The position numbers were made by a program, and so were the translations under genes. From contig JACNGE010000006.1 in NCBI GenBank assembly GCA_014384285.1, positions 62,001 to 126,000 of the forward strand: a stretch of 64,000 nucleotides of DNA, read 5' to 3'. This DNA comes from Actinomycetota bacterium. GTDB lineage: Bacteria; Actinomycetota; Acidimicrobiia; Actinomarinales; Actinomarinaceae. Of the stretch, positions 1-64,000 are shown in pieces. The stretch's first letter is position 1. Every line of letters starts with the position of its first letter. The notes beneath the pieces were generated by a model. It saw nothing but the letters and a program-made list of their open reading frames with translations. It made no database searches and was not told the origin of the DNA.

Positions 1-235
1 TATTTGATATTTCAACTTCAACCTCCAAATATTCTGATACGTACTTTGAAGTCTCTCTTGCCCTCAAAACAGGAGATGAAATTATTTTATCAATCTTAAA
101 ATTATTTTTAATATAGATTCCAGCACCCACGGCTTGGGTGATTCCTTTTTCACTCAATCTGTAACCTGGGATGTCTCCATACATTATATTTTTTTGATTA
201 TGGACTTCCCCATGTCTTAAAAATAATTTACTCAT
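1..235 (-). CDS. Histidine phosphatase family (phosphoglycerate mutase-like) protein, truncated by window start
   Basis: Reverse complement from ATG at 235 reads MSKLFLRHGEVHNQKNIMYGDIPGYRLSEKGITQAVGAGIYIKNNFKIDKIISSPVLRARETSKYVSEYLEVEVEIS; RHGE and SPxxRARET motifs. Not in the ORF track because it runs off the edge. Confidence 0.85.
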   Translation of the reverse strand, partial: MSKLFLRHGEVHNQKNIMYGDIPGYRLSEKGITQAVGAGIYIKNNFKIDKIISSPVLRARETSKYVSEYLEVEVEISN

Positions 236-273
236 AATTACAGGGTAGTTTCAATATATATTAAAATTCAAAC

Positions 274-624
274 ATGGGATTAAACAAAGAAGAAGAAGAA
301 ATATTAAAACAGATAGAACTTGAGCTATCTAAAGAAGATCCTGACCTAGCAAAAACTGTTGAAACATCGACTCTATCAAGTTTTTCTAGAACCAGATCTA
401 TTGTATCTTTCGTTACATTCATCATCGGTCTATTGACTATGTTTGGAAGCTACATATTGCAGCCGATTATCGCTATGGCGGGTTTTGCACTAATGGCAGT
501 ATCCGGATACGTATTCGTAAGAAATACAAAAGCTTTACTTAAAGCTGAGAATATAAATGAATGGAATTTCAAACAGGTATATACGGTTATAAGAAATAAA
601 GATACCTCTAGACAAACTAAATAG
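274..624 (+). CDS. DUF3040-like actinobacterial membrane protein
   Basis: N-terminus EEEEILKQIELELSKEDPDLA followed by two hydrophobic segments, typical DUF3040 layout. Confidence 0.75.
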   Translation: MGLNKEEEEILKQIELELSKEDPDLAKTVETSTLSSFSRTRSIVSFVTFIIGLLTMFGSYILQPIIAMAGFALMAVSGYVFVRNTKALLKAENINEWNFKQVYTVIRNKDTSRQTK

Positions 625-667
625 AATTAATTAAATTTAATATACATCACTATTTAGGAGTAAGGTT

Positions 668-1159
668 TTGAAAAGAGATGCTTTTACATCAAAGCAAGCA
701 AGTTATTTAACTGGCTGTACATCGCATCAATTAAGGTACTGGGATAAAGTTAAACTTGTTTCACCCAGCATCCAATCCTCAAATGGTAAACCCGGAGTAC
801 CAAAGCTCTATTCTTTTAGAGATATAGTCTCACTCAGGGTAGTTAAAACTTTACTTGATAATGGCATGAGTATTCAAAGAGTTCGTAGAGCTTGGAAATA
901 TTTAACCAAAAATGGAAATCTTGTCGGAGAGCTCTCAGAGGTTAAATTAGTTTCTGATGGTGAAACTATTTACTCAGTAGAAGAAGAGCAAGTTTTCGAT
1001 GCTCTCAAATCAGGACAGCTTGCATTTTTTGAAACAATTGATGATGTAGCAAAAGAGGTCAAAGAAGATGTTTCAAAATTTGAACTTGATAAAGAGAGAT
1101 TTTTAAACTTACTCACTAGAGTAGAAGAAGATGTCATTAATCAAGAGATGCAAGCTTAA
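668..1159 (+). CDS. MerR-family transcriptional regulator
   Basis: TTG start; wHTH SKQASYLTGCTSHQLRYWDKVKLVSPS...LYSFRDIVSLRVVKTLLDNGMSIQRVRRA. Confidence 0.85.
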   Translation: MKRDAFTSKQASYLTGCTSHQLRYWDKVKLVSPSIQSSNGKPGVPKLYSFRDIVSLRVVKTLLDNGMSIQRVRRAWKYLTKNGNLVGELSEVKLVSDGETIYSVEEEQVFDALKSGQLAFFETIDDVAKEVKEDVSKFELDKERFLNLLTRVEEDVINQEMQA

Positions 1160-1179
1160 TCCAAAAGATAACTTTAACT

Positions 1180-1692
1180 GTGGGTAATTTAAACACACAA
1201 AAGACGTTAATTCTTAATTCAACTTTTCAACCACTCTCACTTGCTACGCCACAAAGAGCACTATCACTTTTATTAGATAAAAAGATTAATGTACTCAAAG
1301 AGTCAAACAACGAATTGAGATCTGTAAATCAATCTATTTTAATTCCTAAAGTTGGAGTATTAACTTATTACGTTAAAGCTCCATATGCTAGAAGGGTTGC
1401 ATTAAATAGAGAAAATATTTTTATCAGGGATTCATTTTGTTGCCAATACTGTGGAAATGCTTCAGAATCAATAGATCACATCATACCCAAATCTAAAGGC
1501 GGGTCTCATGAGTGGAGTAATGTTGTAGCCTGTTGTAAAAAATGCAACCTGTTAAAAGCTGACAAGCTTTTAAATAAGACAATATTAAAACTAAAAAAAA
1601 TTCCGAACACTCCAGAAGGTAATTTTTGGATAAAAGCAATCATTGGTAACAACCCTGATCCAGATTGGATGGAGTACTTAATTACTGCCTAA
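1180..1692 (+). CDS. HNH endonuclease family protein
   Basis: GTG start; CxxC...SIDHIIPKSKGGSHEWSNVVACCKKCN HNH motif. Confidence 0.9.
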   Translation: MGNLNTQKTLILNSTFQPLSLATPQRALSLLLDKKINVLKESNNELRSVNQSILIPKVGVLTYYVKAPYARRVALNRENIFIRDSFCCQYCGNASESIDHIIPKSKGGSHEWSNVVACCKKCNLLKADKLLNKTILKLKKIPNTPEGNFWIKAIIGNNPDPDWMEYLITA

Positions 1693-1710
1693 AATTTTTT
1701 TATCATTTTG

Positions 1711-1760
1711 TGTTGCGTGATGTCATAAAGTGTCATATAATGTCAGAAAGTGGTTCAAGG
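1711..1760 (+). promoter_or_regulatory. Putative MraZ operator / dcw promoter: five tandem 10-bp units starting TG(T/G), overlapping a -10 TATAAT (1736-1741) and -35-like TTGCGT (1713-1718)
   Basis: tgttgcgtga|tgtcataaag|tgtcatataa|tgtcagaaag|tggttcaagg; the two hexamers are separated by 17 bp. Confidence 0.7.
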
Positions 1761-1776
1761 CACGAAAGGCGGAGAA

Positions 1777-2202
1777 GTGTTCCTTGGTGAATATAAACAT
1801 ACAATGGACTCGAAGGGTAGAGTAGTAATTCCTTCTAAGTTCAGAAAAGAGCTTCAACAGGGCTGTGTAGTTACTAAGGGACTAGATAATTGTTTACAGA
1901 TTCTTACAAAGAAAAACTGGAACCAAGAATCTGAAAAAATGGCATCTCTGCCTTCAACCGATAAAACTTCTCGACAGCTGAGAAGAGCTTTGTTTTCTGG
2001 CGCAGTAGACTCATCTTTAGATTCTGCAGGCAGAATACAAATACCAGAAAATCTTAGGATGTATAGCAACATCAAAGAAAATGATGACGTTACTGTTACT
2101 GGTTCTGGACCTGTCATTGAAATTTGGGCAACAAAAACCTGGAAAAAAATTCAAAGTGATTCTGATGATGCATTTGCAAATATCAATGAAGTGAAAGGAT
2201 AA
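1777..2202 (+). CDS. mraZ: Division/cell wall cluster transcriptional regulator MraZ
   Basis: FLGEYKHTMDSKGRVVIPSKFR and SLDSAGRIQIPENLR, two AbrB/MraZ repeats. GTG at 1777 preferred over 1750 (preceded by AAAGGCGGAGAA). Confidence 0.95.
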   Translation: MFLGEYKHTMDSKGRVVIPSKFRKELQQGCVVTKGLDNCLQILTKKNWNQESEKMASLPSTDKTSRQLRRALFSGAVDSSLDSAGRIQIPENLRMYSNIKENDDVTVTGSGPVIEIWATKTWKKIQSDSDDAFANINEVKG

Positions 2203-2210
2203 GTTCATAG

Positions 2211-2287
2211 CCAGCTCTCTAGACAACTAAATTGGAATACCCTTACTCCGCCCAACTTTCCAATTGGAGCCAGTTCTAGAGAGCTGG
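2211..2287 (+). ncRNA. Structured cis-regulatory RNA candidate in rsmH (mraW) 5' leader; possible mraW RNA motif
   Basis: Perfect 13-bp outer stem CCAGCTCTCTAGA (2211-2223)/TCTAGAGAGCTGG (2275-2287); 8-bp inner stem AATTGGAA (2230-2237)/TTCCAATT (2258-2265); asymmetric internal loop; 20-nt apical loop tacccttactccgcccaact. Confidence 0.6.
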
Positions 2288-2289
2288 GT

Positions 2290-3207
2290 ATGAATACAAA
2301 CAGGGCAGGGTATTTACCACATAGTGGTGTTATGGCTGGAGAGCTAACTTCAATGGTTGAACAGCTTCCTAGCGGTACTTTTATTGATGCTACTTATGGA
2401 TATGGATCACATTTTGAATTATTAAAAAAGTATACTCATCTAAATTTAATTGGATTTGACAGAGACTATGAAGCTGTTTCCTCAAGTAGCAAAGAAAATC
2501 TAGTCTATAAATCAAACTTTTCTGATATTCCTAATTTTCTTATTGAGATGAACAAAACACCTATAAGTGGAATTTTTTATGATTTTGGCCTCTCTTCCCA
2601 TCAGATTGACTCACAGCAACGAGGATTTTCATTTCAACAAAGTAGTGAACTAGACATGAGAATGGACCAGGAAAGTGAGAAGACAGCCAAGGAGGTAGTT
2701 AACAATTATTCCTTTGAAGAGTTGTTGGATGTTTTCAATAAATACAGTGAAGATAAATTTGCATATTTGATTTCACAAAAAATTGTGGAAGAACGACCCA
2801 TAGCTACAACTTTGGAATTAGTTGAGGTAATCAAAAATGCTTTACCAAAACAAAATCCTATCTACACAACAAAAACAATTAGAAGAATATTTCAAGGTAT
2901 AAGAATTGAAGTTAATGAAGAGTTATCAGAAATCAAGTCGGCACTTGAGGGAATTAAAAATCACATACAGTCAAATGGAGCAATAATCTGTATTTCCTAT
3001 CACTCTCTGGAGGATAAAATTGTTAAAACGTTCATGAACGAGGTTACGACTTTTTGCTTATGTGATCCGAAGGCACCTATATGTAGTTGTAATACAACAC
3101 AAGAGTTTAGATATTTCAAGAAAAAAAAGTATTCGCCCACTTCAGAAGAAATCTCAATAAATCCCAGAGCTAAGTCTGCAATTATGAGAGGAGTTTTAAA
3201 ACTATGA
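2290..3207 (+). CDS. rsmH: 16S rRNA (cytosine(1402)-N4)-methyltransferase RsmH
   Basis: FIDATYGYGSHFELLKK, GFDRD, DFGLSSHQID...RGFSF, SYHSLEDKIVK motifs. Confidence 0.97.
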   Translation: MNTNRAGYLPHSGVMAGELTSMVEQLPSGTFIDATYGYGSHFELLKKYTHLNLIGFDRDYEAVSSSSKENLVYKSNFSDIPNFLIEMNKTPISGIFYDFGLSSHQIDSQQRGFSFQQSSELDMRMDQESEKTAKEVVNNYSFEELLDVFNKYSEDKFAYLISQKIVEERPIATTLELVEVIKNALPKQNPIYTTKTIRRIFQGIRIEVNEELSEIKSALEGIKNHIQSNGAIICISYHSLEDKIVKTFMNEVTTFCLCDPKAPICSCNTTQEFRYFKKKKYSPTSEEISINPRAKSAIMRGVLKL

Positions 3208-3527
3208 GTAAAAAGTTGATTTTTCGAACAATGTTTATTTCTATATTTTTTTCTGTAGTTTTTAACTTATATCTTAATTTAGAAATAAACTCACTAGCAT
3301 CCGAGTTAAATAAAGTTAACTTTGAAATAATTGACCTTGAAAGAAAGAAACAATCAGTAGAAGTCTTGTATATTGAAAAATACTCAATTCAAAATATTGA
3401 TCTATTATCTAAAAATAATTCATATACACGACTAGATATACATCAAACTAACAGAGATTTAGAGGCACCTTATAGATCTAAGTCAAGTGATAGTGATTCA
3501 GCAACTATTTTAGGTTTTGGAAAATAA
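3204..3527 (+). CDS. ftsL: FtsL-like small bitopic division protein
   Basis: Single N-terminal TM then coiled-coil-like segment; position between rsmH and ftsI; ATGA overlap with rsmH. Confidence 0.7.
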   Translation: MSKKLIFRTMFISIFFSVVFNLYLNLEINSLASELNKVNFEIIDLERKKQSVEVLYIEKYSIQNIDLLSKNNSYTRLDIHQTNRDLEAPYRSKSSDSDSATILGFGK

Positions 3528-3528
3528 T

Positions 3529-5205
3529 ATGAAATATAAGAAAGTAAAAGAGATTTTCCTTTTTGGGCTTATAAACTTAATATTTTTCTCAGGTGCTCTA
3601 TTATTTATATCTACTGTTTATGAAGTTCAATTTTCTAATTCTGAATACTTCCAAAACCAAGCACTTTCTTACAGAGAGAAGTTCGAAATTCTTGAAGCTG
3701 CAAGAGGGTCAATTTATGATCGTAATTTAAATGTTGTTTCCAGCAGTGTTCAATCATTTGACATAGGTATAAGACCCGATGAGGTAGATAATAAAGAGGA
3801 GTTGAGCGAACTTTTAGCAGTATTTCTTAATTTAGATAGTGATGAAATATTAAATCAACTTGAAGCAAGAAGTAGTTATTTTTATCTTGTCAGGAATGTT
3901 GATTTTGATATTGGTAGTGAAATTAAAAGCTGGAACTATAAAGGAGTTTACCCAGAAGTCTCTTCAAAAAGAATTATTCACTCTGAACCATTAAAAAAAA
4001 TTGTAGGAAGTGTTGATCCCGACAACAACGGAATAGAGGGCTTAGAGTTGTATTTTAATTCTCGTCTAACTGGTAAAGATGGAGAATTAAGATACGAGGC
4101 AGCACCAAATGGTTCAATTATTCCACAAGGAGAAATCAGAACAATACAGCCTATTCATGGGGAGGATTTAATACTTTCATTAGATGGAGACTTACAGTAC
4201 TTGTCTGAAAATCTATGTACTCAAGCTTTAGTCGAAACAAAGGCATTTAATTGTTCTGTTGTGTTTGTAAATGCCATTAATGGCGAAGTTCTTATTTCAG
4301 CAGAAAAAAAATCTTCAAATACAGAGGCTTATAATATAAATCTAATAAGTGGTCGAGCCAATTATGAGCCGGGGTCAGCATTAAAGATATTTACAGTAGG
4401 TTCAGCATTAGAAAATAAATTGATAACTCCGGATACAGTTTTTGAAGTTCCTGACAAAATTGAAATCATTAGAAACTCTTGTCAAGAAGGGTATACAGGT
4501 AAGGACAAAGGTTGTTTTAGAGATTTTCTCAAACATGAAGACTATCAGCTAACTGTTAGAGAAATCATCGAAAGATCCTCAAATGTGGGTACAATTTTAG
4601 CAACAGAAAATTCTGACATAAACAATATCGAAAGCTTTCTAAAAAAATTTGGTTTTGCTAACAAAACGGGAGTTGAATTGAGCGGAGAGTCCAAGGGAAG
4701 TTTTACAGAGTACAATATCTGTAAGACATGTTTGAGTTCTTTATCAATCGGGTATTCAATCAATGTATCGCAGTACCAAATGGTTAGGGCCTACAGCATA
4801 ATTGCAAATGGTGGCAAAAGTGTGGAGCTAACGTTAACCAGAGGTTTAGATAAAAACATGTCTCAAAATAATATAATCTCTGAAGAGTTGTCTCTACAGT
4901 TGAAAGATTTACTTATTAACGTAGTTGAAGGAAAAAATGGAACTGGAAAATCTCTTAAAATGGATAATTATACAATCGGAGGAAAAACTGGTACGAGTAG
5001 GACTCACATAGAAGGAGTCGGGTACTCAGATAGTAGATTCAACACCTCCTTCACAGGATTTATTGAGACAGATGAAGGACCAGTCGTTGGTTCAGTACTG
5101 CTTTGGGGAGCATCTATATCACCCAGATCTGAGTATGTAACTGGTGGTTCCACTGCAGCTCCAATATTTAAGACTATTGTTAGTTATTTGGTTCCAGGTG
5201 AGTAA
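3529..5205 (+). CDS. ftsI: Peptidoglycan D,D-transpeptidase FtsI/PBP2-like
   Basis: RGSIYDRN, PGSALKIF (SxxK), RSSNVGT (SxN), GGKTGTS (KTG). ATG 3529 used; track TTG at 3517 is an alternative. Confidence 0.93.
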   Translation: MKYKKVKEIFLFGLINLIFFSGALLFISTVYEVQFSNSEYFQNQALSYREKFEILEAARGSIYDRNLNVVSSSVQSFDIGIRPDEVDNKEELSELLAVFLNLDSDEILNQLEARSSYFYLVRNVDFDIGSEIKSWNYKGVYPEVSSKRIIHSEPLKKIVGSVDPDNNGIEGLELYFNSRLTGKDGELRYEAAPNGSIIPQGEIRTIQPIHGEDLILSLDGDLQYLSENLCTQALVETKAFNCSVVFVNAINGEVLISAEKKSSNTEAYNINLISGRANYEPGSALKIFTVGSALENKLITPDTVFEVPDKIEIIRNSCQEGYTGKDKGCFRDFLKHEDYQLTVREIIERSSNVGTILATENSDINNIESFLKKFGFANKTGVELSGESKGSFTEYNICKTCLSSLSIGYSINVSQYQMVRAYSIIANGGKSVELTLTRGLDKNMSQNNIISEELSLQLKDLLINVVEGKNGTGKSLKMDNYTIGGKTGTSRTHIEGVGYSDSRFNTSFTGFIETDEGPVVGSVLLWGASISPRSEYVTGGSTAAPIFKTIVSYLVPGE

Positions 5206-6620
5206 TGAACCTATCAAATGAGATTCAACAATTTGATAAATTAGAAATTGATTTTGATAAATTAGTTAACAGCACACAAGATATATATGAAGGCTGTGTT
5301 CTAATAATTAACTTACATGATAAAAATCGACTCAATGAGTTTGTTGACGACAGCCTTACCAAAAAAGTAGAAATGATCATTACCTCAACTAAGTGTGATA
5401 TTAAATCAGAAAACATTGTTAAGTTTAAGAACTTTAATGAAGTTTATAATCACGCAGTACATAAAATGTTGCCTAATCTTAATTCAATAAATTTTTTTGG
5501 GATTACTGGTACCAATGGTAAAACAACAACTGGATACTACCTAAACCAACTTCTGGGTAAAAACTCATTATTTATTGGTACCACTGAACAGAACTTATTT
5601 AAAGAAATTACTAATGAAGAACATCTGACTACCCCAAAATTATTTAATATTTTCAAATTATTGAGAAAAGAAAAATACAAGGAAATTAAAAATGTTATCT
5701 TGGAGGTTTCATCTCACGCCTTAGATCAAAATAGACTTGAGGGAATAAACTTTTTAATTTCAGGGTTCACTAATTTGTCACAAGATCACTTTGATTATCA
5801 TAAGAATATAGAGGATTATTTTCAAGCTAAGCAAAAGTTATTTCATGAAGAAATGTCTCAACAATTTGTATATATTGATGATGGGTGGGGGAAAAAATTA
5901 AAAGACACTACTAGAAATAAATCATACAGCGTTGGTTATTCACAAGATAATGATTTGCACATTACTTCGATGTATAAAAATACTAAAAATAATACTTTTA
6001 TAAATTTTTCTTTAGAAGGAAATGATTACAGTGTAGAACTGCCATTCATAGGACCTAATATAGATCAAAACTATCTATTAGCTGTTGGCATGGCGTACTT
6101 CTCAAACGCTATAGGAATAAAAGATATAATTCAGAATTCTTCAAATATTAAAAATCCAAAGGGTAGATTTGAAAACATTTCTTACAATGGCAATGATATT
6201 TTTATTGACTACGCACACACGCCAGAAGCAATAAAGAGAGCAGTAGATGTTGCTAAAGATAGTTATGACAAGGTCATTGTAATCATGGGTGCTGGAGGTA
6301 ATAGGGACAGCATTAAAAGAAGCTCCATGGGTAAAGCTGCTAATCATGCTGACAAGGTAATAATAACTAACGATAACCCTAGGAAAGAAAATCCTATGGA
6401 AATAGCAAAAGAAATTTTAAAAGGTATAAATCTGAACAAAGATGTAGAAATTATTCTTGATAGGAGACTCGCAATTAAGAAAGGTATTGATTTACTTGAA
6501 GGAGACGATGCTCTACTAGTATTAGGTAAAGGTCATGAAAATACACAAGAGCTTAAAGAGGGTCATGTTAGTTTTGATGATTCGATAGTAGTAAACGAAA
6601 TAATTAAAGAAGAAAAATGA
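5205..6620 (+). CDS. murE: UDP-MurNAc-tripeptide synthetase MurE
   Basis: GITGTNGKTTT Walker A; GNRDSIKRSSMG; DNPRKENP motif (DNPR typical of meso-DAP adding enzymes). Confidence 0.93.
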   Translation: MNLSNEIQQFDKLEIDFDKLVNSTQDIYEGCVLIINLHDKNRLNEFVDDSLTKKVEMIITSTKCDIKSENIVKFKNFNEVYNHAVHKMLPNLNSINFFGITGTNGKTTTGYYLNQLLGKNSLFIGTTEQNLFKEITNEEHLTTPKLFNIFKLLRKEKYKEIKNVILEVSSHALDQNRLEGINFLISGFTNLSQDHFDYHKNIEDYFQAKQKLFHEEMSQQFVYIDDGWGKKLKDTTRNKSYSVGYSQDNDLHITSMYKNTKNNTFINFSLEGNDYSVELPFIGPNIDQNYLLAVGMAYFSNAIGIKDIIQNSSNIKNPKGRFENISYNGNDIFIDYAHTPEAIKRAVDVAKDSYDKVIVIMGAGGNRDSIKRSSMGKAANHADKVIITNDNPRKENPMEIAKEILKGINLNKDVEIILDRRLAIKKGIDLLEGDDALLVLGKGHENTQELKEGHVSFDDSIVVNEIIKEEK

Positions 6621-7675
6621 TAGCAACAATAGTTTCTGGAGGGATAAGCTTTTTATTTGTTCTGTTCTTTACTGCTATTGGAACAAACTTATTTAAGTCT
6701 AGAAATATTGGCCAATCAATTCAAGAAGAACTCACTCACCATGATCATAAAAAAGGTACTCCAACAATGGGTGGCGTGTTTATTGTTGCAGGTACTTACT
6801 TTGGCTTTTTACTTGCACATATAAACTTTTGGACAATTGGGCAAGGTTTCAAGATCGAGATTGATTATCTCAATCTTGAAGTTTTTAGCCTTCTTTTATT
6901 TGGTACATTGATGGCTCTAGTTGGTTTTCTTGATGATTTTCTCAAAGTACAAAAAGGAAGAAATCTAGGACTTAGTGCTAAGAATAAATTATTTCTACAA
7001 ATAATTGTCGGTTCATTCATTAGTTATTATTTTTACTTATGGGACTACTCAACAACGCTGTATCTTTTTAGTGGATTTGGGATAGAGATAGGTATTTTCA
7101 AATGGTTTGTAGTTGTTCTATTTATTGTTGGTTTTAGTAATGCAGTTAATTTAACAGATGGCCTCGACGGCTTGGTTGCAGGGAGTTCCACCTTATCTTT
7201 TGGTGGAATATTAGTAATGGCTTTTTGGATTTTTAGACATCCAGAATATTATTTTGCATTTATGAATAATTCTTTTTTATCACTTGATTTAGCTATTTTA
7301 GTTTCATCTCTTGCTGGTTCCTGCCTAGGATTTCTCTGGTGGAATACAACTCCAGCTAGAATAATCATGGGAGATGTTGGATCTCTTTTCTTAGGAGCTA
7401 TGTTTCCTATAATTCTATTCTCTATTGGAGCTGACTTACTGATATTATTTATCTGTATGCTTTATGTAGTTGAAGCACTATCCGTAATTATTCAAGTAGG
7501 ATCTTTTAAATTAAGAGGAGTCAGAGTTTTGAAAATGGCACCTCTTCATCATCATTTTGAAATGAAAAACTGGGCAGAAACAACGATAATAGTTAGATTT
7601 TGGATAGTTAATGGCATCTTTGTAGTTATAGCCCTCGGTCTTTTTTATGGAGACTGGGTATTATTCGGTAATTAG
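6617..7675 (+). CDS. mraY: Phospho-MurNAc-pentapeptide transferase MraY
   Basis: HDHKKGTPTMGG, NAVNLTDGLDGLVAG, APLHHHFE motifs. Confidence 0.97.
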   Translation: MIATIVSGGISFLFVLFFTAIGTNLFKSRNIGQSIQEELTHHDHKKGTPTMGGVFIVAGTYFGFLLAHINFWTIGQGFKIEIDYLNLEVFSLLLFGTLMALVGFLDDFLKVQKGRNLGLSAKNKLFLQIIVGSFISYYFYLWDYSTTLYLFSGFGIEIGIFKWFVVVLFIVGFSNAVNLTDGLDGLVAGSSTLSFGGILVMAFWIFRHPEYYFAFMNNSFLSLDLAILVSSLAGSCLGFLWWNTTPARIIMGDVGSLFLGAMFPIILFSIGADLLILFICMLYVVEALSVIIQVGSFKLRGVRVLKMAPLHHHFEMKNWAETTIIVRFWIVNGIFVVIALGLFYGDWVLFGN

Positions 7676-8890
7676 TTGAAGAATTTAATAATTGGCTATG
7701 GGATAACTGGTAAATCTGTTGAAAAGTACCTCATAAAGAAAGAAATTGACTATTTAATTCATGATGACATTCCAGAAAACTTATCAGAAGTAAAGGAAAC
7801 TCTAATTTTCAAAGATGAAGATTTCAATAATATATATGAAGTAATAATATCACCTGGAATAAGCCCTGATAATCCTTTAGTTGAAAAGTTTTTGTCTAAA
7901 AATATACCAATTAAAACGGACATCGATCTTTTTGCATCATATTACAAGGGAAACATAATTGGAGTAACAGGCACAAATGGAAAAACTACATTTGTAAAAG
8001 AACTATCTAAGTTTCTTAATCTAAACAATATTCAAAATCATACTGCTGGGAACGTAGGAGTCTCACCATTAGAAATATCTGAAAACATTTATGATTACGT
8101 AATTTTAGAACTTTCAAGTTATCAACTTCACTACACTTCCAAGCTAAATTTAGACCTAGCTATTATTTTAAATATTTATTCTGATCATATTGACTGGCAT
8201 AAAACATTTACGAACTATTCATCCAGCAAGATAAAAATATTGAGCTTCCTTGACACTTTAAAAGGTGAAAGAAAGGTAATTGGTTCCAATAATGATGTTA
8301 TCAAATCTAATTTACCTATTACCTCACCTTTGCATAAATTGACTAGTTCAAAAATACACCCAGAACTACTGATTGCTTTAGGGGAGAGTATTAAAATCAT
8401 TGGAGGCCAAGATCTCTATAATCTTTTTTGCGAGTATATCAAAGTTAATGAAATTAACTATCCCCATAGGTTGGAAGAGTTTAAAAAGTTAGACAAGCAA
8501 AATGTGACATTTATTAATGATTCAAAAGCTACAAATTATCATGCAGTAAGCCAAGCAACAAAGTTATTCTCACAAGATGAGGTTGAAGGAGTATTGATAT
8601 TACATGGGATAACCAAGGAAACATCTGAAAACAGCTTAGATATTGATCCATCTTTTAAAAAAATAATTATTCCTCATTCAATGAATGTTAAGCTTAGTGC
8701 GCACAGTGCTGAGGTTATATACATAGATAGCATTTTAGATTTAAAAGAGAAGCTTGAATCATTAATTTCATGTAATCAAGTAATTCTATTTTCCTGCGGA
8801 GGAGCAAGTTTCAACGATTTCAAGAACTACGAAGAGAGAGGAAACTATTTTAAAGATTTAATTACAAGCATGGATTTAAAGAATGATTAA
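7676..8890 (+). CDS. murD: UDP-MurNAc-L-alanine--D-glutamate ligase MurD
   Basis: TTG start; GVTGTNGKTT, ELSSYQL, NDSKATN motifs. Confidence 0.93.
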   Translation: MKNLIIGYGITGKSVEKYLIKKEIDYLIHDDIPENLSEVKETLIFKDEDFNNIYEVIISPGISPDNPLVEKFLSKNIPIKTDIDLFASYYKGNIIGVTGTNGKTTFVKELSKFLNLNNIQNHTAGNVGVSPLEISENIYDYVILELSSYQLHYTSKLNLDLAIILNIYSDHIDWHKTFTNYSSSKIKILSFLDTLKGERKVIGSNNDVIKSNLPITSPLHKLTSSKIHPELLIALGESIKIIGGQDLYNLFCEYIKVNEINYPHRLEEFKKLDKQNVTFINDSKATNYHAVSQATKLFSQDEVEGVLILHGITKETSENSLDIDPSFKKIIIPHSMNVKLSAHSAEVIYIDSILDLKEKLESLISCNQVILFSCGGASFNDFKNYEERGNYFKDLITSMDLKND

Positions 8891-9989
8891 TATCAGCAAT
8901 ATATTTTTTAAAAAACTTAATATATATGCCGTTACTTTTTTAGTTACTTTTGGTTTATTGCTGCAAATATCAGCTTCATCCGTACAGGGCCTAAATCAAT
9001 TTGGGGACAATTTCTATTTTATAAAAAGGCATCTGGCATCATTAGTAATAGGGATTATTCTATTTAACCTAGGTAAGAGTTTATCTTATAAGTTCATTTT
9101 AAAATTTTCGAATATTCTTATTGTAGGAATAACAATTTCGTTATTTCTTGTACTTGCTTATGGAGTAGTTCGCGGGGGAAGCAGAAGGTGGATTGACTTA
9201 GGACCTGTTTATTTTCAACCCAGTGAATACGCCAAGCCAATAATTATTCTTTGGGTTGCCCATAAGTTATCTGAAATAAATTCTGATAAATCACAAAGAT
9301 ACTACTTACAAAGAGCAGTACTCCTGCCTTTAGTATGTTGTTTTTTAATCTATTTGGAACCTGATTATGGGACAACACTTACCATTCTTGGCATATTTTT
9401 TATTCAAATAGTTTTTTCAGATATAAAAATGAGATATCCGGCGATACTTCTTTCACTTTCCGTATTCCCACTCTATTTATTTGCAAATGCATCTGATTAC
9501 AGGCGGCAGAGAATAGAAACTTTTTTAACAGGTAAATGTCAGGACGGATTTGATTTACTCGGTGATTGCTTCCAGCTAAACCAGAGCTGGATAGCCATAA
9601 GCTCAGGTGGGTTAACAGGATTAGGTCCTGGAACGTCTAGAGCTCGGTGGGGGATGTTACCTAACGCTTATACAGATTTTATAGTTTCTATTACAGGTGA
9701 AGAATATGGTTTTATTGGAATTTTAGTTTTAACACTTGTTTTTTTAATATTGATAATATCATTTTACGGAATGGCTTTAACAACAGAAGATCATTTTAAA
9801 AAACTGATTCTGGCTGGAGTAGCAACTTGGGTTGGAATTCAGACTATTCTTAATCTTGGAGGGGCTGTGGGGCTACTTCCAATAACAGGTATAGTATTAC
9901 CCTTTATTTCTTATGGAGGAACGGCTATGGTAGCAATATTTATAGGGCTTTCATTTGCTCATAATGAAACTTCTAATCATGGACAATAG
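8883..9989 (+). CDS. ftsW: SEDS glycosyltransferase FtsW
   Basis: Polytopic; GGSRRWIDLGPVYFQPSEYAKP, GEEYGFIG, PFISYGGTAM motifs. Confidence 0.95.
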   Translation: MINISNIFFKKLNIYAVTFLVTFGLLLQISASSVQGLNQFGDNFYFIKRHLASLVIGIILFNLGKSLSYKFILKFSNILIVGITISLFLVLAYGVVRGGSRRWIDLGPVYFQPSEYAKPIIILWVAHKLSEINSDKSQRYYLQRAVLLPLVCCFLIYLEPDYGTTLTILGIFFIQIVFSDIKMRYPAILLSLSVFPLYLFANASDYRRQRIETFLTGKCQDGFDLLGDCFQLNQSWIAISSGGLTGLGPGTSRARWGMLPNAYTDFIVSITGEEYGFIGILVLTLVFLILIISFYGMALTTEDHFKKLILAGVATWVGIQTILNLGGAVGLLPITGIVLPFISYGGTAMVAIFIGLSFAHNETSNHGQ

Positions 9990-11019
9990 ATACTGTTTCT
10001 TTTGCGTTGGAACAGGAGGTCATGTTTTACCTGCAAAAAATTTAATAGAAAGTCTGTTGAGCTCCGGATTAAGCAGCAAAAACATCTATATTGTAACTGA
10101 TTTAAGGGGTGCCAAATACTTTGAAGATATTGATATCGATGTAATCACCAAAAGTTTTTACGTATCATCTGAAGGTATTTTGGAATACCTAAAAAGTACA
10201 AAACAATTTATCTCCACATTACGTGAGCTTTATTTTGAATTAAAATCAAAAAATATTAAAACAATAGTGACTACTGGCGCATATGTAGCTCCTTATGCAG
10301 CACTGATAAGTTTATTGATTAAATCAAGATTATTTATTCAGGAACAGAACCAATATGCTGGCTTGGGTAACAAGGTAGCTTCATATTTTCCAAGCAAGGT
10401 AGTTACATCATTCCCTGACACAAAGAATATTAGAAAAAAAAATATAATACATACTGGTCCAATTTTGAATATTAAGCCCACAAAGGACAAATATAAAAAG
10501 AACACGGATACCTTTACAATCGGGATTCAAGGAGGAAGTCAAGGGTCAGATGAAATAAATCAGTACCTTTTCAAGTTTTTAGAAAACTTTAAAGATAAAA
10601 AAGTCAATTTCGTACACATTACAGGCCCAAATAAAAATGTTAAGCACAGATTTGATTTAGTTAATTATAAGCAGTATGAATTTATTGATGATATGGACTC
10701 CTATTATAAAAATATAGATTTCCAGATTTCTCGTGCTGGTGGTGGAATCCTCGAAGCTGCATATTTGTCTATTCCACAGTTATTGATTCCTTATAAATTT
10801 GGCACAACATCAAGTCACCAACTATTAAATGCCGAATATCTAAAAAAAAATAAAATTGCAGTAATCGCACATGATTACGCAGAGTTTTGTGCAATATTGC
10901 AGGACGTTTGTCTATACAAAAATAAATACCTGAATGAAAACTTTCATTCACCAAGTATAAAAGTAGGTAATGAAGATATATTTAATCTGATTACTCTAGG
11001 TGAAAATGGAAAATTTTAA
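9979..11019 (+). CDS. murG: UDP-GlcNAc transferase MurG
   Basis: GTGGHVLPA, EQNQYAGLGNK, GGSQGSDEIN, SRAGGGILEAA. ATG 9979 preferred over 9955. Confidence 0.93.
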   Translation: MDNRYCFFCVGTGGHVLPAKNLIESLLSSGLSSKNIYIVTDLRGAKYFEDIDIDVITKSFYVSSEGILEYLKSTKQFISTLRELYFELKSKNIKTIVTTGAYVAPYAALISLLIKSRLFIQEQNQYAGLGNKVASYFPSKVVTSFPDTKNIRKKNIIHTGPILNIKPTKDKYKKNTDTFTIGIQGGSQGSDEINQYLFKFLENFKDKKVNFVHITGPNKNVKHRFDLVNYKQYEFIDDMDSYYKNIDFQISRAGGGILEAAYLSIPQLLIPYKFGTTSSHQLLNAEYLKKNKIAVIAHDYAEFCAILQDVCLYKNKYLNENFHSPSIKVGNEDIFNLITLGENGKF

Positions 11020-12319
11020 AAAGGTTTACATACTAGGTATAGGTGGAACTGGCATGAGTTCTATTGCTAAATACATATCTCAATCAGGTATAGAAGTAAA
11101 AGGGTATGACCAACGTAAATCTTATGTTACTAATGCTTTACAACAAGAGGGGATAGTAATTGACTTCAACCTTGAAGATATTAATTATCACAATGATACT
11201 CTATATGTTTTTTCAACTGCCTTTGATGTCTCTAAAACTAATCTTGGTCCACATATTCAAAACGACAATATTATATCAAGGCCAAAGTATTTGGAAAATT
11301 TGTCAAAAAATAAATACATTATAGGAGTCACAGGTACTCATGGAAAAACCTCAACTACTGCAATTCTTTCTCATATATTTCACTACAACAATAAAGATGT
11401 GTCCTATATTTATGGGGGCTCAACCTCATTTAACGGTATCGGGGGACACTATGGGAAGAATGATGAAGTTCTTATTCTAGAGGCAGACGAAGCATTCAAT
11501 ACTTTTGAAAATATACTGATTCAAGACTTAGTTGTAACTAACATTGACGAAGATCACTTAGATTTTTATCAAACTTACGAAAAACTAGTAGATGCATTTA
11601 AAAATGTAATTAATAATTCAAAAAGAAGTATTGTTTTAAACTTCGACAATACAGAATTAAAAAAAATGAATCTAGCAAAAGATGTATACAATTACTCCTC
11701 GTCAGATTCTTCAGATATTGTTATAAAAGACAGTAAAAAAATTATTCATGAAAATACTGAATACAACATTGAAACACATATGATTGGTGATCATTTCATC
11801 TCAAATATTGTAGGTGCAGTATATTTAGCACTCCTTAATGGTATCTCTATTCAGGATTCACTTAATGCTATAAAGCATTTTCCCGGCGTTAAAAGAAGAG
11901 CTGAATATTTAGGTTCCGTAAATGGAGTCAATGTTTACGATGATTATGGCCACCACCCTACAGAGATAGACTCAACAATAGAAGCACTCAAGAATCACGT
12001 TACAGGTAAGTTGTTCGTTGTTTTCCAGCCACATAGATACACAAGAACTAAACTCCACCAGCAAAAATTTAAAGAATCTCTCCAAAAGGCACAAGAGTCA
12101 ATTGTTGTCGACATTTATCCTTCTGGGGAAAAGCCAATACCTGGTGTGACAAGTAGAACTCTAGAAGGAGATAATATAAAATATTTAAAATCAATGAGGG
12201 CAGTTCCAAATTATTTGTCTAGCCGAGTAAAAGAAGGAGATACGATTCTCACAATTGGAGCTGGAGACATTACTCTATTAGGTCCACAGATACTAAAATA
12301 TTTAGATGATATTAAATAA
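11006..12319 (+). CDS. murC: UDP-MurNAc--L-alanine ligase MurC
   Basis: GIGGTGMSSIA, GVTGTHGKTSTT, YDDYGHHPTEI, FQPHRYTRT. Confidence 0.96.
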   Translation: MENFKKVYILGIGGTGMSSIAKYISQSGIEVKGYDQRKSYVTNALQQEGIVIDFNLEDINYHNDTLYVFSTAFDVSKTNLGPHIQNDNIISRPKYLENLSKNKYIIGVTGTHGKTSTTAILSHIFHYNNKDVSYIYGGSTSFNGIGGHYGKNDEVLILEADEAFNTFENILIQDLVVTNIDEDHLDFYQTYEKLVDAFKNVINNSKRSIVLNFDNTELKKMNLAKDVYNYSSSDSSDIVIKDSKKIIHENTEYNIETHMIGDHFISNIVGAVYLALLNGISIQDSLNAIKHFPGVKRRAEYLGSVNGVNVYDDYGHHPTEIDSTIEALKNHVTGKLFVVFQPHRYTRTKLHQQKFKESLQKAQESIVVDIYPSGEKPIPGVTSRTLEGDNIKYLKSMRAVPNYLSSRVKEGDTILTIGAGDITLLGPQILKYLDDIK

Positions 12320-13169
12320 AGTTAGATTATCCGACGTAACGACATACAAATTCGGTGGAAACTGTTCTAATTTTTATGAAATTGACTCCAAAGAGAGTCT
12401 TAAAAGAATTGACTTTAGCCAAATTAACCTAGAACAACTGGTAGTTATTGGTAAGGGGTCCAATATTGTATTTTCAGACGAGGGATATTCAGGTACTATC
12501 ATTAAACCCAACTTTGATTTTATTGAACTAGATAAAATCACTGGATTATTAAAAGTTGGTGCGGCAACTTTTCTTCCTGATATTGCAAGGTATTCAAAAG
12601 ATAAATCTTTAGCTAATTTTGAATGGTTAATTGGGATACCTGGTTCTGTTGGAGGTGCTGTACGCATGAATGCTGGTGCCTACGGGTATGAGTTTTCACA
12701 ACATATAAAAGCAGTAAATCTATTCAACTTCGAAACTGAAAAGTTTGAAACATATAACAAAGAGTATTTCAATTTTTCATACAGATCATCAAATAATTTA
12801 GATAAAAAAATGGTAATTTCTGTAGATTTGGAAATTAAAGAAGGAAATTCTATTGAGATTCAACAAAATATAATTAAATACTTACAGCAAAGAAAATTAA
12901 CACAACCACCAGCAATTTATAACGCAGGTAGTGTATTTAAAAACCCAAAAGAGAACTCAGCTGGTTACTTAATTGAAAAAGCAGGATTAAAAGGACACAC
13001 TATAGGAGGAGTAAAAGTTAGCGAAAAACACGCTAATTTCTTTGTTGCAGACAAAAATTCAAAGGCTCAGTCTCTATATGATTTAGTAAAACACACCAAA
13101 GATGTGATACTAGAGAATTATCAAATTGAGTTAGAGGAAGAAATTATATTTTTAGGTGATTTTAAGTAA
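12306..13169 (+). CDS. murB: UDP-MurNAc dehydrogenase MurB
   Basis: VIGKGSNIVFSD, GIPGSVGGAVRMNAGAYG, GSVFKNP. Confidence 0.96.
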   Translation: MILNKVRLSDVTTYKFGGNCSNFYEIDSKESLKRIDFSQINLEQLVVIGKGSNIVFSDEGYSGTIIKPNFDFIELDKITGLLKVGAATFLPDIARYSKDKSLANFEWLIGIPGSVGGAVRMNAGAYGYEFSQHIKAVNLFNFETEKFETYNKEYFNFSYRSSNNLDKKMVISVDLEIKEGNSIEIQQNIIKYLQQRKLTQPPAIYNAGSVFKNPKENSAGYLIEKAGLKGHTIGGVKVSEKHANFFVADKNSKAQSLYDLVKHTKDVILENYQIELEEEIIFLGDFK

Positions 13170-13171
13170 CC

Positions 13172-13864
13172 GTGAATGAATATATAAATAACCAAATAGT
13201 AATATTCAAAACTTTTTTAATATTCTCCCTTTCGTGTTTGATACTTTTGCTTGTTGTTATGAATACCACTTCACAAAAATATAGAATAAATGAAATTACT
13301 AACAATATAGATCTAAGCTCCAATCTCCAGAGTCTAAATAATCTTTATGGAAAATCCATATGGTACATTGATGAAAATTCATTTGAACAGATATATACAG
13401 ATAATCCAGTTATTAAAAAACTTACTATAACTAAAAATTTACCAAATAAGCTAGTAGTATCTTCAGAACTTTACCAACAGCTGGTAACGATAGATGACAA
13501 TAGGTCTTCCCTCAAGAATATGCAGATACTTTATGAAAATAATTATGTAGTCAAAACCGAGGGCGAAGAGAACAACCTTCCTGTTTTGGTAATCACAAAC
13601 GGACCAGTTGAAGAAGGATTTAGGGGAGAACTGATTTCATTTTTTAAAACTCTTGATAAGTACAAATATATAAAAAACGAACTCAAAATTCAATTTGATG
13701 GTAACCAATTTGTTGCGTTTTACTATTTGGGTAGGTATGAACTCGGTCCTGCAATTGACCTTGGAAGAAAAGGGTCAATTTTGGGAACATACCTAGAAGA
13801 GAATTTTTGCAGTGGTACTGTAAGATTTATTAACTCTGAAACCACAGTAGAGAATTGTACATAA
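13172..13864 (+). CDS. ftsQ: Cell division protein FtsQ (POTRA)
   Basis: GTG start; N-terminal TM plus POTRA-like domain; position between murB and ftsZ. Confidence 0.75.
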   Translation: MNEYINNQIVIFKTFLIFSLSCLILLLVVMNTTSQKYRINEITNNIDLSSNLQSLNNLYGKSIWYIDENSFEQIYTDNPVIKKLTITKNLPNKLVVSSELYQQLVTIDDNRSSLKNMQILYENNYVVKTEGEENNLPVLVITNGPVEEGFRGELISFFKTLDKYKYIKNELKIQFDGNQFVAFYYLGRYELGPAIDLGRKGSILGTYLEENFCSGTVRFINSETTVENCT

Positions 13865-13908
13865 TCTAAACCTAAAGTATAGATATAGATAAAATATTAA
13901 ATATTTAT

Positions 13909-13936
13909 TTGTTTAGCTCTTTATAGGTGATATTCT
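13909..13936 (+). promoter_or_regulatory. Possible ftsZ promoter (TTGTTT-16 bp-TATTCT)
   Basis: AT-rich 93-bp gap between ftsQ and ftsZ with -35/-10-like hexamers; weak match. Confidence 0.25.
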
Positions 13937-13957
13937 TTTTTTAAATAAAGGATTTAA

Positions 13958-15025
13958 ATGAAAAAAACAAAGACTGAGACTAATCAAAAAGGAGTTAATT
14001 TAAATATGAAACCTAAAAATTATACAGCTGTGATTAAAGTTATGGGTATTGGTGGCGGCGGTACAAACGCTGTTAACCGAATGATGAAAATGAATATTGG
14101 TGGCGTTGACTTTGTTGCATGTAATACTGATGCACAAAGTTTGCTTGGTTCAAAAGCTGATATGAAATTAGACCTTGGAAGAAAATCTACAAGAGGGCTT
14201 GGTGCTGGTGCAAATCCAGAAGTAGGTAGACAAGCTGCTATTGATTCTGAAGAACTAATTGTAGAAGCTTTAAAAGGATCGGATATGGTATTTATAGCTG
14301 CTGGCGAAGGTGGTGGAACTGGTACAGGTGCATCCCCGGTTATTGCACATATCGCACATGAACTTGGGGCCCTCACTGTAGGTGTAGTAACTAGACCTTT
14401 TGGATTTGAAGGCAGGAGAAGATCTGTACAGGCAGAAGAAGGAATACAGGCATTAAGAGATGTAGTTGATACCTTAATCGTTATTCCTAATGACAGATTG
14501 CTCCAAATAAGTGACAAAGATATAAAGGTAAGTGAAGCCTATATAAAGTCTGATGAAATTCTGGCAAACGGTGTCAAAGGAATAACTGGATTGATAACAA
14601 ATCCAGGGGTTATTAATGTTGACTTTGCGGATGTTAAAACAATACTTAAAGATGCTGGAAATGCTGTACTTGGCATCGGTAGATCTACCGGTGAGCAAAG
14701 AGCTCCAAATGCTGCGCAAGCTGCTATATCTTCCCCTTTACTTGAGGCAAATATGGATGGTGCAGAGGGTGTCTTAATTACAATTGCTGGTTCTGAAGAC
14801 TTGAAGCTACAGGAGGTTAATGAAGCTGCAAGAGTCATTACTGAACGTGCAGATGATAATGCAGAGATCATTTTTGGACACACAGTCGATGAAACTTTAG
14901 GTGATGCAGTAGAAGTAACCGTAGTTGCTGCTGGATTTGGTCCTAGACCAACAAGAAAGCCTAAAGATTTTGATGACAGTCAAGATTCTGGGGGTGACGG
15001 TCTTCCTGACTTCATTAAGGGATGA
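13958..15025 (+). CDS. ftsZ: Cell division protein FtsZ
   Basis: GIGGGGTNAVNRM, GEGGGTGTGASPV, C-terminal GLPDFIKG. Alternative start ATG 14006 (AAAAAGGAG upstream) gives MKPKNYTAVIKV, closer to actinobacterial FtsZ N-termini. Confidence 0.98.
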   Translation: MKKTKTETNQKGVNLNMKPKNYTAVIKVMGIGGGGTNAVNRMMKMNIGGVDFVACNTDAQSLLGSKADMKLDLGRKSTRGLGAGANPEVGRQAAIDSEELIVEALKGSDMVFIAAGEGGGTGTGASPVIAHIAHELGALTVGVVTRPFGFEGRRRSVQAEEGIQALRDVVDTLIVIPNDRLLQISDKDIKVSEAYIKSDEILANGVKGITGLITNPGVINVDFADVKTILKDAGNAVLGIGRSTGEQRAPNAAQAAISSPLLEANMDGAEGVLITIAGSEDLKLQEVNEAARVITERADDNAEIIFGHTVDETLGDAVEVTVVAAGFGPRPTRKPKDFDDSQDSGGDGLPDFIKG

Positions 15026-15627
15026 TCAAATCTTCACTATTAGAGAATAGTTATTTTAGTAACAAAAATGACGGAGTTGATTTAAGTAACATCATAAGGA
15101 GTGTCTATTCTGAGAAGGCAGCGCTCCTTAATGTTGCTAAAATGAATCAGACTCATAGTAATGAAGTCTTAGAAGTCTCAACTGAAGGTAAATATAATTC
15201 TGACGGAATTTTAACGAGTGAAAAAAAACTAATACTAGCTGTGAAAACTGCTGACTGTATGCCAGTTTTAGTCACCGATCACAAATCAATTGCCGCAATA
15301 CACATAGGTTGGAGAGGTTTATTTAGCAATATATTTCAGGAAGCACTAAACAAATTGTCAGGTGTTAATACAAAAGTTTCAATTGGACCGCATGCTAAAA
15401 GTTGCTGCTATGAAGTCAAAAAGGATGTAGCTAATATTTTTCCAGATTACATAGAGACTAAAAATAATAAACTTTATCTGAATCTTTCAAAAAGTATCAA
15501 AGATTATTGTGAGGAAAAGAAAATAGAAATAGAAATATCTGAAATTTGTACTGTATGTAGCGATGAGTATTTTTCATATAGAGAAAGTAAAAGTAAAGAA
15601 AGACAGATATCGTTTATATGGATATAA
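15022..15627 (+). CDS. pgeF: Peptidoglycan editing factor PgeF / multicopper polyphenol oxidase (YfiH) family
   Basis: QTHS, KTADCMPVLV, HIGWRGL, SIGPHAKSCCYEV motifs. Confidence 0.9.
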   Translation: MIKSSLLENSYFSNKNDGVDLSNIIRSVYSEKAALLNVAKMNQTHSNEVLEVSTEGKYNSDGILTSEKKLILAVKTADCMPVLVTDHKSIAAIHIGWRGLFSNIFQEALNKLSGVNTKVSIGPHAKSCCYEVKKDVANIFPDYIETKNNKLYLNLSKSIKDYCEEKKIEIEISEICTVCSDEYFSYRESKSKERQISFIWI

Positions 15628-16232
15628 AAAATTTAGAAACAATTCATAAAAAACTAGAAGGTTATAATTGCAAACTTTTGGCGGTTGTGAAGAATCAGAA
15701 AATAGAAGATATAAAGAAAGTTATAGATTTTGGTATAAATGATTTAGCTGAAAACAGATTAGAAGAACTTAATATGCACGTTGAAGAATTCCCAAAGCAG
15801 AGCTTTCATTTTATAGCCCCAATACAATCTAGAAAATTACCACAAATACTAAAAAATTGTAATGGTATACATTCAATATATAGAAAAAAAGAGTTAGACA
15901 TTATTTCTGATAAATATCAAGGTGAAGACTTATTCATTCAAATAAATATTGACAATGATAAAAATAAAAGTGGCTTAATCGAAGAAGATTTAGAAAAATT
16001 TATGAATTATTCAAAAAAAATAAATTTAATTCCTTCAGGGATAATGTGCATACCAAATGTCGAATCTGACAGAAAAAAAATATTTTCTAAAATGCAAAAT
16101 ATAAATATAAATCTGAAAAATAACTTCAAGGGTTATGGCGGACAGCTTTCTATGGGTATGTCTGATGATTATGAAATAGCATTAGATTACGGTGCTACAA
16201 TAGTTCGTATAGGTAGTAAAATATTTAAATAA
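15618..16232 (+). CDS. YggS family PLP homeostasis protein
   Basis: LLAVVKNQ (PLP Lys), AENRLEE, LSMGMSDDYEIALDYGATIVRIGSKIF. Confidence 0.9.
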   Translation: MDIKNLETIHKKLEGYNCKLLAVVKNQKIEDIKKVIDFGINDLAENRLEELNMHVEEFPKQSFHFIAPIQSRKLPQILKNCNGIHSIYRKKELDIISDKYQGEDLFIQINIDNDKNKSGLIEEDLEKFMNYSKKINLIPSGIMCIPNVESDRKKIFSKMQNININLKNNFKGYGGQLSMGMSDDYEIALDYGATIVRIGSKIFK

Positions 16233-16672
16233 TGTTAGAAAAATTCTTAATAGCAATCGGATTAAAGCAACCACAGCATTTTGATGTGAATGACACAATT
16301 CCACAAAACAAGACTGTGAGACCTTCATCTGATAACCTATTCTCTAATGATGAGAGGGTGGGTGATGTCAAAATTCATAATCCAAAAGATGAAGTTGAAA
16401 TCAAAGTTCTAAAGTCGTTTAACGATATCCACAATCTTGGAACGGTAGTTAAAGAAGATTTTATAGTAGCTATGGATATTAGGGATATAACAGATCAGGT
16501 TGACCGAAGAAGAATTATTGATTTTGTAACTGGAATGGCTTTTATTAGTGATGCAAAAATTAGATCTATAAATAAAGACGGTGTTTATCTCATACTTCCT
16601 GATTCATCATCCCTTCCTTCCAGTGAAAGGGAGAGACTTCAGAACCTCGGTCTTTATAGAATTAATGTGTAG
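16232..16672 (+). CDS. sepF: Cell division protein SepF
   Basis: DUF552 core RRIIDFVTGMAFISDAKIRSINKDGVYLILP. Confidence 0.93.
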   Translation: MLEKFLIAIGLKQPQHFDVNDTIPQNKTVRPSSDNLFSNDERVGDVKIHNPKDEVEIKVLKSFNDIHNLGTVVKEDFIVAMDIRDITDQVDRRRIIDFVTGMAFISDAKIRSINKDGVYLILPDSSSLPSSERERLQNLGLYRINV

Positions 16673-16931
16673 CTTACTTTTACTTTTTTTTCGTTTTTTT
16701 TCATATGCTTTATTTGCATGGATTATATTAAGCTGGGTTCAAGTTTCACCAGAACATCCAATCGGTCAGGTCAAGTCTATCCTAGATAAAGCTTTTACAA
16801 GAATATTAGAGCCAATTCGTTCAAGAATTCCCACTTTAAGAATAGGTATGGGTGGATTAGATCTTTCACCTCTTGTTTTAATATTTGGAGTGAATATTAT
16901 AGAACCGTATTTACTTAGAGCAGTTTGTTAG
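16665..16931 (+). CDS. YggT family membrane protein
   Basis: FFSYALFAWIILSWVQVSPEHPIGQVKSILDKAFTRILEPIRSRIPTLRIGMGGLDLSPLVLIFG; ATG 16665 overlaps sepF stop. Confidence 0.88.
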   Translation: MCSLLLLFFRFFSYALFAWIILSWVQVSPEHPIGQVKSILDKAFTRILEPIRSRIPTLRIGMGGLDLSPLVLIFGVNIIEPYLLRAVC

Positions 16932-19900
16932 GACTTACTCAATTCGATTGTTAGAGAATAATCTAATAAACTTTCTGAACCAGGCTCGTCAATTGCCTTA
17001 AAATCTAGTGACAATGTTTCATTCATTATATATTTTTTGTGTTTTTGGATTGCTGAGAGTAGAAGTTTATCTCTTGAATATACGATTGTTGATATACGAT
17101 CGGTAATATCGTAACCAGAATCTTTTCTCTTTTTCTGTACAAGAGAAACAACTTCTCTAGATAACCTTTCTTCCAGAAGTTCATTATCAACATTAGTATT
17201 GAGTGAAATCAGATAATCTCCAACAATATCCTGGTTGTCTATTTCATTTACAGCAACTAATTGTAAATCTAAATCATCCACAGAAATCTTTTCTCCGTGA
17301 AATAAAAAGAAACCTTTTTCTATTAAATCTGTTACATCATCTTGGCTTTTTGTATTTAATTCTTTCTTAAGTTCATTTATTTTTTTTCCTAGCTTTGGAC
17401 CTAGCACTTGATAGTTTGGCTTGCAATCATATTTAATCCATTCGGAGACATTCTCCTCAAATATGATTTTCTTAACATTCAGCTCATTAAGTATTAATTG
17501 CTCAACGTTTCTTATTTGCCTCTGCAGTTCAACATCTGCTGTAATGATACTGAGGTTATTAAGTGGCTGCTTATTAGGTATTTCAACTTTAAGTCTAATA
17601 TTTCTTGAAGCTTTAATAATATTTTTAGCGATCAAGATTTCATTTTCTAGATCTTTGTTAATTAAATTTTCATTAGCTACTGGGTAGTTTTCATAATGTA
17701 TGCTTGTATTCTCTTCTTCTACTAATCCCTGATAAATCTCTTCACATATAAATGGCAACACAGGGGCCATTGTTTTTGAAAATTCAAGTAACACTTCATG
17801 TAATGTTTTAAAGGCGTTAATTTTGTCCTTATCATCTACACCTTTTTCTTTCCAAAATCTTTTTCTATTTGATCTGACATACCAGTTGGTTAATTCATCA
17901 ATAAAGTTTATCAATGGTGGGACTACTTCATAAAGGTAATAATTCTCCATTTTTTCGTTTACAGTTTTAATAAGCGATTGAAGAGTCGAAATAATCCACT
18001 GATCCATCAATGAACGTTCCTCAACGGGATCTGCTTTACTCAATTCATCCATTGTAATTTGATCAGCATTCGCGTAGTTAGAGAAAAAAGTATAGCTGTT
18101 CCACAGAGGAAGGATTACATTTCTAGTAACAAGTTGAACACCTTCTTCAGAAAATTTCAAAGGCTCTCCTCTAACAACTGGAGAATTTATAAGATATGCT
18201 CTCAAACTATCACCCCCATAACTATTTAATAATTCTTCGGGGTCAGGATAATTTTTAAGACTTTTACTCATTTTTCGACCATCTTCAGCCAAAATCATTC
18301 CAGTAGTTATACAATTTTTAAATGCTACTGAGTCGAATAAAGCAACAGATAAAATTGTAAGTGTATAGAACCATCCTCTTGTTTGATCAAGTCCTTCGGC
18401 AATAAAGTCTGCAGGAAAACCATCTAGAAAATTTTCTTTATTCTCGAAAGGGTAGTGTTGTTGACCATATGGCATTGATCCTGATTCAAACCAGCAGTCA
18501 AGAACTTCACTAGTTCTTGTATATTTGTTACCATTAACTTCTATTACAACATCATCTAGGTAATGCTTGTGAAGATCATCGACCTTAACACCGCTTAACT
18601 CCTCAAGTTCCTCTATGGATCCTATGCAAATCTGATCAGAAGGGTCTTCAATATTTATCCAAACAGGTATACAGCTTCCCCAATAGCGATTCCTGCTGAT
18701 TGCCCAATCTCTTGCATTTTCTAGCCAATTAGAAAATCTTTTTTCACCAATGAAACCTGGTACCCAGTGGGTCTCTTTGTTCAACTCAACCATACGTTCT
18801 CTTATTTTTTCAACCCTAACGAACCAGGTTGGAATTGCTTTATAAATTAATGGAGTTCCAGTCCTCCAGCAAAATGGATAAGAATGCATCTCAGTTTTCT
18901 GACTAAATAATGAACCCCTGTCTTTAAGTTGATTCATAATTATTTTGTCAGCTTCTTTAACATTCATACCCTCTATACCTAGTACGGAATTATCAAATTT
19001 CCCCGATAAAGTTACTGGATCAACTATCACTTCAATACCTGCATTTTTTAATGCATAGAAGTCACTTTCACCGTACGCAGGAGCCTGAGACACTAGGCCA
19101 GAGCCAGCCAAAGTATTTGTGTCATCACTGTGTATAATTCTAAATGCGCCATTTGAATATTCATCTTCAAACTCTGAGTAGGCAGGAATATATTCACCTC
19201 CAATTAATTCAGAACCAAGGGATTTACCTACTTCAGTAAATTCATAATCACCCAACTCATCAACAAGTTCTTCTGCAATCCAATAGTATTCTTTATCTAT
19301 CCTGATTCGGATATAATTTATATCTTTTCCAACTGCAATCGCAAGGTTTCCAGGTATGCACCAGGGTGTTGTTGTCCAGACTAGAAAGTTATCATTTTTC
19401 TTTATCTCGTTATAGTCATTCCTTGCTTTTAAGGTAAAAAATATAGATGGATCTTCAACATCTCTATAGTCCATATTTGCTTCAAAATTTGAAAGGGGAG
19501 TCGCAGCAGACCAAGAATAAGGGAGTACTTTATAGTCTTTATAAATTAAATCATTTTCCCAAAGATTTTTAAATACCCACCAAACACTTTCCATAAAATC
19601 AATGTCCATTGTTTTGTAATCATTTTCAAAATCCACCCATCTTCCAATTTTTCTTGTTACACGCTCCCAATTTTCAGTATTTGTTTGAACCTGACTTCTA
19701 CATGCTTCATTAAACTTTCCAATACCAAATTCATTTATCTGTTGCGGATCATCTAATCCTAGTTGTTTTTGGACTTCCATCTCTATTGGTAGCCCATGTA
19801 CATCCCAACCAAATCTTCTTTCAACATAGTATCCACGCATTGTCCAATATCGTGGGACTATATCTTTTATTACACCTGCTAGTAAATTGCCGTAATGGGG

Positions 19901-20059
19901 GCTTCCAGTAGGGAACGGCGGACCATCATAGAATCTGAATATCTTCTGATCTTTTCTTTTAAGCATTGAATTGTCAAAAGCATTTATTTTATCCCAATAT
20001 GTTGAAATATCTTGCTCTTGTGAAGCGAGATTAATATTATTATTGATTCTTTTGAACAT
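16928..20059 (-). CDS. ileS: Isoleucyl-tRNA synthetase
   Basis: PPFPTGSPHYGN (HIGH), DVHGLPIE, GRKMSKSLKNYPDP (KMSKS). Confidence 0.97.
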   Translation of the reverse strand: MFKRINNNINLASQEQDISTYWDKINAFDNSMLKRKDQKIFRFYDGPPFPTGSPHYGNLLAGVIKDIVPRYWTMRGYYVERRFGWDVHGLPIEMEVQKQLGLDDPQQINEFGIGKFNEACRSQVQTNTENWERVTRKIGRWVDFENDYKTMDIDFMESVWWVFKNLWENDLIYKDYKVLPYSWSAATPLSNFEANMDYRDVEDPSIFFTLKARNDYNEIKKNDNFLVWTTTPWCIPGNLAIAVGKDINYIRIRIDKEYYWIAEELVDELGDYEFTEVGKSLGSELIGGEYIPAYSEFEDEYSNGAFRIIHSDDTNTLAGSGLVSQAPAYGESDFYALKNAGIEVIVDPVTLSGKFDNSVLGIEGMNVKEADKIIMNQLKDRGSLFSQKTEMHSYPFCWRTGTPLIYKAIPTWFVRVEKIRERMVELNKETHWVPGFIGEKRFSNWLENARDWAISRNRYWGSCIPVWINIEDPSDQICIGSIEELEELSGVKVDDLHKHYLDDVVIEVNGNKYTRTSEVLDCWFESGSMPYGQQHYPFENKENFLDGFPADFIAEGLDQTRGWFYTLTILSVALFDSVAFKNCITTGMILAEDGRKMSKSLKNYPDPEELLNSYGGDSLRAYLINSPVVRGEPLKFSEEGVQLVTRNVILPLWNSYTFFSNYANADQITMDELSKADPVEERSLMDQWIISTLQSLIKTVNEKMENYYLYEVVPPLINFIDELTNWYVRSNRKRFWKEKGVDDKDKINAFKTLHEVLLEFSKTMAPVLPFICEEIYQGLVEEENTSIHYENYPVANENLINKDLENEILIAKNIIKASRNIRLKVEIPNKQPLNNLSIITADVELQRQIRNVEQLILNELNVKKIIFEENVSEWIKYDCKPNYQVLGPKLGKKINELKKELNTKSQDDVTDLIEKGFFLFHGEKISVDDLDLQLVAVNEIDNQDIVGDYLISLNTNVDNELLEERLSREVVSLVQKKRKDSGYDITDRISTIVYSRDKLLLSAIQKHKKYIMNETLSLDFKAIDEPGSESLLDYSLTIELSKS

Positions 20060-20182
20060 ATCTTTAAAATTTTAAAGCTTTTTAGAATAAATATACGTGA
20101 TATAAAGAATATTTAAATAATAATAAAATACTTACCTTTTTGTAGAAATTTACTAAGCTATTTAAATTAATAGGAATAAAAA

Positions 20183-20560
20183 ATGGCAAGAAAATTATCA
20201 CAAAATACAGTTAATAAATTTAAGAAAAAACTTGAGTTAGAACGTGAGAATCTATCAGGCTTACTTGAAAGACATCAAGAAGAACGTCAAAAAGTAAGAC
20301 TATCAGAGGGATCAGCCGAGAGAAGTCCTGACCCATCAGAAGCTGATGGTGGTTCTATGGCCTTTGAGTTAGAAAAAGAATTAACTCTAGATGAAAACAC
20401 CAAGTACTTATTAAATCAGGTTGAGCATGCTTTATTTTTAATCAAAAAGAAAAAATATGGTATTTGTGAAAATTGTGGTGAATCAATTCCAGTTGCAAGG
20501 CTTGAAGCTTTGCCGTACTCAGCAACTTGTAAAGATTGCGCTCTCTTAATTGACTCTTAA
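20183..20560 (+). CDS. TraR/DksA C4-type zinc finger protein
   Basis: CENCGESIPVARLEALPYSATCKDC. Confidence 0.92.
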   Translation: MARKLSQNTVNKFKKKLELERENLSGLLERHQEERQKVRLSEGSAERSPDPSEADGGSMAFELEKELTLDENTKYLLNQVEHALFLIKKKKYGICENCGESIPVARLEALPYSATCKDCALLIDS

Positions 20561-21008
20561 TAAATATTTATATCCAGTTTTTATAGCAACTTTCTTAGCT
20601 GTAATTGATAATTTGGTTAAGTACTTTATTAGGAACAATAATATTCAAGAATTTGTTGTCGTAGAAAACTTCCTGACAATTGACTTAACCTACAATACAG
20701 GAATAGCTTTTGGTTTTTTAAGTGACTACACAAATACAACATATTTAATATCGCTTTTAGTTTTAGGTTGGCTAATTTATCAAATTAATGATATTGAAAA
20801 AAATTCCATCGAGTTTTACTCTTTCATTTTAATTTTAGGTGGTGCACTTGGAAATCTTTCTGAAAGAGGTTGGAGTTTATTAACAGGTGATGGGGGAAAG
20901 GTAACTGACTTTATAGAGCTTTTGTTTATACCTAGTTTTAATATTGCTGACTCACTGATAACTATTGGCATTGTATCCTTACTACTCATGGAGTTCAAAA
21001 ATCGATAA
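20550..21008 (+). CDS. lspA: Lipoprotein signal peptidase LspA
   Basis: TYNTGIAFG, GGALGNLSERG, VTDFIELLFIPSFNIADSLITIG. Confidence 0.92.
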   Translation: MTLNKYLYPVFIATFLAVIDNLVKYFIRNNNIQEFVVVENFLTIDLTYNTGIAFGFLSDYTNTTYLISLLVLGWLIYQINDIEKNSIEFYSFILILGGALGNLSERGWSLLTGDGGKVTDFIELLFIPSFNIADSLITIGIVSLLLMEFKNR

Positions 21009-21675
21009 TATAGAAATCGTTCATAAAAATGAAAATTTTATTATTTTCAACAAACCAAATGGCTTACTTACTCACCCTACTGCTAACTCAGAAGAGTCTA
21101 CATTAAGAGACTACCTAGTCGAGCTTTATCCAGATGTCCTTACTTGGGGAGAACCCAAAAGAGAAGGTATTGTCCACAGACTGGACAAAGTCACGTCCGG
21201 TCTTCTACTCTGCCCACTAAAAGAGGAAATTTTTAAAATCTTTAAAGAGAAATTTAAAACTAGAGAAATTAAAAAGATTTATACAGCGTTAGTTCAGGGA
21301 ACTTTACCATTTGATTCTGGTTTAATACAAGTTCCACTCAGCAGATCAAAACAAAACAGAAGTAAAAGGGCTGTTGATAGAACTGGTCGAGAATCTATAA
21401 CAAAATATGAAATAATTGACTATTCAGTCGATTTAAACATTTCAAAATTAGAGTTGGAGCTCGTGACCGGTAGAAATCATCAAATTAGAGCACATATGGA
21501 ATATATGAAGACACCAGTTCTAAATGACGAACTTTATGGATCATCTAAAAATAATGATATTCCTCATAATGCCATAGCTCTTCATTCTACTTTTTTACAA
21601 TTCGAGTTTGAAAATGAAATCTTTGCATTTAGCACCGAACCACCATCATTTTTTAATCAAGTCTTAGATGTGTAA
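20965..21675 (+). CDS. RluA/RluD-family pseudouridine synthase
   Basis: IIFNKPNGLLTHPT, GIVHRLDKVTSGLL, LVTGRNHQIRAHM; start uncertain. Confidence 0.93.
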   Translation: MALYPYYSWSSKIDNIEIVHKNENFIIFNKPNGLLTHPTANSEESTLRDYLVELYPDVLTWGEPKREGIVHRLDKVTSGLLLCPLKEEIFKIFKEKFKTREIKKIYTALVQGTLPFDSGLIQVPLSRSKQNRSKRAVDRTGRESITKYEIIDYSVDLNISKLELELVTGRNHQIRAHMEYMKTPVLNDELYGSSKNNDIPHNAIALHSTFLQFEFENEIFAFSTEPPSFFNQVLDV

Positions 21676-21704
21676 TTTTTGAAAAATACTTTTATTATGT
21701 TTTT

Positions 21705-24700
21705 ATGAGTAAATCTTTTGTACACCTACATGCCCATACAGAGTATTCAATGCTTGATGGTGCTGCTAAAATTCAAACTTATATAAATCGCGTAAAGGAA
21801 CTTGGCCAACCTGGAGCTGCAATTACTGATCATGGAAACCTTTACGGAGCGTTAGAGTTTTATAATCTTGCAATTAAAAATGGTGTAAATCCAATTATTG
21901 GATATGAAGCATACGTCACCACTGGATCTAGGTTTGATCGTCCTGATAGAGATAAGAATAAAAGATATCACTTAACACTATTAGCTGAAAATACAGAAGG
22001 ATATTGGAATTTAGTCAAGCTCGCCAGTAAAGCTTATACAGAGGGTTACTATTACAAACCAAGACTAGATTATGAATTGATGAGGGAGCATTCAAAAGGA
22101 ATAATGGCATTATCAGGCTGTTTAGGTGGTGAAATAGCCCAACTTTTAGCACCAGATGGCTCTACTGAAGAAGGAAATTCACAAGGACAAAGAAGCTATG
22201 AAAATGCTCTCAATAAAGCTGCCTTGTATCAAGAAATTTTTGGGGATAAAAACTTTTTTATTGAGTTACACAACCATGGTATAAAACAACAGGAATTAAT
22301 ACTTCCTGACCTACTTAAAATATCCAAGGAATTATCAGCCCCTTTAATAGCTACAAATGATTCGCACTATGTACATCCCGATGATTCATCTGCCCACGAT
22401 GCATTATTATGTGTGCAGACTAATGCAACAATTGATGATGAATCAAGGTTTAAGTTTCAAGGGAACGGTTATTATGTAAAGTCTTCTGAAGAGATGAGAG
22501 AGCTATTTCCTCACGATGTGTACCCAGATGCATGTGACAATACAGTAAAAATTGCTGACAGGGTGGAATATAAATTTAAAACTGGTCAGTACTATTTACC
22601 TGCTTTTCCAGTTAATATTCCAAAACTAACAGCAGAAGAATATCTTAAAAAATTGGTATACGAAGGTGCAGAGTCAGTATATAAAGAATTAACAGATGAA
22701 ATAACAGAAAGAATTGAATATGAACTCGAAGTTATAAATACAATGGGGTTTGCCTCCTATTTCTTAATAGTTGGAGATTTAATTAGTTACGCGAAAAAAA
22801 ATAAAATTAGAACTGGTGCTGGAAGAGGGTCTGCCGCAGGTTCTATAGTTTCATACTGTTTAGGGATAACTGGCATTGAGCCTCTAAAGTATGGATTACT
22901 TTTTGAAAGGTTCTTAAATAAAGGACGTAAAGAACTTCCCGATATAGATATGGATTTTGACGAGAGGTATAGAAATGATGTTATAGATTACGTTGTAGAT
23001 AAGTATGGAGAAGATAAAGTAGCGCATATTGTGACCTTCGCAACTATAAAAGCTAAACAGGCAATCAGAGATGCTTCTAGAGTTCTCGGACTTCCATTTT
23101 CAGCTGGAGATAAAGTAGCAAAGCTTATGCCACCCATGATATTAGGAAATACAGCAACTCTCTCAGAATGCCTTGCTTTAGATGAAGAAAACGAGAGCGG
23201 ATATAGTAAAGAATTTTACTCTGCATCTGCAGAGTTGCGAAATCTATATAAAAATGACGAAGAAGTTAAAAAAATAATCGATATCGCGCTTGGTCTTGAA
23301 GGTTTGAAGCGTCAAGACGGTATTCATGCGGCTGCAGTTGTTATTTCACCAGAAGTAATTACAAACTTTCTCCCTGTGCAAAAAAAGGGAAAGGATGCTG
23401 AACTAGTAACTCAGTACGAAATGCATACTGTTGAGCAGTTAGGCTTATTAAAGATGGATTTTTTAGGACTTAGGAATCTATCGATAATTGATAGAACAAT
23501 TGAGTTAATAAATAATACGTCGTTCAATATTGATGAAGTCGCTCTTAATGATCAGAAAACATTTGAATTATTTTCTTCAGGCAAAATGACCGGAGTCTTT
23601 CAGCTAGAAAGCAGAGTTGCACAAGCTACAGCCAGAAACTTAAAACCTAAGAGATTTGAGGATATAGTTGCATTAGTTGCTCTAATCCGTCCGGGCCCCC
23701 TTGGAGCAAATATGCATATTGAATTCGCAGAAAGAGCAAATGGTAAAAAACAGATTGAATTCCTACATGAAGATTTAAAAGAAATTTTGGAAGAAACTTA
23801 CGGTGTAATTCTTTATCAAGAACAGGTGATGCAAATAGCTCAAAGAATATCAGGATTTCAGCTAGATGAAGCTGATGATCTTAGAAAAGCTATGGGTAAA
23901 AAAATTCCAAAGGTCATGGAGAAACAAAGAAAGAAATTTACCAGTGGTGCATTAGAAAATGGATATTCAGAACAATTTTCTATTGAGTTATTTGACCAGA
24001 TTGCTTTTTTTGCTGGATACGGATTCAACAAAAGCCACTCTGTCCCGTATGCTTTACTTGCTTACCAAACAGCCTACTTGAAGGCAAATTATCCAGCTGA
24101 ATATCTGTCTGCATGTCTTACAGCTGTCAAAAGAGATAAGGAAAGAACAGCTATTTTTCTAGCAGAAGCTAGAGAATTAGGTGTTAATGTAAAAACTCCT
24201 GATATCAATTTGAGTATCGAAGATTTCTCAGTAGCAAATGGAGAAATACTATTCGGCCTTTCTGCTATCCGAAATGTCGGAGACATTACTGCAGAAAAAA
24301 TAGTCCATGAGCGAAAAAATGGTAACTACGAAACTGTTCAAGATTTTCTTGCTCGTACAGACTCTAGATCACTTAACAAAAGGGGTGTAGAAGCCATGAT
24401 ACAAGGTGGAGCTTTTGATCAGTTTGGTTTCCCTAGAAGGGGATTGTTTGAATCAATTACTGACCTTATCGAAGATGCAAAAGAGCTGAAGAAAGAAAAA
24501 AATACATCGCAGACCTCTTTATTTGAATTCGACGATCAAACTTCAGATTTAACTTCTGTAAAAAATATTGAGTGGGAGAAAAAAGAGTTTCTAGATAGAG
24601 AAAGAGAAATGCTTGGTTTTTTTGTAAGTGAGGACCCACTCGAAGGATATGGTGAAATTTTTAGATCAGAATCTACGCATTCAGTTATTGAATTAATTGA

Positions 24701-25199
24701 TTTAGAAGAAGATGAAGAAGTAAATGTAGCAATTACAGGTTTAGTTTCGAATGTACAAAAACGTGTATCTCGAAGAGGAAATGCTTGGATTCAATTCGAC
24801 TTACAGGAATCGACCGGCTCGGTTGGCGTTCTTGTATTTAACAAGCTAGTTGATGTATATAATACCCAACTGGATGGAGAACTTTATTTAAAAGTATCCG
24901 GAACCTATGTAGGCGGAGTTGAAAACACTATACGTGCTAGAGACTTTGAACTTATTGAGCCTTCTAAACTTTTAACCGATTTAGACACAACACCTTTAAA
25001 AATCTCGGTACAAGAAGAAATAATGGATAAAAACAACTTAATTTTATTAAAAGAGTTACTTGAAAAACATCCAGGGCGTTCAAAAGTGGAACTAGAAGTT
25101 AATAATGATACTGGTGTGAAACTTTTAGAACTAAAAAATATAAAAGTTAAAAAAACTACAGAACTTAGAAATGAAATTAACACATTACTAGCAAACTAA
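21705..25199 (+). CDS. dnaE: DNA polymerase III alpha subunit
   Basis: PHP domain FVHLHAHTEYSMLDGAA; GRGSAAGSIVSY; PDIDMDFDERYR; HSVPYALLAYQTAYLKANYPAEY. Confidence 0.97.
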   Translation: MSKSFVHLHAHTEYSMLDGAAKIQTYINRVKELGQPGAAITDHGNLYGALEFYNLAIKNGVNPIIGYEAYVTTGSRFDRPDRDKNKRYHLTLLAENTEGYWNLVKLASKAYTEGYYYKPRLDYELMREHSKGIMALSGCLGGEIAQLLAPDGSTEEGNSQGQRSYENALNKAALYQEIFGDKNFFIELHNHGIKQQELILPDLLKISKELSAPLIATNDSHYVHPDDSSAHDALLCVQTNATIDDESRFKFQGNGYYVKSSEEMRELFPHDVYPDACDNTVKIADRVEYKFKTGQYYLPAFPVNIPKLTAEEYLKKLVYEGAESVYKELTDEITERIEYELEVINTMGFASYFLIVGDLISYAKKNKIRTGAGRGSAAGSIVSYCLGITGIEPLKYGLLFERFLNKGRKELPDIDMDFDERYRNDVIDYVVDKYGEDKVAHIVTFATIKAKQAIRDASRVLGLPFSAGDKVAKLMPPMILGNTATLSECLALDEENESGYSKEFYSASAELRNLYKNDEEVKKIIDIALGLEGLKRQDGIHAAAVVISPEVITNFLPVQKKGKDAELVTQYEMHTVEQLGLLKMDFLGLRNLSIIDRTIELINNTSFNIDEVALNDQKTFELFSSGKMTGVFQLESRVAQATARNLKPKRFEDIVALVALIRPGPLGANMHIEFAERANGKKQIEFLHEDLKEILEETYGVILYQEQVMQIAQRISGFQLDEADDLRKAMGKKIPKVMEKQRKKFTSGALENGYSEQFSIELFDQIAFFAGYGFNKSHSVPYALLAYQTAYLKANYPAEYLSACLTAVKRDKERTAIFLAEARELGVNVKTPDINLSIEDFSVANGEILFGLSAIRNVGDITAEKIVHERKNGNYETVQDFLARTDSRSLNKRGVEAMIQGGAFDQFGFPRRGLFESITDLIEDAKELKKEKNTSQTSLFEFDDQTSDLTSVKNIEWEKKEFLDREREMLGFFVSEDPLEGYGEIFRSESTHSVIELIDLEEDEEVNVAITGLVSNVQKRVSRRGNAWIQFDLQESTGSVGVLVFNKLVDVYNTQLDGELYLKVSGTYVGGVENTIRARDFELIEPSKLLTDLDTTPLKISVQEEIMDKNNLILLKELLEKHPGRSKVELEVNNDTGVKLLELKNIKVKKTTELRNEINTLLAN

Positions 25200-25212
25200 T
25201 TATCATTAAATC

Positions 25213-25422
25213 ATGACATTTAGTATTGAAGAATTTCAAAAACGTTTTAAGGAAAGAGCTGATGCAGTCAAAAACCGTCCAATGCCTCCTATTGGAGGAG
25301 ATGAAAGATTAGCATTTATAAACCAGGCTGAAAAAGATTATCAAGACTATATGATAATTTCAGATTCAGAGTTTGAAGTTACAGAAGAATATCTTATTTT
25401 TAAATATAAATTAGATTCTTAA
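25213..25422 (+). CDS. Hypothetical protein (69 aa)
   Basis: ORF with ATG, immediately downstream of dnaE; stop overlaps convergent thyX stop. Confidence 0.6.
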   Translation: MTFSIEEFQKRFKERADAVKNRPMPPIGGDERLAFINQAEKDYQDYMIISDSEFEVTEEYLIFKYKLDS

Positions 25423-26081
25423 TTAAGGTTTTTTCCCATTGGAAAAATAATATTTATGACCTCAGCACAGGCTATGGCAATTTCCATGTGTTCCTTTTGA
25501 GTACCATTTGCTGCCCTCAGTTGGATGTAATGTATCCAGCTTCTAAGAGTACCATTCATATAAAGCCTGCTAACAGTATTCCCCTCAGGCAAAACAGATC
25601 TAGCTTGTTCTTTTGCTATTCCCGATTCAATTGCCCAGTTGTATGCTTTTTTTGACACTTCAATAACTTCTTCTTGAAGTGTGTTCCACTTTTCGATAAT
25701 TTCAACATCTTCAGTTTCAACCGAGTTTTGACGATTTTTTTTATCTTGTAAACGAGCTTCACGGATTTGAAATTCCAAGTCTTTGACTGGGTTTGCATAT
25801 CTCTGGCTAAATTCTTGAAAACTGAAAGACCTGTGTCGCAGAATCTGTCTAGCGATATCTCTTGTTGTTTCTATCTCTAAACATGCACTTACCATTTCAA
25901 GAGGAGACCAGTGAGCATTTTTAATCAAATAGTTAATAAGCATTTCACTAGTTTCTGTATTAAGTTGGTTAGAGGGGTTAGACACTCTTGCACAGAAAGC
26001 AACTAATTCTTGAGCATCAACAATTCCTTCTGAATAGAATTCATCTGTTGGTTTAGAATAACTTATTAATTTAACTTTCAT
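25419..26081 (-). CDS. thyX: FAD-dependent thymidylate synthase ThyX
   Basis: RHRSFSFQEFSQRYANP (ThyX motif), HWSPLEMVSACLEIE, NGTLRSWIHYIQLRA. Confidence 0.96.
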   Translation of the reverse strand: MKVKLISYSKPTDEFYSEGIVDAQELVAFCARVSNPSNQLNTETSEMLINYLIKNAHWSPLEMVSACLEIETTRDIARQILRHRSFSFQEFSQRYANPVKDLEFQIREARLQDKKNRQNSVETEDVEIIEKWNTLQEEVIEVSKKAYNWAIESGIAKEQARSVLPEGNTVSRLYMNGTLRSWIHYIQLRAANGTQKEHMEIAIACAEVINIIFPMGKNLN

Positions 26082-26110
26082 TTATGTAACTATATTAAAA
26101 TAAAAAAAGT

Positions 26111-26374
26111 ATGTTTTTATTACGAACAATAGTTTTTTTAATACTTTTTTCATTGATTCTGATACTTGCATATCCACTTCTAATTGTTTACGACATTGCG
26201 ACTGGAGGAGATGGATTTGGGTTATGTTCTAATCTTTCAACATGTGTTATTCCAATCACTGAAGGCCCACGATTATTAGTTTTTCTGATTAGTATATTTT
26301 TCTTTTTAGTATTTTTACTAAGACTGATAATGAAATTTATGAATTCTCTTCAATCCAAAAATTCTATTCTTTAA
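26111..26374 (+). CDS. Small two-TM membrane protein of unknown function
   Basis: Two hydrophobic segments flanking a loop with two Cys (GFGLCSNLSTCVIP). Confidence 0.6.
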   Translation: MFLLRTIVFLILFSLILILAYPLLIVYDIATGGDGFGLCSNLSTCVIPITEGPRLLVFLISIFFFLVFLLRLIMKFMNSLQSKNSIL

Positions 26375-27191
26375 CTACAAGATAAATAGATAGTAATACG
26401 AGAAGGACTCCAGCCCAGTTGAGGGTTGACAGTACTTCACCTGCATACGATATTCCTATTATTAAAGCAAAAATAGCTTCAAGACTTAACAATAAAGCTG
26501 CTGTTGAAGCATTTATCATTTTTTGTCCAAACAGCTGCAAATAAAAAGCTGCAAAATTAACTATGAATCCTAAAAATAATATTGGAAGAATAAATTCAAA
26601 TTTAAAATTAAATTCGCTAAATGTTACAAAAGGAAGACATAGTATTGCACCAACAAGTGACTGAATAAACATTAACTGAGAAATATTTTGATTCTTAATA
26701 TACCTCTCAACCATAACTATATGAAGAGCATATCCAGTCGCACAGATTAATGTGAAAAGGTTTCCAAACAACTGTTCGCTGCTATTACTAGCAATCAAAA
26801 AAATGCCTAAAAACCCAGTTAATGAAAATAGATAACTCTTTTTTGTTATTTCAGTTTGATTTATTAATTTAGAAAATATTGGTGTTAACACAATATAAAA
26901 ACCCGTAACTACTCCAGAGTTAATTGTTGAAGTTGTTACTAATCCTTGTGTTTGGGTTACATATCCAATCCACAGAAAAAAACCCATGAGCACACCTGGT
27001 TTCCAGCTAGCTTTTTTTGGTATTCCACCAGTGAAAAGAAATAATATAGCTGCTAGTCCATACCTCATGAATACAATGTTTAGAGGCGAGAAATCATTCA
27101 GTAAATCTTTGACAACAACAAACGTAGAACCAAAAAATAATGCCGATAACATCAATGAAGATATTGCCAATGTTTTTTTATTTTTAATCAT
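26364..27191 (-). CDS. EamA/DMT-superfamily transporter
   Basis: About 10 TM; FFGSTFVVVKDLL, FMRYGLAAILF, LLLSLEAIFALIIGISYAGEVLS. Confidence 0.9.
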   Translation of the reverse strand: MIKNKKTLAISSLMLSALFFGSTFVVVKDLLNDFSPLNIVFMRYGLAAILFLFTGGIPKKASWKPGVLMGFFLWIGYVTQTQGLVTTSTINSGVVTGFYIVLTPIFSKLINQTEITKKSYLFSLTGFLGIFLIASNSSEQLFGNLFTLICATGYALHIVMVERYIKNQNISQLMFIQSLVGAILCLPFVTFSEFNFKFEFILPILFLGFIVNFAAFYLQLFGQKMINASTAALLLSLEAIFALIIGISYAGEVLSTLNWAGVLLVLLSIYLVVKE

Positions 27192-27231
27192 GTAATTTAA
27201 TGAAGATTAATATACAGTTTAAGATAAATAT

Positions 27232-27879
27232 ATGAGCAATGAAATAAAAAAACTTGCTGCTAAATTTCAAAAATATCTTCGTGAAGAATATTCGGATATA
27301 AAAACAATACTGAAATTTAGATCACAATTTCAATTACTGGTGTCAATTGTGCTCTCAGCCCAAACTACAGATGAGAATGTAAATAAAGCAACTAAGGGAT
27401 TGTTTAAGGAGTACCCAAATGCAAAGTTACTTTCAGAAGCTAATTTGAAGGATATTGAGCGATTAGTTTTCTCAACAGGATTTTATAAAGTTAAATCAAA
27501 AAACATTCATTCTCTTTCAAAAGATTTAGTAAATAAATATAATTCAAGAATCCCTAAAACCATCGAGGAGCTTATTAAACTACCAGGGGTTGGCAGAAAA
27601 ACTGCTTCTGTCTTCTTAGCTGAAACATTCGACCAGCCAACTATTGCAGTTGATACTCATGTTTTAAGAGTTTCACACCGTTTGGGTTTTAGCACTAAAA
27701 GACATGATCCGATTCAAACAGAGAAAGAACTTAAATTACTTTTTCCTAAAACTTTCTGGAGATACCTATCAATGAGTTTTGTTCAGTTTGGAAGAGATAT
27801 ATGCAATGCTAAAAAACCTCTATGCAATGTATGTCAATTTAACAATTCATGCAAGTATTATCTTTCTGTTAATACCTAA
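27232..27879 (+). CDS. nth: Endonuclease III
   Basis: LVSIVLSAQTTDENVNKA, LIKLPGVGRKTASVFL (HhH), VDTHVLRVSHRLG, C-x6-C-x2-C-x5-C FeS motif. Confidence 0.95.
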   Translation: MSNEIKKLAAKFQKYLREEYSDIKTILKFRSQFQLLVSIVLSAQTTDENVNKATKGLFKEYPNAKLLSEANLKDIERLVFSTGFYKVKSKNIHSLSKDLVNKYNSRIPKTIEELIKLPGVGRKTASVFLAETFDQPTIAVDTHVLRVSHRLGFSTKRHDPIQTEKELKLLFPKTFWRYLSMSFVQFGRDICNAKKPLCNVCQFNNSCKYYLSVNT

Positions 27880-27898
27880 CTGTATATATATTTAACAT

Positions 27899-28606
27899 AT
27901 GGAAGTTAATATTTTTCTAGCGTTTCTATTCGGAGCACTATCTTTTTTTTCACCATGCGTTTTACCTCTAGTACCAGGGTATTTAACTATATTCTCTGGA
28001 ACTGATAATTCTATACAAAGCAGGTTAAGAGGATCAATTGAATTTTGTCTAGGGTTCTCTATTGTTTTTATTTCCCTGGCCGCAATAGCATCATCTGTAG
28101 GCTCCTTTTTTACTAGAAACTCATCTACTTTAGGTATGGTAAGTGGTTTAATTATTATATTTTTTGGGACATTACTGCTATTTCCATCATTGAATATGAA
28201 GTATTTTTATTCTTCAAATTATGTTAATTTAAAAAAATATTCAACTTTTAAAAATTTTATACTGGGTTTAACTTTTGCATTTGGATTTACACCATGTATT
28301 GGACCTGTTTTAGGAGCATTGTTAACCCTTACATCCAATGCTGATACTTTAAATCGAGGAATTGGATTACTAGTTAGTTTTTCTATGGGACTATCGATAC
28401 CTTTTATTACTATTTCCATTTTATCTGGAAAGCTAAATCTCAGGAGTAGAGTCTTCGTCGTATTCCAGAAATATTCTTCAAAATTTTCAGGTATAGTTTT
28501 GATCTCAATCGGGATATTAATATTTACAGATAGAATGTATGTGTTAGCGTCATTTTTTCAAGATTTACTAATCGTATTGAATCTTGACTGGTTAAGTACA
28601 ATTTAA
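27899..28606 (+). CDS. CcdA/DsbD-type transmembrane thiol transporter
   Basis: FFSPCVLPLVPGYL and FTPCIGPVLGALL. Confidence 0.92.
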   Translation: MEVNIFLAFLFGALSFFSPCVLPLVPGYLTIFSGTDNSIQSRLRGSIEFCLGFSIVFISLAAIASSVGSFFTRNSSTLGMVSGLIIIFFGTLLLFPSLNMKYFYSSNYVNLKKYSTFKNFILGLTFAFGFTPCIGPVLGALLTLTSNADTLNRGIGLLVSFSMGLSIPFITISILSGKLNLRSRVFVVFQKYSSKFSGIVLISIGILIFTDRMYVLASFFQDLLIVLNLDWLSTI

Positions 28607-28608
28607 GT

Positions 28609-29172
28609 ATGAATATTATAAAAACTTCTCATTCATTAAAAATTGATGGTGAAGAAGCAGTGAAATTTATCGAATCCTTAATATCAATTGACCCTGTAAA
28701 TGAAAAATATAAAACATCTTTTTTACTAAAACCAGATGGCAAAATAGCACACTGGTTTGTTATCTTGAGAGAAGATAGTAAATTATTTATTTATCAATCC
28801 CTAGAAGAGCTAACCAACATTAAAAAATCTCTTGAATTTTATAAAATAAGAACCGACTGTTCATTAGAAATTGTTGAAGATGAAACAAAATTAAACTTAA
28901 AAGTAGAAGAAGACACTTTTACATTCTCTAAGACAGATAATCATGGAAATTATACACCTTGGAGAGAGATGTCTATTATTTTAGAGCTTCCATTGCCCGA
29001 AATTATTTCTGAAGGACTTCTTCCCAATGAGACTAAGTGGTTAGACGTTACTGTTGATTTCAACAAAGGATGTTTCCTTGGACAAGAACAAGCTTCTCGA
29101 GTTAAGTTTAGAGGAAGACCAAGACGGCAACTCAAATCTATAGACGGTTCACAACAGTTTATAAGAATTTAA
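28609..29172 (+). CDS. YgfZ/GcvT-like folate-binding protein
   Basis: DFNKGCFLGQEQASRVKFRG (KGCxxGQE signature). Confidence 0.85.
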   Translation: MNIIKTSHSLKIDGEEAVKFIESLISIDPVNEKYKTSFLLKPDGKIAHWFVILREDSKLFIYQSLEELTNIKKSLEFYKIRTDCSLEIVEDETKLNLKVEEDTFTFSKTDNHGNYTPWREMSIILELPLPEIISEGLLPNETKWLDVTVDFNKGCFLGQEQASRVKFRGRPRRQLKSIDGSQQFIRI

Positions 29173-29475
29173 ATGCAAAGATGTGACTACTGTGGGAGAT
29201 CTGTTTATAAGAATGTATCAGGAACATATGTTTTATGTTCAAGTAAATGTAAGAAAAAACATAAAAATAGAATCTATATGTCTGATTTAGAACAAAAAAT
29301 ACTTTCACTTATGGCAGATGGAATTACTGTAACTGAGATTGATTTAATTGTTGAGGATGATAAATTTGATATAGTTTCAGCTGTTAGAAGACTAGTTTAT
29401 TTTGACAAAATCCTTTTTAAAAAAACTAGAACAGAAATTAATTTATTAACAAGAATTTTTACAAAGAGAAAATAG
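29173..29475 (+). CDS. Hypothetical zinc-ribbon protein with C-terminal helical domain
   Basis: RCDYCGRSV...YVLCSSKCKKKH (two CxxC-type pairs) at N-terminus. Confidence 0.6.
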   Translation: MQRCDYCGRSVYKNVSGTYVLCSSKCKKKHKNRIYMSDLEQKILSLMADGITVTEIDLIVEDDKFDIVSAVRRLVYFDKILFKKTRTEINLLTRIFTKRK

Positions 29476-30061
29476 CGCCCTTATCAAATTTAGATAATGA
29501 ATATTGCACAATTGGCCCTACGGTCAAAACCATAACTATAGTCCCATATCCATAAGAACCCCCAAGCATTACACCTATTAAGAACGCAGTAAAGTCAATC
29601 CCAATTCTTGTTGCTCTAATACTCGGTCCTAATTTAGATATTCCAGTCATGATTCCATCTCTCGGACCAGGACCTAGCCCTGAACCTATGTAGATACCGA
29701 CACCAGTTGCAAAAACAATTGTGCCGAAATATAAATAAAAATGTTTTAGATAAGAGGCTTCTGGAGATGGTAAGTAAGTCATGGTGAGGTCGATCACATT
29801 TCCAATTGTTAGAATATTGATTATTGTTCCTATAAAGGGTACTTGTTTAAGAGGAATCCATCCAAGCAGTAAGATAAATCCCGTGATGACTCCTGCAAAT
29901 CCAATTTTAACGTTAATGACTTTACTAAAACCATCATGAAACACATCCCAAGAATTTAACCCTAAGTTTGCCTCAATTGTGAAAGCAAGGCCAAACCCAC
30001 AGAGGAATAAACCAAACATTAATTGGGGCAATCGTTTGAGAATTTCTAATTTATTCTTCAA
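29459..30061 (-). CDS. YczE/YitT-like membrane protein
   Basis: GFGLAFTIEANLGLNSWDVFHDGFSK, GLGPGPRDGIMTGISK. Confidence 0.8.
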   Translation of the reverse strand: MKNKLEILKRLPQLMFGLFLCGFGLAFTIEANLGLNSWDVFHDGFSKVINVKIGFAGVITGFILLLGWIPLKQVPFIGTIINILTIGNVIDLTMTYLPSPEASYLKHFYLYFGTIVFATGVGIYIGSGLGPGPRDGIMTGISKLGPSIRATRIGIDFTAFLIGVMLGGSYGYGTIVMVLTVGPIVQYSLSKFDKGAIFSL

Positions 30062-30422
30062 TGAATAAGCTTTCTAATCTATTTACATATTCTGGACAGA
30101 GTTCATAAGTTGACTGGAACCTCATAATTGGTAGGAGCCTATCGTTAATAGTTACAACAATTCCATTTTCGTTGAGTACATTTTTAATTGATGTTAAAGA
30201 GCCTTGTTCGTTACCCCAAGTTTCGCTAGATTCACACACTTCTTTTCCAATAATGACTAGTTTTTCATCAGAAATGCTTTTAAGAGTATTTTCACTATCT
30301 GCAATTCTAATTTGTGAGATAAAATTTTCACCAAAAGATTCAACATCAGAATTTAATATCACGATAAAAAATATGATTAAAAATATAAATATTACGAAAC
30401 TTATAATTGGTAATTTCTTCAA
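30051..30422 (-). CDS. Secreted/anchored small protein, DUF732-like
   Basis: N-terminal TM; LVIIGKEVCES...YELCPEY Cys pair layout. Confidence 0.45.
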   Translation of the reverse strand: MKKLPIISFVIFIFLIIFFIVILNSDVESFGENFISQIRIADSENTLKSISDEKLVIIGKEVCESSETWGNEQGSLTSIKNVLNENGIVVTINDRLLPIMRFQSTYELCPEYVNRLESLFIEE

Positions 30423-30459
30423 GTTACCATTCTACACTTGAGTATCTATTTAATTAAAG

Positions 30460-30541
30460 TACCCGGAGGGGGAGTCGAACCCCCACATCCGAAGATACTG
30501 GATTTTGAATCCAGCGCGTCTGCCAATTCCGCCATCCGGGC
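30460..30541 (-). tRNA. tRNA-Leu (anticodon CAA)
   Basis: Minus strand GCCCGGATGGCGGAATTGGCAGACGCGCTGGATTCAAAATCCAG...GGGGGTTCGACTCCCCCTCCGGGTA; class II variable arm; loop TTCAAAA; CCA not encoded. Confidence 0.95.
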
Positions 30542-30610
30542 TTATAACTTATGATTATATTTCATATTCAATCCAAAGAGAGAAAAATAAATTAAGTTTA
30601 CAATGAAAGC

Positions 30611-33112
30611 ATGATTGTTCTAATTGATGGATTCAGTATTGCATTTAGAGCTTTCTACGCATTACCCGAAACTCTTATGACTTCAAAAGGTACTCCAACA
30701 AATGTAATTCATGGCTTTATGTCTATGCTCAACAAGATAACTACTGATTATAATCTAGACCAAATTATTGTAACTTGGGATCTTCCAGGTAAGACTTTTA
30801 GAAATGAAATTTACGATGACTATAAAGCAAATAGATCATCAGCACCAGATAATTTCAATATTCAGATACCTCTGCTTCAAAATCTTTTAAATGTATTTAA
30901 CATACCTCAAGTTTCTAAAAAGGGTTTCGAAGCTGATGATGTTCTTGGTTCTCTATCCAAAACTTTAAATGAAAAAAATAAAAAAGTCTTAATTATTACA
31001 GGAGATAGAGATACATTCCAACTTATCTCTAAGAAAACAAATATTTTATATACAAAAAGGGGAATCTCCGATGTTGATTTAGTTGATGAAAAATTTTTTG
31101 TAAATAAATTCGGGTTTAAAACTAATCAATATGTTGAATATCTTGCCTTAAAAGGTGACCCATCCGATAATATTCCAGGACTTCCCGGCGTTGGTGAAAA
31201 AACTGCTACGAATCTATTAATTGAATTCAAAAGTATAAAAAATATATATAATAACTTGGATGATTTAACACCAAAAATTAAAAATTCATTTATAGAGAAT
31301 AAAGAAGTTCTAATGATGAGCAAAGAGCTTGCAAAAATTAGAACTGATTTAAAACTAGAAGTTCCCTCAACAAAAATAATAGAAACAATCTTTGAATCAG
31401 ATCTTATATTAAAGGAATCACAAAAAGAGGTTTCGGAGCTTGAGCTCAATAAATACATTAGAAAGTATAAAAATCAACAAGAAAGTGAAAATATATCTTT
31501 AAAAAATCCTGACATTGTTGATATTAATAAAGAGAACCTCCCGGATAAATCAATCATTTTCGAATTTGAGGAGAAACTTTATTTAGTATCAGATAAAATT
31601 GCTGGTAAATTAACCGATATAGATTTCAGTAATAAAGAATTTATTTCACTAACAACCCAAAATATTTTTAAAATATATCCAAAATTTTCTGATAACTCAA
31701 TCGTTGCTTATGATTGTTTAGTGTTCATACACGATCCAAATAAAAGACCAGATAATCTTCTTAACCTCTGTAAACATATCGAACAAGCAAATCTCTTGAC
31801 TAAGAAGTCATCAATAGAAGAATATTTAAATTTCTTGAGTCTAAATTATAAAAAAATTGTATCTGAAATAAAGTTGTTTGAGTCTGATAAAGACCTTATG
31901 AAGCTATATGCGGAATTAGATTATCCAATAATCTCTGTTCTCAATTCAATGCATGTTAAGGGTGTAAAAATTTCACAAAATAAAATAGAAGGATTATCTA
32001 AATTCATCACTAATGAAATAAATAACTATAGGGAAAAAATTCTACAAATAACAAAACAAGATTTTAATTTAAATTCCCCAAAGCAATTAGCGAAAGTTCT
32101 TTTTGAAGATTTGAATCTTCCGATTATTAAGAAAACACCTAAAGGAGCTCCGTCTACCGATGGATCGGTACTAGAGGAGTTATCAAAAACCTATGAGTTG
32201 CCAAAATATATACTGAAATATAGAGAATATGAAAAGATTAGGTCTACATATATCGAGGGGCTCAAAAGTGAAATCACCTCCAAAAATAGAGTTCACACAA
32301 CTTATAATCTTTTCGGGACTGCTACTGGAAGGCTTTCATCCGAAAAACCAAATCTACAAAATATACCTAATAAAACTGATGTTGGTCAAAAAATTCGTGA
32401 GTTTTTCGTTGCTGACAACAACCATCAATTTGTTATTTCAGATTATTCCCAAATTGAACTTAGAGTTTTAGCCCACCTAAGTTCCGATGAGAATATGATT
32501 AATATTTTAAAGTCAGTTGAATCAGATATACATACAGAAACTGCTTCTAGAATATTTGATATAAAAACTGATTCAGTAACCAAGGACATGAGACGGAAAG
32601 CAAAAGAAGTTAACTTTGGCCTTATTTATGGAATGGAAGCATTTGGTCTTTCACAAAGTTTAGATATCCCTAAGAGTGAAGCTCAAGATCTTATTAATGC
32701 CTACTTTTCACAATTTCCAAATATTAAAGGGTTTCTTGAGAGTATTGTGTCTGATGCCGAAAAGAATGGTTTTACTAAAACTCTTTATGGAAGAAAACGT
32801 AACATAAAAGAACTTAGCTCATCAAACTTTCAACTGAAAGCTATGGGAAAAAGGATTGCTATGAATGCACCCATTCAAGGAACTGCAGCAGACATTATGA
32901 AAATTGCGATGCTTAGAGTAAATGAAAAAATTGCAGAAATTGAATCAACAAATTTACTTCTCCAAATTCATGATGAAATAATTGTTCAAACACCAGAAAA
33001 ATATACTAAAAAAGTAATGAACATTGTAAAAGCTGAAATGGAAGCTGCGGCAAAGCTAAAAGTCCCATTATTTGTAAACATTAAATCCAGCAAAGATTTA
33101 TCAAATAATTAA
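30611..33112 (+). CDS. polA: DNA polymerase I
   Basis: 5' nuclease GDRDTFQL, GLPGVGEKTA; polymerase FVISDYSQIELRVLAHLS, RRKAKEVNFGLIYGM, QIHDEIIVQ. Confidence 0.97.
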   Translation: MIVLIDGFSIAFRAFYALPETLMTSKGTPTNVIHGFMSMLNKITTDYNLDQIIVTWDLPGKTFRNEIYDDYKANRSSAPDNFNIQIPLLQNLLNVFNIPQVSKKGFEADDVLGSLSKTLNEKNKKVLIITGDRDTFQLISKKTNILYTKRGISDVDLVDEKFFVNKFGFKTNQYVEYLALKGDPSDNIPGLPGVGEKTATNLLIEFKSIKNIYNNLDDLTPKIKNSFIENKEVLMMSKELAKIRTDLKLEVPSTKIIETIFESDLILKESQKEVSELELNKYIRKYKNQQESENISLKNPDIVDINKENLPDKSIIFEFEEKLYLVSDKIAGKLTDIDFSNKEFISLTTQNIFKIYPKFSDNSIVAYDCLVFIHDPNKRPDNLLNLCKHIEQANLLTKKSSIEEYLNFLSLNYKKIVSEIKLFESDKDLMKLYAELDYPIISVLNSMHVKGVKISQNKIEGLSKFITNEINNYREKILQITKQDFNLNSPKQLAKVLFEDLNLPIIKKTPKGAPSTDGSVLEELSKTYELPKYILKYREYEKIRSTYIEGLKSEITSKNRVHTTYNLFGTATGRLSSEKPNLQNIPNKTDVGQKIREFFVADNNHQFVISDYSQIELRVLAHLSSDENMINILKSVESDIHTETASRIFDIKTDSVTKDMRRKAKEVNFGLIYGMEAFGLSQSLDIPKSEAQDLINAYFSQFPNIKGFLESIVSDAEKNGFTKTLYGRKRNIKELSSSNFQLKAMGKRIAMNAPIQGTAADIMKIAMLRVNEKIAEIESTNLLLQIHDEIIVQTPEKYTKKVMNIVKAEMEAAAKLKVPLFVNIKSSKDLSNN

Positions 33113-33166
33113 TATTCGTTTGTAAAAACCATAGATATGTTATCCTAAAAGTCGAAAATAATATGA

Positions 33167-34456
33167 TTGGAAAAACAAATTTATATGACAGATAACCAAG
33201 AGAAGGTAGTTGCGCCTTCAAACGTAGTTGAACTCCCTGACGACATTAAGCCAGAAGATTTTCCTGATCTACTTGAAAAAACACTCATAACCTTTAATGA
33301 TGGTGATGTTATTGAAGGAACCATTGTTCGCATTGACAGAAATGAAGTAATGGTAGATGTTGGTTATAAATCTGAAGGAGTGATACCTTCAAGAGAATTG
33401 TCAGTAAGAAAGTCAGTTAATCCTAAAGATTTAGTCAACGAAGGTGACAAAATCCAGGCTCTTGTTCTAGATAAAGAAGATGATGAAGGAAGACTTATAC
33501 TCTCAGTTAAAAGAGCAATTTACGAAAAGGCATGGGGAGATATCCAAAGAATTTCAGATAATGATGAGTCTGTTAAAGGTACTGTTATTGAAATTGTAAA
33601 GGGTGGATTAATAGTTGATATTGGAGTGAGAGGATTTTTGCCAGCTTCACTAATTGACGTAAGAAGGGTAAAAGAGCTTACATCATATATAGGTGAAGAA
33701 ATAGAGGCTAAAATTTTAGAACTTGATCGTCAAAGAAATAATATTGTACTTTCAAGAAAAGCTCATCTAGAAGAAGAGCAATCTGGAGAAAGACAAAGCT
33801 TTTTAGAAGATTTAGAGGTCGGAAATATTAAAGAAGGTAAAATTTCATCAATTGTCAACTTCGGTGCTTTTGTAGATATTGGTGGCATGGATGGTCTGGT
33901 ACATGTTTCAGAGTTGTCATGGCGCCATGTTGAAAATCCTAATGAAGTAGTAAAAGTTGGAGACACTGTAACTGTTAAAGTTCTTGAAATAGATAATGAT
34001 AAAGAACGCATATCACTTTCAATTAAACAAGTTACTGAAGACCCATGGTTAGATTTTGAACTTCAGTATAAGCAAGATGATATTGTTGATGGAGATGTTA
34101 CTAAAGTTGTACCCTTCGGTGCATTTGTTACCATAGGAAAAGGTGTAGAGGGATTGGTGCATGTATCCGAAATTTCAACAGATAAAGTAGATTCACCAGA
34201 ACTTGCACTAGCTATTGGACAAAAAGTAAAAATCAAAATTACTGAACTCGATATTCCAAAAAGAAGAGTCAACCTTTCTATAAAACAAGCTGATCCAAAC
34301 TGGAAAGATGTTGAAGAAAAAAAGAATGCTCCCAAGACACATTCAACGCAGTCTGAAGAAAAACAAGATCAAAAACGTCAAACTGTAGAAGGTGTTGATG
34401 AATCTTTAGAGAATATTCTTCAAGAATTAAAAGAAAGAGGAATAGGAAACTCCTAA
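33167..34456 (+). CDS. rpsA: 30S ribosomal protein S1 (four S1 domains)
   Basis: Repeats such as GKISSIVNFGAFVDIGGMDGLVHVSELSW and GDVTKVVPFGAFVTIGKGVEGLVHVSEIS. Start TTG 33167 or ATG 33185. Confidence 0.95.
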   Translation: MEKQIYMTDNQEKVVAPSNVVELPDDIKPEDFPDLLEKTLITFNDGDVIEGTIVRIDRNEVMVDVGYKSEGVIPSRELSVRKSVNPKDLVNEGDKIQALVLDKEDDEGRLILSVKRAIYEKAWGDIQRISDNDESVKGTVIEIVKGGLIVDIGVRGFLPASLIDVRRVKELTSYIGEEIEAKILELDRQRNNIVLSRKAHLEEEQSGERQSFLEDLEVGNIKEGKISSIVNFGAFVDIGGMDGLVHVSELSWRHVENPNEVVKVGDTVTVKVLEIDNDKERISLSIKQVTEDPWLDFELQYKQDDIVDGDVTKVVPFGAFVTIGKGVEGLVHVSEISTDKVDSPELALAIGQKVKIKITELDIPKRRVNLSIKQADPNWKDVEEKKNAPKTHSTQSEEKQDQKRQTVEGVDESLENILQELKERGIGNS

Positions 34457-34486
34457 TAACTCCCAATATTCTTTAATGTTAAGAGT

Positions 34487-35047
34487 ATGAATCCTAAAGT
34501 ATATATAATCACAGGTCCCATAGGAAGTGGTAAATCAACTGTATGTGCATACCTCAAAAAAAAGGGAAACTTAACAAGTGATCTCGATATTATATCTAAT
34601 AATATTCTTGAAAGCCAAGAGTCGCTTCCTTTTTTAAAATCTAATTTTAAGAACTGTTTTACTGATGGAAAAATTAACAGAAAATTAATCGCTGAAATCG
34701 TTTTCAAAGATAAAGTAAAACTTAAAATTCTAGAAGAGTATCTGCATCCTTTAGTTTCTGAAGAAATAGCAAAAATTATTAATCATTCAGAAACTGATAT
34801 TTTTATTGAAGTATCAGCACCAAAAAATATACATAAGATCTATCCATCCTTAGTAATAATTGCTAATGAAGGAGTTAGGAGAGAAAGACTAAAAAATAGA
34901 GGTATGTCTCATAATGATATAGAAAATAGAATTAAAACTCAACCTAATGAAGAATGGTGGAGATCACTTGGTACCGTTATTGAAAATGACGAACTTAGTA
35001 AGTTAGAACAAAAATTAGACAATATTTTGAATTTAAATAATGAATAA
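34487..35047 (+). CDS. coaE: Dephospho-CoA kinase
   Basis: YIITGPIGSGKSTVCAYLKKKG; SDLDIISN; rpsA-coaE-uvrB order. Confidence 0.9.
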   Translation: MNPKVYIITGPIGSGKSTVCAYLKKKGNLTSDLDIISNNILESQESLPFLKSNFKNCFTDGKINRKLIAEIVFKDKVKLKILEEYLHPLVSEEIAKIINHSETDIFIEVSAPKNIHKIYPSLVIIANEGVRRERLKNRGMSHNDIENRIKTQPNEEWWRSLGTVIENDELSKLEQKLDNILNLNNE

Positions 35048-37037
35048 ATTTAAGGTTATTTCTGATTTTATTCCCCAAGGTGATCAACCAGATGCTATTC
35101 AAAATTTAAAAAAAGGCATTCTTAATAATTTCGATTACCAAACTTTGATGGGGATAACTGGATCTGGTAAATCGGCTACTATAGCTTGGCTTATAGAAGA
35201 GCTACAGATGCCAGCATTAGTTCTTGCTCCAAATAAAGCTTTAGCTGCCCAGTTAGCTAATGAATTTAAGCAATTCTTTCCTGAAAATAGAGTTGAATAC
35301 TTTGTTTCATATTATGATTACTACCAACCTGAAGCATACGTACCTAGAACAGACACATTTATAGAGAAAGATTCAAATATTAATGAAGAAATTGATAGAT
35401 TAAGACACTCTGCAACGAGTGCGCTTTTACTTCGAAAAGATGTTATCGTTGTATCTTCAGTTTCATGCATCTATGGTTTGGGATCTCCACAGGAATATAA
35501 AAATAAGATAATTCCACTTATAAAAGGTACCGAGTTTGAACTGGACAAATTACTAGAAGAACTTATAAAGCAACAATACGTTAGAAATGATTTAGTTGTT
35601 ACTAGAGGTACTTTCAGGTTAAAAGGAGATACACTAGACATTTTTCCTGTATACGAAGAGACAATATTTAGAATTGAATATTTTGGTGATGAAATAGAAA
35701 ATATAACTCGAATTGATCCCATCACTGGCGAAATTTTAGAAAAATTAACGGAATTAGCGATATTACCCGCGTCACATTACGTAACTTCAGAGGATGTAAT
35801 GAATAATGCACTTTCTCAAATTGAGAAAGACATGAATAAACAAATTAAAAAATTTGAAAAGGAAGATAAATTACTAGAGGCACAGCGGATTAAGCAAAGA
35901 ACCATGTTTGATTTAGAAATGTTGAGAGAACTAGGTGTTTGCTCTGGAATAGAAAACTACTCAAGATATTTTGATGGAAGAAGCCCTGGAGACCCGCCAT
36001 ATACTTTACTTGATTTTTTCCAGGAAGAATTTTTAATGGTTGTTGATGAAAGTCACATAGCTATTCCACAAATTCGAGGACAGTTTGCTGGGGACAAGTC
36101 AAGAAAAACTACATTGGTTGATTACGGTTTTCGTTTACCCGCCGCATTAGATAATAGACCATTAAAGTTTGAAGAATGGCAAGGAAAAGTAAAGAATACG
36201 GTATTAGTTTCCGCTACGCCAGGTAAATGGGAAAATTCAAACTCTCAGAACTTTGTTGAGCAAATTATTAGACCTACTGGTCTTTTAGACCCAAATATAA
36301 TTATTAGACCAACACAAAATCAAATAGAGGATTTACTAAAAGAAATAAAACAGGTTATTTCTAAAGGTAATAGGGTATTGGTTACTACGTTAACAAAAAA
36401 AATGAGTGAGGCATTAAGTGATTATTTCTTAAAAATGGGTATAAAGACACGCTACCTACATTCTGACATAGACACCCTTGAAAGAATTGAGATATTGAGA
36501 GATTTAAGAAAAGGAGAATTTGATGTACTTGTCGGAATCAATCTTCTTAGAGAGGGTCTAGATTTGCCAGAAGTTGAATTAGTGGCAATTATGGATGCCG
36601 ATAAAGAAGGTTTCTTAAGATCTGAAACAAGTTTAATTCAAACAATTGGTCGAGCAGCTCGTAACAAAGATGGTTATGTAATTATGTATGCAGACAGAAA
36701 AACAGATTCTATAACTAAGTCAGTTTATGAAACAAATAGACGAAGAGAAATTCAAATGGCTCATAATGAAAAATTTGACATAACGCCTACAACAATTTCA
36801 AAAGAAATAACTGATATTTTAGAAATGGTGGAAAAAAACAGACCTTCTAAAGATGAGATGAAATTTATGTCTAATATAAACCTTAAAAATGCTTCCAAAC
36901 AAGATTTGTATAAAATATCAAAGAACATTGAAAAAGAAATGAAGGTTGCTGCAGATTTATTAGAGTTTGAATTAGCTGCTAGATTAAGAGACGAGCTTAA
37001 GGAGATCAAGAAAGAAATAATGGAGTTACCAAGCTAA
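35040..37037 (+). CDS. uvrB: Excinuclease ABC subunit B
   Basis: GITGSGKSATIAWL, YYDYYQPEAYVPRTDT, DESH, GRAARN, UvrC-binding C-terminus. Confidence 0.98.
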   Translation: MNKFKVISDFIPQGDQPDAIQNLKKGILNNFDYQTLMGITGSGKSATIAWLIEELQMPALVLAPNKALAAQLANEFKQFFPENRVEYFVSYYDYYQPEAYVPRTDTFIEKDSNINEEIDRLRHSATSALLLRKDVIVVSSVSCIYGLGSPQEYKNKIIPLIKGTEFELDKLLEELIKQQYVRNDLVVTRGTFRLKGDTLDIFPVYEETIFRIEYFGDEIENITRIDPITGEILEKLTELAILPASHYVTSEDVMNNALSQIEKDMNKQIKKFEKEDKLLEAQRIKQRTMFDLEMLRELGVCSGIENYSRYFDGRSPGDPPYTLLDFFQEEFLMVVDESHIAIPQIRGQFAGDKSRKTTLVDYGFRLPAALDNRPLKFEEWQGKVKNTVLVSATPGKWENSNSQNFVEQIIRPTGLLDPNIIIRPTQNQIEDLLKEIKQVISKGNRVLVTTLTKKMSEALSDYFLKMGIKTRYLHSDIDTLERIEILRDLRKGEFDVLVGINLLREGLDLPEVELVAIMDADKEGFLRSETSLIQTIGRAARNKDGYVIMYADRKTDSITKSVYETNRRREIQMAHNEKFDITPTTISKEITDILEMVEKNRPSKDEMKFMSNINLKNASKQDLYKISKNIEKEMKVAADLLEFELAARLRDELKEIKKEIMELPS

Positions 37038-39847
37038 TGTCTCAAGATTTTCTAAAAGTTAAAGGCGCTAAAGAACATAATCTTAAAAATGTCTCGCTGG
37101 ATATTCCAAAGAATAAATTTGTGGTGATTACAGGTTTATCGGGTTCGGGAAAATCTTCATTAGCCTTTGACACTATTTACGCTGAAGGTCAACGAAGGTA
37201 TGTCGAAAGTTTGTCTGCATACGCTAGACAATTTCTTGGACAAATGGAAAAACCTGATGTTGAAAGTATAGAGGGCTTATCACCTGCTATTGCAATTGAT
37301 CAAAAAACATCTTCTAGAAGCCCAAGGTCAACAGTAGGTACTGTTACAGAAATACATGACTATTTAAGATTATTATGGGCAAGGATTGGGATAAGTTACT
37401 GTCCTATTTGTGGATCTAAAATAGAGAAGCAGTCTGTAGATTTTATTGTTAATCAGGTAATGTCTCTAGGCGAGAATGTTGATATTGAAATACTCGCTCC
37501 TGTAGTCAAATCTAGAAAAGGTGAATTTGAAACACTCTTCAAAGATTTATTAAAAGATGGGTTTACACGAGCATATATAGACGGAGAACTTATAAGACTA
37601 GACGAAGCCAAAAGGCTAGATAAATATTTTAATCACGATATCTCTGTTTTAGTTGACAGGATGAAAATTAAAAAAACACCAGGACGTAGGCTTCCTCAGT
37701 CTATTGAAGCTGCTCTTAAACTGACGGGTGGAACTCTTGATGTAAAATTCAATGACACTATTCAAAACTACAGTCAAAATCTTGGTTGTTTAGATTGTGG
37801 AACTTCCTATGATAAGTTGGAACCTAGGGACTTTTCATTCAACTCGCCTTTTGGTGCATGTAATACTTGTAATGGTCTAGGAATTAATTATGAAATTGAT
37901 GAAAAGCTTTTAATAAAAAATCGAGATTTGTCAATTAATGAAAATGTATTTCCCGACATGTCTACAAGGAAATATTTCAGGGCACAAATTTATGGTGTTT
38001 GTGAGTATTTTGAAATCCCCATGGATGCCTCTTATAAAGATTTAACCGAAAATGATAAACACATACTATTAAATGGTAGTGACGGAATAAAGACACCAAT
38101 AAGGTACACGAATAGGTTTGGTAATTCAAGAACTTGGGAGAGAGCTTATCCTGGAATCATCCCAATGTTCAAACGTCTATATGAAGAAACTACTTCAGAC
38201 CATGCACGTGATTACTATATGCAATTCATGAGAGAGCTTCCTTGTGGAGGCTGCGAGGGAGAGAGGTTAAATGAAAGGTCCAGAATGGTACAAGTCAAAT
38301 CACTCACCCTTGGAGAATTCAACAAACTTTCTATCAAAAAAGCATATGAAGTAGTTAATAAGCTCAAATTGACCGGAAACTCAAAAGAAATTGCAGAAGC
38401 AATATTAAGAGAGATAAAAGAGCGATTAAATTTTCTAAATGAAGTAGGTCTTGGATACCTTCAACTAAACAGGGGAGCAGCAACTCTCTCGGGAGGTGAG
38501 GCTCAAAGAATTCGTCTTGCTACTCAAATTGGATCTGGCTTAACAGGTGTTCTTTATGTTCTTGATGAACCATCTATAGGCTTACATCAATCTGATAATG
38601 ACAAATTGATAGAAACACTGATTAGATTGAGAAATCTTGGTAACACAGTCTTAGTCGTAGAACACGATGAAGAAACAATGAAGCAATCAGATTACCTTAT
38701 TGACATTGGCTGGGGTGCAGGTGAACAAGGGGGGAACATTGTTGCTTCGGGTACATGGGAGGAAGTTTCTCTAGTAAAGAAATCAATTACAGGAAGATAC
38801 CTTTCAGGAAAAGTAAAAGTTCCATATCCAAAAGTCCGGAGACAGGGCAACAGCGCAAAAATTGTTTTAAGAGGAGCTCAAGAGAATAATTTGAAAAATT
38901 TAACGGTTGAGTTTCCATTAGGAAAATTTATTTCAGTAACTGGTGTTTCTGGAAGTGGCAAGTCCACTCTTGTAACTGGTATTTTATCTAAAGCAATTCA
39001 AAATGAATTTACTAGAAAAAACTGGATACCGCCAGGTATACATAGGAGTATTTCAGGATTAAATTACCTTGATAAATTGATTGAAATTGATCAGTCACCT
39101 ATTGGGAGAACACCTCGTTCAAATCCAGCAACCTACTCAGGAGTTTTTGATATGATTCGAAAGCTTTATTCAATGACAGAGGAATCAAAAATACGTGGAT
39201 ATAAACCTGGAAGATTCTCTTTCAATGTACCAGGTGGTAGATGTGAAGTATGCAAAGGAGACGGAACAATAAAAGTTGAGATGTATTTTTTACCAGATGT
39301 TTACGTTAAATGCGAAGATTGCGATGGTTCTAGATATAACCCTGAAACTCTAAGCATTAAATGGAAAGGTTATAGCATTGCCGATATTCTAAATTCAACT
39401 GTTGAAAATTCTTTAAAAATATTTGAGAACCAACCCTCAATTTTCAAAATTGTTAAAACACTGGACGATGTTGGTTTGTCTTATATTACCTTAGGCCAAG
39501 CTGCAACTACTTTATCAGGAGGAGAAGCTCAACGAGTAAAATTAGCTAAGGAACTCAGTAAGAGATCAACCGGTAAAACAATGTATATTCTTGATGAGCC
39601 CACAACAGGTCTACACTTTGCTGACGTTCAAAAATTATTAGAAGTACTTCATATGCTGGTTGATAAAGGTAATACAGTAGTTGTAATTGAGCACAATCTT
39701 GATGTAGTTAAAAACTCAGACTGGGTTATAGATCTTGGTCCAGAAGGTGGAGAAAATGGTGGTATGGTTGTAGCGTCAGGAACACCTGAAAGCATCGTAA
39801 AAGATAAAAATTCCTTAACTGGAAAATTTCTAAAAAGCTTACTTTAA
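37037..39847 (+). CDS. uvrA: Excinuclease ABC subunit A
   Basis: [35 protein letters not shown]; two ABC cassettes; CxxC zinc fingers. Confidence 0.98.
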
Positions 39848-41656
39848 ATGGATAAAATATCAACTAAGGAAATTCCAGAAAATCCAGGTATTTATATATT
39901 TAAAGATAAATACAATGATCCTCTATATGTTGGAAAAGCTAAAAATTTACGAAAGAGAGTCCCTTCATATTTCAGAGAGAATACTTCATGGAAAATAAAG
40001 AGATTAATATCTGAAGCAATTGAAATAAGTTTTGTAACTTCTAAAAATGAAGCAGATGCATTGTTGGCGGAATATTCTTTTATACAACAATATAAGCCGA
40101 AATACAATGTAAGACTTAAAGATGATAAGTCTTATCCATATGTGACAGTAACGAATGAAACTTGGCCAAGAGCTTATGTTTCAAGAAGTATTAATGAAAA
40201 GAATATAAACTTTGGACCATTCCCGTTTATTGGTGCTGCTAGAAGATCTCTGGATCATTTAATTAATATATTTCCTGTAAGAACTTGTACTAAAAATGTA
40301 TTTGAACGGCATCAAAAGCTTAATAAACCATGCTTACTTTTTGATATAAATAAATGTTCAGGCCCTTGTGTTAACGCCATAGATCAAGAGTCTTATAAAA
40401 ATATGCTGGAAAATATTGAAAATTTTTATTCCGGTAAATCTGACATGTATGTAAACAATAAAATTGCAGATATGAAAAAATATTCTGCAAACCAGGAATA
40501 TGAAAAAGCAAATGAAGCAAAAAAATTAATCGAACATTTAGAAAATGCTCGATCTACTCAGACACTAATGGTATCTAATACTAAGTCTGTAGATGTAATA
40601 GGAATTGATGTAAGCAATCTTGATGTAGTTATTTCTTGTTTGTTAATAAGAAGTGGAAGAATAATAGGGGAGGTAAAAAAAACATTTGAACCTATAGATA
40701 CAAAAAAACATGATGAATACCTCCCTCAAATCATATTATCAATATTTTCTGAAAACCAACCATCCGAAGAAATTTTAGTTAGTCACAGCTTCCCTTTTAT
40801 TGAATTAATACAAGAACAGTTATCTGAAAAGTGGGGAAGAAAAATAGAACTGAAAACACCAAAACAAGGATGGAAAAAAGAGCTATTAAATACAGCAATA
40901 ATTGATGCGAAAGAACTTCGTAGAGTTGTTAATTTCAGAAGAAGAACTGATTTAGAATTTAGAACTAGATCACTTGAGCAGCTAAAAAATAAACTAAATT
41001 TAACAAATGTCCCTTACCGTATAGAAGCTTATGATATTTCAAATTTAGGACCTGAGTATAGAGTTGGCTCTATGGTTGTAATGGAAGATGGACTTTCTAA
41101 ACCATCAATGTACAGAAAATTTCATATTAAATCATTTCAAGGTCAAGATGATTTTAAATCAATGGAAGAAGTTTTATTTAGAAGACTCAGAAGGTTGACG
41201 AAGAATAATGAAAATGATCCTAGCTTCAGAAGAAAACCTGATCTTATACTAATTGATGGTGGTAAAGGCCAACTTTCATCGGCAAAAGGAGTATTAGATC
41301 ATTTACAATTAGAAATTGATGTAGTGGGGCTAGCAAAAAGAGAAGAAGAAATCTTTAAACCCTTTCAAAAGGAGTCAATACTGCTAAATAAGAATTCAGA
41401 AGCATTGTTTACACTCCAAAACATTAGAGATGAAGCCCACAGGTTTGCGATAAATGAAAATAGAAGATTAAGAATTAAAAACTTTGATAAACAAACTCTA
41501 TTAAATATAGAGGGTGTAGGAACAGTTTCATCAAAAAAAATTCTAGACAAATACAAATCAATTGAAAAGCTTTCAAAAGCTACTTATGAAGAATTAGAGG
41601 AAATACTAACCCCAAATATTGCGAGAAAAATTATTAACTACTTTAATAACATTTAA
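39848..41656 (+). CDS. uvrC: Excinuclease ABC subunit C
   Basis: GIYIFKDKYNDPLYVGKAKNLRKRV GIY-YIG; RRRTDLEFRTRSLEQL; C-terminal HhH. Confidence 0.97.
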   Translation: MDKISTKEIPENPGIYIFKDKYNDPLYVGKAKNLRKRVPSYFRENTSWKIKRLISEAIEISFVTSKNEADALLAEYSFIQQYKPKYNVRLKDDKSYPYVTVTNETWPRAYVSRSINEKNINFGPFPFIGAARRSLDHLINIFPVRTCTKNVFERHQKLNKPCLLFDINKCSGPCVNAIDQESYKNMLENIENFYSGKSDMYVNNKIADMKKYSANQEYEKANEAKKLIEHLENARSTQTLMVSNTKSVDVIGIDVSNLDVVISCLLIRSGRIIGEVKKTFEPIDTKKHDEYLPQIILSIFSENQPSEEILVSHSFPFIELIQEQLSEKWGRKIELKTPKQGWKKELLNTAIIDAKELRRVVNFRRRTDLEFRTRSLEQLKNKLNLTNVPYRIEAYDISNLGPEYRVGSMVVMEDGLSKPSMYRKFHIKSFQGQDDFKSMEEVLFRRLRRLTKNNENDPSFRRKPDLILIDGGKGQLSSAKGVLDHLQLEIDVVGLAKREEEIFKPFQKESILLNKNSEALFTLQNIRDEAHRFAINENRRLRIKNFDKQTLLNIEGVGTVSSKKILDKYKSIEKLSKATYEELEEILTPNIARKIINYFNNI

Positions 41657-41722
41657 TGTAGCTGTTTGAAAAAATTCTTCCATCTATAAACATGGCAACT
41701 ACAATGTTAGCGAGAGGTAAAA

Positions 41723-42586
41723 TTGGTTAATAAAAGACCCGAAGTTTTGTTACTTGTAGGCATGTCTGGTGCAGGACGTTCTGCAAGCTCTAATGTTTTT
41801 GAGGATCTTGGCTATTACGTCATCGAAAACTTACCCCCAGAACTTGTTGAATCTGTAGTTGAATCTAATGATGTAGCTGAATCAAATAAACAACTTGTCC
41901 TAACTATCGATGCAAGAGATATATCAGCCCAAGATGAACTCAATAAAAGTCTTGAGAGGTTAAGTCAATCTGGTGTCCTAACAAGAATGATTTTTTTAGA
42001 TGCCGATAACGAGACCCTTATTGAGAGATATGAAGAAAATAGGCGACCACACCCCATGGGCATGGATTCACTTTCTCAATCTGTGAAAAATGAGCGTGAC
42101 CAACTCAAGCCTATTAAAGAACTTGCAGATTTAGTAATCGACACCACAGATATGAATGTTCACGAACTAAGGAAAAGAATCATAGAGGGTTTTCAGGGTG
42201 AAGCTACAAATCAAGATTTAAAAATATCCGTAACTTCTTTTGGTTTCAAGAATGGTGCACCCAGAGATGCAGATATTGTTCTTGATGTGAGGTTTTTACC
42301 CAATCCTCATTGGAGAGAAGAGTTAAGGTCTTCTACTGGACAATCACCAATGGTAAGAAACTACGTCCTCTCTTTTGAAGATGCCGAAATATTTCTTGAA
42401 AAAGCAAAAGATTTGATAGATTTTTTACTACCAAGATTTACTTCAGAAGGTAAATCATATGTAGGAATTGCAATTGGTTGCACGGGCGGTAAACACCGAA
42501 GTGTCGTCATGACCGAAGAAGTTGGTGGTTGGTTAATCAATGAAGGTAAAGATGCAGTAATCCTTCATAGAGATATGAAAGAGTAA
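41723..42586 (+). CDS. rapZ: RNase adapter RapZ / P-loop nucleotide-binding protein
   Basis: LLVGMSGAGRSASSNVFEDLGYYVIENLPP; VGIAIGCTGGKHRSV; TTG start with GAGAGG upstream. Confidence 0.95.
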   Translation: MVNKRPEVLLLVGMSGAGRSASSNVFEDLGYYVIENLPPELVESVVESNDVAESNKQLVLTIDARDISAQDELNKSLERLSQSGVLTRMIFLDADNETLIERYEENRRPHPMGMDSLSQSVKNERDQLKPIKELADLVIDTTDMNVHELRKRIIEGFQGEATNQDLKISVTSFGFKNGAPRDADIVLDVRFLPNPHWREELRSSTGQSPMVRNYVLSFEDAEIFLEKAKDLIDFLLPRFTSEGKSYVGIAIGCTGGKHRSVVMTEEVGGWLINEGKDAVILHRDMKE

Positions 42587-42588
42587 TA

Positions 42589-43743
42589 TTGTCGACTAAT
42601 GAATCACTTGGACACACACTAATACGTGCTGATTTAAATTCACCAATTCAAAATAAAACTATTCAAGATAATTTTAGAATTATTAAAGCATTAGAACATT
42701 TAAAAAAAATTAGGGAAAATTCAAAAACGGTTACTTTTACCAGCCACCTAGGCAGGCCCCTAGGAAAAGATGAAAATTATTCATTAAAACCGATTGCAGA
42801 AGAAATGTCAGAACTATTAGGTGAAAAAGTTATTTTTATTGATTCAATATTTGATCAACATATAAAAAGTAATCTTGAAAGAAATCCAGGGAAAGTATTT
42901 TTAATGGAGAACATAAGATTCTATCAAGAGGAGCTGGATAATGACACAGATTTTGCCCAAAAAGTAACAAGTAACTTCAATACTTTTATATTAGACGCTT
43001 TTGGTGCTGCTCACAGAAGTCACTCTTCTATCGTTTCTTTTGGTAAGTACATTAATTCATTTCAAGGAGAACTTATGTCCAATGAGATTAAAAACCTTCA
43101 AAAGTTAACAAATTCTCCAGCACAACCATATACAGTAATTCTTGGTGGTGCAAAAATTTCTGATAAGCTACAGTTAATTAATAATTTGATTCCACATGTA
43201 GATAACTTATTAATTGGTGGCGGCATGTGTTTTACTTTTTTGAAAATAAAAGGTTACAATATAGGAAAATCACTTTGTGAAGATGACTACTTGTCAACAG
43301 CAGAAGTCTTGCTTGAATCAAAGCATGGCCATAAAATACACCTACCATCTGACTTCGGAGTTACAGAATCTATTGAAAGGGGATCAAGAGTAGATAAGAA
43401 TATAGACGAATTTACTGACCAAGATATTGGAGTCGACATATCTATGTCCACTATTAAGGAGTTTGAATCTATTTTGTTAAAATCAAAAACTGTATTTTGG
43501 AATGGTCCCATGGGGATATTTGAGAATCCAAATTATAAATTAGGAACCCAGTCAATTACGGAGATAGTTTCTAACTTAAATGCATACACGGTTGTTGGTG
43601 GTGGAGATTCTGTAAGTGCGATACAGATGTTTTCAAATCTTTCTAAATTTAATCATATTTCTACAGGTGGTGGGGCATCTTTAAAGTATTTAGAAGGGAA
43701 TCAATTGCCCGGTGTAAATATATATAAACCACTTATACTCTGA
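42589..43743 (+). CDS. pgk: Phosphoglycerate kinase
   Basis: RADLNSPIQ, TSHLGRPLG, VILGGAKISDK, NGPMGIFE, VGGGDSVSAI; TTG start. Confidence 0.97.
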   Translation: MSTNESLGHTLIRADLNSPIQNKTIQDNFRIIKALEHLKKIRENSKTVTFTSHLGRPLGKDENYSLKPIAEEMSELLGEKVIFIDSIFDQHIKSNLERNPGKVFLMENIRFYQEELDNDTDFAQKVTSNFNTFILDAFGAAHRSHSSIVSFGKYINSFQGELMSNEIKNLQKLTNSPAQPYTVILGGAKISDKLQLINNLIPHVDNLLIGGGMCFTFLKIKGYNIGKSLCEDDYLSTAEVLLESKHGHKIHLPSDFGVTESIERGSRVDKNIDEFTDQDIGVDISMSTIKEFESILLKSKTVFWNGPMGIFENPNYKLGTQSITEIVSNLNAYTVVGGGDSVSAIQMFSNLSKFNHISTGGGASLKYLEGNQLPGVNIYKPLIL

Positions 43744-43747
43744 AGTT

Positions 43748-44512
43748 ATGAAAAAAATTATTATCGGCAATTGGAAACTTAATTTAGATCACTTAGAAGC
43801 TATTCAGCTTCTTCAGAAATTAAACTATTCTTTAGAAGTTGATATTGAAGATAACATTGATATAGTTTTAGCTCCATCGCATACTTCGTTAAGGTCATTA
43901 CAAACAATTGTGGATGCAGACAAACTTAAAATCAAAATTTCATCACAAGATGTATCTGCGTACCAATCAGGTGCATTTACTGGTGAAGTTTCGGCAAGCC
44001 AGTTATGTAAACTTAATATAGGCTATTCTATTATCGGTCATTCTGAAAGAAGAACTCTATTTAATGAATCTGATGAGATTGTTAATCTAAAAGTCCACAA
44101 TTCGATTGATAACAAGATAGTTCCAATTATCTGTTTTGGAGAATCAGAAGAGCTAAGGAATAACAATGAATATTTACCTCATATAATCAATCAAGTGAAT
44201 TCATCTGTCAAAGGAATTCGAAAAGATAAAGTTGAAGAAATTATCTTTGCATACGAGCCTATTTGGGCAATTGGAACAGGAAAAGTAGCATCTACTGAAG
44301 ACGCTATAGAAGTCTTATCTGCAGTAAAAGAAGAAATCTCTAGTAAGCCTTATTATGACCAAGATAAAATAAGATTTATCTATGGTGGAAGCGTATCCCC
44401 AACAAATGCTACAGAATTACTTAATTCTAAGATCATAGACGGCGCATTAGTTGGAGGGGCTTCTTTAGATACTGAAAAATTTGTTCAGATTATTAAGTCA
44501 ATTAAATTATGA
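43748..44512 (+). CDS. tpiA: Triosephosphate isomerase
   Basis: GNWKLN, IIGHSERR, FAYEPIWAIGTGK, YGGSVSPTN. Confidence 0.98.
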   Translation: MKKIIIGNWKLNLDHLEAIQLLQKLNYSLEVDIEDNIDIVLAPSHTSLRSLQTIVDADKLKIKISSQDVSAYQSGAFTGEVSASQLCKLNIGYSIIGHSERRTLFNESDEIVNLKVHNSIDNKIVPIICFGESEELRNNNEYLPHIINQVNSSVKGIRKDKVEEIIFAYEPIWAIGTGKVASTEDAIEVLSAVKEEISSKPYYDQDKIRFIYGGSVSPTNATELLNSKIIDGALVGGASLDTEKFVQIIKSIKL

Positions 44513-45252
44513 ATCTAGTATTCGTTAGACACGGACAAAGTAGTTGGAACAAACAAAATAAATTTACAGGATGGGTTGATGTAGGGCTTTCTGAAAGAGG
44601 TAAATCTGAAGCTATTGAAGCAGGGAAAGTTTTAAAAAATTTAAATTTCACTCCCTATATTTGCTACACATCATTTTTGAAAAGATCAAAAGACACAGCA
44701 TCACATGTCTTGAATCAATTGCATATTGATAATTCTTTTAATACCCTTAAAAAAGAATTTTGGCAGTTAAATGAGAGGCACTATGGCGCTTTACAGGGGT
44801 TAGACAAGATAGAAACAGCAAAAAAATATGGTGAAGATCAAGTTCTCAAGTGGAGAAGAGGGTATGAAATAAAACCTCCTTTGATTGACCAGGGGTCTGA
44901 ATTTGATCCAAATTTAGACGATAAATATAAAGACCTTAGTGACGAAATGCCACTAGGAGAATCTTTAGAAGATGTTGTCTCAAGAGTAAAAGAGACACTT
45001 TCTATTATTGTAAACACTACAAAGAGTGGAAATGTTTTAGTTGTTGCTCACGGTAATAGCATCCGTGCAATGGTTAAAATTCTAGAAGATATTTCTGATA
45101 AAGATATTGTTGATGTAAATATTCCAACAGGAATTCCACTCGCATTTAACATTAATGATGATAAAATAACTAGAATTGGATATCTTGGAGATAAAGAAAA
45201 AATCCAAAAACTAGAAGATGAAGTAAAGCAACAATCTAGATTGAAAGAGTAA
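44509..45252 (+). CDS. gpmA: 2,3-bisphosphoglycerate-dependent phosphoglycerate mutase
   Basis: FVRHGQSSWNKQNKFTGWVDVGLSERG, LNERHYGALQG, VVAHGNSIRA. Confidence 0.97.
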   Translation: MNLVFVRHGQSSWNKQNKFTGWVDVGLSERGKSEAIEAGKVLKNLNFTPYICYTSFLKRSKDTASHVLNQLHIDNSFNTLKKEFWQLNERHYGALQGLDKIETAKKYGEDQVLKWRRGYEIKPPLIDQGSEFDPNLDDKYKDLSDEMPLGESLEDVVSRVKETLSIIVNTTKSGNVLVVAHGNSIRAMVKILEDISDKDIVDVNIPTGIPLAFNINDDKITRIGYLGDKEKIQKLEDEVKQQSRLKE

Positions 45253-45258
45253 AATTTT

Positions 45259-45495
45259 ATGGATACAGTAACAGCAAGTCTTGTAGCTATACATATAATA
45301 GTTTCTATAGCACTAATTGGTTTAGTTCTACTAAATAGTGGAAAAGGTGGAGGTCTTTCTGATATGCTGGGCGGACCAGGGGCATCAGGAAATATAGGCC
45401 AAACTTTAGCAGAGAGAAATCTGAGTAGGATTACAGCTTTTGTGGCTTTACTTTTCTCCATTACAACATTACTTTTGTTTTGGTTCCTTGATTGA
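45259..45495 (+). CDS. secG: Preprotein translocase subunit SecG
   Basis: ALIGLVLLNSGKGGGLSDMLGGPGASGNIGQTLAERNLSRIT. Confidence 0.93.
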   Translation: MDTVTASLVAIHIIVSIALIGLVLLNSGKGGGLSDMLGGPGASGNIGQTLAERNLSRITAFVALLFSITTLLLFWFLD

Positions 45496-45499
45496 TTTA

Positions 45500-45583
45500 G
45501 CGCGGGTGGCGGAACTGGTAGACGCGCAGGATTAAGGATCCTGTGGGGTAAGACCCGTGGAGGTTCGAGTCCTCTTCCGCGCA
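45500..45583 (+). tRNA. tRNA-Leu (anticodon AAG)
   Basis: GCGCGGGTGGCGGAACTGGTAGACGCG CAGGA-TTAAGGA-TCCTG...GGAGGTTCGAGTCCTCTTCCGCGCA; class II variable arm; starts 4 nt after secG stop; CCA not encoded. Confidence 0.93.
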
Positions 45584-45590
45584 CAAGTAT

Positions 45591-46253
45591 ATGAGTAACA
45601 AAAAAACAATAGCTATAGTAAATGATCCTAAAGTTACCCTTGGTTCAATTTCAAGTGATAATCTAAAGCAATATTATGCATGGGAAGTTGACTGGAGTTC
45701 TCTTGGTGTAAATAATGATTATATAATTTTGGGCGGTCATATGGGCGCTTATGATACTAAAGATTTTCCTTATTTAAGTGAAGAAAAAAAATGGCTTAAC
45801 AAAATAATTCCATTAGGCACAAAAGTTCTTGGAATATGTTTAGGTGCTCAACTAATTGCAGATGCAATGGGGGGAGAAGCATACCTTTCTGAGGAAATTG
45901 AATTTGGATTTAAGAACTTGAATTTCCATAAAAATTATGAATTACTAGATGTGTATAACAGTTTGAAAGTTTTTGCATGGCACAGAGATACTTTTACCTT
46001 ACCTCAGGAAGCAGAACTAATTGCATCTACTGATTTTCCACAAATATTTAAAATATACAATACGTATGCTTTTCAGTTTCATCCAGAAATTACTATAGAT
46101 TTATATGATGACTGGTATGACAGCGATATTAGTAAGAAGGAACTTTCAAACTTTAATACAGAAAAAACAAGAAATTACCTCGTAGAAAACGAATTTTTTT
46201 TTAGCAATAAAATGAATAATTTCTATAGTGCTTGGAAAAGTTTAAAACTTTAA
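45591..46253 (+). CDS. Class I glutamine amidotransferase (GMP synthase-like) domain protein
   Basis: VLGICLGAQLIADAMGG nucleophile elbow; FQFHPE catalytic His. Confidence 0.9.
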   Translation: MSNKKTIAIVNDPKVTLGSISSDNLKQYYAWEVDWSSLGVNNDYIILGGHMGAYDTKDFPYLSEEKKWLNKIIPLGTKVLGICLGAQLIADAMGGEAYLSEEIEFGFKNLNFHKNYELLDVYNSLKVFAWHRDTFTLPQEAELIASTDFPQIFKIYNTYAFQFHPEITIDLYDDWYDSDISKKELSNFNTEKTRNYLVENEFFFSNKMNNFYSAWKSLKL

Positions 46254-46820
46254 ATTGTTAAGGTTATCTACATAATTTTTCAACTTTTCAAATCTTTTCG
46301 AAACATCATTTTCATAGATTAAACTTTTCTTCATTTCTTCAGCCATTGGTATTTTGGAAGAAAGCTCCCAAAGCTTTAGTATCCTATTGAAAGATTCAAT
46401 TTCAAAAACGGGCAAATCCACACTCATCCCTTGCTCAATTAATTTACCTATAGCGCTTTGAATATCCTTTTGTAGTAAATCTAATTCACTTTCAGTTGGA
46501 GGTATTCCAATATCACTAACTAGTTCACAATTCCCTCTAGGGTATTCAGAGTCTAACTTTATTTGTCTAACCTTTTTTAAGCTTATGCATTCAACAACTA
46601 CAACCTGTTCCGCATTAGATATATCCTTGTGGTCTAATATTTTTACTTCTGAAACTATTTGACCAATCTGATTCAAGTTTTCACTTACACAAAAAGGAGT
46701 ATTGTTTTTTATGCTGTCTCCAACAAGAAGAAGATATCGTGGTTCAAATATTCTTAAAATAGAGATTTCAGTAGGAAAATAATTAATACCTACACCAAAT
46801 AATGAAATTTCAACTATCAT
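46242..46820 (-). CDS. LON-substrate-binding (Lon N-terminal) domain protein
   Basis: LFGVGINYFPTEISILRIFEPRYLLLVGDSIKNNTPFCV. Confidence 0.8.
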   Translation of the reverse strand: MIVEISLFGVGINYFPTEISILRIFEPRYLLLVGDSIKNNTPFCVSENLNQIGQIVSEVKILDHKDISNAEQVVVVECISLKKVRQIKLDSEYPRGNCELVSDIGIPPTESELDLLQKDIQSAIGKLIEQGMSVDLPVFEIESFNRILKLWELSSKIPMAEEMKKSLIYENDVSKRFEKLKNYVDNLNNLKF

Positions 46821-46855
46821 ATTCGTGGTATTTAGGATAAGTGATATAAAACATT

Positions 46856-47902
46856 ATGAGAATAGAAGATGAAATAAAGCTAACTTTTGATGACGTTCTA
46901 ATAAGACCAAAAAGAAGCACTTTAATTTCTAGGTCTGACGTTGAGCTAAACAGAGAATTTAAATTTAGACATTCTGACCAAAAATGGACTGGTGTTCCTA
47001 TTTTTTCTGCAAATATGGATACAACAGGAACTTTTGAAACAGCTAAAGCTCTACAGGCACACAACATGTTGACAGCAGTACATAAATTCTACACACTTAA
47101 AGACTGGGAGGAAAATCTTCCAGATCTGAATCCCGAATATCTTGCAGTCACAGTGGGGACATCAGAAGATGATTTTGAAAAAGCAATCAGTATATTTGCA
47201 ATAGAGGACAATATAAAGTTTTTATGTTTAGATGTTGCTAATGGGTATCGTGAAGACTTTGTTACTGCAGTAAGAAAATTCAGAGACAAATTTCCAAACA
47301 AAATCATTATTGCTGGAAATGTAGCTACTAGAGAAATGACCGAAGCTTTGATATTAGCAGGTGCAGATATAGTCAAAATCGGTATTGGCCCCGGATCAGT
47401 TTGTACAACAAGAAAAGTTGCTGGAGTAGGCTACCCACAACTTTCATCTATCTCAGAATGTTCTGATGCTGCACACGGGCTAGGAGGTCATGTCATTGCT
47501 GATGGTGGTTGCAAGTATCCTGGCGATGTATCAAAAGCTTTTGGTGCAGGTGCCGATTATGTAATGCTTGGAGGTATTTTTGCAGGTCACTTAGAATCTG
47601 GGGGAGAATTAGTCACAGGGGAAGATGGAGTTCAATATAAAGATTTTTATGGAATGTCTTCTAGAAAAGCCCAAGAAATATATTATGGTGACTTAGCTGA
47701 GTATCGAGCGCCTGAAGGTAAAAAAGTAAGACTTAAATACAAGGGTAGTATCGAAACCACAGTTCAGTCTATTCTAGGAGGAATCAGGTCAGCATGTTCT
47801 TATGTTGGAGCTAAATCAATCAAAGATTTGCCAAAAAGCACTACTTTTATACGAGTTACACAAACTACTAACGAGATATATGCAGGATCAGAAAATAGTT
47901 GA
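46856..47902 (+). CDS. guaC: GMP reductase
   Basis: [77 protein letters not shown]. Confidence 0.93.
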
Positions 47903-48132
47903 AAATAGATATTTATACAAAAGACAACTGTATTTGGTGTGATAGAGCAAAATTTCTTCTTGATTCAAAAGAATTAGCTTACACTGAAATTGATTTGTCA
48001 GATGATAGTTTGAGAGATGATTTTTATTTAAAGCTGGGTGATAATGTAAAAACAGTCCCACAGATATTTATTGACAATAAACGTGTTGGAGGATATCAAG
48101 ATCTAGTAAGGTGGTTTGATAATGGCCTCTAA
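47899..48132 (+). CDS. Glutaredoxin
   Basis: [18 protein letters not shown]...[20 protein letters not shown]; CxxC. Confidence 0.93.
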
Positions 48133-49024
48133 CGAATCATCAAAAACTGTCTTTTTGGCTATGTCTGTTAATTTTTCAATAGGGGTTGCTAAATCTGTTA
48201 TAGCAACAATAACTATGTCTAGTGCAATGTTTTCTGAAGCAGTACACTCTTTTGTTGATACGGGAAATCAGTTTCTTCTATGGTTTGGCATCAAACAATC
48301 GAAGAAATCAAATCCAAAAATTTATCCGCTAGGGAGAGGTAAGGAAGAATACTTTTGGACTCTTGTAGTAGCTGTATTGATATTTACAGTTGGTGGACTA
48401 GTTTCTCTAGAACATGGAATTGAATCTTTATCTCATCCAAAAAAATTACAAAATTTAACTATTTCTGTCACACTACTTATTGTTTCGATCATTCTTGAAT
48501 CCTATGTACTAAAAAAAGCTGTTTCCCAACTCAAGAAGGGAAAGTCTAAAGATAAAGGCATACTAACTCTTTTAAAAGAATCTACAGACGGGCCTTTAAT
48601 TGCAATAGTTGTTGAAGATTTTGCAGCAACTCTAGGTCTAATTTTTGCATTGATTGGAACGTTGCTGTCCTCAATAACCGAAAACTCAATTTATGATTCA
48701 ATATCTGCGATTTCAATAGGAGCACTATTGATGGTTTCGGGTATTTTTCTAGGTTATGAAATGAAACATTTAATTACCGGTGAGAGCATTTCTGATGAGC
48801 GATTAAAAAAAATTAATAAAATAATAAATTCACATCAACACGTAACTGTATTATCTAGGCTTAAAATCATACCAATAGGCAGCAATCAATATTTAGCTTT
48901 AGTAACACTTGATTACGAAGATTCATTAGACAATAATGAGGTAGTTTCTGTTAACCAATCTTTAATTGAAACAATTCAAATAACTGAGCCATCGATTGTT
49001 GAGATATACTTTAATCCACAATAA
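48116..49024 (+). CDS. Cation diffusion facilitator family transporter
   Basis: SAMFSEAVHSFVDTGNQFLLWFGIKQS; CDF TM architecture. Confidence 0.9.
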   Translation: MIMASNESSKTVFLAMSVNFSIGVAKSVIATITMSSAMFSEAVHSFVDTGNQFLLWFGIKQSKKSNPKIYPLGRGKEEYFWTLVVAVLIFTVGGLVSLEHGIESLSHPKKLQNLTISVTLLIVSIILESYVLKKAVSQLKKGKSKDKGILTLLKESTDGPLIAIVVEDFAATLGLIFALIGTLLSSITENSIYDSISAISIGALLMVSGIFLGYEMKHLITGESISDERLKKINKIINSHQHVTVLSRLKIIPIGSNQYLALVTLDYEDSLDNNEVVSVNQSLIETIQITEPSIVEIYFNPQ

Positions 49025-49038
49025 GATAGGATATCTTT

Positions 49039-49410
49039 ATGGAAATAAGTAAAGAACATTTATCAGAAGAACAAATACAGGTCACACAATTTTGTGGAAC
49101 CGAACCACCATTTTCAGGTAAATTGCTTAATGAAAAAAGAGAAGGTACTTATATTTGTGCAGTTTGCAGAGAAGCCCTATTCGATTCTACTTCTAAATAT
49201 GACTCCGGATCAGGTTGGCCAAGTTTCTTTGATGCTGCGGAGGGTAAAATATCAACAAGAGTTGATACATCCTTAGGCATGACAAGAACTGAAATTCTAT
49301 GTAAGAACTGTTCTTCTCACCTAGGACATGTATTTCCAGATGGACCACAACCTACAGGAAATAGATACTGTGTAAATAGCTTAAGTATGGACTTTAAAGT
49401 TCATGAGTGA
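49039..49410 (+). CDS. msrB: Peptide-methionine (R)-S-oxide reductase MsrB
   Basis: [49 protein letters not shown]. Confidence 0.96.
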
Positions 49411-49711
49411 AATATTCATTGATAATGACTGTAGTGTATGCAAAGCGTATGGGTTGTTTCTTTACAAAAAAAATAATGAATTAAATATTTCTAGTCAACA
49501 AGATTTGAATCAAATTGATATTGAACGAGATGAAGTTATATATATCAAAAACAATAGAAAATATTATGCATCAGCAGCGGTTATCGAGTCAATTTCCGAT
49601 CTTGGTGGAGTCTATAAAATAATAAAAATATTTTATCTAGTTCCTAAAAGAATTAGAAATTTTGTCTATCGAATAGTTTCAAAAAATAGGAGAAGGTTTT
49701 TTTATAAATAG
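49403..49711 (+). CDS. DCC-family (DUF393/YuxK-like) thiol-disulfide protein
   Basis: [17 protein letters not shown] (DxDC.xC), C-terminal [13 protein letters not shown]. Confidence 0.7.
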
Positions 49712-49922
49712 ACTAAATAAAATATTCCAAAGTAAAATATTCAGAACAATCTTTATATTTTCTATATTTAGAGCTTTTTATGGACTTCTCGTCGTATTCG
49801 TATTTTATTATTTTGGCTATAAGGCAAATGTAAATTTAGAAATCTATGTTTTGTACCTCTTAATTTCAGTACTATTTTCAAGATATCTTTTTAAAAAATT
49901 AAAATTTAAATTTAATCTCTAA
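49704..49922 (+). CDS. Candidate small membrane protein with apparent non-canonical ATA start
   Basis: 72-codon open frame [81 protein letters not shown] at 49688-49696; not in ORF track. Confidence 0.4.
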   Translation: MNRLNKIFQSKIFRTIFIFSIFRAFYGLLVVFVFYYFGYKANVNLEIYVLYLLISVLFSRYLFKKLKFKFNL

Positions 49923-50394
49923 AATTTCCAAATGTTAGGTGTATTTCAAAGTTTTTTTCTTTAATTGAGTTCATAACTATTTGTAGTGTATCCTTTTTTT
50001 TTGACATTACACGTATTGAACTATCTTGTATAGATGCTTGTAACTTTTTATCTATTTCTTTTATATATTTCACAATTTCTTTTGCCTGAGGTGTTTCAAT
50101 TCCTGATTTAAGAAGATACACCCTTTTACTTTCAGATGGAGTTTCATCATCTGAAAATTCTGATAAAAACTTTATTGAAATATTTCGTTTAGCAAACTTT
50201 TCCCTAAGTACTTGATCTGCTGCTAAAAGCCTATCTTTAGTTGAGCTGTTTATGCTTATTGTTGTATCACTAGCATCGATGGATGTCTTTGTATTCTTAA
50301 AGTCGTATCTATTAACAATTTCTCTTTTAGATTGGTCAACTGCATTAGTGACTTCTTGTTTATTGAATTCAGATGTTATGTCAAAACTAGGCAT
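49912..50394 (-). CDS. yajQ: YajQ family cyclic-di-GMP-binding/nucleotide-binding protein
   Basis: MPSFDITSEFNKQEVTNAVDQSKREIVNRYDFKNTK. Confidence 0.95.
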   Translation of the reverse strand: MPSFDITSEFNKQEVTNAVDQSKREIVNRYDFKNTKTSIDASDTTISINSSTKDRLLAADQVLREKFAKRNISIKFLSEFSDDETPSESKRVYLLKSGIETPQAKEIVKYIKEIDKKLQASIQDSSIRVMSKKKDTLQIVMNSIKEKNFEIHLTFGNFRD

Positions 50395-50396
50395 GT

Positions 50397-50585
50397 TTAG
50401 CTCCCATATTTTTCTTTTATGTAGTTGAGTTCATTTTCTATCTTAAGGATACTTCTTTTTAATGCTTGAAGTTCTTCAACTTCATCATATTCCTCATAAC
50501 TTTTAATTTTCTGCTCTAGTGCTCTGTACCTAATTAATAAAAATAGGATTATTATTAATAAACCTACCCAAAAAATATTTTCCAT
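50397..50585 (-). CDS. Small membrane-anchored hypothetical protein (62 aa)
   Basis: N-terminal TM plus coiled-coil-like acidic tail. Confidence 0.55.
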   Translation of the reverse strand: MENIFWVGLLIIILFLLIRYRALEQKIKSYEEYDEVEELQALKRSILKIENELNYIKEKYGS

Positions 50586-50588
50586 AAT

Positions 50589-50951
50589 TTAATTTACCAT
50601 TTTAGTGGCAATGTACACACCAAACAACCCAGCTAAAATTGAGATGATTACTGTACCGAATAGATAAATTAATGATAAAAATGGGGACTGAGAATTTAGC
50701 TCAATCAAATCAAATGTAAATTGAGAAAAGGTTGTAAATCCTCCCAAAATACCTGTTAATAAAAAAATGCTTAAGATTGTATTTTGAGCAACTGAAACAT
50801 AAACTATACCAAAAATAAAAGAGCCTAAAATATTTACTCCCATTGTTGAAACTTGATTCATTTGTAGAAAAGTAAAAGAATAATTTAAAAGATATCTTAA
50901 GACTGAACCAATGCCCCCTCCAAGAAAAACTAGAGCTACTTTATTTAGCAT
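50589..50951 (-). CDS. crcB: Fluoride channel CrcB/FluC
   Basis: LGGGIGSVLRYLLNY, GILGGFTTFSQFTFD. Confidence 0.93.
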   Translation of the reverse strand: MLNKVALVFLGGGIGSVLRYLLNYSFTFLQMNQVSTMGVNILGSFIFGIVYVSVAQNTILSIFLLTGILGGFTTFSQFTFDLIELNSQSPFLSLIYLFGTVIISILAGLFGVYIATKMVN

Positions 50952-51384
50952 TCGACTGTCTTAAATATTCGTAACCAACTATTGCAACAGAGTTTGCAAG
51001 GTTAATGCTTCTTGAGTCATCATCCATAGGTATTGTTAGCAAATTAGTATCTTCAATTAGATTTTCTGGTAAACCGACTGATTCCGGTCCAAATATTAAA
51101 TAACTATATTTTGAAAGATTTACGTCCCAATAGTTACGAGTACCTTTAGCTGAAAGATATCCAATTTTAGCTGAGTTATTTTCGGTTAAAAAATCTTCCC
51201 AGCTTTCATATATACTTACTGATGCTAAATCGTGATAATCAAGACCAGCCCTTCTAACTTTATTTTCTTGAAATGAAAATCCAAATGGTTTAATTATATT
51301 TAAAGGAATACCAGTGTTTGCAGAAAGCCTTATACAGGCACCAACATTACCTGCTATCTCAGGTTGATAAAGTACAATTTCCAC
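50941..51384 (-). CDS. trmL: tRNA (cytidine(34)-2'-O)-methyltransferase, SpoU family
   Basis: LYQPEIAGNVGACIRLSANTG, RRAGLDYHDLASV, IFGPESVGLP, SINLANSVAIVGYE. Confidence 0.93.
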   Translation of the reverse strand: MEIVLYQPEIAGNVGACIRLSANTGIPLNIIKPFGFSFQENKVRRAGLDYHDLASVSIYESWEDFLTENNSAKIGYLSAKGTRNYWDVNLSKYSYLIFGPESVGLPENLIEDTNLLTIPMDDDSRSINLANSVAIVGYEYLRQSNAK

Positions 51385-51435
51385 AATGTAATTATATTCC
51401 TATTCAAGAACCATATACTATGTAAAATATTTACT

Positions 51436-52989
51436 ATGAAACAATTTACTAATTTGTTCTTCCCATCATTTGGTAGTTTTAAGGGTGCGTGGAATCAAGT
51501 TTCTAAAACTTCAAATTCTAGAATTAGATTTATTGACTTTTTAAAAGTTACAGGACTGTTGTTAATAATTTTTAATACATTCTATTTTCTTCAATTTGAA
51601 AAATCTTCCGGCGAATTTATAATTTACAATCGAGTAATTTTAGACAATACACTTACCCCAATTACCTGGGTGACTGTAGGGATGTCTCTATTTATATTTT
51701 CGACGGGATTTACAAACAAAATTGCCTGGTATTCTAATGTTGGCAGAGATGGTAGTCAGTGGAAATTTCTTACTGATAGAGTCGACAGTATTATGGGAAC
51801 TGTTCTAGTCTGGATTTTTTTTATAACTTTAACTTTAAATATTTCTTCTAAAATTATTTATTTTCCCTTATATATTACCAATCAAGAAGATGGAATACTT
51901 ACAGTTACTGAATTTATCATGTGGCCATTGTGGTTAGTATCCATTTATTTAGCTGTAGTTTTATTTTGTCCACTAACTATTTTTCTTCATAAAAAAAACC
52001 CATATTCAACAATTTCTTTCTTGATAGCTAGTCTTGTTTTAATTGATAATATTGATTTTTCTATCTCACTTTCTTATATAAAACTATTTAATTATTTAAT
52101 TTTCTGGTTAACAGTTCACCAGTTAGGATATTTTTACGCTGATGGAAAAATTTTTAATTTTAAAAAAAGAACCTTTGCTGCAATCTCTTTACTTTCTTAC
52201 AGTTATCTCTCTTTTTTACATTACTCTACAAGTGAATATCTTTCAGTTTCAAATTACCGCTTACTCTCATTTTCAAATGAAGATCCACCTACAACTATCT
52301 ATTTAATAGCTTCTGTTGGGCTTATCAATTTTCTTTTATTACTACGTGAAGAGATTGAAACTTTTATGAATAGGCAAAATGTGTGGTACATTTTTTCAAC
52401 TATACATTCGAATATATACACACTATTTCTTTGGCACGTGGCCGTCTTCTTTTTTACTAGTTACTTTTCTACCCCTGTTTATTTATATGTACTTATTATT
52501 TTTGTGTCAATATTTGTTTTTGGTAATTATGAAAGAAAAACTTTTAGACTCTCCCGTTCTTTAATTAAGAGAGTCAATCCCTTGCAACCTTGGCCAACTC
52601 CAATAAAAGCCCGTCTTTCTTATAGCAACTTTCTTTTAGCCTGGATATCTTCCGTCTTAGTTATTATTGGAATATTTCAAATTACATTAGGGGGAGTAGG
52701 CTTATCTGGTTTCTTCTCATTAAGACAGCTTTATATATTTTCAGGAAACACATTTGAAGCATTCATAAGAATAATTATTGGACTTTTGCTGCTTAACGTT
52801 ACTGTCAGAAGAGTAGATCTAAAAAATCAATTACTTGTTTTGGCAATAGCTTCTCAAGTAGTTACTTTACTCATAAGGTTTCAGTTATATAGTTCAATTA
52901 CATCACTGGAGTTATATCTCGGTGTATTTTTAGTTTTCTTTTATTTGATACTGATATTTAATAATCGTAACTATAAATCGCTAGTTTGA
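51436..52989 (+). CDS. Acyltransferase 3-like polytopic membrane protein
   Basis: RIRFIDFLKVTGLLLIIFNTF N-terminus, about 14 hydrophobic segments; ATG 51436 preferred (track TTG 51364 overlaps trmL start). Confidence 0.65.
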   Translation: MKQFTNLFFPSFGSFKGAWNQVSKTSNSRIRFIDFLKVTGLLLIIFNTFYFLQFEKSSGEFIIYNRVILDNTLTPITWVTVGMSLFIFSTGFTNKIAWYSNVGRDGSQWKFLTDRVDSIMGTVLVWIFFITLTLNISSKIIYFPLYITNQEDGILTVTEFIMWPLWLVSIYLAVVLFCPLTIFLHKKNPYSTISFLIASLVLIDNIDFSISLSYIKLFNYLIFWLTVHQLGYFYADGKIFNFKKRTFAAISLLSYSYLSFLHYSTSEYLSVSNYRLLSFSNEDPPTTIYLIASVGLINFLLLLREEIETFMNRQNVWYIFSTIHSNIYTLFLWHVAVFFFTSYFSTPVYLYVLIIFVSIFVFGNYERKTFRLSRSLIKRVNPLQPWPTPIKARLSYSNFLLAWISSVLVIIGIFQITLGGVGLSGFFSLRQLYIFSGNTFEAFIRIIIGLLLLNVTVRRVDLKNQLLVLAIASQVVTLLIRFQLYSSITSLELYLGVFLVFFYLILIFNNRNYKSLV

Positions 52990-52999
52990 GTCATAATAT

Positions 53000-54031
53000 A
53001 TGAATATGAAAAAAGGTGAATCAAGACAAGAGCTATTGAATAGAGCATTCTTTTATGTTCTCTTTATTGGAATTGCAATAATTATATTTTTAAGAGTAAA
53101 GCCTTTAATTTTTGATTTATTTGTAGCTATTGTCTTAGCTGCTTTAGCGGAACCTGTCGTTTACAGGTTGTCAAAAAAATTTGGAAGAAAAATATCGGCA
53201 CTTATTGCTGTGTTTGTAATTTTATTTGTTATATTTGGAATAATCTTTTCCCTTGTTCCAATTATGGTTCAAGAGATTTATTTTCTATCAACACAGTTAC
53301 CAACTTACCTAGATAACATTTTGGAATATATAAATAGTGAAGGTTTTTCAATTTCAAATCAATCTCTCGATTTGGAGACTCAATTTGGTACATTTATTAA
53401 ATCATATGGGGAAACAGTTGGCGAGACTGTTGTGTTCGCCGGACAAGGTGTGCTGAGTGCACTTGGACATTTTTTCATAATCTTCTTCTTTTCTTTTTAC
53501 TTAATAAGCGAAGGTGAGCATTGGAGAGAAAGTTTAAAAAATTCTATTTCTTCACGCTATTCCAATCTTATAGATCAAGTTTGGACAATAGGTGTTTCCA
53601 AGGCAGGTGGATTTATCGTTGCACGAGTAATTTTGGGAATCCTTGCCAGTGTTGTATTTACAGTTTCTTTTCTTATTATTGGATTACCATCACCCGTAGC
53701 TTTAGGAATAGCAGCAGGGGTATTATCCCAATTGATTCCAGTGATCGGGACATTCCTTGGTGGAATAGTTCCAGTTTTAGCTTCGGTATCACTGGGAGCT
53801 AATTATGTTTTGTACACGCTTCTGGTTCTTTCGATATATCAATTACTAGAAAACTATTTTATCAGTCCAAAAATTACACAGTCAACCATGGAGATACACC
53901 CAGCAGTAGCAGTTTTCTCAACAATCTTTGGAGCATATACAGTTGGAGCAGTAGGAGCAATTCTAGCACTACCTGTGGCAGCAACCATACAAGGTGTAGT
54001 TGGGACAGTTATTGAAAATAATAAAAAATGA
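53000..54031 (+). CDS. AI-2E family transporter (PerM/YdiK-like)
   Basis: GLPSPVALGIAAGVLSQLIPVIGTFLGGIVPVLASV; LENYFISPKITQSTMEIHPAVAVFSTIFGA. Confidence 0.92.
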   Translation: MNMKKGESRQELLNRAFFYVLFIGIAIIIFLRVKPLIFDLFVAIVLAALAEPVVYRLSKKFGRKISALIAVFVILFVIFGIIFSLVPIMVQEIYFLSTQLPTYLDNILEYINSEGFSISNQSLDLETQFGTFIKSYGETVGETVVFAGQGVLSALGHFFIIFFFSFYLISEGEHWRESLKNSISSRYSNLIDQVWTIGVSKAGGFIVARVILGILASVVFTVSFLIIGLPSPVALGIAAGVLSQLIPVIGTFLGGIVPVLASVSLGANYVLYTLLVLSIYQLLENYFISPKITQSTMEIHPAVAVFSTIFGAYTVGAVGAILALPVAATIQGVVGTVIENNKK

Positions 54032-54321
54032 GTAGTATATTTGACCTTCCAATCAGTGCAGTAAAATCAGTAGATAAATTATTGCAACACTTCAAAGAGG
54101 AAACAATTGATGAAGTTGAAGATTCAATAAAATCTTTAAAAAGAAACTTTAAAGCAGGAAACTATTTAGCTATATCCATGTTATTTATAATTATTGGAAT
54201 TGCATCAATACTAAGCCAATTATTTGTAGGTAATTTTTTCCTCCAAGCTATGACTTATTTTTCCATGGCCTTACTGTGTTTATTCTCTTTTGGACTTATT
54301 ATTTGGAGAATAATGAAATGA
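54028..54321 (+). CDS. Small two-TM membrane protein (possible holin-X-like)
   Basis: ATGA overlap with upstream gene; amphipathic N-terminus and two TMs. Confidence 0.55.
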   Translation: MSSIFDLPISAVKSVDKLLQHFKEETIDEVEDSIKSLKRNFKAGNYLAISMLFIIIGIASILSQLFVGNFFLQAMTYFSMALLCLFSFGLIIWRIMK

Positions 54322-54473
54322 AAAATTACAAAGACTCATACAGTGAACTCAAAAAAAATGTCAATGACGATAACTCTAAGATTATCACTTTCCTAATCCT
54401 CGGTATTCTTATAGGAAGACTGTATGAAAAATTTAATAGGATTAAAACTAAGATAATTAAGAAACGAAAATGA
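54318..54473 (+). CDS. Small membrane protein (51 aa)
   Basis: ATGA overlap with previous gene; MKNYKDSYSELKKNVNDDNSKIITFLILGILIGRLYEKFNRIKTKIIKKRK. Confidence 0.55.
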   Translation: MKNYKDSYSELKKNVNDDNSKIITFLILGILIGRLYEKFNRIKTKIIKKRK

Positions 54474-54559
54474 ACAGATCTTTACAAAAATTTGTAGCTA
54501 TTTTGCTTGCAGCAGGTGTAGTATTTTCAACAATTGCATATTTTTTATTGTTAATATAA
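54470..54559 (+). CDS. 29-aa single-TM miniprotein
   Basis: ATGA overlap; MNRSLQKFVAILLAAGVVFSTIAYFLLLI*; not in ORF track. Confidence 0.5.
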   Translation: MNRSLQKFVAILLAAGVVFSTIAYFLLLI

Positions 54560-54563
54560 TTTT

Positions 54564-55337
54564 GTGAATTTTGAAAATAATCTCGTTATTATCGAGTCAC
54601 CATCTAAACAGTATTTAAGCGTCATAACTAAGGGTCAAGAATTCATAACTAATGAAGGCAAAATAGAATTTGATAATATAGACAAACTGCCTATCAAGAT
54701 CTTATCATCAACGGGTATCGAATTTACAATATATACCCCCTCTTATAAAGATTTCGTTCTTCTTATGAAAAGAGGTCCACAGATAATTTATCCAAAAGAT
54801 GCAGGATCTATAATTGTTTCAGCAAATATTAATTCACACAGCAGAGTTCTTGAAATTGGTACTGGCTCTGGTGCACTCACACTTTTTATTGCTACATTGC
54901 TTGGTCCTAATTCTGAATTTTACTCATTAGATGTCAGCAAAAAAAATCAATACAGAGCAGGTAAGACTATTTCAAGATATCTATCAAATTATTCTGAAGA
55001 ATTTATAAAAAAAATTAACTTTGTAAATGAAGATTTATCAACATTTTTAATGAAAAATATCTCAATTAATTTTAATTCAATAATTACTGACGTTCCTGAA
55101 CCTTGGCATTTCTTTGACAATAATCAAATTGAAGACAATCTATATTGGGTGTCGTATTTACCATCTATATCTCAGATTTCAAAAACTAAAGACACACTTG
55201 AACAAAATAATTTTCAGCATATTGAGATCAAGGAAGTCCTTGAAAGAGAGTGGACAGTTAAAGGCAATATTTCAAGACCAAAACATACTATGGTAGGTCA
55301 TACTGGATTTATTATAAGTGGAAGGTTTATTATTTGA
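54564..55337 (+). CDS. trmI: tRNA (adenine-58-N1)-methyltransferase TrmI
   Basis: KRGPQIIYPKDAGSII, VLEIGTGSGALTLFIA; GTG start; upstream of ferredoxin/paf locus. Confidence 0.88.
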   Translation: MNFENNLVIIESPSKQYLSVITKGQEFITNEGKIEFDNIDKLPIKILSSTGIEFTIYTPSYKDFVLLMKRGPQIIYPKDAGSIIVSANINSHSRVLEIGTGSGALTLFIATLLGPNSEFYSLDVSKKNQYRAGKTISRYLSNYSEEFIKKINFVNEDLSTFLMKNISINFNSIITDVPEPWHFFDNNQIEDNLYWVSYLPSISQISKTKDTLEQNNFQHIEIKEVLEREWTVKGNISRPKHTMVGHTGFIISGRFII

Positions 55338-55338
55338 T

Positions 55339-55584
55339 TTATGGCTCAATCATGATGCATTCGCCAGGACACTCTTCCGCTGACTCAACTACTGCATCTT
55401 CTTGACCTTTTGGCACTACTGCTAATCCCTCTGCGCCACCAACATTTCCATTTTCTTCAGAAAAGATTTTGTCTCCCTCTTTAACATAAAAAAGCCCATC
55501 ATCTAATCCAACGAAAACATCAGGTGCTATTTCTTCACAGAGTCCATCTCCTGTACATAAATCTTGATCAATCCATACTTTCAT
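55339..55584 (-). CDS. Single-cluster ferredoxin
   Basis: VWIDQDLCTGDGLCEEIAPDVF...ECPGECIMIEP. Confidence 0.92.
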   Translation of the reverse strand: MKVWIDQDLCTGDGLCEEIAPDVFVGLDDGLFYVKEGDKIFSEENGNVGGAEGLAVVPKGQEDAVVESAEECPGECIMIEP

Positions 55585-55676
55585 ACATAGTATTTTACCC
55601 TATTATAGATTTACACAAATCATCGAATACAAAAATTATTTTAAATATTTTGTAAGATACTAATGAAACGAATTTT

Positions 55677-56510
55677 ATGAAAAATGTATTTAAAAGATGT
55701 TTAAAGATAATTGCTCTTTTTGACAATCTGCCTAACTCGAATATTGATAGTAATTATATAAAAGACAATATTCCTGAATATAGAGAACTCAGCGACGGTG
55801 CCTTCAAAAGATCATTCGAACGCGATAAGGTGTTGTTAAAAGAAGTTGGTTTTAGATTGGAATATGAAAATGATAAATGGACCCTTCAAGAAGGTTATAA
55901 ACTTGAAGGTAGGAATATTATTACTCAAATAAAGAATACTCCAAATTTTAATTTTGAATCATTTAGTAATACATATTCAGTTATTAAAAAATACTTATCT
56001 CCTCACTTTGAGCTAAACCAAAATTTAAAAATTATACCAAGATTAAGTGTTGCCTCTAGAGAAAAAAGGAGGGTATCTTTTTTATATAATGAAAAACTCA
56101 GGAAAGTTTATCCACTTGGTTTAAGGTTCCACAACGGATCTTGGTATTTAGGTGCTGAAGATAACAAGATTGTTAAGACCTTTAAAATATCAAATATAAA
56201 CGATTTAAAGGTAGGAACAAAAGACAACCTTCACAATAATGAGATTAAAAACTTTACCTTTACTTGGGAGGATAAAAGTGAAGAAATTTCTGTACAATTA
56301 CGATCAAACAAAAATTTGCATAACATCCATAAAAATATTTTTATCTTTACAGATTCTAACCAAGTCATCCAAGATGACTTAATAACTTTAAATTTGGTCA
56401 CAAAAGATCACCACGGTTTTATAAAGTATTTATTGTTAGTTTCTCCAGAAATTACAAATATTTCTTCATCTAATAGAGAACTATTATTACAGGTGATAAA
56501 TGGATTATAA
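55677..56510 (+). CDS. pafB: WYL-domain transcriptional regulator PafB-like
   Basis: wHTH plus WYL-type region (RRVSFLYNEKLRKVYPLGLRFHNGSWYLGAED); paired with pafC upstream of tatAC. Confidence 0.8.
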   Translation: MKNVFKRCLKIIALFDNLPNSNIDSNYIKDNIPEYRELSDGAFKRSFERDKVLLKEVGFRLEYENDKWTLQEGYKLEGRNIITQIKNTPNFNFESFSNTYSVIKKYLSPHFELNQNLKIIPRLSVASREKRRVSFLYNEKLRKVYPLGLRFHNGSWYLGAEDNKIVKTFKISNINDLKVGTKDNLHNNEIKNFTFTWEDKSEEISVQLRSNKNLHNIHKNIFIFTDSNQVIQDDLITLNLVTKDHHGFIKYLLLVSPEITNISSSNRELLLQVINGL

Positions 56511-57318
56511 AGTTAGTCTAAGTACAATCGTTCATATACTTTCGTTAATAAGATTAAAGACAACTTATGAAGTTGAAGACCTACTAAACAAACTCAATCT
56601 TAATTTTGAAAAACTGATATATTCACTAACTATTTTATCCGAAATATATTCAACAAATGGAGATAGTTTCCTAGATTTTAATATCAATTCAGAAACAAAT
56701 TCTATAACTTTTGAATATGATAAATATCTACTCGAACTTGAAACCATTACAGATCTGGACTTGTTTAAAATGTACACTCTACTTAGTAATCCAAAAATAA
56801 ATATTGAGAAATTATTTGATGATAGTGACGAGGTGGTAAAGTTCTATAATGTATTAGGTCAATATTTTGAGTCAAATTATTCAATGCAAAATGATGATGC
56901 CGACTTAAGTAGTATATTTGAAACTGATGAAATTTATATTGAATACATCAAACTTGGCAATAGCCAACCAAGTACATATAAGATTAAACCACTCTCTTTT
57001 GGTTCTGGCAATGATGGAGACACAGTAGAAGCATACGATTATGAAGACAATAGAATAAAGACTTTTTTGATAGATAGAATAATCAACCTATCTGAAGAAA
57101 AACATCTTAAATCGTCATTTTCAAATATGGAAAATAGTGTAGAGGCAATCTTTACAGATTCTTTTTCAACACAACAAAAAAAACAATTTAGATCTGAAAA
57201 TATCGCAATAGAACATTTCATTAAGAATATTGACACAGAAAATATAATTTCTCCAAACTCAGTTAAAGTTGAAATAGAAAAGAGGAAAACAATATTGATA
57301 AATGAGTTAATGAAATGA
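56500..57318 (+). CDS. pafC: WYL-domain transcriptional regulator PafC-like
   Basis: Position and overlap with pafB; IYIEYIKLGNSQPSTYKIKPLSFGSG region; upstream of tatA/tatC. Confidence 0.75.
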   Translation: MDYKVSLSTIVHILSLIRLKTTYEVEDLLNKLNLNFEKLIYSLTILSEIYSTNGDSFLDFNINSETNSITFEYDKYLLELETITDLDLFKMYTLLSNPKINIEKLFDDSDEVVKFYNVLGQYFESNYSMQNDDADLSSIFETDEIYIEYIKLGNSQPSTYKIKPLSFGSGNDGDTVEAYDYEDNRIKTFLIDRIINLSEEKHLKSSFSNMENSVEAIFTDSFSTQQKKQFRSENIAIEHFIKNIDTENIISPNSVKVEIEKRKTILINELMK

Positions 57319-57494
57319 GCTTGGTTGAGCTATTAGTTATTTTGTTAATTTCTCTTGGTATTTTTGATAAGAGTAAAATTATACAATATTATCAAAAAAT
57401 AATAAATTTTCAAAAAGGCCAAAATCGCCAAATCATAGGGGATACTTCAATTAATGAAAACTGGATTTGGGTTGATAAAGATGAGGAGGAGTGA
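57315..57494 (+). CDS. tatA: TatA-like twin-arginine translocase subunit (divergent, 59 aa)
   Basis: MSLVELLVILLISLGIFDKSKIIQYYQKIINFQKGQNRQIIGDTSINENWIWVDKDEEE*; TM + amphipathic helix; between pafC and tatC; not in ORF track. Confidence 0.6.
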   Translation: MSLVELLVILLISLGIFDKSKIIQYYQKIINFQKGQNRQIIGDTSINENWIWVDKDEEE

Positions 57495-57498
57495 ATAG

Positions 57499-58200
57499 AT
57501 GAAAAAACCATTTATAGACCACCTTAAAGAACTTAATTTTAGATTTCTAATTTCAATCATTCTCATCGCAGTTGTTTCTATTGTTGTTTATGTTCGCTAT
57601 TCTTTTTTTGTAGACCTACTCCTAGATCCATTGATAAAAGCAGGATATGATCAGTCAAATATTTTTGCTTTAACTATCTATGAAGGTTTTCAGGTCAAGC
57701 TTCAGAATACATTTTGGATAGCAATTATCATATGTTTCCCTTTGGTCTCACTAATAATTGCTCTTTTTATAAAGCCTGCATTAGAGATTGGGAATACAGC
57801 CTTTTTACTCTACTTCTTATTTTTCACAGTTTTATTTTATCTTGGAATAGGATCTTCACTTAGCATTGCTCATGTTGGTATTGAGTTTCTTCTTTCCTTC
57901 AATGAGAATGAAATAATATTACGATCTCAAAATTACTTCCAATTCATAACTAGAGTATCGTTATTATTTGGTATATCTTTCCAGTTTCCTTTAGTTATTT
58001 TATTTTTACTTAATAAAAAAATTATTGATGTTGAAAGTCTTACAAAAAAAAGACCAGAGATGTTTATAGTGATTCTTATCTTCTCTGCAATTATCACACC
58101 TACAGGAGACCCTGTTTCCCTTTTTGTATTCACCATCCCAATGTATCTACTGATAGAAGTAATGATATTTGTTCACAAAAAAAGTAAACGTGGAATTTAA
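57499..58200 (+). CDS. tatC: Sec-independent protein translocase TatC
   Basis: FIDHLKELNFRF, six TMs, LSFNENEIILRSQNYFQFITR, FSAIITPTGDPVSLFVFTIPMYLLIE. Confidence 0.93.
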   Translation: MKKPFIDHLKELNFRFLISIILIAVVSIVVYVRYSFFVDLLLDPLIKAGYDQSNIFALTIYEGFQVKLQNTFWIAIIICFPLVSLIIALFIKPALEIGNTAFLLYFLFFTVLFYLGIGSSLSIAHVGIEFLLSFNENEIILRSQNYFQFITRVSLLFGISFQFPLVILFLLNKKIIDVESLTKKRPEMFIVILIFSAIITPTGDPVSLFVFTIPMYLLIEVMIFVHKKSKRGI

Positions 58201-60061
58201 TCCAGATCAATTTCAAATTGATGCAGTTGAATCTATAAATAAAAATTTCAATGTCTTAGTAGTAGCTCCTACTGGATCTGGTAAAACATTTATTGCCGAA
58301 AGAGCCATAGAAAAATATACAAATCAAAATCAAAATGTTATTTACACAACTCCAATTAAGGCATTGTCTAATCAGAAATATAATGATTTTTTAAATATAG
58401 GTATTAATACGGGATTACTAACAGGTGATAGAACCATAAATCCTGACTCAGAGTTGATAGTCGCAACTACAGAAATACTTCGAAATATGATTTATTCAAA
58501 CGATAAAAGGTTAAAAAAAATTGGATTAATAGTACTTGATGAAGTTCATTATTTGTCTGATACTGAACGAGGCACTACTTGGGAGGAAATCATTATTCAT
58601 GCTCCAAAAAATATTAAATTCCTTTTTCTTTCTGCAACTATAAGAAATAAAGATGAATTTCACAATTGGATAGTTTCTTTGCGTGGAAAAACATCACTAA
58701 TCAAATCTGAGATAAGACCAGTTCCACTTGAGATTTCTTTAGTGGGAGTAAATCCATACAACGATCAGTTGAAAATAATTAAGTCTTCTAAAGATAAACG
58801 AAATAACAAAATCTTTAAATTTGAAAAACAATATAAAAAATTTAAACGTCCACATCTAGGCTTTCAGTTAGATTACTTAAATGATAAGACGTTAACCCCC
58901 TCTATTTTCTTTTATTTTTCAAGGGATAGAGTTGAAACTAAAGCTAGGCAGGCTGCAACAAATAGGAATAAAACAAAAAAATCTAAAGAACTTAGAGCCA
59001 TATTTAATAACGTTTTCGACTCCCTTGATTCAAATCAGTATGAACTCCTTAACCTTGATGAACTACTGTGGATGTGGGTTAGAGGAGTTGGATATCATCA
59101 TGCTGGACTTGCACCAATAGTGAAAGAATTTGTTGAACATTTATTTTTAAATAGATACATTGATTACCTTTTTGCTACAGAGACTCTTTCACTTGGTTTG
59201 AACCTACCTGCAAAATCTATAGTTATTGATAGACTATACAAATTCGACGGGATAAAAACCCGTTTAATAAATCAATCTGAGTTTCTTCAGCTAACAGGTA
59301 GAGCTGGTAGACGAGGTATAGACACTAAAGGATTTGCTTTTGTAAATTACGATAGAAACATTGAAAACTTTTGGTACAATAATCTTTTCACTCTTAAGTC
59401 GAGTACATTAAAATCTGCTTATTCTATTTCATATTCCTCAATTCTCAACATGTTAAACAAATATTCATTAGTTGAAGCTATAGAGTTACTCGAAAAAAGC
59501 TTTTTTGCTTATCAAAACAATTTTAATGTTTCCGGATTACAGAAAACGTTCAAATCTAAACTTGAGGTTTTAGAGAATCTAGGCTTTAAGGATAGAAACA
59601 AAAAATCAAATGTTTTAATAGATACCTACCGAGATGAATTAATTGTTGGAATAGAGCTGTTGGAAACTGATTTTGCTAAAGACATGAATTTTTATTTAAT
59701 GTTTGTCTGCACAGGTTTGTCCTCTACACGTCACGATCTTTCCTTGAATGAAATATATTTAGACACCTATATAAAATTTCAAATCATGGAGGAAAGAATA
59801 AATAAAATTGAATCTTTTGCTGGTGTTAAAAGAACAACCTCTATAGATATTGGCTGGTTTAGTATATTTAATGAATATCTTCATTCAGAAGATATTGAAT
59901 CTGTATTAATAAAGTTTAACATTAGTATTGGTGATTTTATTAGAGCAGGCAAGGAAGCCTCTGAACTTTCAGCTAAACTTTTTAATATCTATGGAATTGA
60001 TGAATTCAAAATGATAAGTAATCTATTTAATGACGAATTAATACAGAAAACAATGCGATGA
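58169..60061 (+). CDS. helY: DEAD/DEAH (Ski2/HelY-like) RNA helicase
   Basis: VVAPTGSGKTFIAERAI, LDEVHYLSDTERGTTWEEIIIHAP, GLNLPAKSIVIDRLYKFDG, QLTGRAGRRGID; start uncertain. Confidence 0.9.
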   Translation: MFTKKVNVEFNPDQFQIDAVESINKNFNVLVVAPTGSGKTFIAERAIEKYTNQNQNVIYTTPIKALSNQKYNDFLNIGINTGLLTGDRTINPDSELIVATTEILRNMIYSNDKRLKKIGLIVLDEVHYLSDTERGTTWEEIIIHAPKNIKFLFLSATIRNKDEFHNWIVSLRGKTSLIKSEIRPVPLEISLVGVNPYNDQLKIIKSSKDKRNNKIFKFEKQYKKFKRPHLGFQLDYLNDKTLTPSIFFYFSRDRVETKARQAATNRNKTKKSKELRAIFNNVFDSLDSNQYELLNLDELLWMWVRGVGYHHAGLAPIVKEFVEHLFLNRYIDYLFATETLSLGLNLPAKSIVIDRLYKFDGIKTRLINQSEFLQLTGRAGRRGIDTKGFAFVNYDRNIENFWYNNLFTLKSSTLKSAYSISYSSILNMLNKYSLVEAIELLEKSFFAYQNNFNVSGLQKTFKSKLEVLENLGFKDRNKKSNVLIDTYRDELIVGIELLETDFAKDMNFYLMFVCTGLSSTRHDLSLNEIYLDTYIKFQIMEERINKIESFAGVKRTTSIDIGWFSIFNEYLHSEDIESVLIKFNISIGDFIRAGKEASELSAKLFNIYGIDEFKMISNLFNDELIQKTMR

Positions 60062-60933
60062 AGGAATTTATTGTTTTTTATAACGTAAATTCTAGAGGCA
60101 GAAATCTTACACAAGACTACATAGAGTCTCTTTTTAGAAAGCATGAATTAAGTTGTAAAATATTTATGACTAAGAGCATTAGTGAACTTGGAGAAATAAT
60201 AGACCAGTTCACCGATACTAAAAAATATATCTATTGTGCTATTGGTGGTGACGGTACTATTAGTTCTCTTATAGACTCTCTTTTAAACAAAGGATTAGTA
60301 CAGCCTATAGTTGCATGCTTACCATCCGGAAGTGGTTCTGACTTTTTAAGAACATTTGCAATTCCTCAAAACATAGAAAAAGCAATGGAACATTTAAAAG
60401 GGGATTCTGTTTATTTAATTGACACTGCTCTAGTTTCTTCTGAATTTCGTTCAAAGCATTTTATAAATGTATTAAATTTTGGATTTTTAGCAGATACTGT
60501 TGAATTAAGCGAAAAGCTACCCAAACTCTTCAGAAGATTTAGATACCCCATTAGTTTTTGGGTAAAATTGCTACCTGCAAAATCATCCCAAATGAATCTT
60601 CAGACACACAACTATGAGTTTTCATCACATGCGTTTGTTGTTTCAATCTGCAACGGACAATTTTTTGGCGGGGGGTGGAACATTTCACCAAAGTCGAGTT
60701 TACAGGACGGTTTATTAAATATACAAATATTTAAAGTAACAAAACGAAAAGCTATGAAACTTTTTTTTCAAGCAAAAAAGGGTTTACATTTGACTGATCC
60801 AGATGTTTTATTGAAGCGAAGTGGAAATATAAAACTTTTAACTACCCAGTCAATTGAAATTGATGGTGATTATTTCGACAAAGGCCCAGCTGAGATATTT
60901 GTCAAAAAGCACTCCATACAGCTTAAAATTTAG
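60058..60933 (+). CDS. Diacylglycerol/sphingosine kinase-family lipid kinase
   Basis: FYNVNSRGRN, IGGDGTISSLID, LPSGSGSDFLRTF. Confidence 0.9.
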   Translation: MKEFIVFYNVNSRGRNLTQDYIESLFRKHELSCKIFMTKSISELGEIIDQFTDTKKYIYCAIGGDGTISSLIDSLLNKGLVQPIVACLPSGSGSDFLRTFAIPQNIEKAMEHLKGDSVYLIDTALVSSEFRSKHFINVLNFGFLADTVELSEKLPKLFRRFRYPISFWVKLLPAKSSQMNLQTHNYEFSSHAFVVSICNGQFFGGGWNISPKSSLQDGLLNIQIFKVTKRKAMKLFFQAKKGLHLTDPDVLLKRSGNIKLLTTQSIEIDGDYFDKGPAEIFVKKHSIQLKI

Positions 60934-60963
60934 TATTATTTTTAGAGCACTTTAAGGAGACAA

Positions 60964-61326
60964 ATGTCAGAAAAAGATGTAGAAGATATTAAAGAACCTA
61001 ATTTAGAAGATCTTGAAGAAGAAGATCTTGAGGAATCCGATACCCCCTCAGATGAAGAAGAAGAAAAAGAAGAGGTAGAAACAGAATCTTTAGAAGCTCG
61101 CGTTGAAAGTGAGAAAAAAACTGTTGAAGACCCTGACGATGCCGAAGGTTCTTTTATGAGTGTTGATGCTGCCGAAAAGAGAAATGTCAAAAAATCTGAT
61201 TTAAAACTTGATGAAGCTGCAGCAGATAAAGAAGAAGATGAGTTTACTTGTTCTGTCTGTTTTCTTGTTTTGAAAAATACTCAACTAGCTAAACCTAGAT
61301 CAAAAGTGTGCACCGATTGTGCATGA
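60964..61326 (+). CDS. DUF4193 zinc-finger protein
   Basis: Acidic N-terminus; C-terminal DEFTCSVCFLVLKNTQLAKPRSKVCTDCA. Confidence 0.85.
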   Translation: MSEKDVEDIKEPNLEDLEEEDLEESDTPSDEEEEKEEVETESLEARVESEKKTVEDPDDAEGSFMSVDAAEKRNVKKSDLKLDEAAADKEEDEFTCSVCFLVLKNTQLAKPRSKVCTDCA

Positions 61327-61762
61327 ATTTGAAAATTTTAACTATAAATTTTCTATAACAACTACGGATACCGCACCAGCGGAATTACGTTCGTCTTTTA
61401 TTGAAGAGATGAATCAAATAGACAACATAATGATAAACCATTATCTATCTCTGGAATTTATAAAAAAAATCTATTTTGTTCTAACTCAAGAAGATGTAAA
61501 TATTGGTTATGGGTGTGGTGTTATAGAAAATGGTTTTCTTACTATTTATGAACTCTTTGTTCTTCCTGAATATAGAGAGTTAGGATTTGGCACTAAGATT
61601 TTCAATGAAATACGTACTTTCACACATACTAGCAATCTTAAAATACGATCTATTACACTACCTAGTGACAGAACAGGTAAAAACTTTTATGAGAGCAATC
61701 TAATCACAGCTCGTGCCTTAGTTATGGAGGAAAAACGTGAAAACTCTCGCTACAGACCTTGA
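61319..61762 (+). CDS. GNAT-family N-acetyltransferase
   Basis: LTIYELFVLPEYRELGFGTKIFNEIRTF. Confidence 0.8.
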   Translation: MHEFENFNYKFSITTTDTAPAELRSSFIEEMNQIDNIMINHYLSLEFIKKIYFVLTQEDVNIGYGCGVIENGFLTIYELFVLPEYRELGFGTKIFNEIRTFTHTSNLKIRSITLPSDRTGKNFYESNLITARALVMEEKRENSRYRP

Positions 61763-62486
61763 TGGCACTCTTTATTTAGACAATATATTGATTCCCGGTG
61801 TAAAGGAGTCATATCAATTGCTTTTAGCAAATAATTACTATATTTATCACGCAACGAACAACAGTTCCCAATCAAGACAAATAATAGCTTCTAAACTTGA
61901 GAGGTTATTACAGGTTGACATAGACCTATCATCTGTAATCACACCGTTGGTTGTCTTAGAAGATTACCTAAAAGGTAAAAATTATTCTGTCTATGTATTT
62001 GGCTCAGACGAAATCAAACAATACATTAGTAACATTTCAAACCTTGTCACAAATCTTGAAACAGCTGATTTAGTAATTTTGGGCAGAGTTGATTTCCCAA
62101 ATGAAGATGAACTTGATGAGATTGCAAAAGGGATTAATTCTGGAATAGCTGCTGCAACTCTGAATAAAGACTTAACGTATCCCGTTAGCCCAACTGAGTT
62201 TAAACCAGGAAATGGACAAATAGCTAGATACATAGAATCAGCAACAAGGAAAACTCTAGACTCTTTTGGAAAAGATGGAATGCTATTTTCTGATTATTTT
62301 ATAAATAAAGGTATCCAAATTGACTACATGATAGGAGACAGGGTAGATACAGATATTGTCTTTGCTAAAAATATAAATACAACATCAATCTTAGTTAATT
62401 CAAGTATAGAAAACCACATGCCGATTTCTCTTGCAGATGAAGTTTTTGATACCTTCAATGAGTTCGTCTCATCTATTGTTAAGTAG
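61737..62486 (+). CDS. HAD-superfamily (NagD-like) phosphatase
   Basis: LATDLDGTLYLDNILIPGVKE, TNNSSQS, YMIGDRVDTDIVFAKN. Confidence 0.92.
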   Translation: MKTLATDLDGTLYLDNILIPGVKESYQLLLANNYYIYHATNNSSQSRQIIASKLERLLQVDIDLSSVITPLVVLEDYLKGKNYSVYVFGSDEIKQYISNISNLVTNLETADLVILGRVDFPNEDELDEIAKGINSGIAAATLNKDLTYPVSPTEFKPGNGQIARYIESATRKTLDSFGKDGMLFSDYFINKGIQIDYMIGDRVDTDIVFAKNINTTSILVNSSIENHMPISLADEVFDTFNEFVSSIVK

Positions 62487-63164
62487 TTTCATACTCAGGT
62501 AACCAATAACAAAACCACCCAAATGAGCTTCCCAAGAAATGTTGTTATTTTGCAAAGCGATAAAGACTTGTGAAATAAACCAAAAAATCATAAAGTACTT
62601 AGCTTTTAATGTTGTTGGAAAGATTATTCCAAATGGAACTAAGACAAGTAATTTTGCATTTGGAAATCTATAAAGATAAGCACCCATTAATGCTGATACG
62701 ACTCCAGAAGCTCCGACTACAGGATTTAAGTCAGAGTAATTCAAAAAAATATGCACACCAATGCTTCCAATTGAAACAATTATTAAAAAGAGGATAAATT
62801 TAAAAATACCTAACTTGTCTTCAATATTGTTACCGAAAATCCAAAAACTCCATAAATTACCTACTAGATGCAATAAATTAGCATGAAGAAAATTTGCGGT
62901 CAATAAACTAGCAAATATGTTTTTATCTTCAAATATGACAGTATCAACTAATGCCATACAGTTATTTGAATAGAATTGATTGGCACTTATAGGCCTTCCT
63001 ATTTGAATTTCACATGGAATTGCTGAGAATTCATAAAAAAAATTAAAAAGCTCGGCAGCATCTTTTGGTTGTATCAGTAAATAAACAATTATCGTTGCAA
63101 AGATGAAAAGCCTTGTCACATAGGGAATGTTCTTGGCTGGATTAATATCTGATATAGGTATCAC
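62469..63164 (-). CDS. Rhomboid-family intramembrane serine protease
   Basis: LHANLLHLVGNLWSFWIFGNNIED, VVGASGVVSALMGAYL (GxSG), WEAHLGGFVIGY (catalytic His). Confidence 0.93.
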   Translation of the reverse strand: MIPISDINPAKNIPYVTRLFIFATIIVYLLIQPKDAAELFNFFYEFSAIPCEIQIGRPISANQFYSNNCMALVDTVIFEDKNIFASLLTANFLHANLLHLVGNLWSFWIFGNNIEDKLGIFKFILFLIIVSIGSIGVHIFLNYSDLNPVVGASGVVSALMGAYLYRFPNAKLLVLVPFGIIFPTTLKAKYFMIFWFISQVFIALQNNNISWEAHLGGFVIGYLSMKLLNNR

Positions 63165-63200
63165 TTTGTACTCACTCCAAGTAGCGTATAATATATCCTA

Positions 63201-64000
63201 GTGAAGAATATATTAATTATTTCATCAAAGAAATATACTAAATTAAAAACCTATACAGATTTAATTAACCTAATTAAATCTAAAGGACTTCCTTTTGAAA
63301 CATCTCATGTTGAAGATAAAAACCATATTTATGAAGATTATATTAATGAAGATACACTAGTTGCTAGTTTCGGTGGAGATGGCACAGCGCTAAAAGCAAT
63401 GAAGATAGCATGGAACAACAATTTAATATTTATGCCATTAGGAACAGGTAGGGTAGGCTACCTAGTAAATAAATCTGAAGAAATTGATGATGTACTTAGC
63501 TCATGGATTAAAGATAAAAATACAATTGTTAGCCGATCAGCTGTAATTCAAGATTCAAATATAGAGTTACCTGCATTCAACGAAGTAGTTGTTATTAAAA
63601 ATTCACCAACTCGAATTTTAGATATGGTATTCAGAACTTATAATCAAACTGTCAAACTTAGAGCCGATGGAATAATTATTTCAACATCATTAGGGTCAAC
63701 AGCTTACAATTATTCAGCTGGAGGCCCGATTGTCCAAAACAGTCTTGAATCTATAATCGTTACACCAATATCACCATTTTCTAAATTTCCAAGATCAATA
63801 GTTTTGCATAAAGAATCAGATATAGAAATAGAAATTAAAAAAAAACAAAACTACGCAATTCAATTTGACGGAGTAGTTGAATCAGAAGAGCAAATCGATA
63901 ATGATAAAATTTTTAAATATTCTTTATCCGATAAAACATTAAATATAATCGGAACCGAGAATTCACCAAGACTCGACCTTTTTTTAAATCAAATCCTTAG
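63201..64000 (+). CDS. nadK: NAD kinase, truncated by window end
   Basis: GTG start; VKNILIISSKKYTKLKTYTDL...VASFGGDGTALKAMKIAWNNNLIFMPLGTGRVGYL...RADGIIISTSLGSTAYNYSAGGPIV...; frame open to window end, hence absent from ORF track. Confidence 0.93.
   Translation, partial: MKNILIISSKKYTKLKTYTDLINLIKSKGLPFETSHVEDKNHIYEDYINEDTLVASFGGDGTALKAMKIAWNNNLIFMPLGTGRVGYLVNKSEEIDDVLSSWIKDKNTIVSRSAVIQDSNIELPAFNEVVVIKNSPTRILDMVFRTYNQTVKLRADGIIISTSLGSTAYNYSAGGPIVQNSLESIIVTPISPFSKFPRSIVLHKESDIEIEIKKKQNYAIQFDGVVESEEQIDNDKIFKYSLSDKTLNIIGTENSPRLDLFLNQIL

Follow-up and report, generated by a model that had tools for sequence, protein, structure and literature searches.

A conserved hairpin over the rsmH start codon in an actinobacterial class and its possible role in translational control of rsmH

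We analyze a 64,000-nucleotide stretch of actinobacterial DNA (hereafter, the window) in which the genes mraZ and rsmH flank a spacer with an unusually stable hairpin, an arrangement that is the same in congeners and in other members of the class. The listed mraZ open reading frame begins at GTG 1750. Indels among congeners sit just upstream of GTG 1777 rather than behind it; this codon comes after AAAGGCGGAG, opens the conserved FLGEY and is the likelier start. A promoter-like TTGCGT-N17-TATAAT lies upstream of mraZ, within window positions 1713-1754, and overlaps three to four RTGTCAnAnA / AGTGG repeats that are spaced by about 10 nt and conserved in congeners; these are candidate MraZ-binding repeats controlling the operon. 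Directly upstream of the mraZ promoter, at 1180-1692, is a gene for an HNH endonuclease (PF14279, PF01844).

Folding of the window places in the mraZ-rsmH spacer a 13-bp outer stem (2211-2223/2275-2287), an internal loop, an 8-bp inner stem (P2) and a 20-nt apical loop (Table 1), all of which had been proposed in an earlier note on this DNA and were recovered at exactly the same coordinates upon refolding. The earlier note had also described the structure as ending 2 nt before the rsmH ATG, which proved too short, as the helix actually runs on to 2294. Past a G-G mismatch (2210/2288), A2209 pairs with U2289 and UUCAU (2204-2208) pairs with AUGAA (2290-2294), and the complete outer stem (P1) is a 20-nt inverted repeat that is 95% complementary. 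Since the repeat reaches 2294, the rsmH start codon is itself paired (2290-2292 with 2206-2208). The hairpin is thus confirmed as real and as longer than first stated.

Table 1. Coordinates of the leader element and its flanking genes in the window
Feature	Position	Strand	Evidence or remark
mraZ, probable GTG start 1777	1777..2202	+	Pfam PF02381, E=1.2e-33
P1 5' arm	2204..2223	+	Inverted repeat; model R1 match 2204-2294; P1 covaries across the class
Internal loop, 5' side, asymmetric	2224..2229	+	Fold
P2 5' arm AATTGGAA	2230..2237	+	Fold; P2 pairs supported across the class
Apical loop UACCCUUACUCCGCCCAACU	2238..2257	+	Fold; single copy in the window
Loop core ACUCCGCCC	2245..2253	+	2248-2253 CCGCCC = 16S rRNA 1399-1404
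P2 3' arm TTCCAATT	2258..2265	+	Fold
Internal loop, 3' side GGAGCCAGT	2266..2274	+	Near-invariant alignment block; class consensus GGYRCCAGCGC
P1 3' arm, rsmH start codon inside	2275..2294	+	Inverted repeat; 72/79 type I elements likewise
rsmH (mraW)	2290..3207	+	Pfam PF01795, E=7.2e-83
Possible loop partner GGGCAGGGUA, rsmH codons 5-8	2303..2312	+	Window genus only

The hairpin has a minimum free energy of -41.4 kcal/mol (z = -4.1), a stability that none of 200 shuffles equaled, and it is the lowest-energy fold among 10,650 segments of 100 nt taken from both strands of the 64 kb. When stability is corrected for GC content, its minus-strand version ranks first of all segments and its plus-strand version second, above both tRNAs. 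The next unusually stable folds after this correction lie at 49249-49348 (minus strand, z -4.6) and 15049-15172 (plus strand, z -4.2). The strongest evidence for the hairpin is comparative, namely its near-invariance in 36 congeners and its covariation across the class.

Judging from the 1.1-Mb AT-rich genome, the genus is probably Candidatus Actinomarina and the class Acidimicrobiia. Within the window genus, rsmH is present in 37 of 42 genomes, and the loop sequence occurs, as one copy each, in exactly those 37. Among the 36 congener elements that were read, 80 of the 86 spacer columns are invariant. The mean pairwise identity of the spacer across 26 species is 98.7%, versus 75% for the adjacent end of mraZ and 63% for the start of rsmH. 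For RNase P RNA of the same genus, mean identity is 88.7% and no 86-column stretch has more than 72 invariant columns; within this genus, the element thus surpasses a core ribozyme in conservation.

Specific to the window genus is a possible pairing of the loop with rsmH codons 5-8 (GGGYNGRGUA). Of all sites within 350 nt of coding sequence, this one forms the best duplex with the loop in almost every one of the 36 congeners; its variants preserve the pairing by means of G-U, and for Arg the site uses AGG in 36/36 cases, compared with 5.8% elsewhere in the same gene starts; support from codon shuffling varies widely between species. Such loop-to-coding pairing is possible in the window genus only. 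As a general feature, a loop-to-coding pseudoknot was rejected, with a mean z of +0.69 in 67 other sequences and no pairing in other families. We also rejected a model in which looping-out of the hairpin brings a Shine-Dalgarno sequence at the end of mraZ (GUGAAAGGAUAAG) close to the AUG: GAAAGAA and GAAAUAA variants occur within the genus, and the sequence is not universal.

The element extends well beyond the genus. Hairpins with the loop CCCCUUACUCCGCCCG were found in the mraZ-rsmH spacers of other families (29 genomes of the class), and covariance models R1 and R2 match 22 of those 29 genomes. R1, which was built from seven elements of other families and contains no sequence of the window genus, matches the window at 2204-2294 with 47.1 bits and E=4.9e-7 (a rough value, since calibration was short), and this is its sole match in the 64 kb. 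Across the class, R1 matches at least 175 of 395 genomes and at least 70 of 184 genera, mostly with one copy each, counts that are lower bounds because the filters were strict. All R1 matches over 297 genomes of the phylum fall within the window's class, as do all R2 matches over 397 phylum genomes, and the element is absent from about 25 rsmH spacers read in other actinobacterial classes.

One form of the element, type I, was aligned in 79 elements representing 72 distinct sequences of the class. Two-sided changes occur in 23 of its 28 pairs and 93.6% of cells are paired, whereas none of 500 shuffles reaches any of five covariation measures and slid controls support at most 10 pairs; fitting the alignment to the structure, and kinship among the sequences, bias these figures upward, but the gap is nonetheless large. 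The earlier note had suggested looking for compensatory changes in homologous spacers, and these are the changes found here; its interpretation is supported in so far as the hairpin is a conserved structured RNA in the rsmH mRNA, with the 3' arm lying over the translation start. In a second form, type II, the same P2 loop is joined in a three-way junction by a hairpin, P3, carrying GGAGAMAW, and 36 of 38 pairs covary. Taken together, the alignments indicate that the element is a new, earlier uncatalogued family of structured rsmH leader RNAs with two structural forms.

Upstream of the type II element, five loci (L163, L164, L166, L169, L172) carry a conserved TTGACAGGYG and a hairpin. The 3' half of this hairpin can alternatively extend P1, and a two-state switch is possible in type II. 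A different switch, in which GCCAGC of the internal loop pairs with GCUGGC of the P1 3' arm, was rejected: it shows no covariation, and 34 of 72 sequences are unpaired at the diagnostic pair.

The pattern of non-Watson-Crick pairs tells at which level the structure is selected. With the six outermost pairs excluded, G-U and A-C cells stand at 53:15 in type I and 76:13 in type II, and this large excess of G-U means that the structure works in the RNA, on the sense strand of rsmH, and not as an inverted repeat in DNA. A DNA-level element (a protein-binding inverted repeat or an internal promoter) would agree with a near-perfect repeat whose two arms are fully conserved in the genus, but we hold it to be very improbable given that G-U replaces G-C or A-U far more often than A-C does, that compensatory changes occur throughout, that the asymmetric loops are conserved, and that a promoter-like site with repeats already exists upstream of mraZ. 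Ribosome bypass or readthrough yielding an MraZ-RsmH fusion can be dismissed with still greater confidence. Although rsmH follows mraZ in frame across an open spacer of 87 nt in the window and in most congeners, two congeners (L012 and L029) are one base short, different codons precede the stop (GGA, GGT, GAA, AAA), and spacer length varies freely between families; we rejected the fusion on these three points.

Under a strict motif rule, at least 72 of the 79 type I elements have the rsmH start (ATG in 64, GTG in 8) among the final bases of P1, and four of the seven exceptions merely carry HxPA instead of HxPV. In those type II elements where a start can be placed, it most likely lies 8-66 nt beyond P1 in the majority of cases; direct occlusion is therefore a feature of type I and not the whole story in type II.

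The most likely function of the element is translational control of rsmH. We consider it likely that it is a structured leader in which occlusion by P1 represses rsmH and the conserved loop is the recognition site of a regulator. According to this model, the spacer would encode a leader RNA within the mraZ-rsmH mRNA, P1 would bury the rsmH start codon and block translation unless it is opened or kept from forming, and P2 would present the near-invariant C-rich loop to the regulator. In the window genus, a ribosome terminating on mraZ, one base before P1, could open the stem and so couple translation of the two genes. A protein bound to the apical and internal loops, both near-invariant, could favor the closed state. 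The conserved RNA structure, the paired start codon, the two near-invariant loops and the sense-strand action are observed; repression by occlusion and a loop-binding regulator are what we infer from them.

Translational coupling could in principle suffice by itself, with P1 opened only by ribosomes finishing mraZ and no ligand involved. In the window, a single base separates the mraZ stop codon from P1, so that a ribosome ending translation there would sit over the 5' arm of P1, and the start codon is within the stem. Coupling of this kind needs the stem alone, yet the apical and internal loops are among the most conserved parts of the element, and in other families P1 starts about 18-59 nt after the mraZ stop, past simple reach. 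We regard pure coupling as unlikely.

Another use of a long duplex would be cleavage by RNase III, either separating the mraZ message from that of rsmH or freeing the hairpin as a small RNA that would use its C-rich loop to target G-rich ribosome-binding sites in trans. The P1 helix is nearly perfect over 19-20 bp and exceeds that length in several type II folds; the loop is C-rich, and type II starts mostly lie outside P1. This proposal strikes us as improbable, since it leaves unexplained the steady placement of the start codon inside type I P1, and since action in trans needs no fixed synteny with rsmH, yet the element sits at 22 rsmH loci outside the window genus and, within the genus, its presence coincides exactly with that of an assembled rsmH. 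We give less credence still to a small-molecule riboswitch, sensing, for example, the cofactor of RsmH, S-adenosylmethionine, or a precursor of the cell wall. The conserved apical and internal loops, and the type II three-way junction with GGAGAMAW, do resemble a binding core, but no similarity to Rfam riboswitches was found in the window or in the class members searched, the type I core is small, its loop is a C-rich single strand, and the window holds no second copy despite several wall-synthesis genes.

For the leader model, the sequence of the loop itself suggests what the regulator might be. In type I, CCGCC is present in 79/79 elements and the next C in 78/79, the preceding ACU is conserved at 95-97%, and the following G at 92%. 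The best match of the 10-mer ACTCCGCCCG in E. coli 16S and 23S rRNA is 16S 1396-1405 (ACACCGCCCG), at 9 of 10 positions, with next-best matches of 7/10 in 16S and 8/10 in 23S. CCGCCC occurs a single time in E. coli 16S rRNA, at 1399-1404, and one study (PMC5053481) gives C1402, the fourth base of this hexamer, as methylated by RsmH. A 9/10 match at the segment covering C1402 arose in 792 of 40,000 composition-preserving shuffles (p about 0.02) and in 62 of 40,000 uniform random loops, and we treat it as a lead rather than proof because the likeness was noticed before it was tested. Some plausibility, though no more than that, comes from METTL15, a homologue of RsmH in humans, for which short h44 RNAs, single- or double-stranded, are ligands with a Kd of about 1-2 uM; this binding is without sequence specificity, as poly(A) is bound equally well (PMC10828496).

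We tentatively name RsmH itself as the most likely single regulator, one that would recognize a copy of its own 16S target. In a more specific and more doubtful version, the loop would be a decoy of 16S 1396-1405, and RsmH would bind its own mRNA and perhaps methylate C 2251, the equivalent of C1402. Autoregulation by substrate mimicry is a plausible hypothesis. A second likeness involves the internal-loop strand at 2266-2274, whose class consensus, GGUGCCAGCGC, resembles 16S 515-522 (GUGCCAGC, in the 530-loop helix); ACUCCG also occurs at 16S 510-515. Together with the match at 1396-1405, both likenesses fall near the decoding centre, possibly by chance.

The hairpin probably sets the amount of RsmH and may let RsmH control itself. 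Its importance is that of a new RNA family with very strong covariation at the head of a cell-division gene cluster; the class concerned probably counts abundant marine bacteria that are uncultured among its members. Unexplained leaders of the mraW type would also gain a concrete and testable mechanism, in that RsmH modifies a base in the very sequence that the loop carries. If autoregulation is true, its physiological sense would be to couple the supply of the enzyme to the amount of unmethylated small subunits, a coupling conserved through a bacterial class. It would also be a rare case, to our knowledge, in which an rRNA methyltransferase senses its substrate by way of a copy in its own mRNA, and would link ribosome maturation to the expression of division genes.

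The closest known RNA is the mraW RNA motif of Actinomycetales (Rfam RF01746; Weinberg et al. 2010, PMC2864571), of which the earlier note took the hairpin to be a member or a divergent relative. RF01746 does not match the window, either at its gathering score of 50 bits, the cut-off for membership, or at E <= 10; a scan of 20 genomes from the genus and the class yields no match, with C. glutamicum matched as positive control, and none of the further class members scored is matched. In the reverse direction, R1 and R2 at E<=10 match none of 14 loci, comprising 10 loci hit by RF01746 (L111-L120) and 4 other actinobacterial rsmH loci. As the models fail in both directions and the loops differ, membership is not supported and the element should not be filed as an mraW RNA. 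Kinship is possible only by analogy, in the shared gene, the spacer and a loop of the ACU(Y)C..CCCG type, and not in any mutual recognition of the models. Weak matches to Rfam microRNAs, far under their cut-offs, fit the long hairpin shape only, and we rejected membership in any Rfam family.

That the element is a genuine homologue of mraW RNA that has diverged strongly, which would be compatible with occlusion by a structured leader, seems to us rather unlikely. The spacer, gene and phylum are the same, and in mraW RNA the loop CACUUCCCCGG, with GCCAG after it, is reminiscent of ACUCCGCCCG ... GGYGCCAG; set against this are the two-way failure of the models over all class members and mraW loci tested and the lack of the element in rsmH spacers of the other actinobacterial classes sampled. 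Three Nanopelagicales-related contigs (L092:2638, L093:2556, L095:1155) have ACTTCCCCG..GCCAG upstream of rsmH, a putative mraW-like loop.

Like our element, mraW RNA is a structured RNA of Actinobacteria that lies in the mraZ-rsmH region upstream of mraW/rsmH and forms a long hairpin with a conserved terminal loop, and by analogy the element may work in the same way. The two differ in their taxa and in the loop, which is ACUUCCCC in mraW RNA, lacking CCGCCC, and ACUCCGCCC here; a start codon paired in the stem and a three-way-junction form set the new element apart.

The proposed logic is also that of autogenous leaders of rRNA-binding proteins, in which the leader imitates the rRNA site and the start region is held in structure. 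Autogenous translational control has a reported precedent in E. coli ksgA; our literature search for autoregulated rRNA methyltransferases yielded none. In contrast to ribosomal-protein leaders, the proposed ligand here would be an rRNA methyltransferase, and the imitated part would be roughly 9 nt of the decoding centre, placed in a loop. In translational-coupling hairpins, a long stem sequesters the start region by pairing it with bases that directly follow the upstream stop codon. The new element differs from such hairpins in having apical and internal loops that stay nearly invariant throughout a bacterial class.
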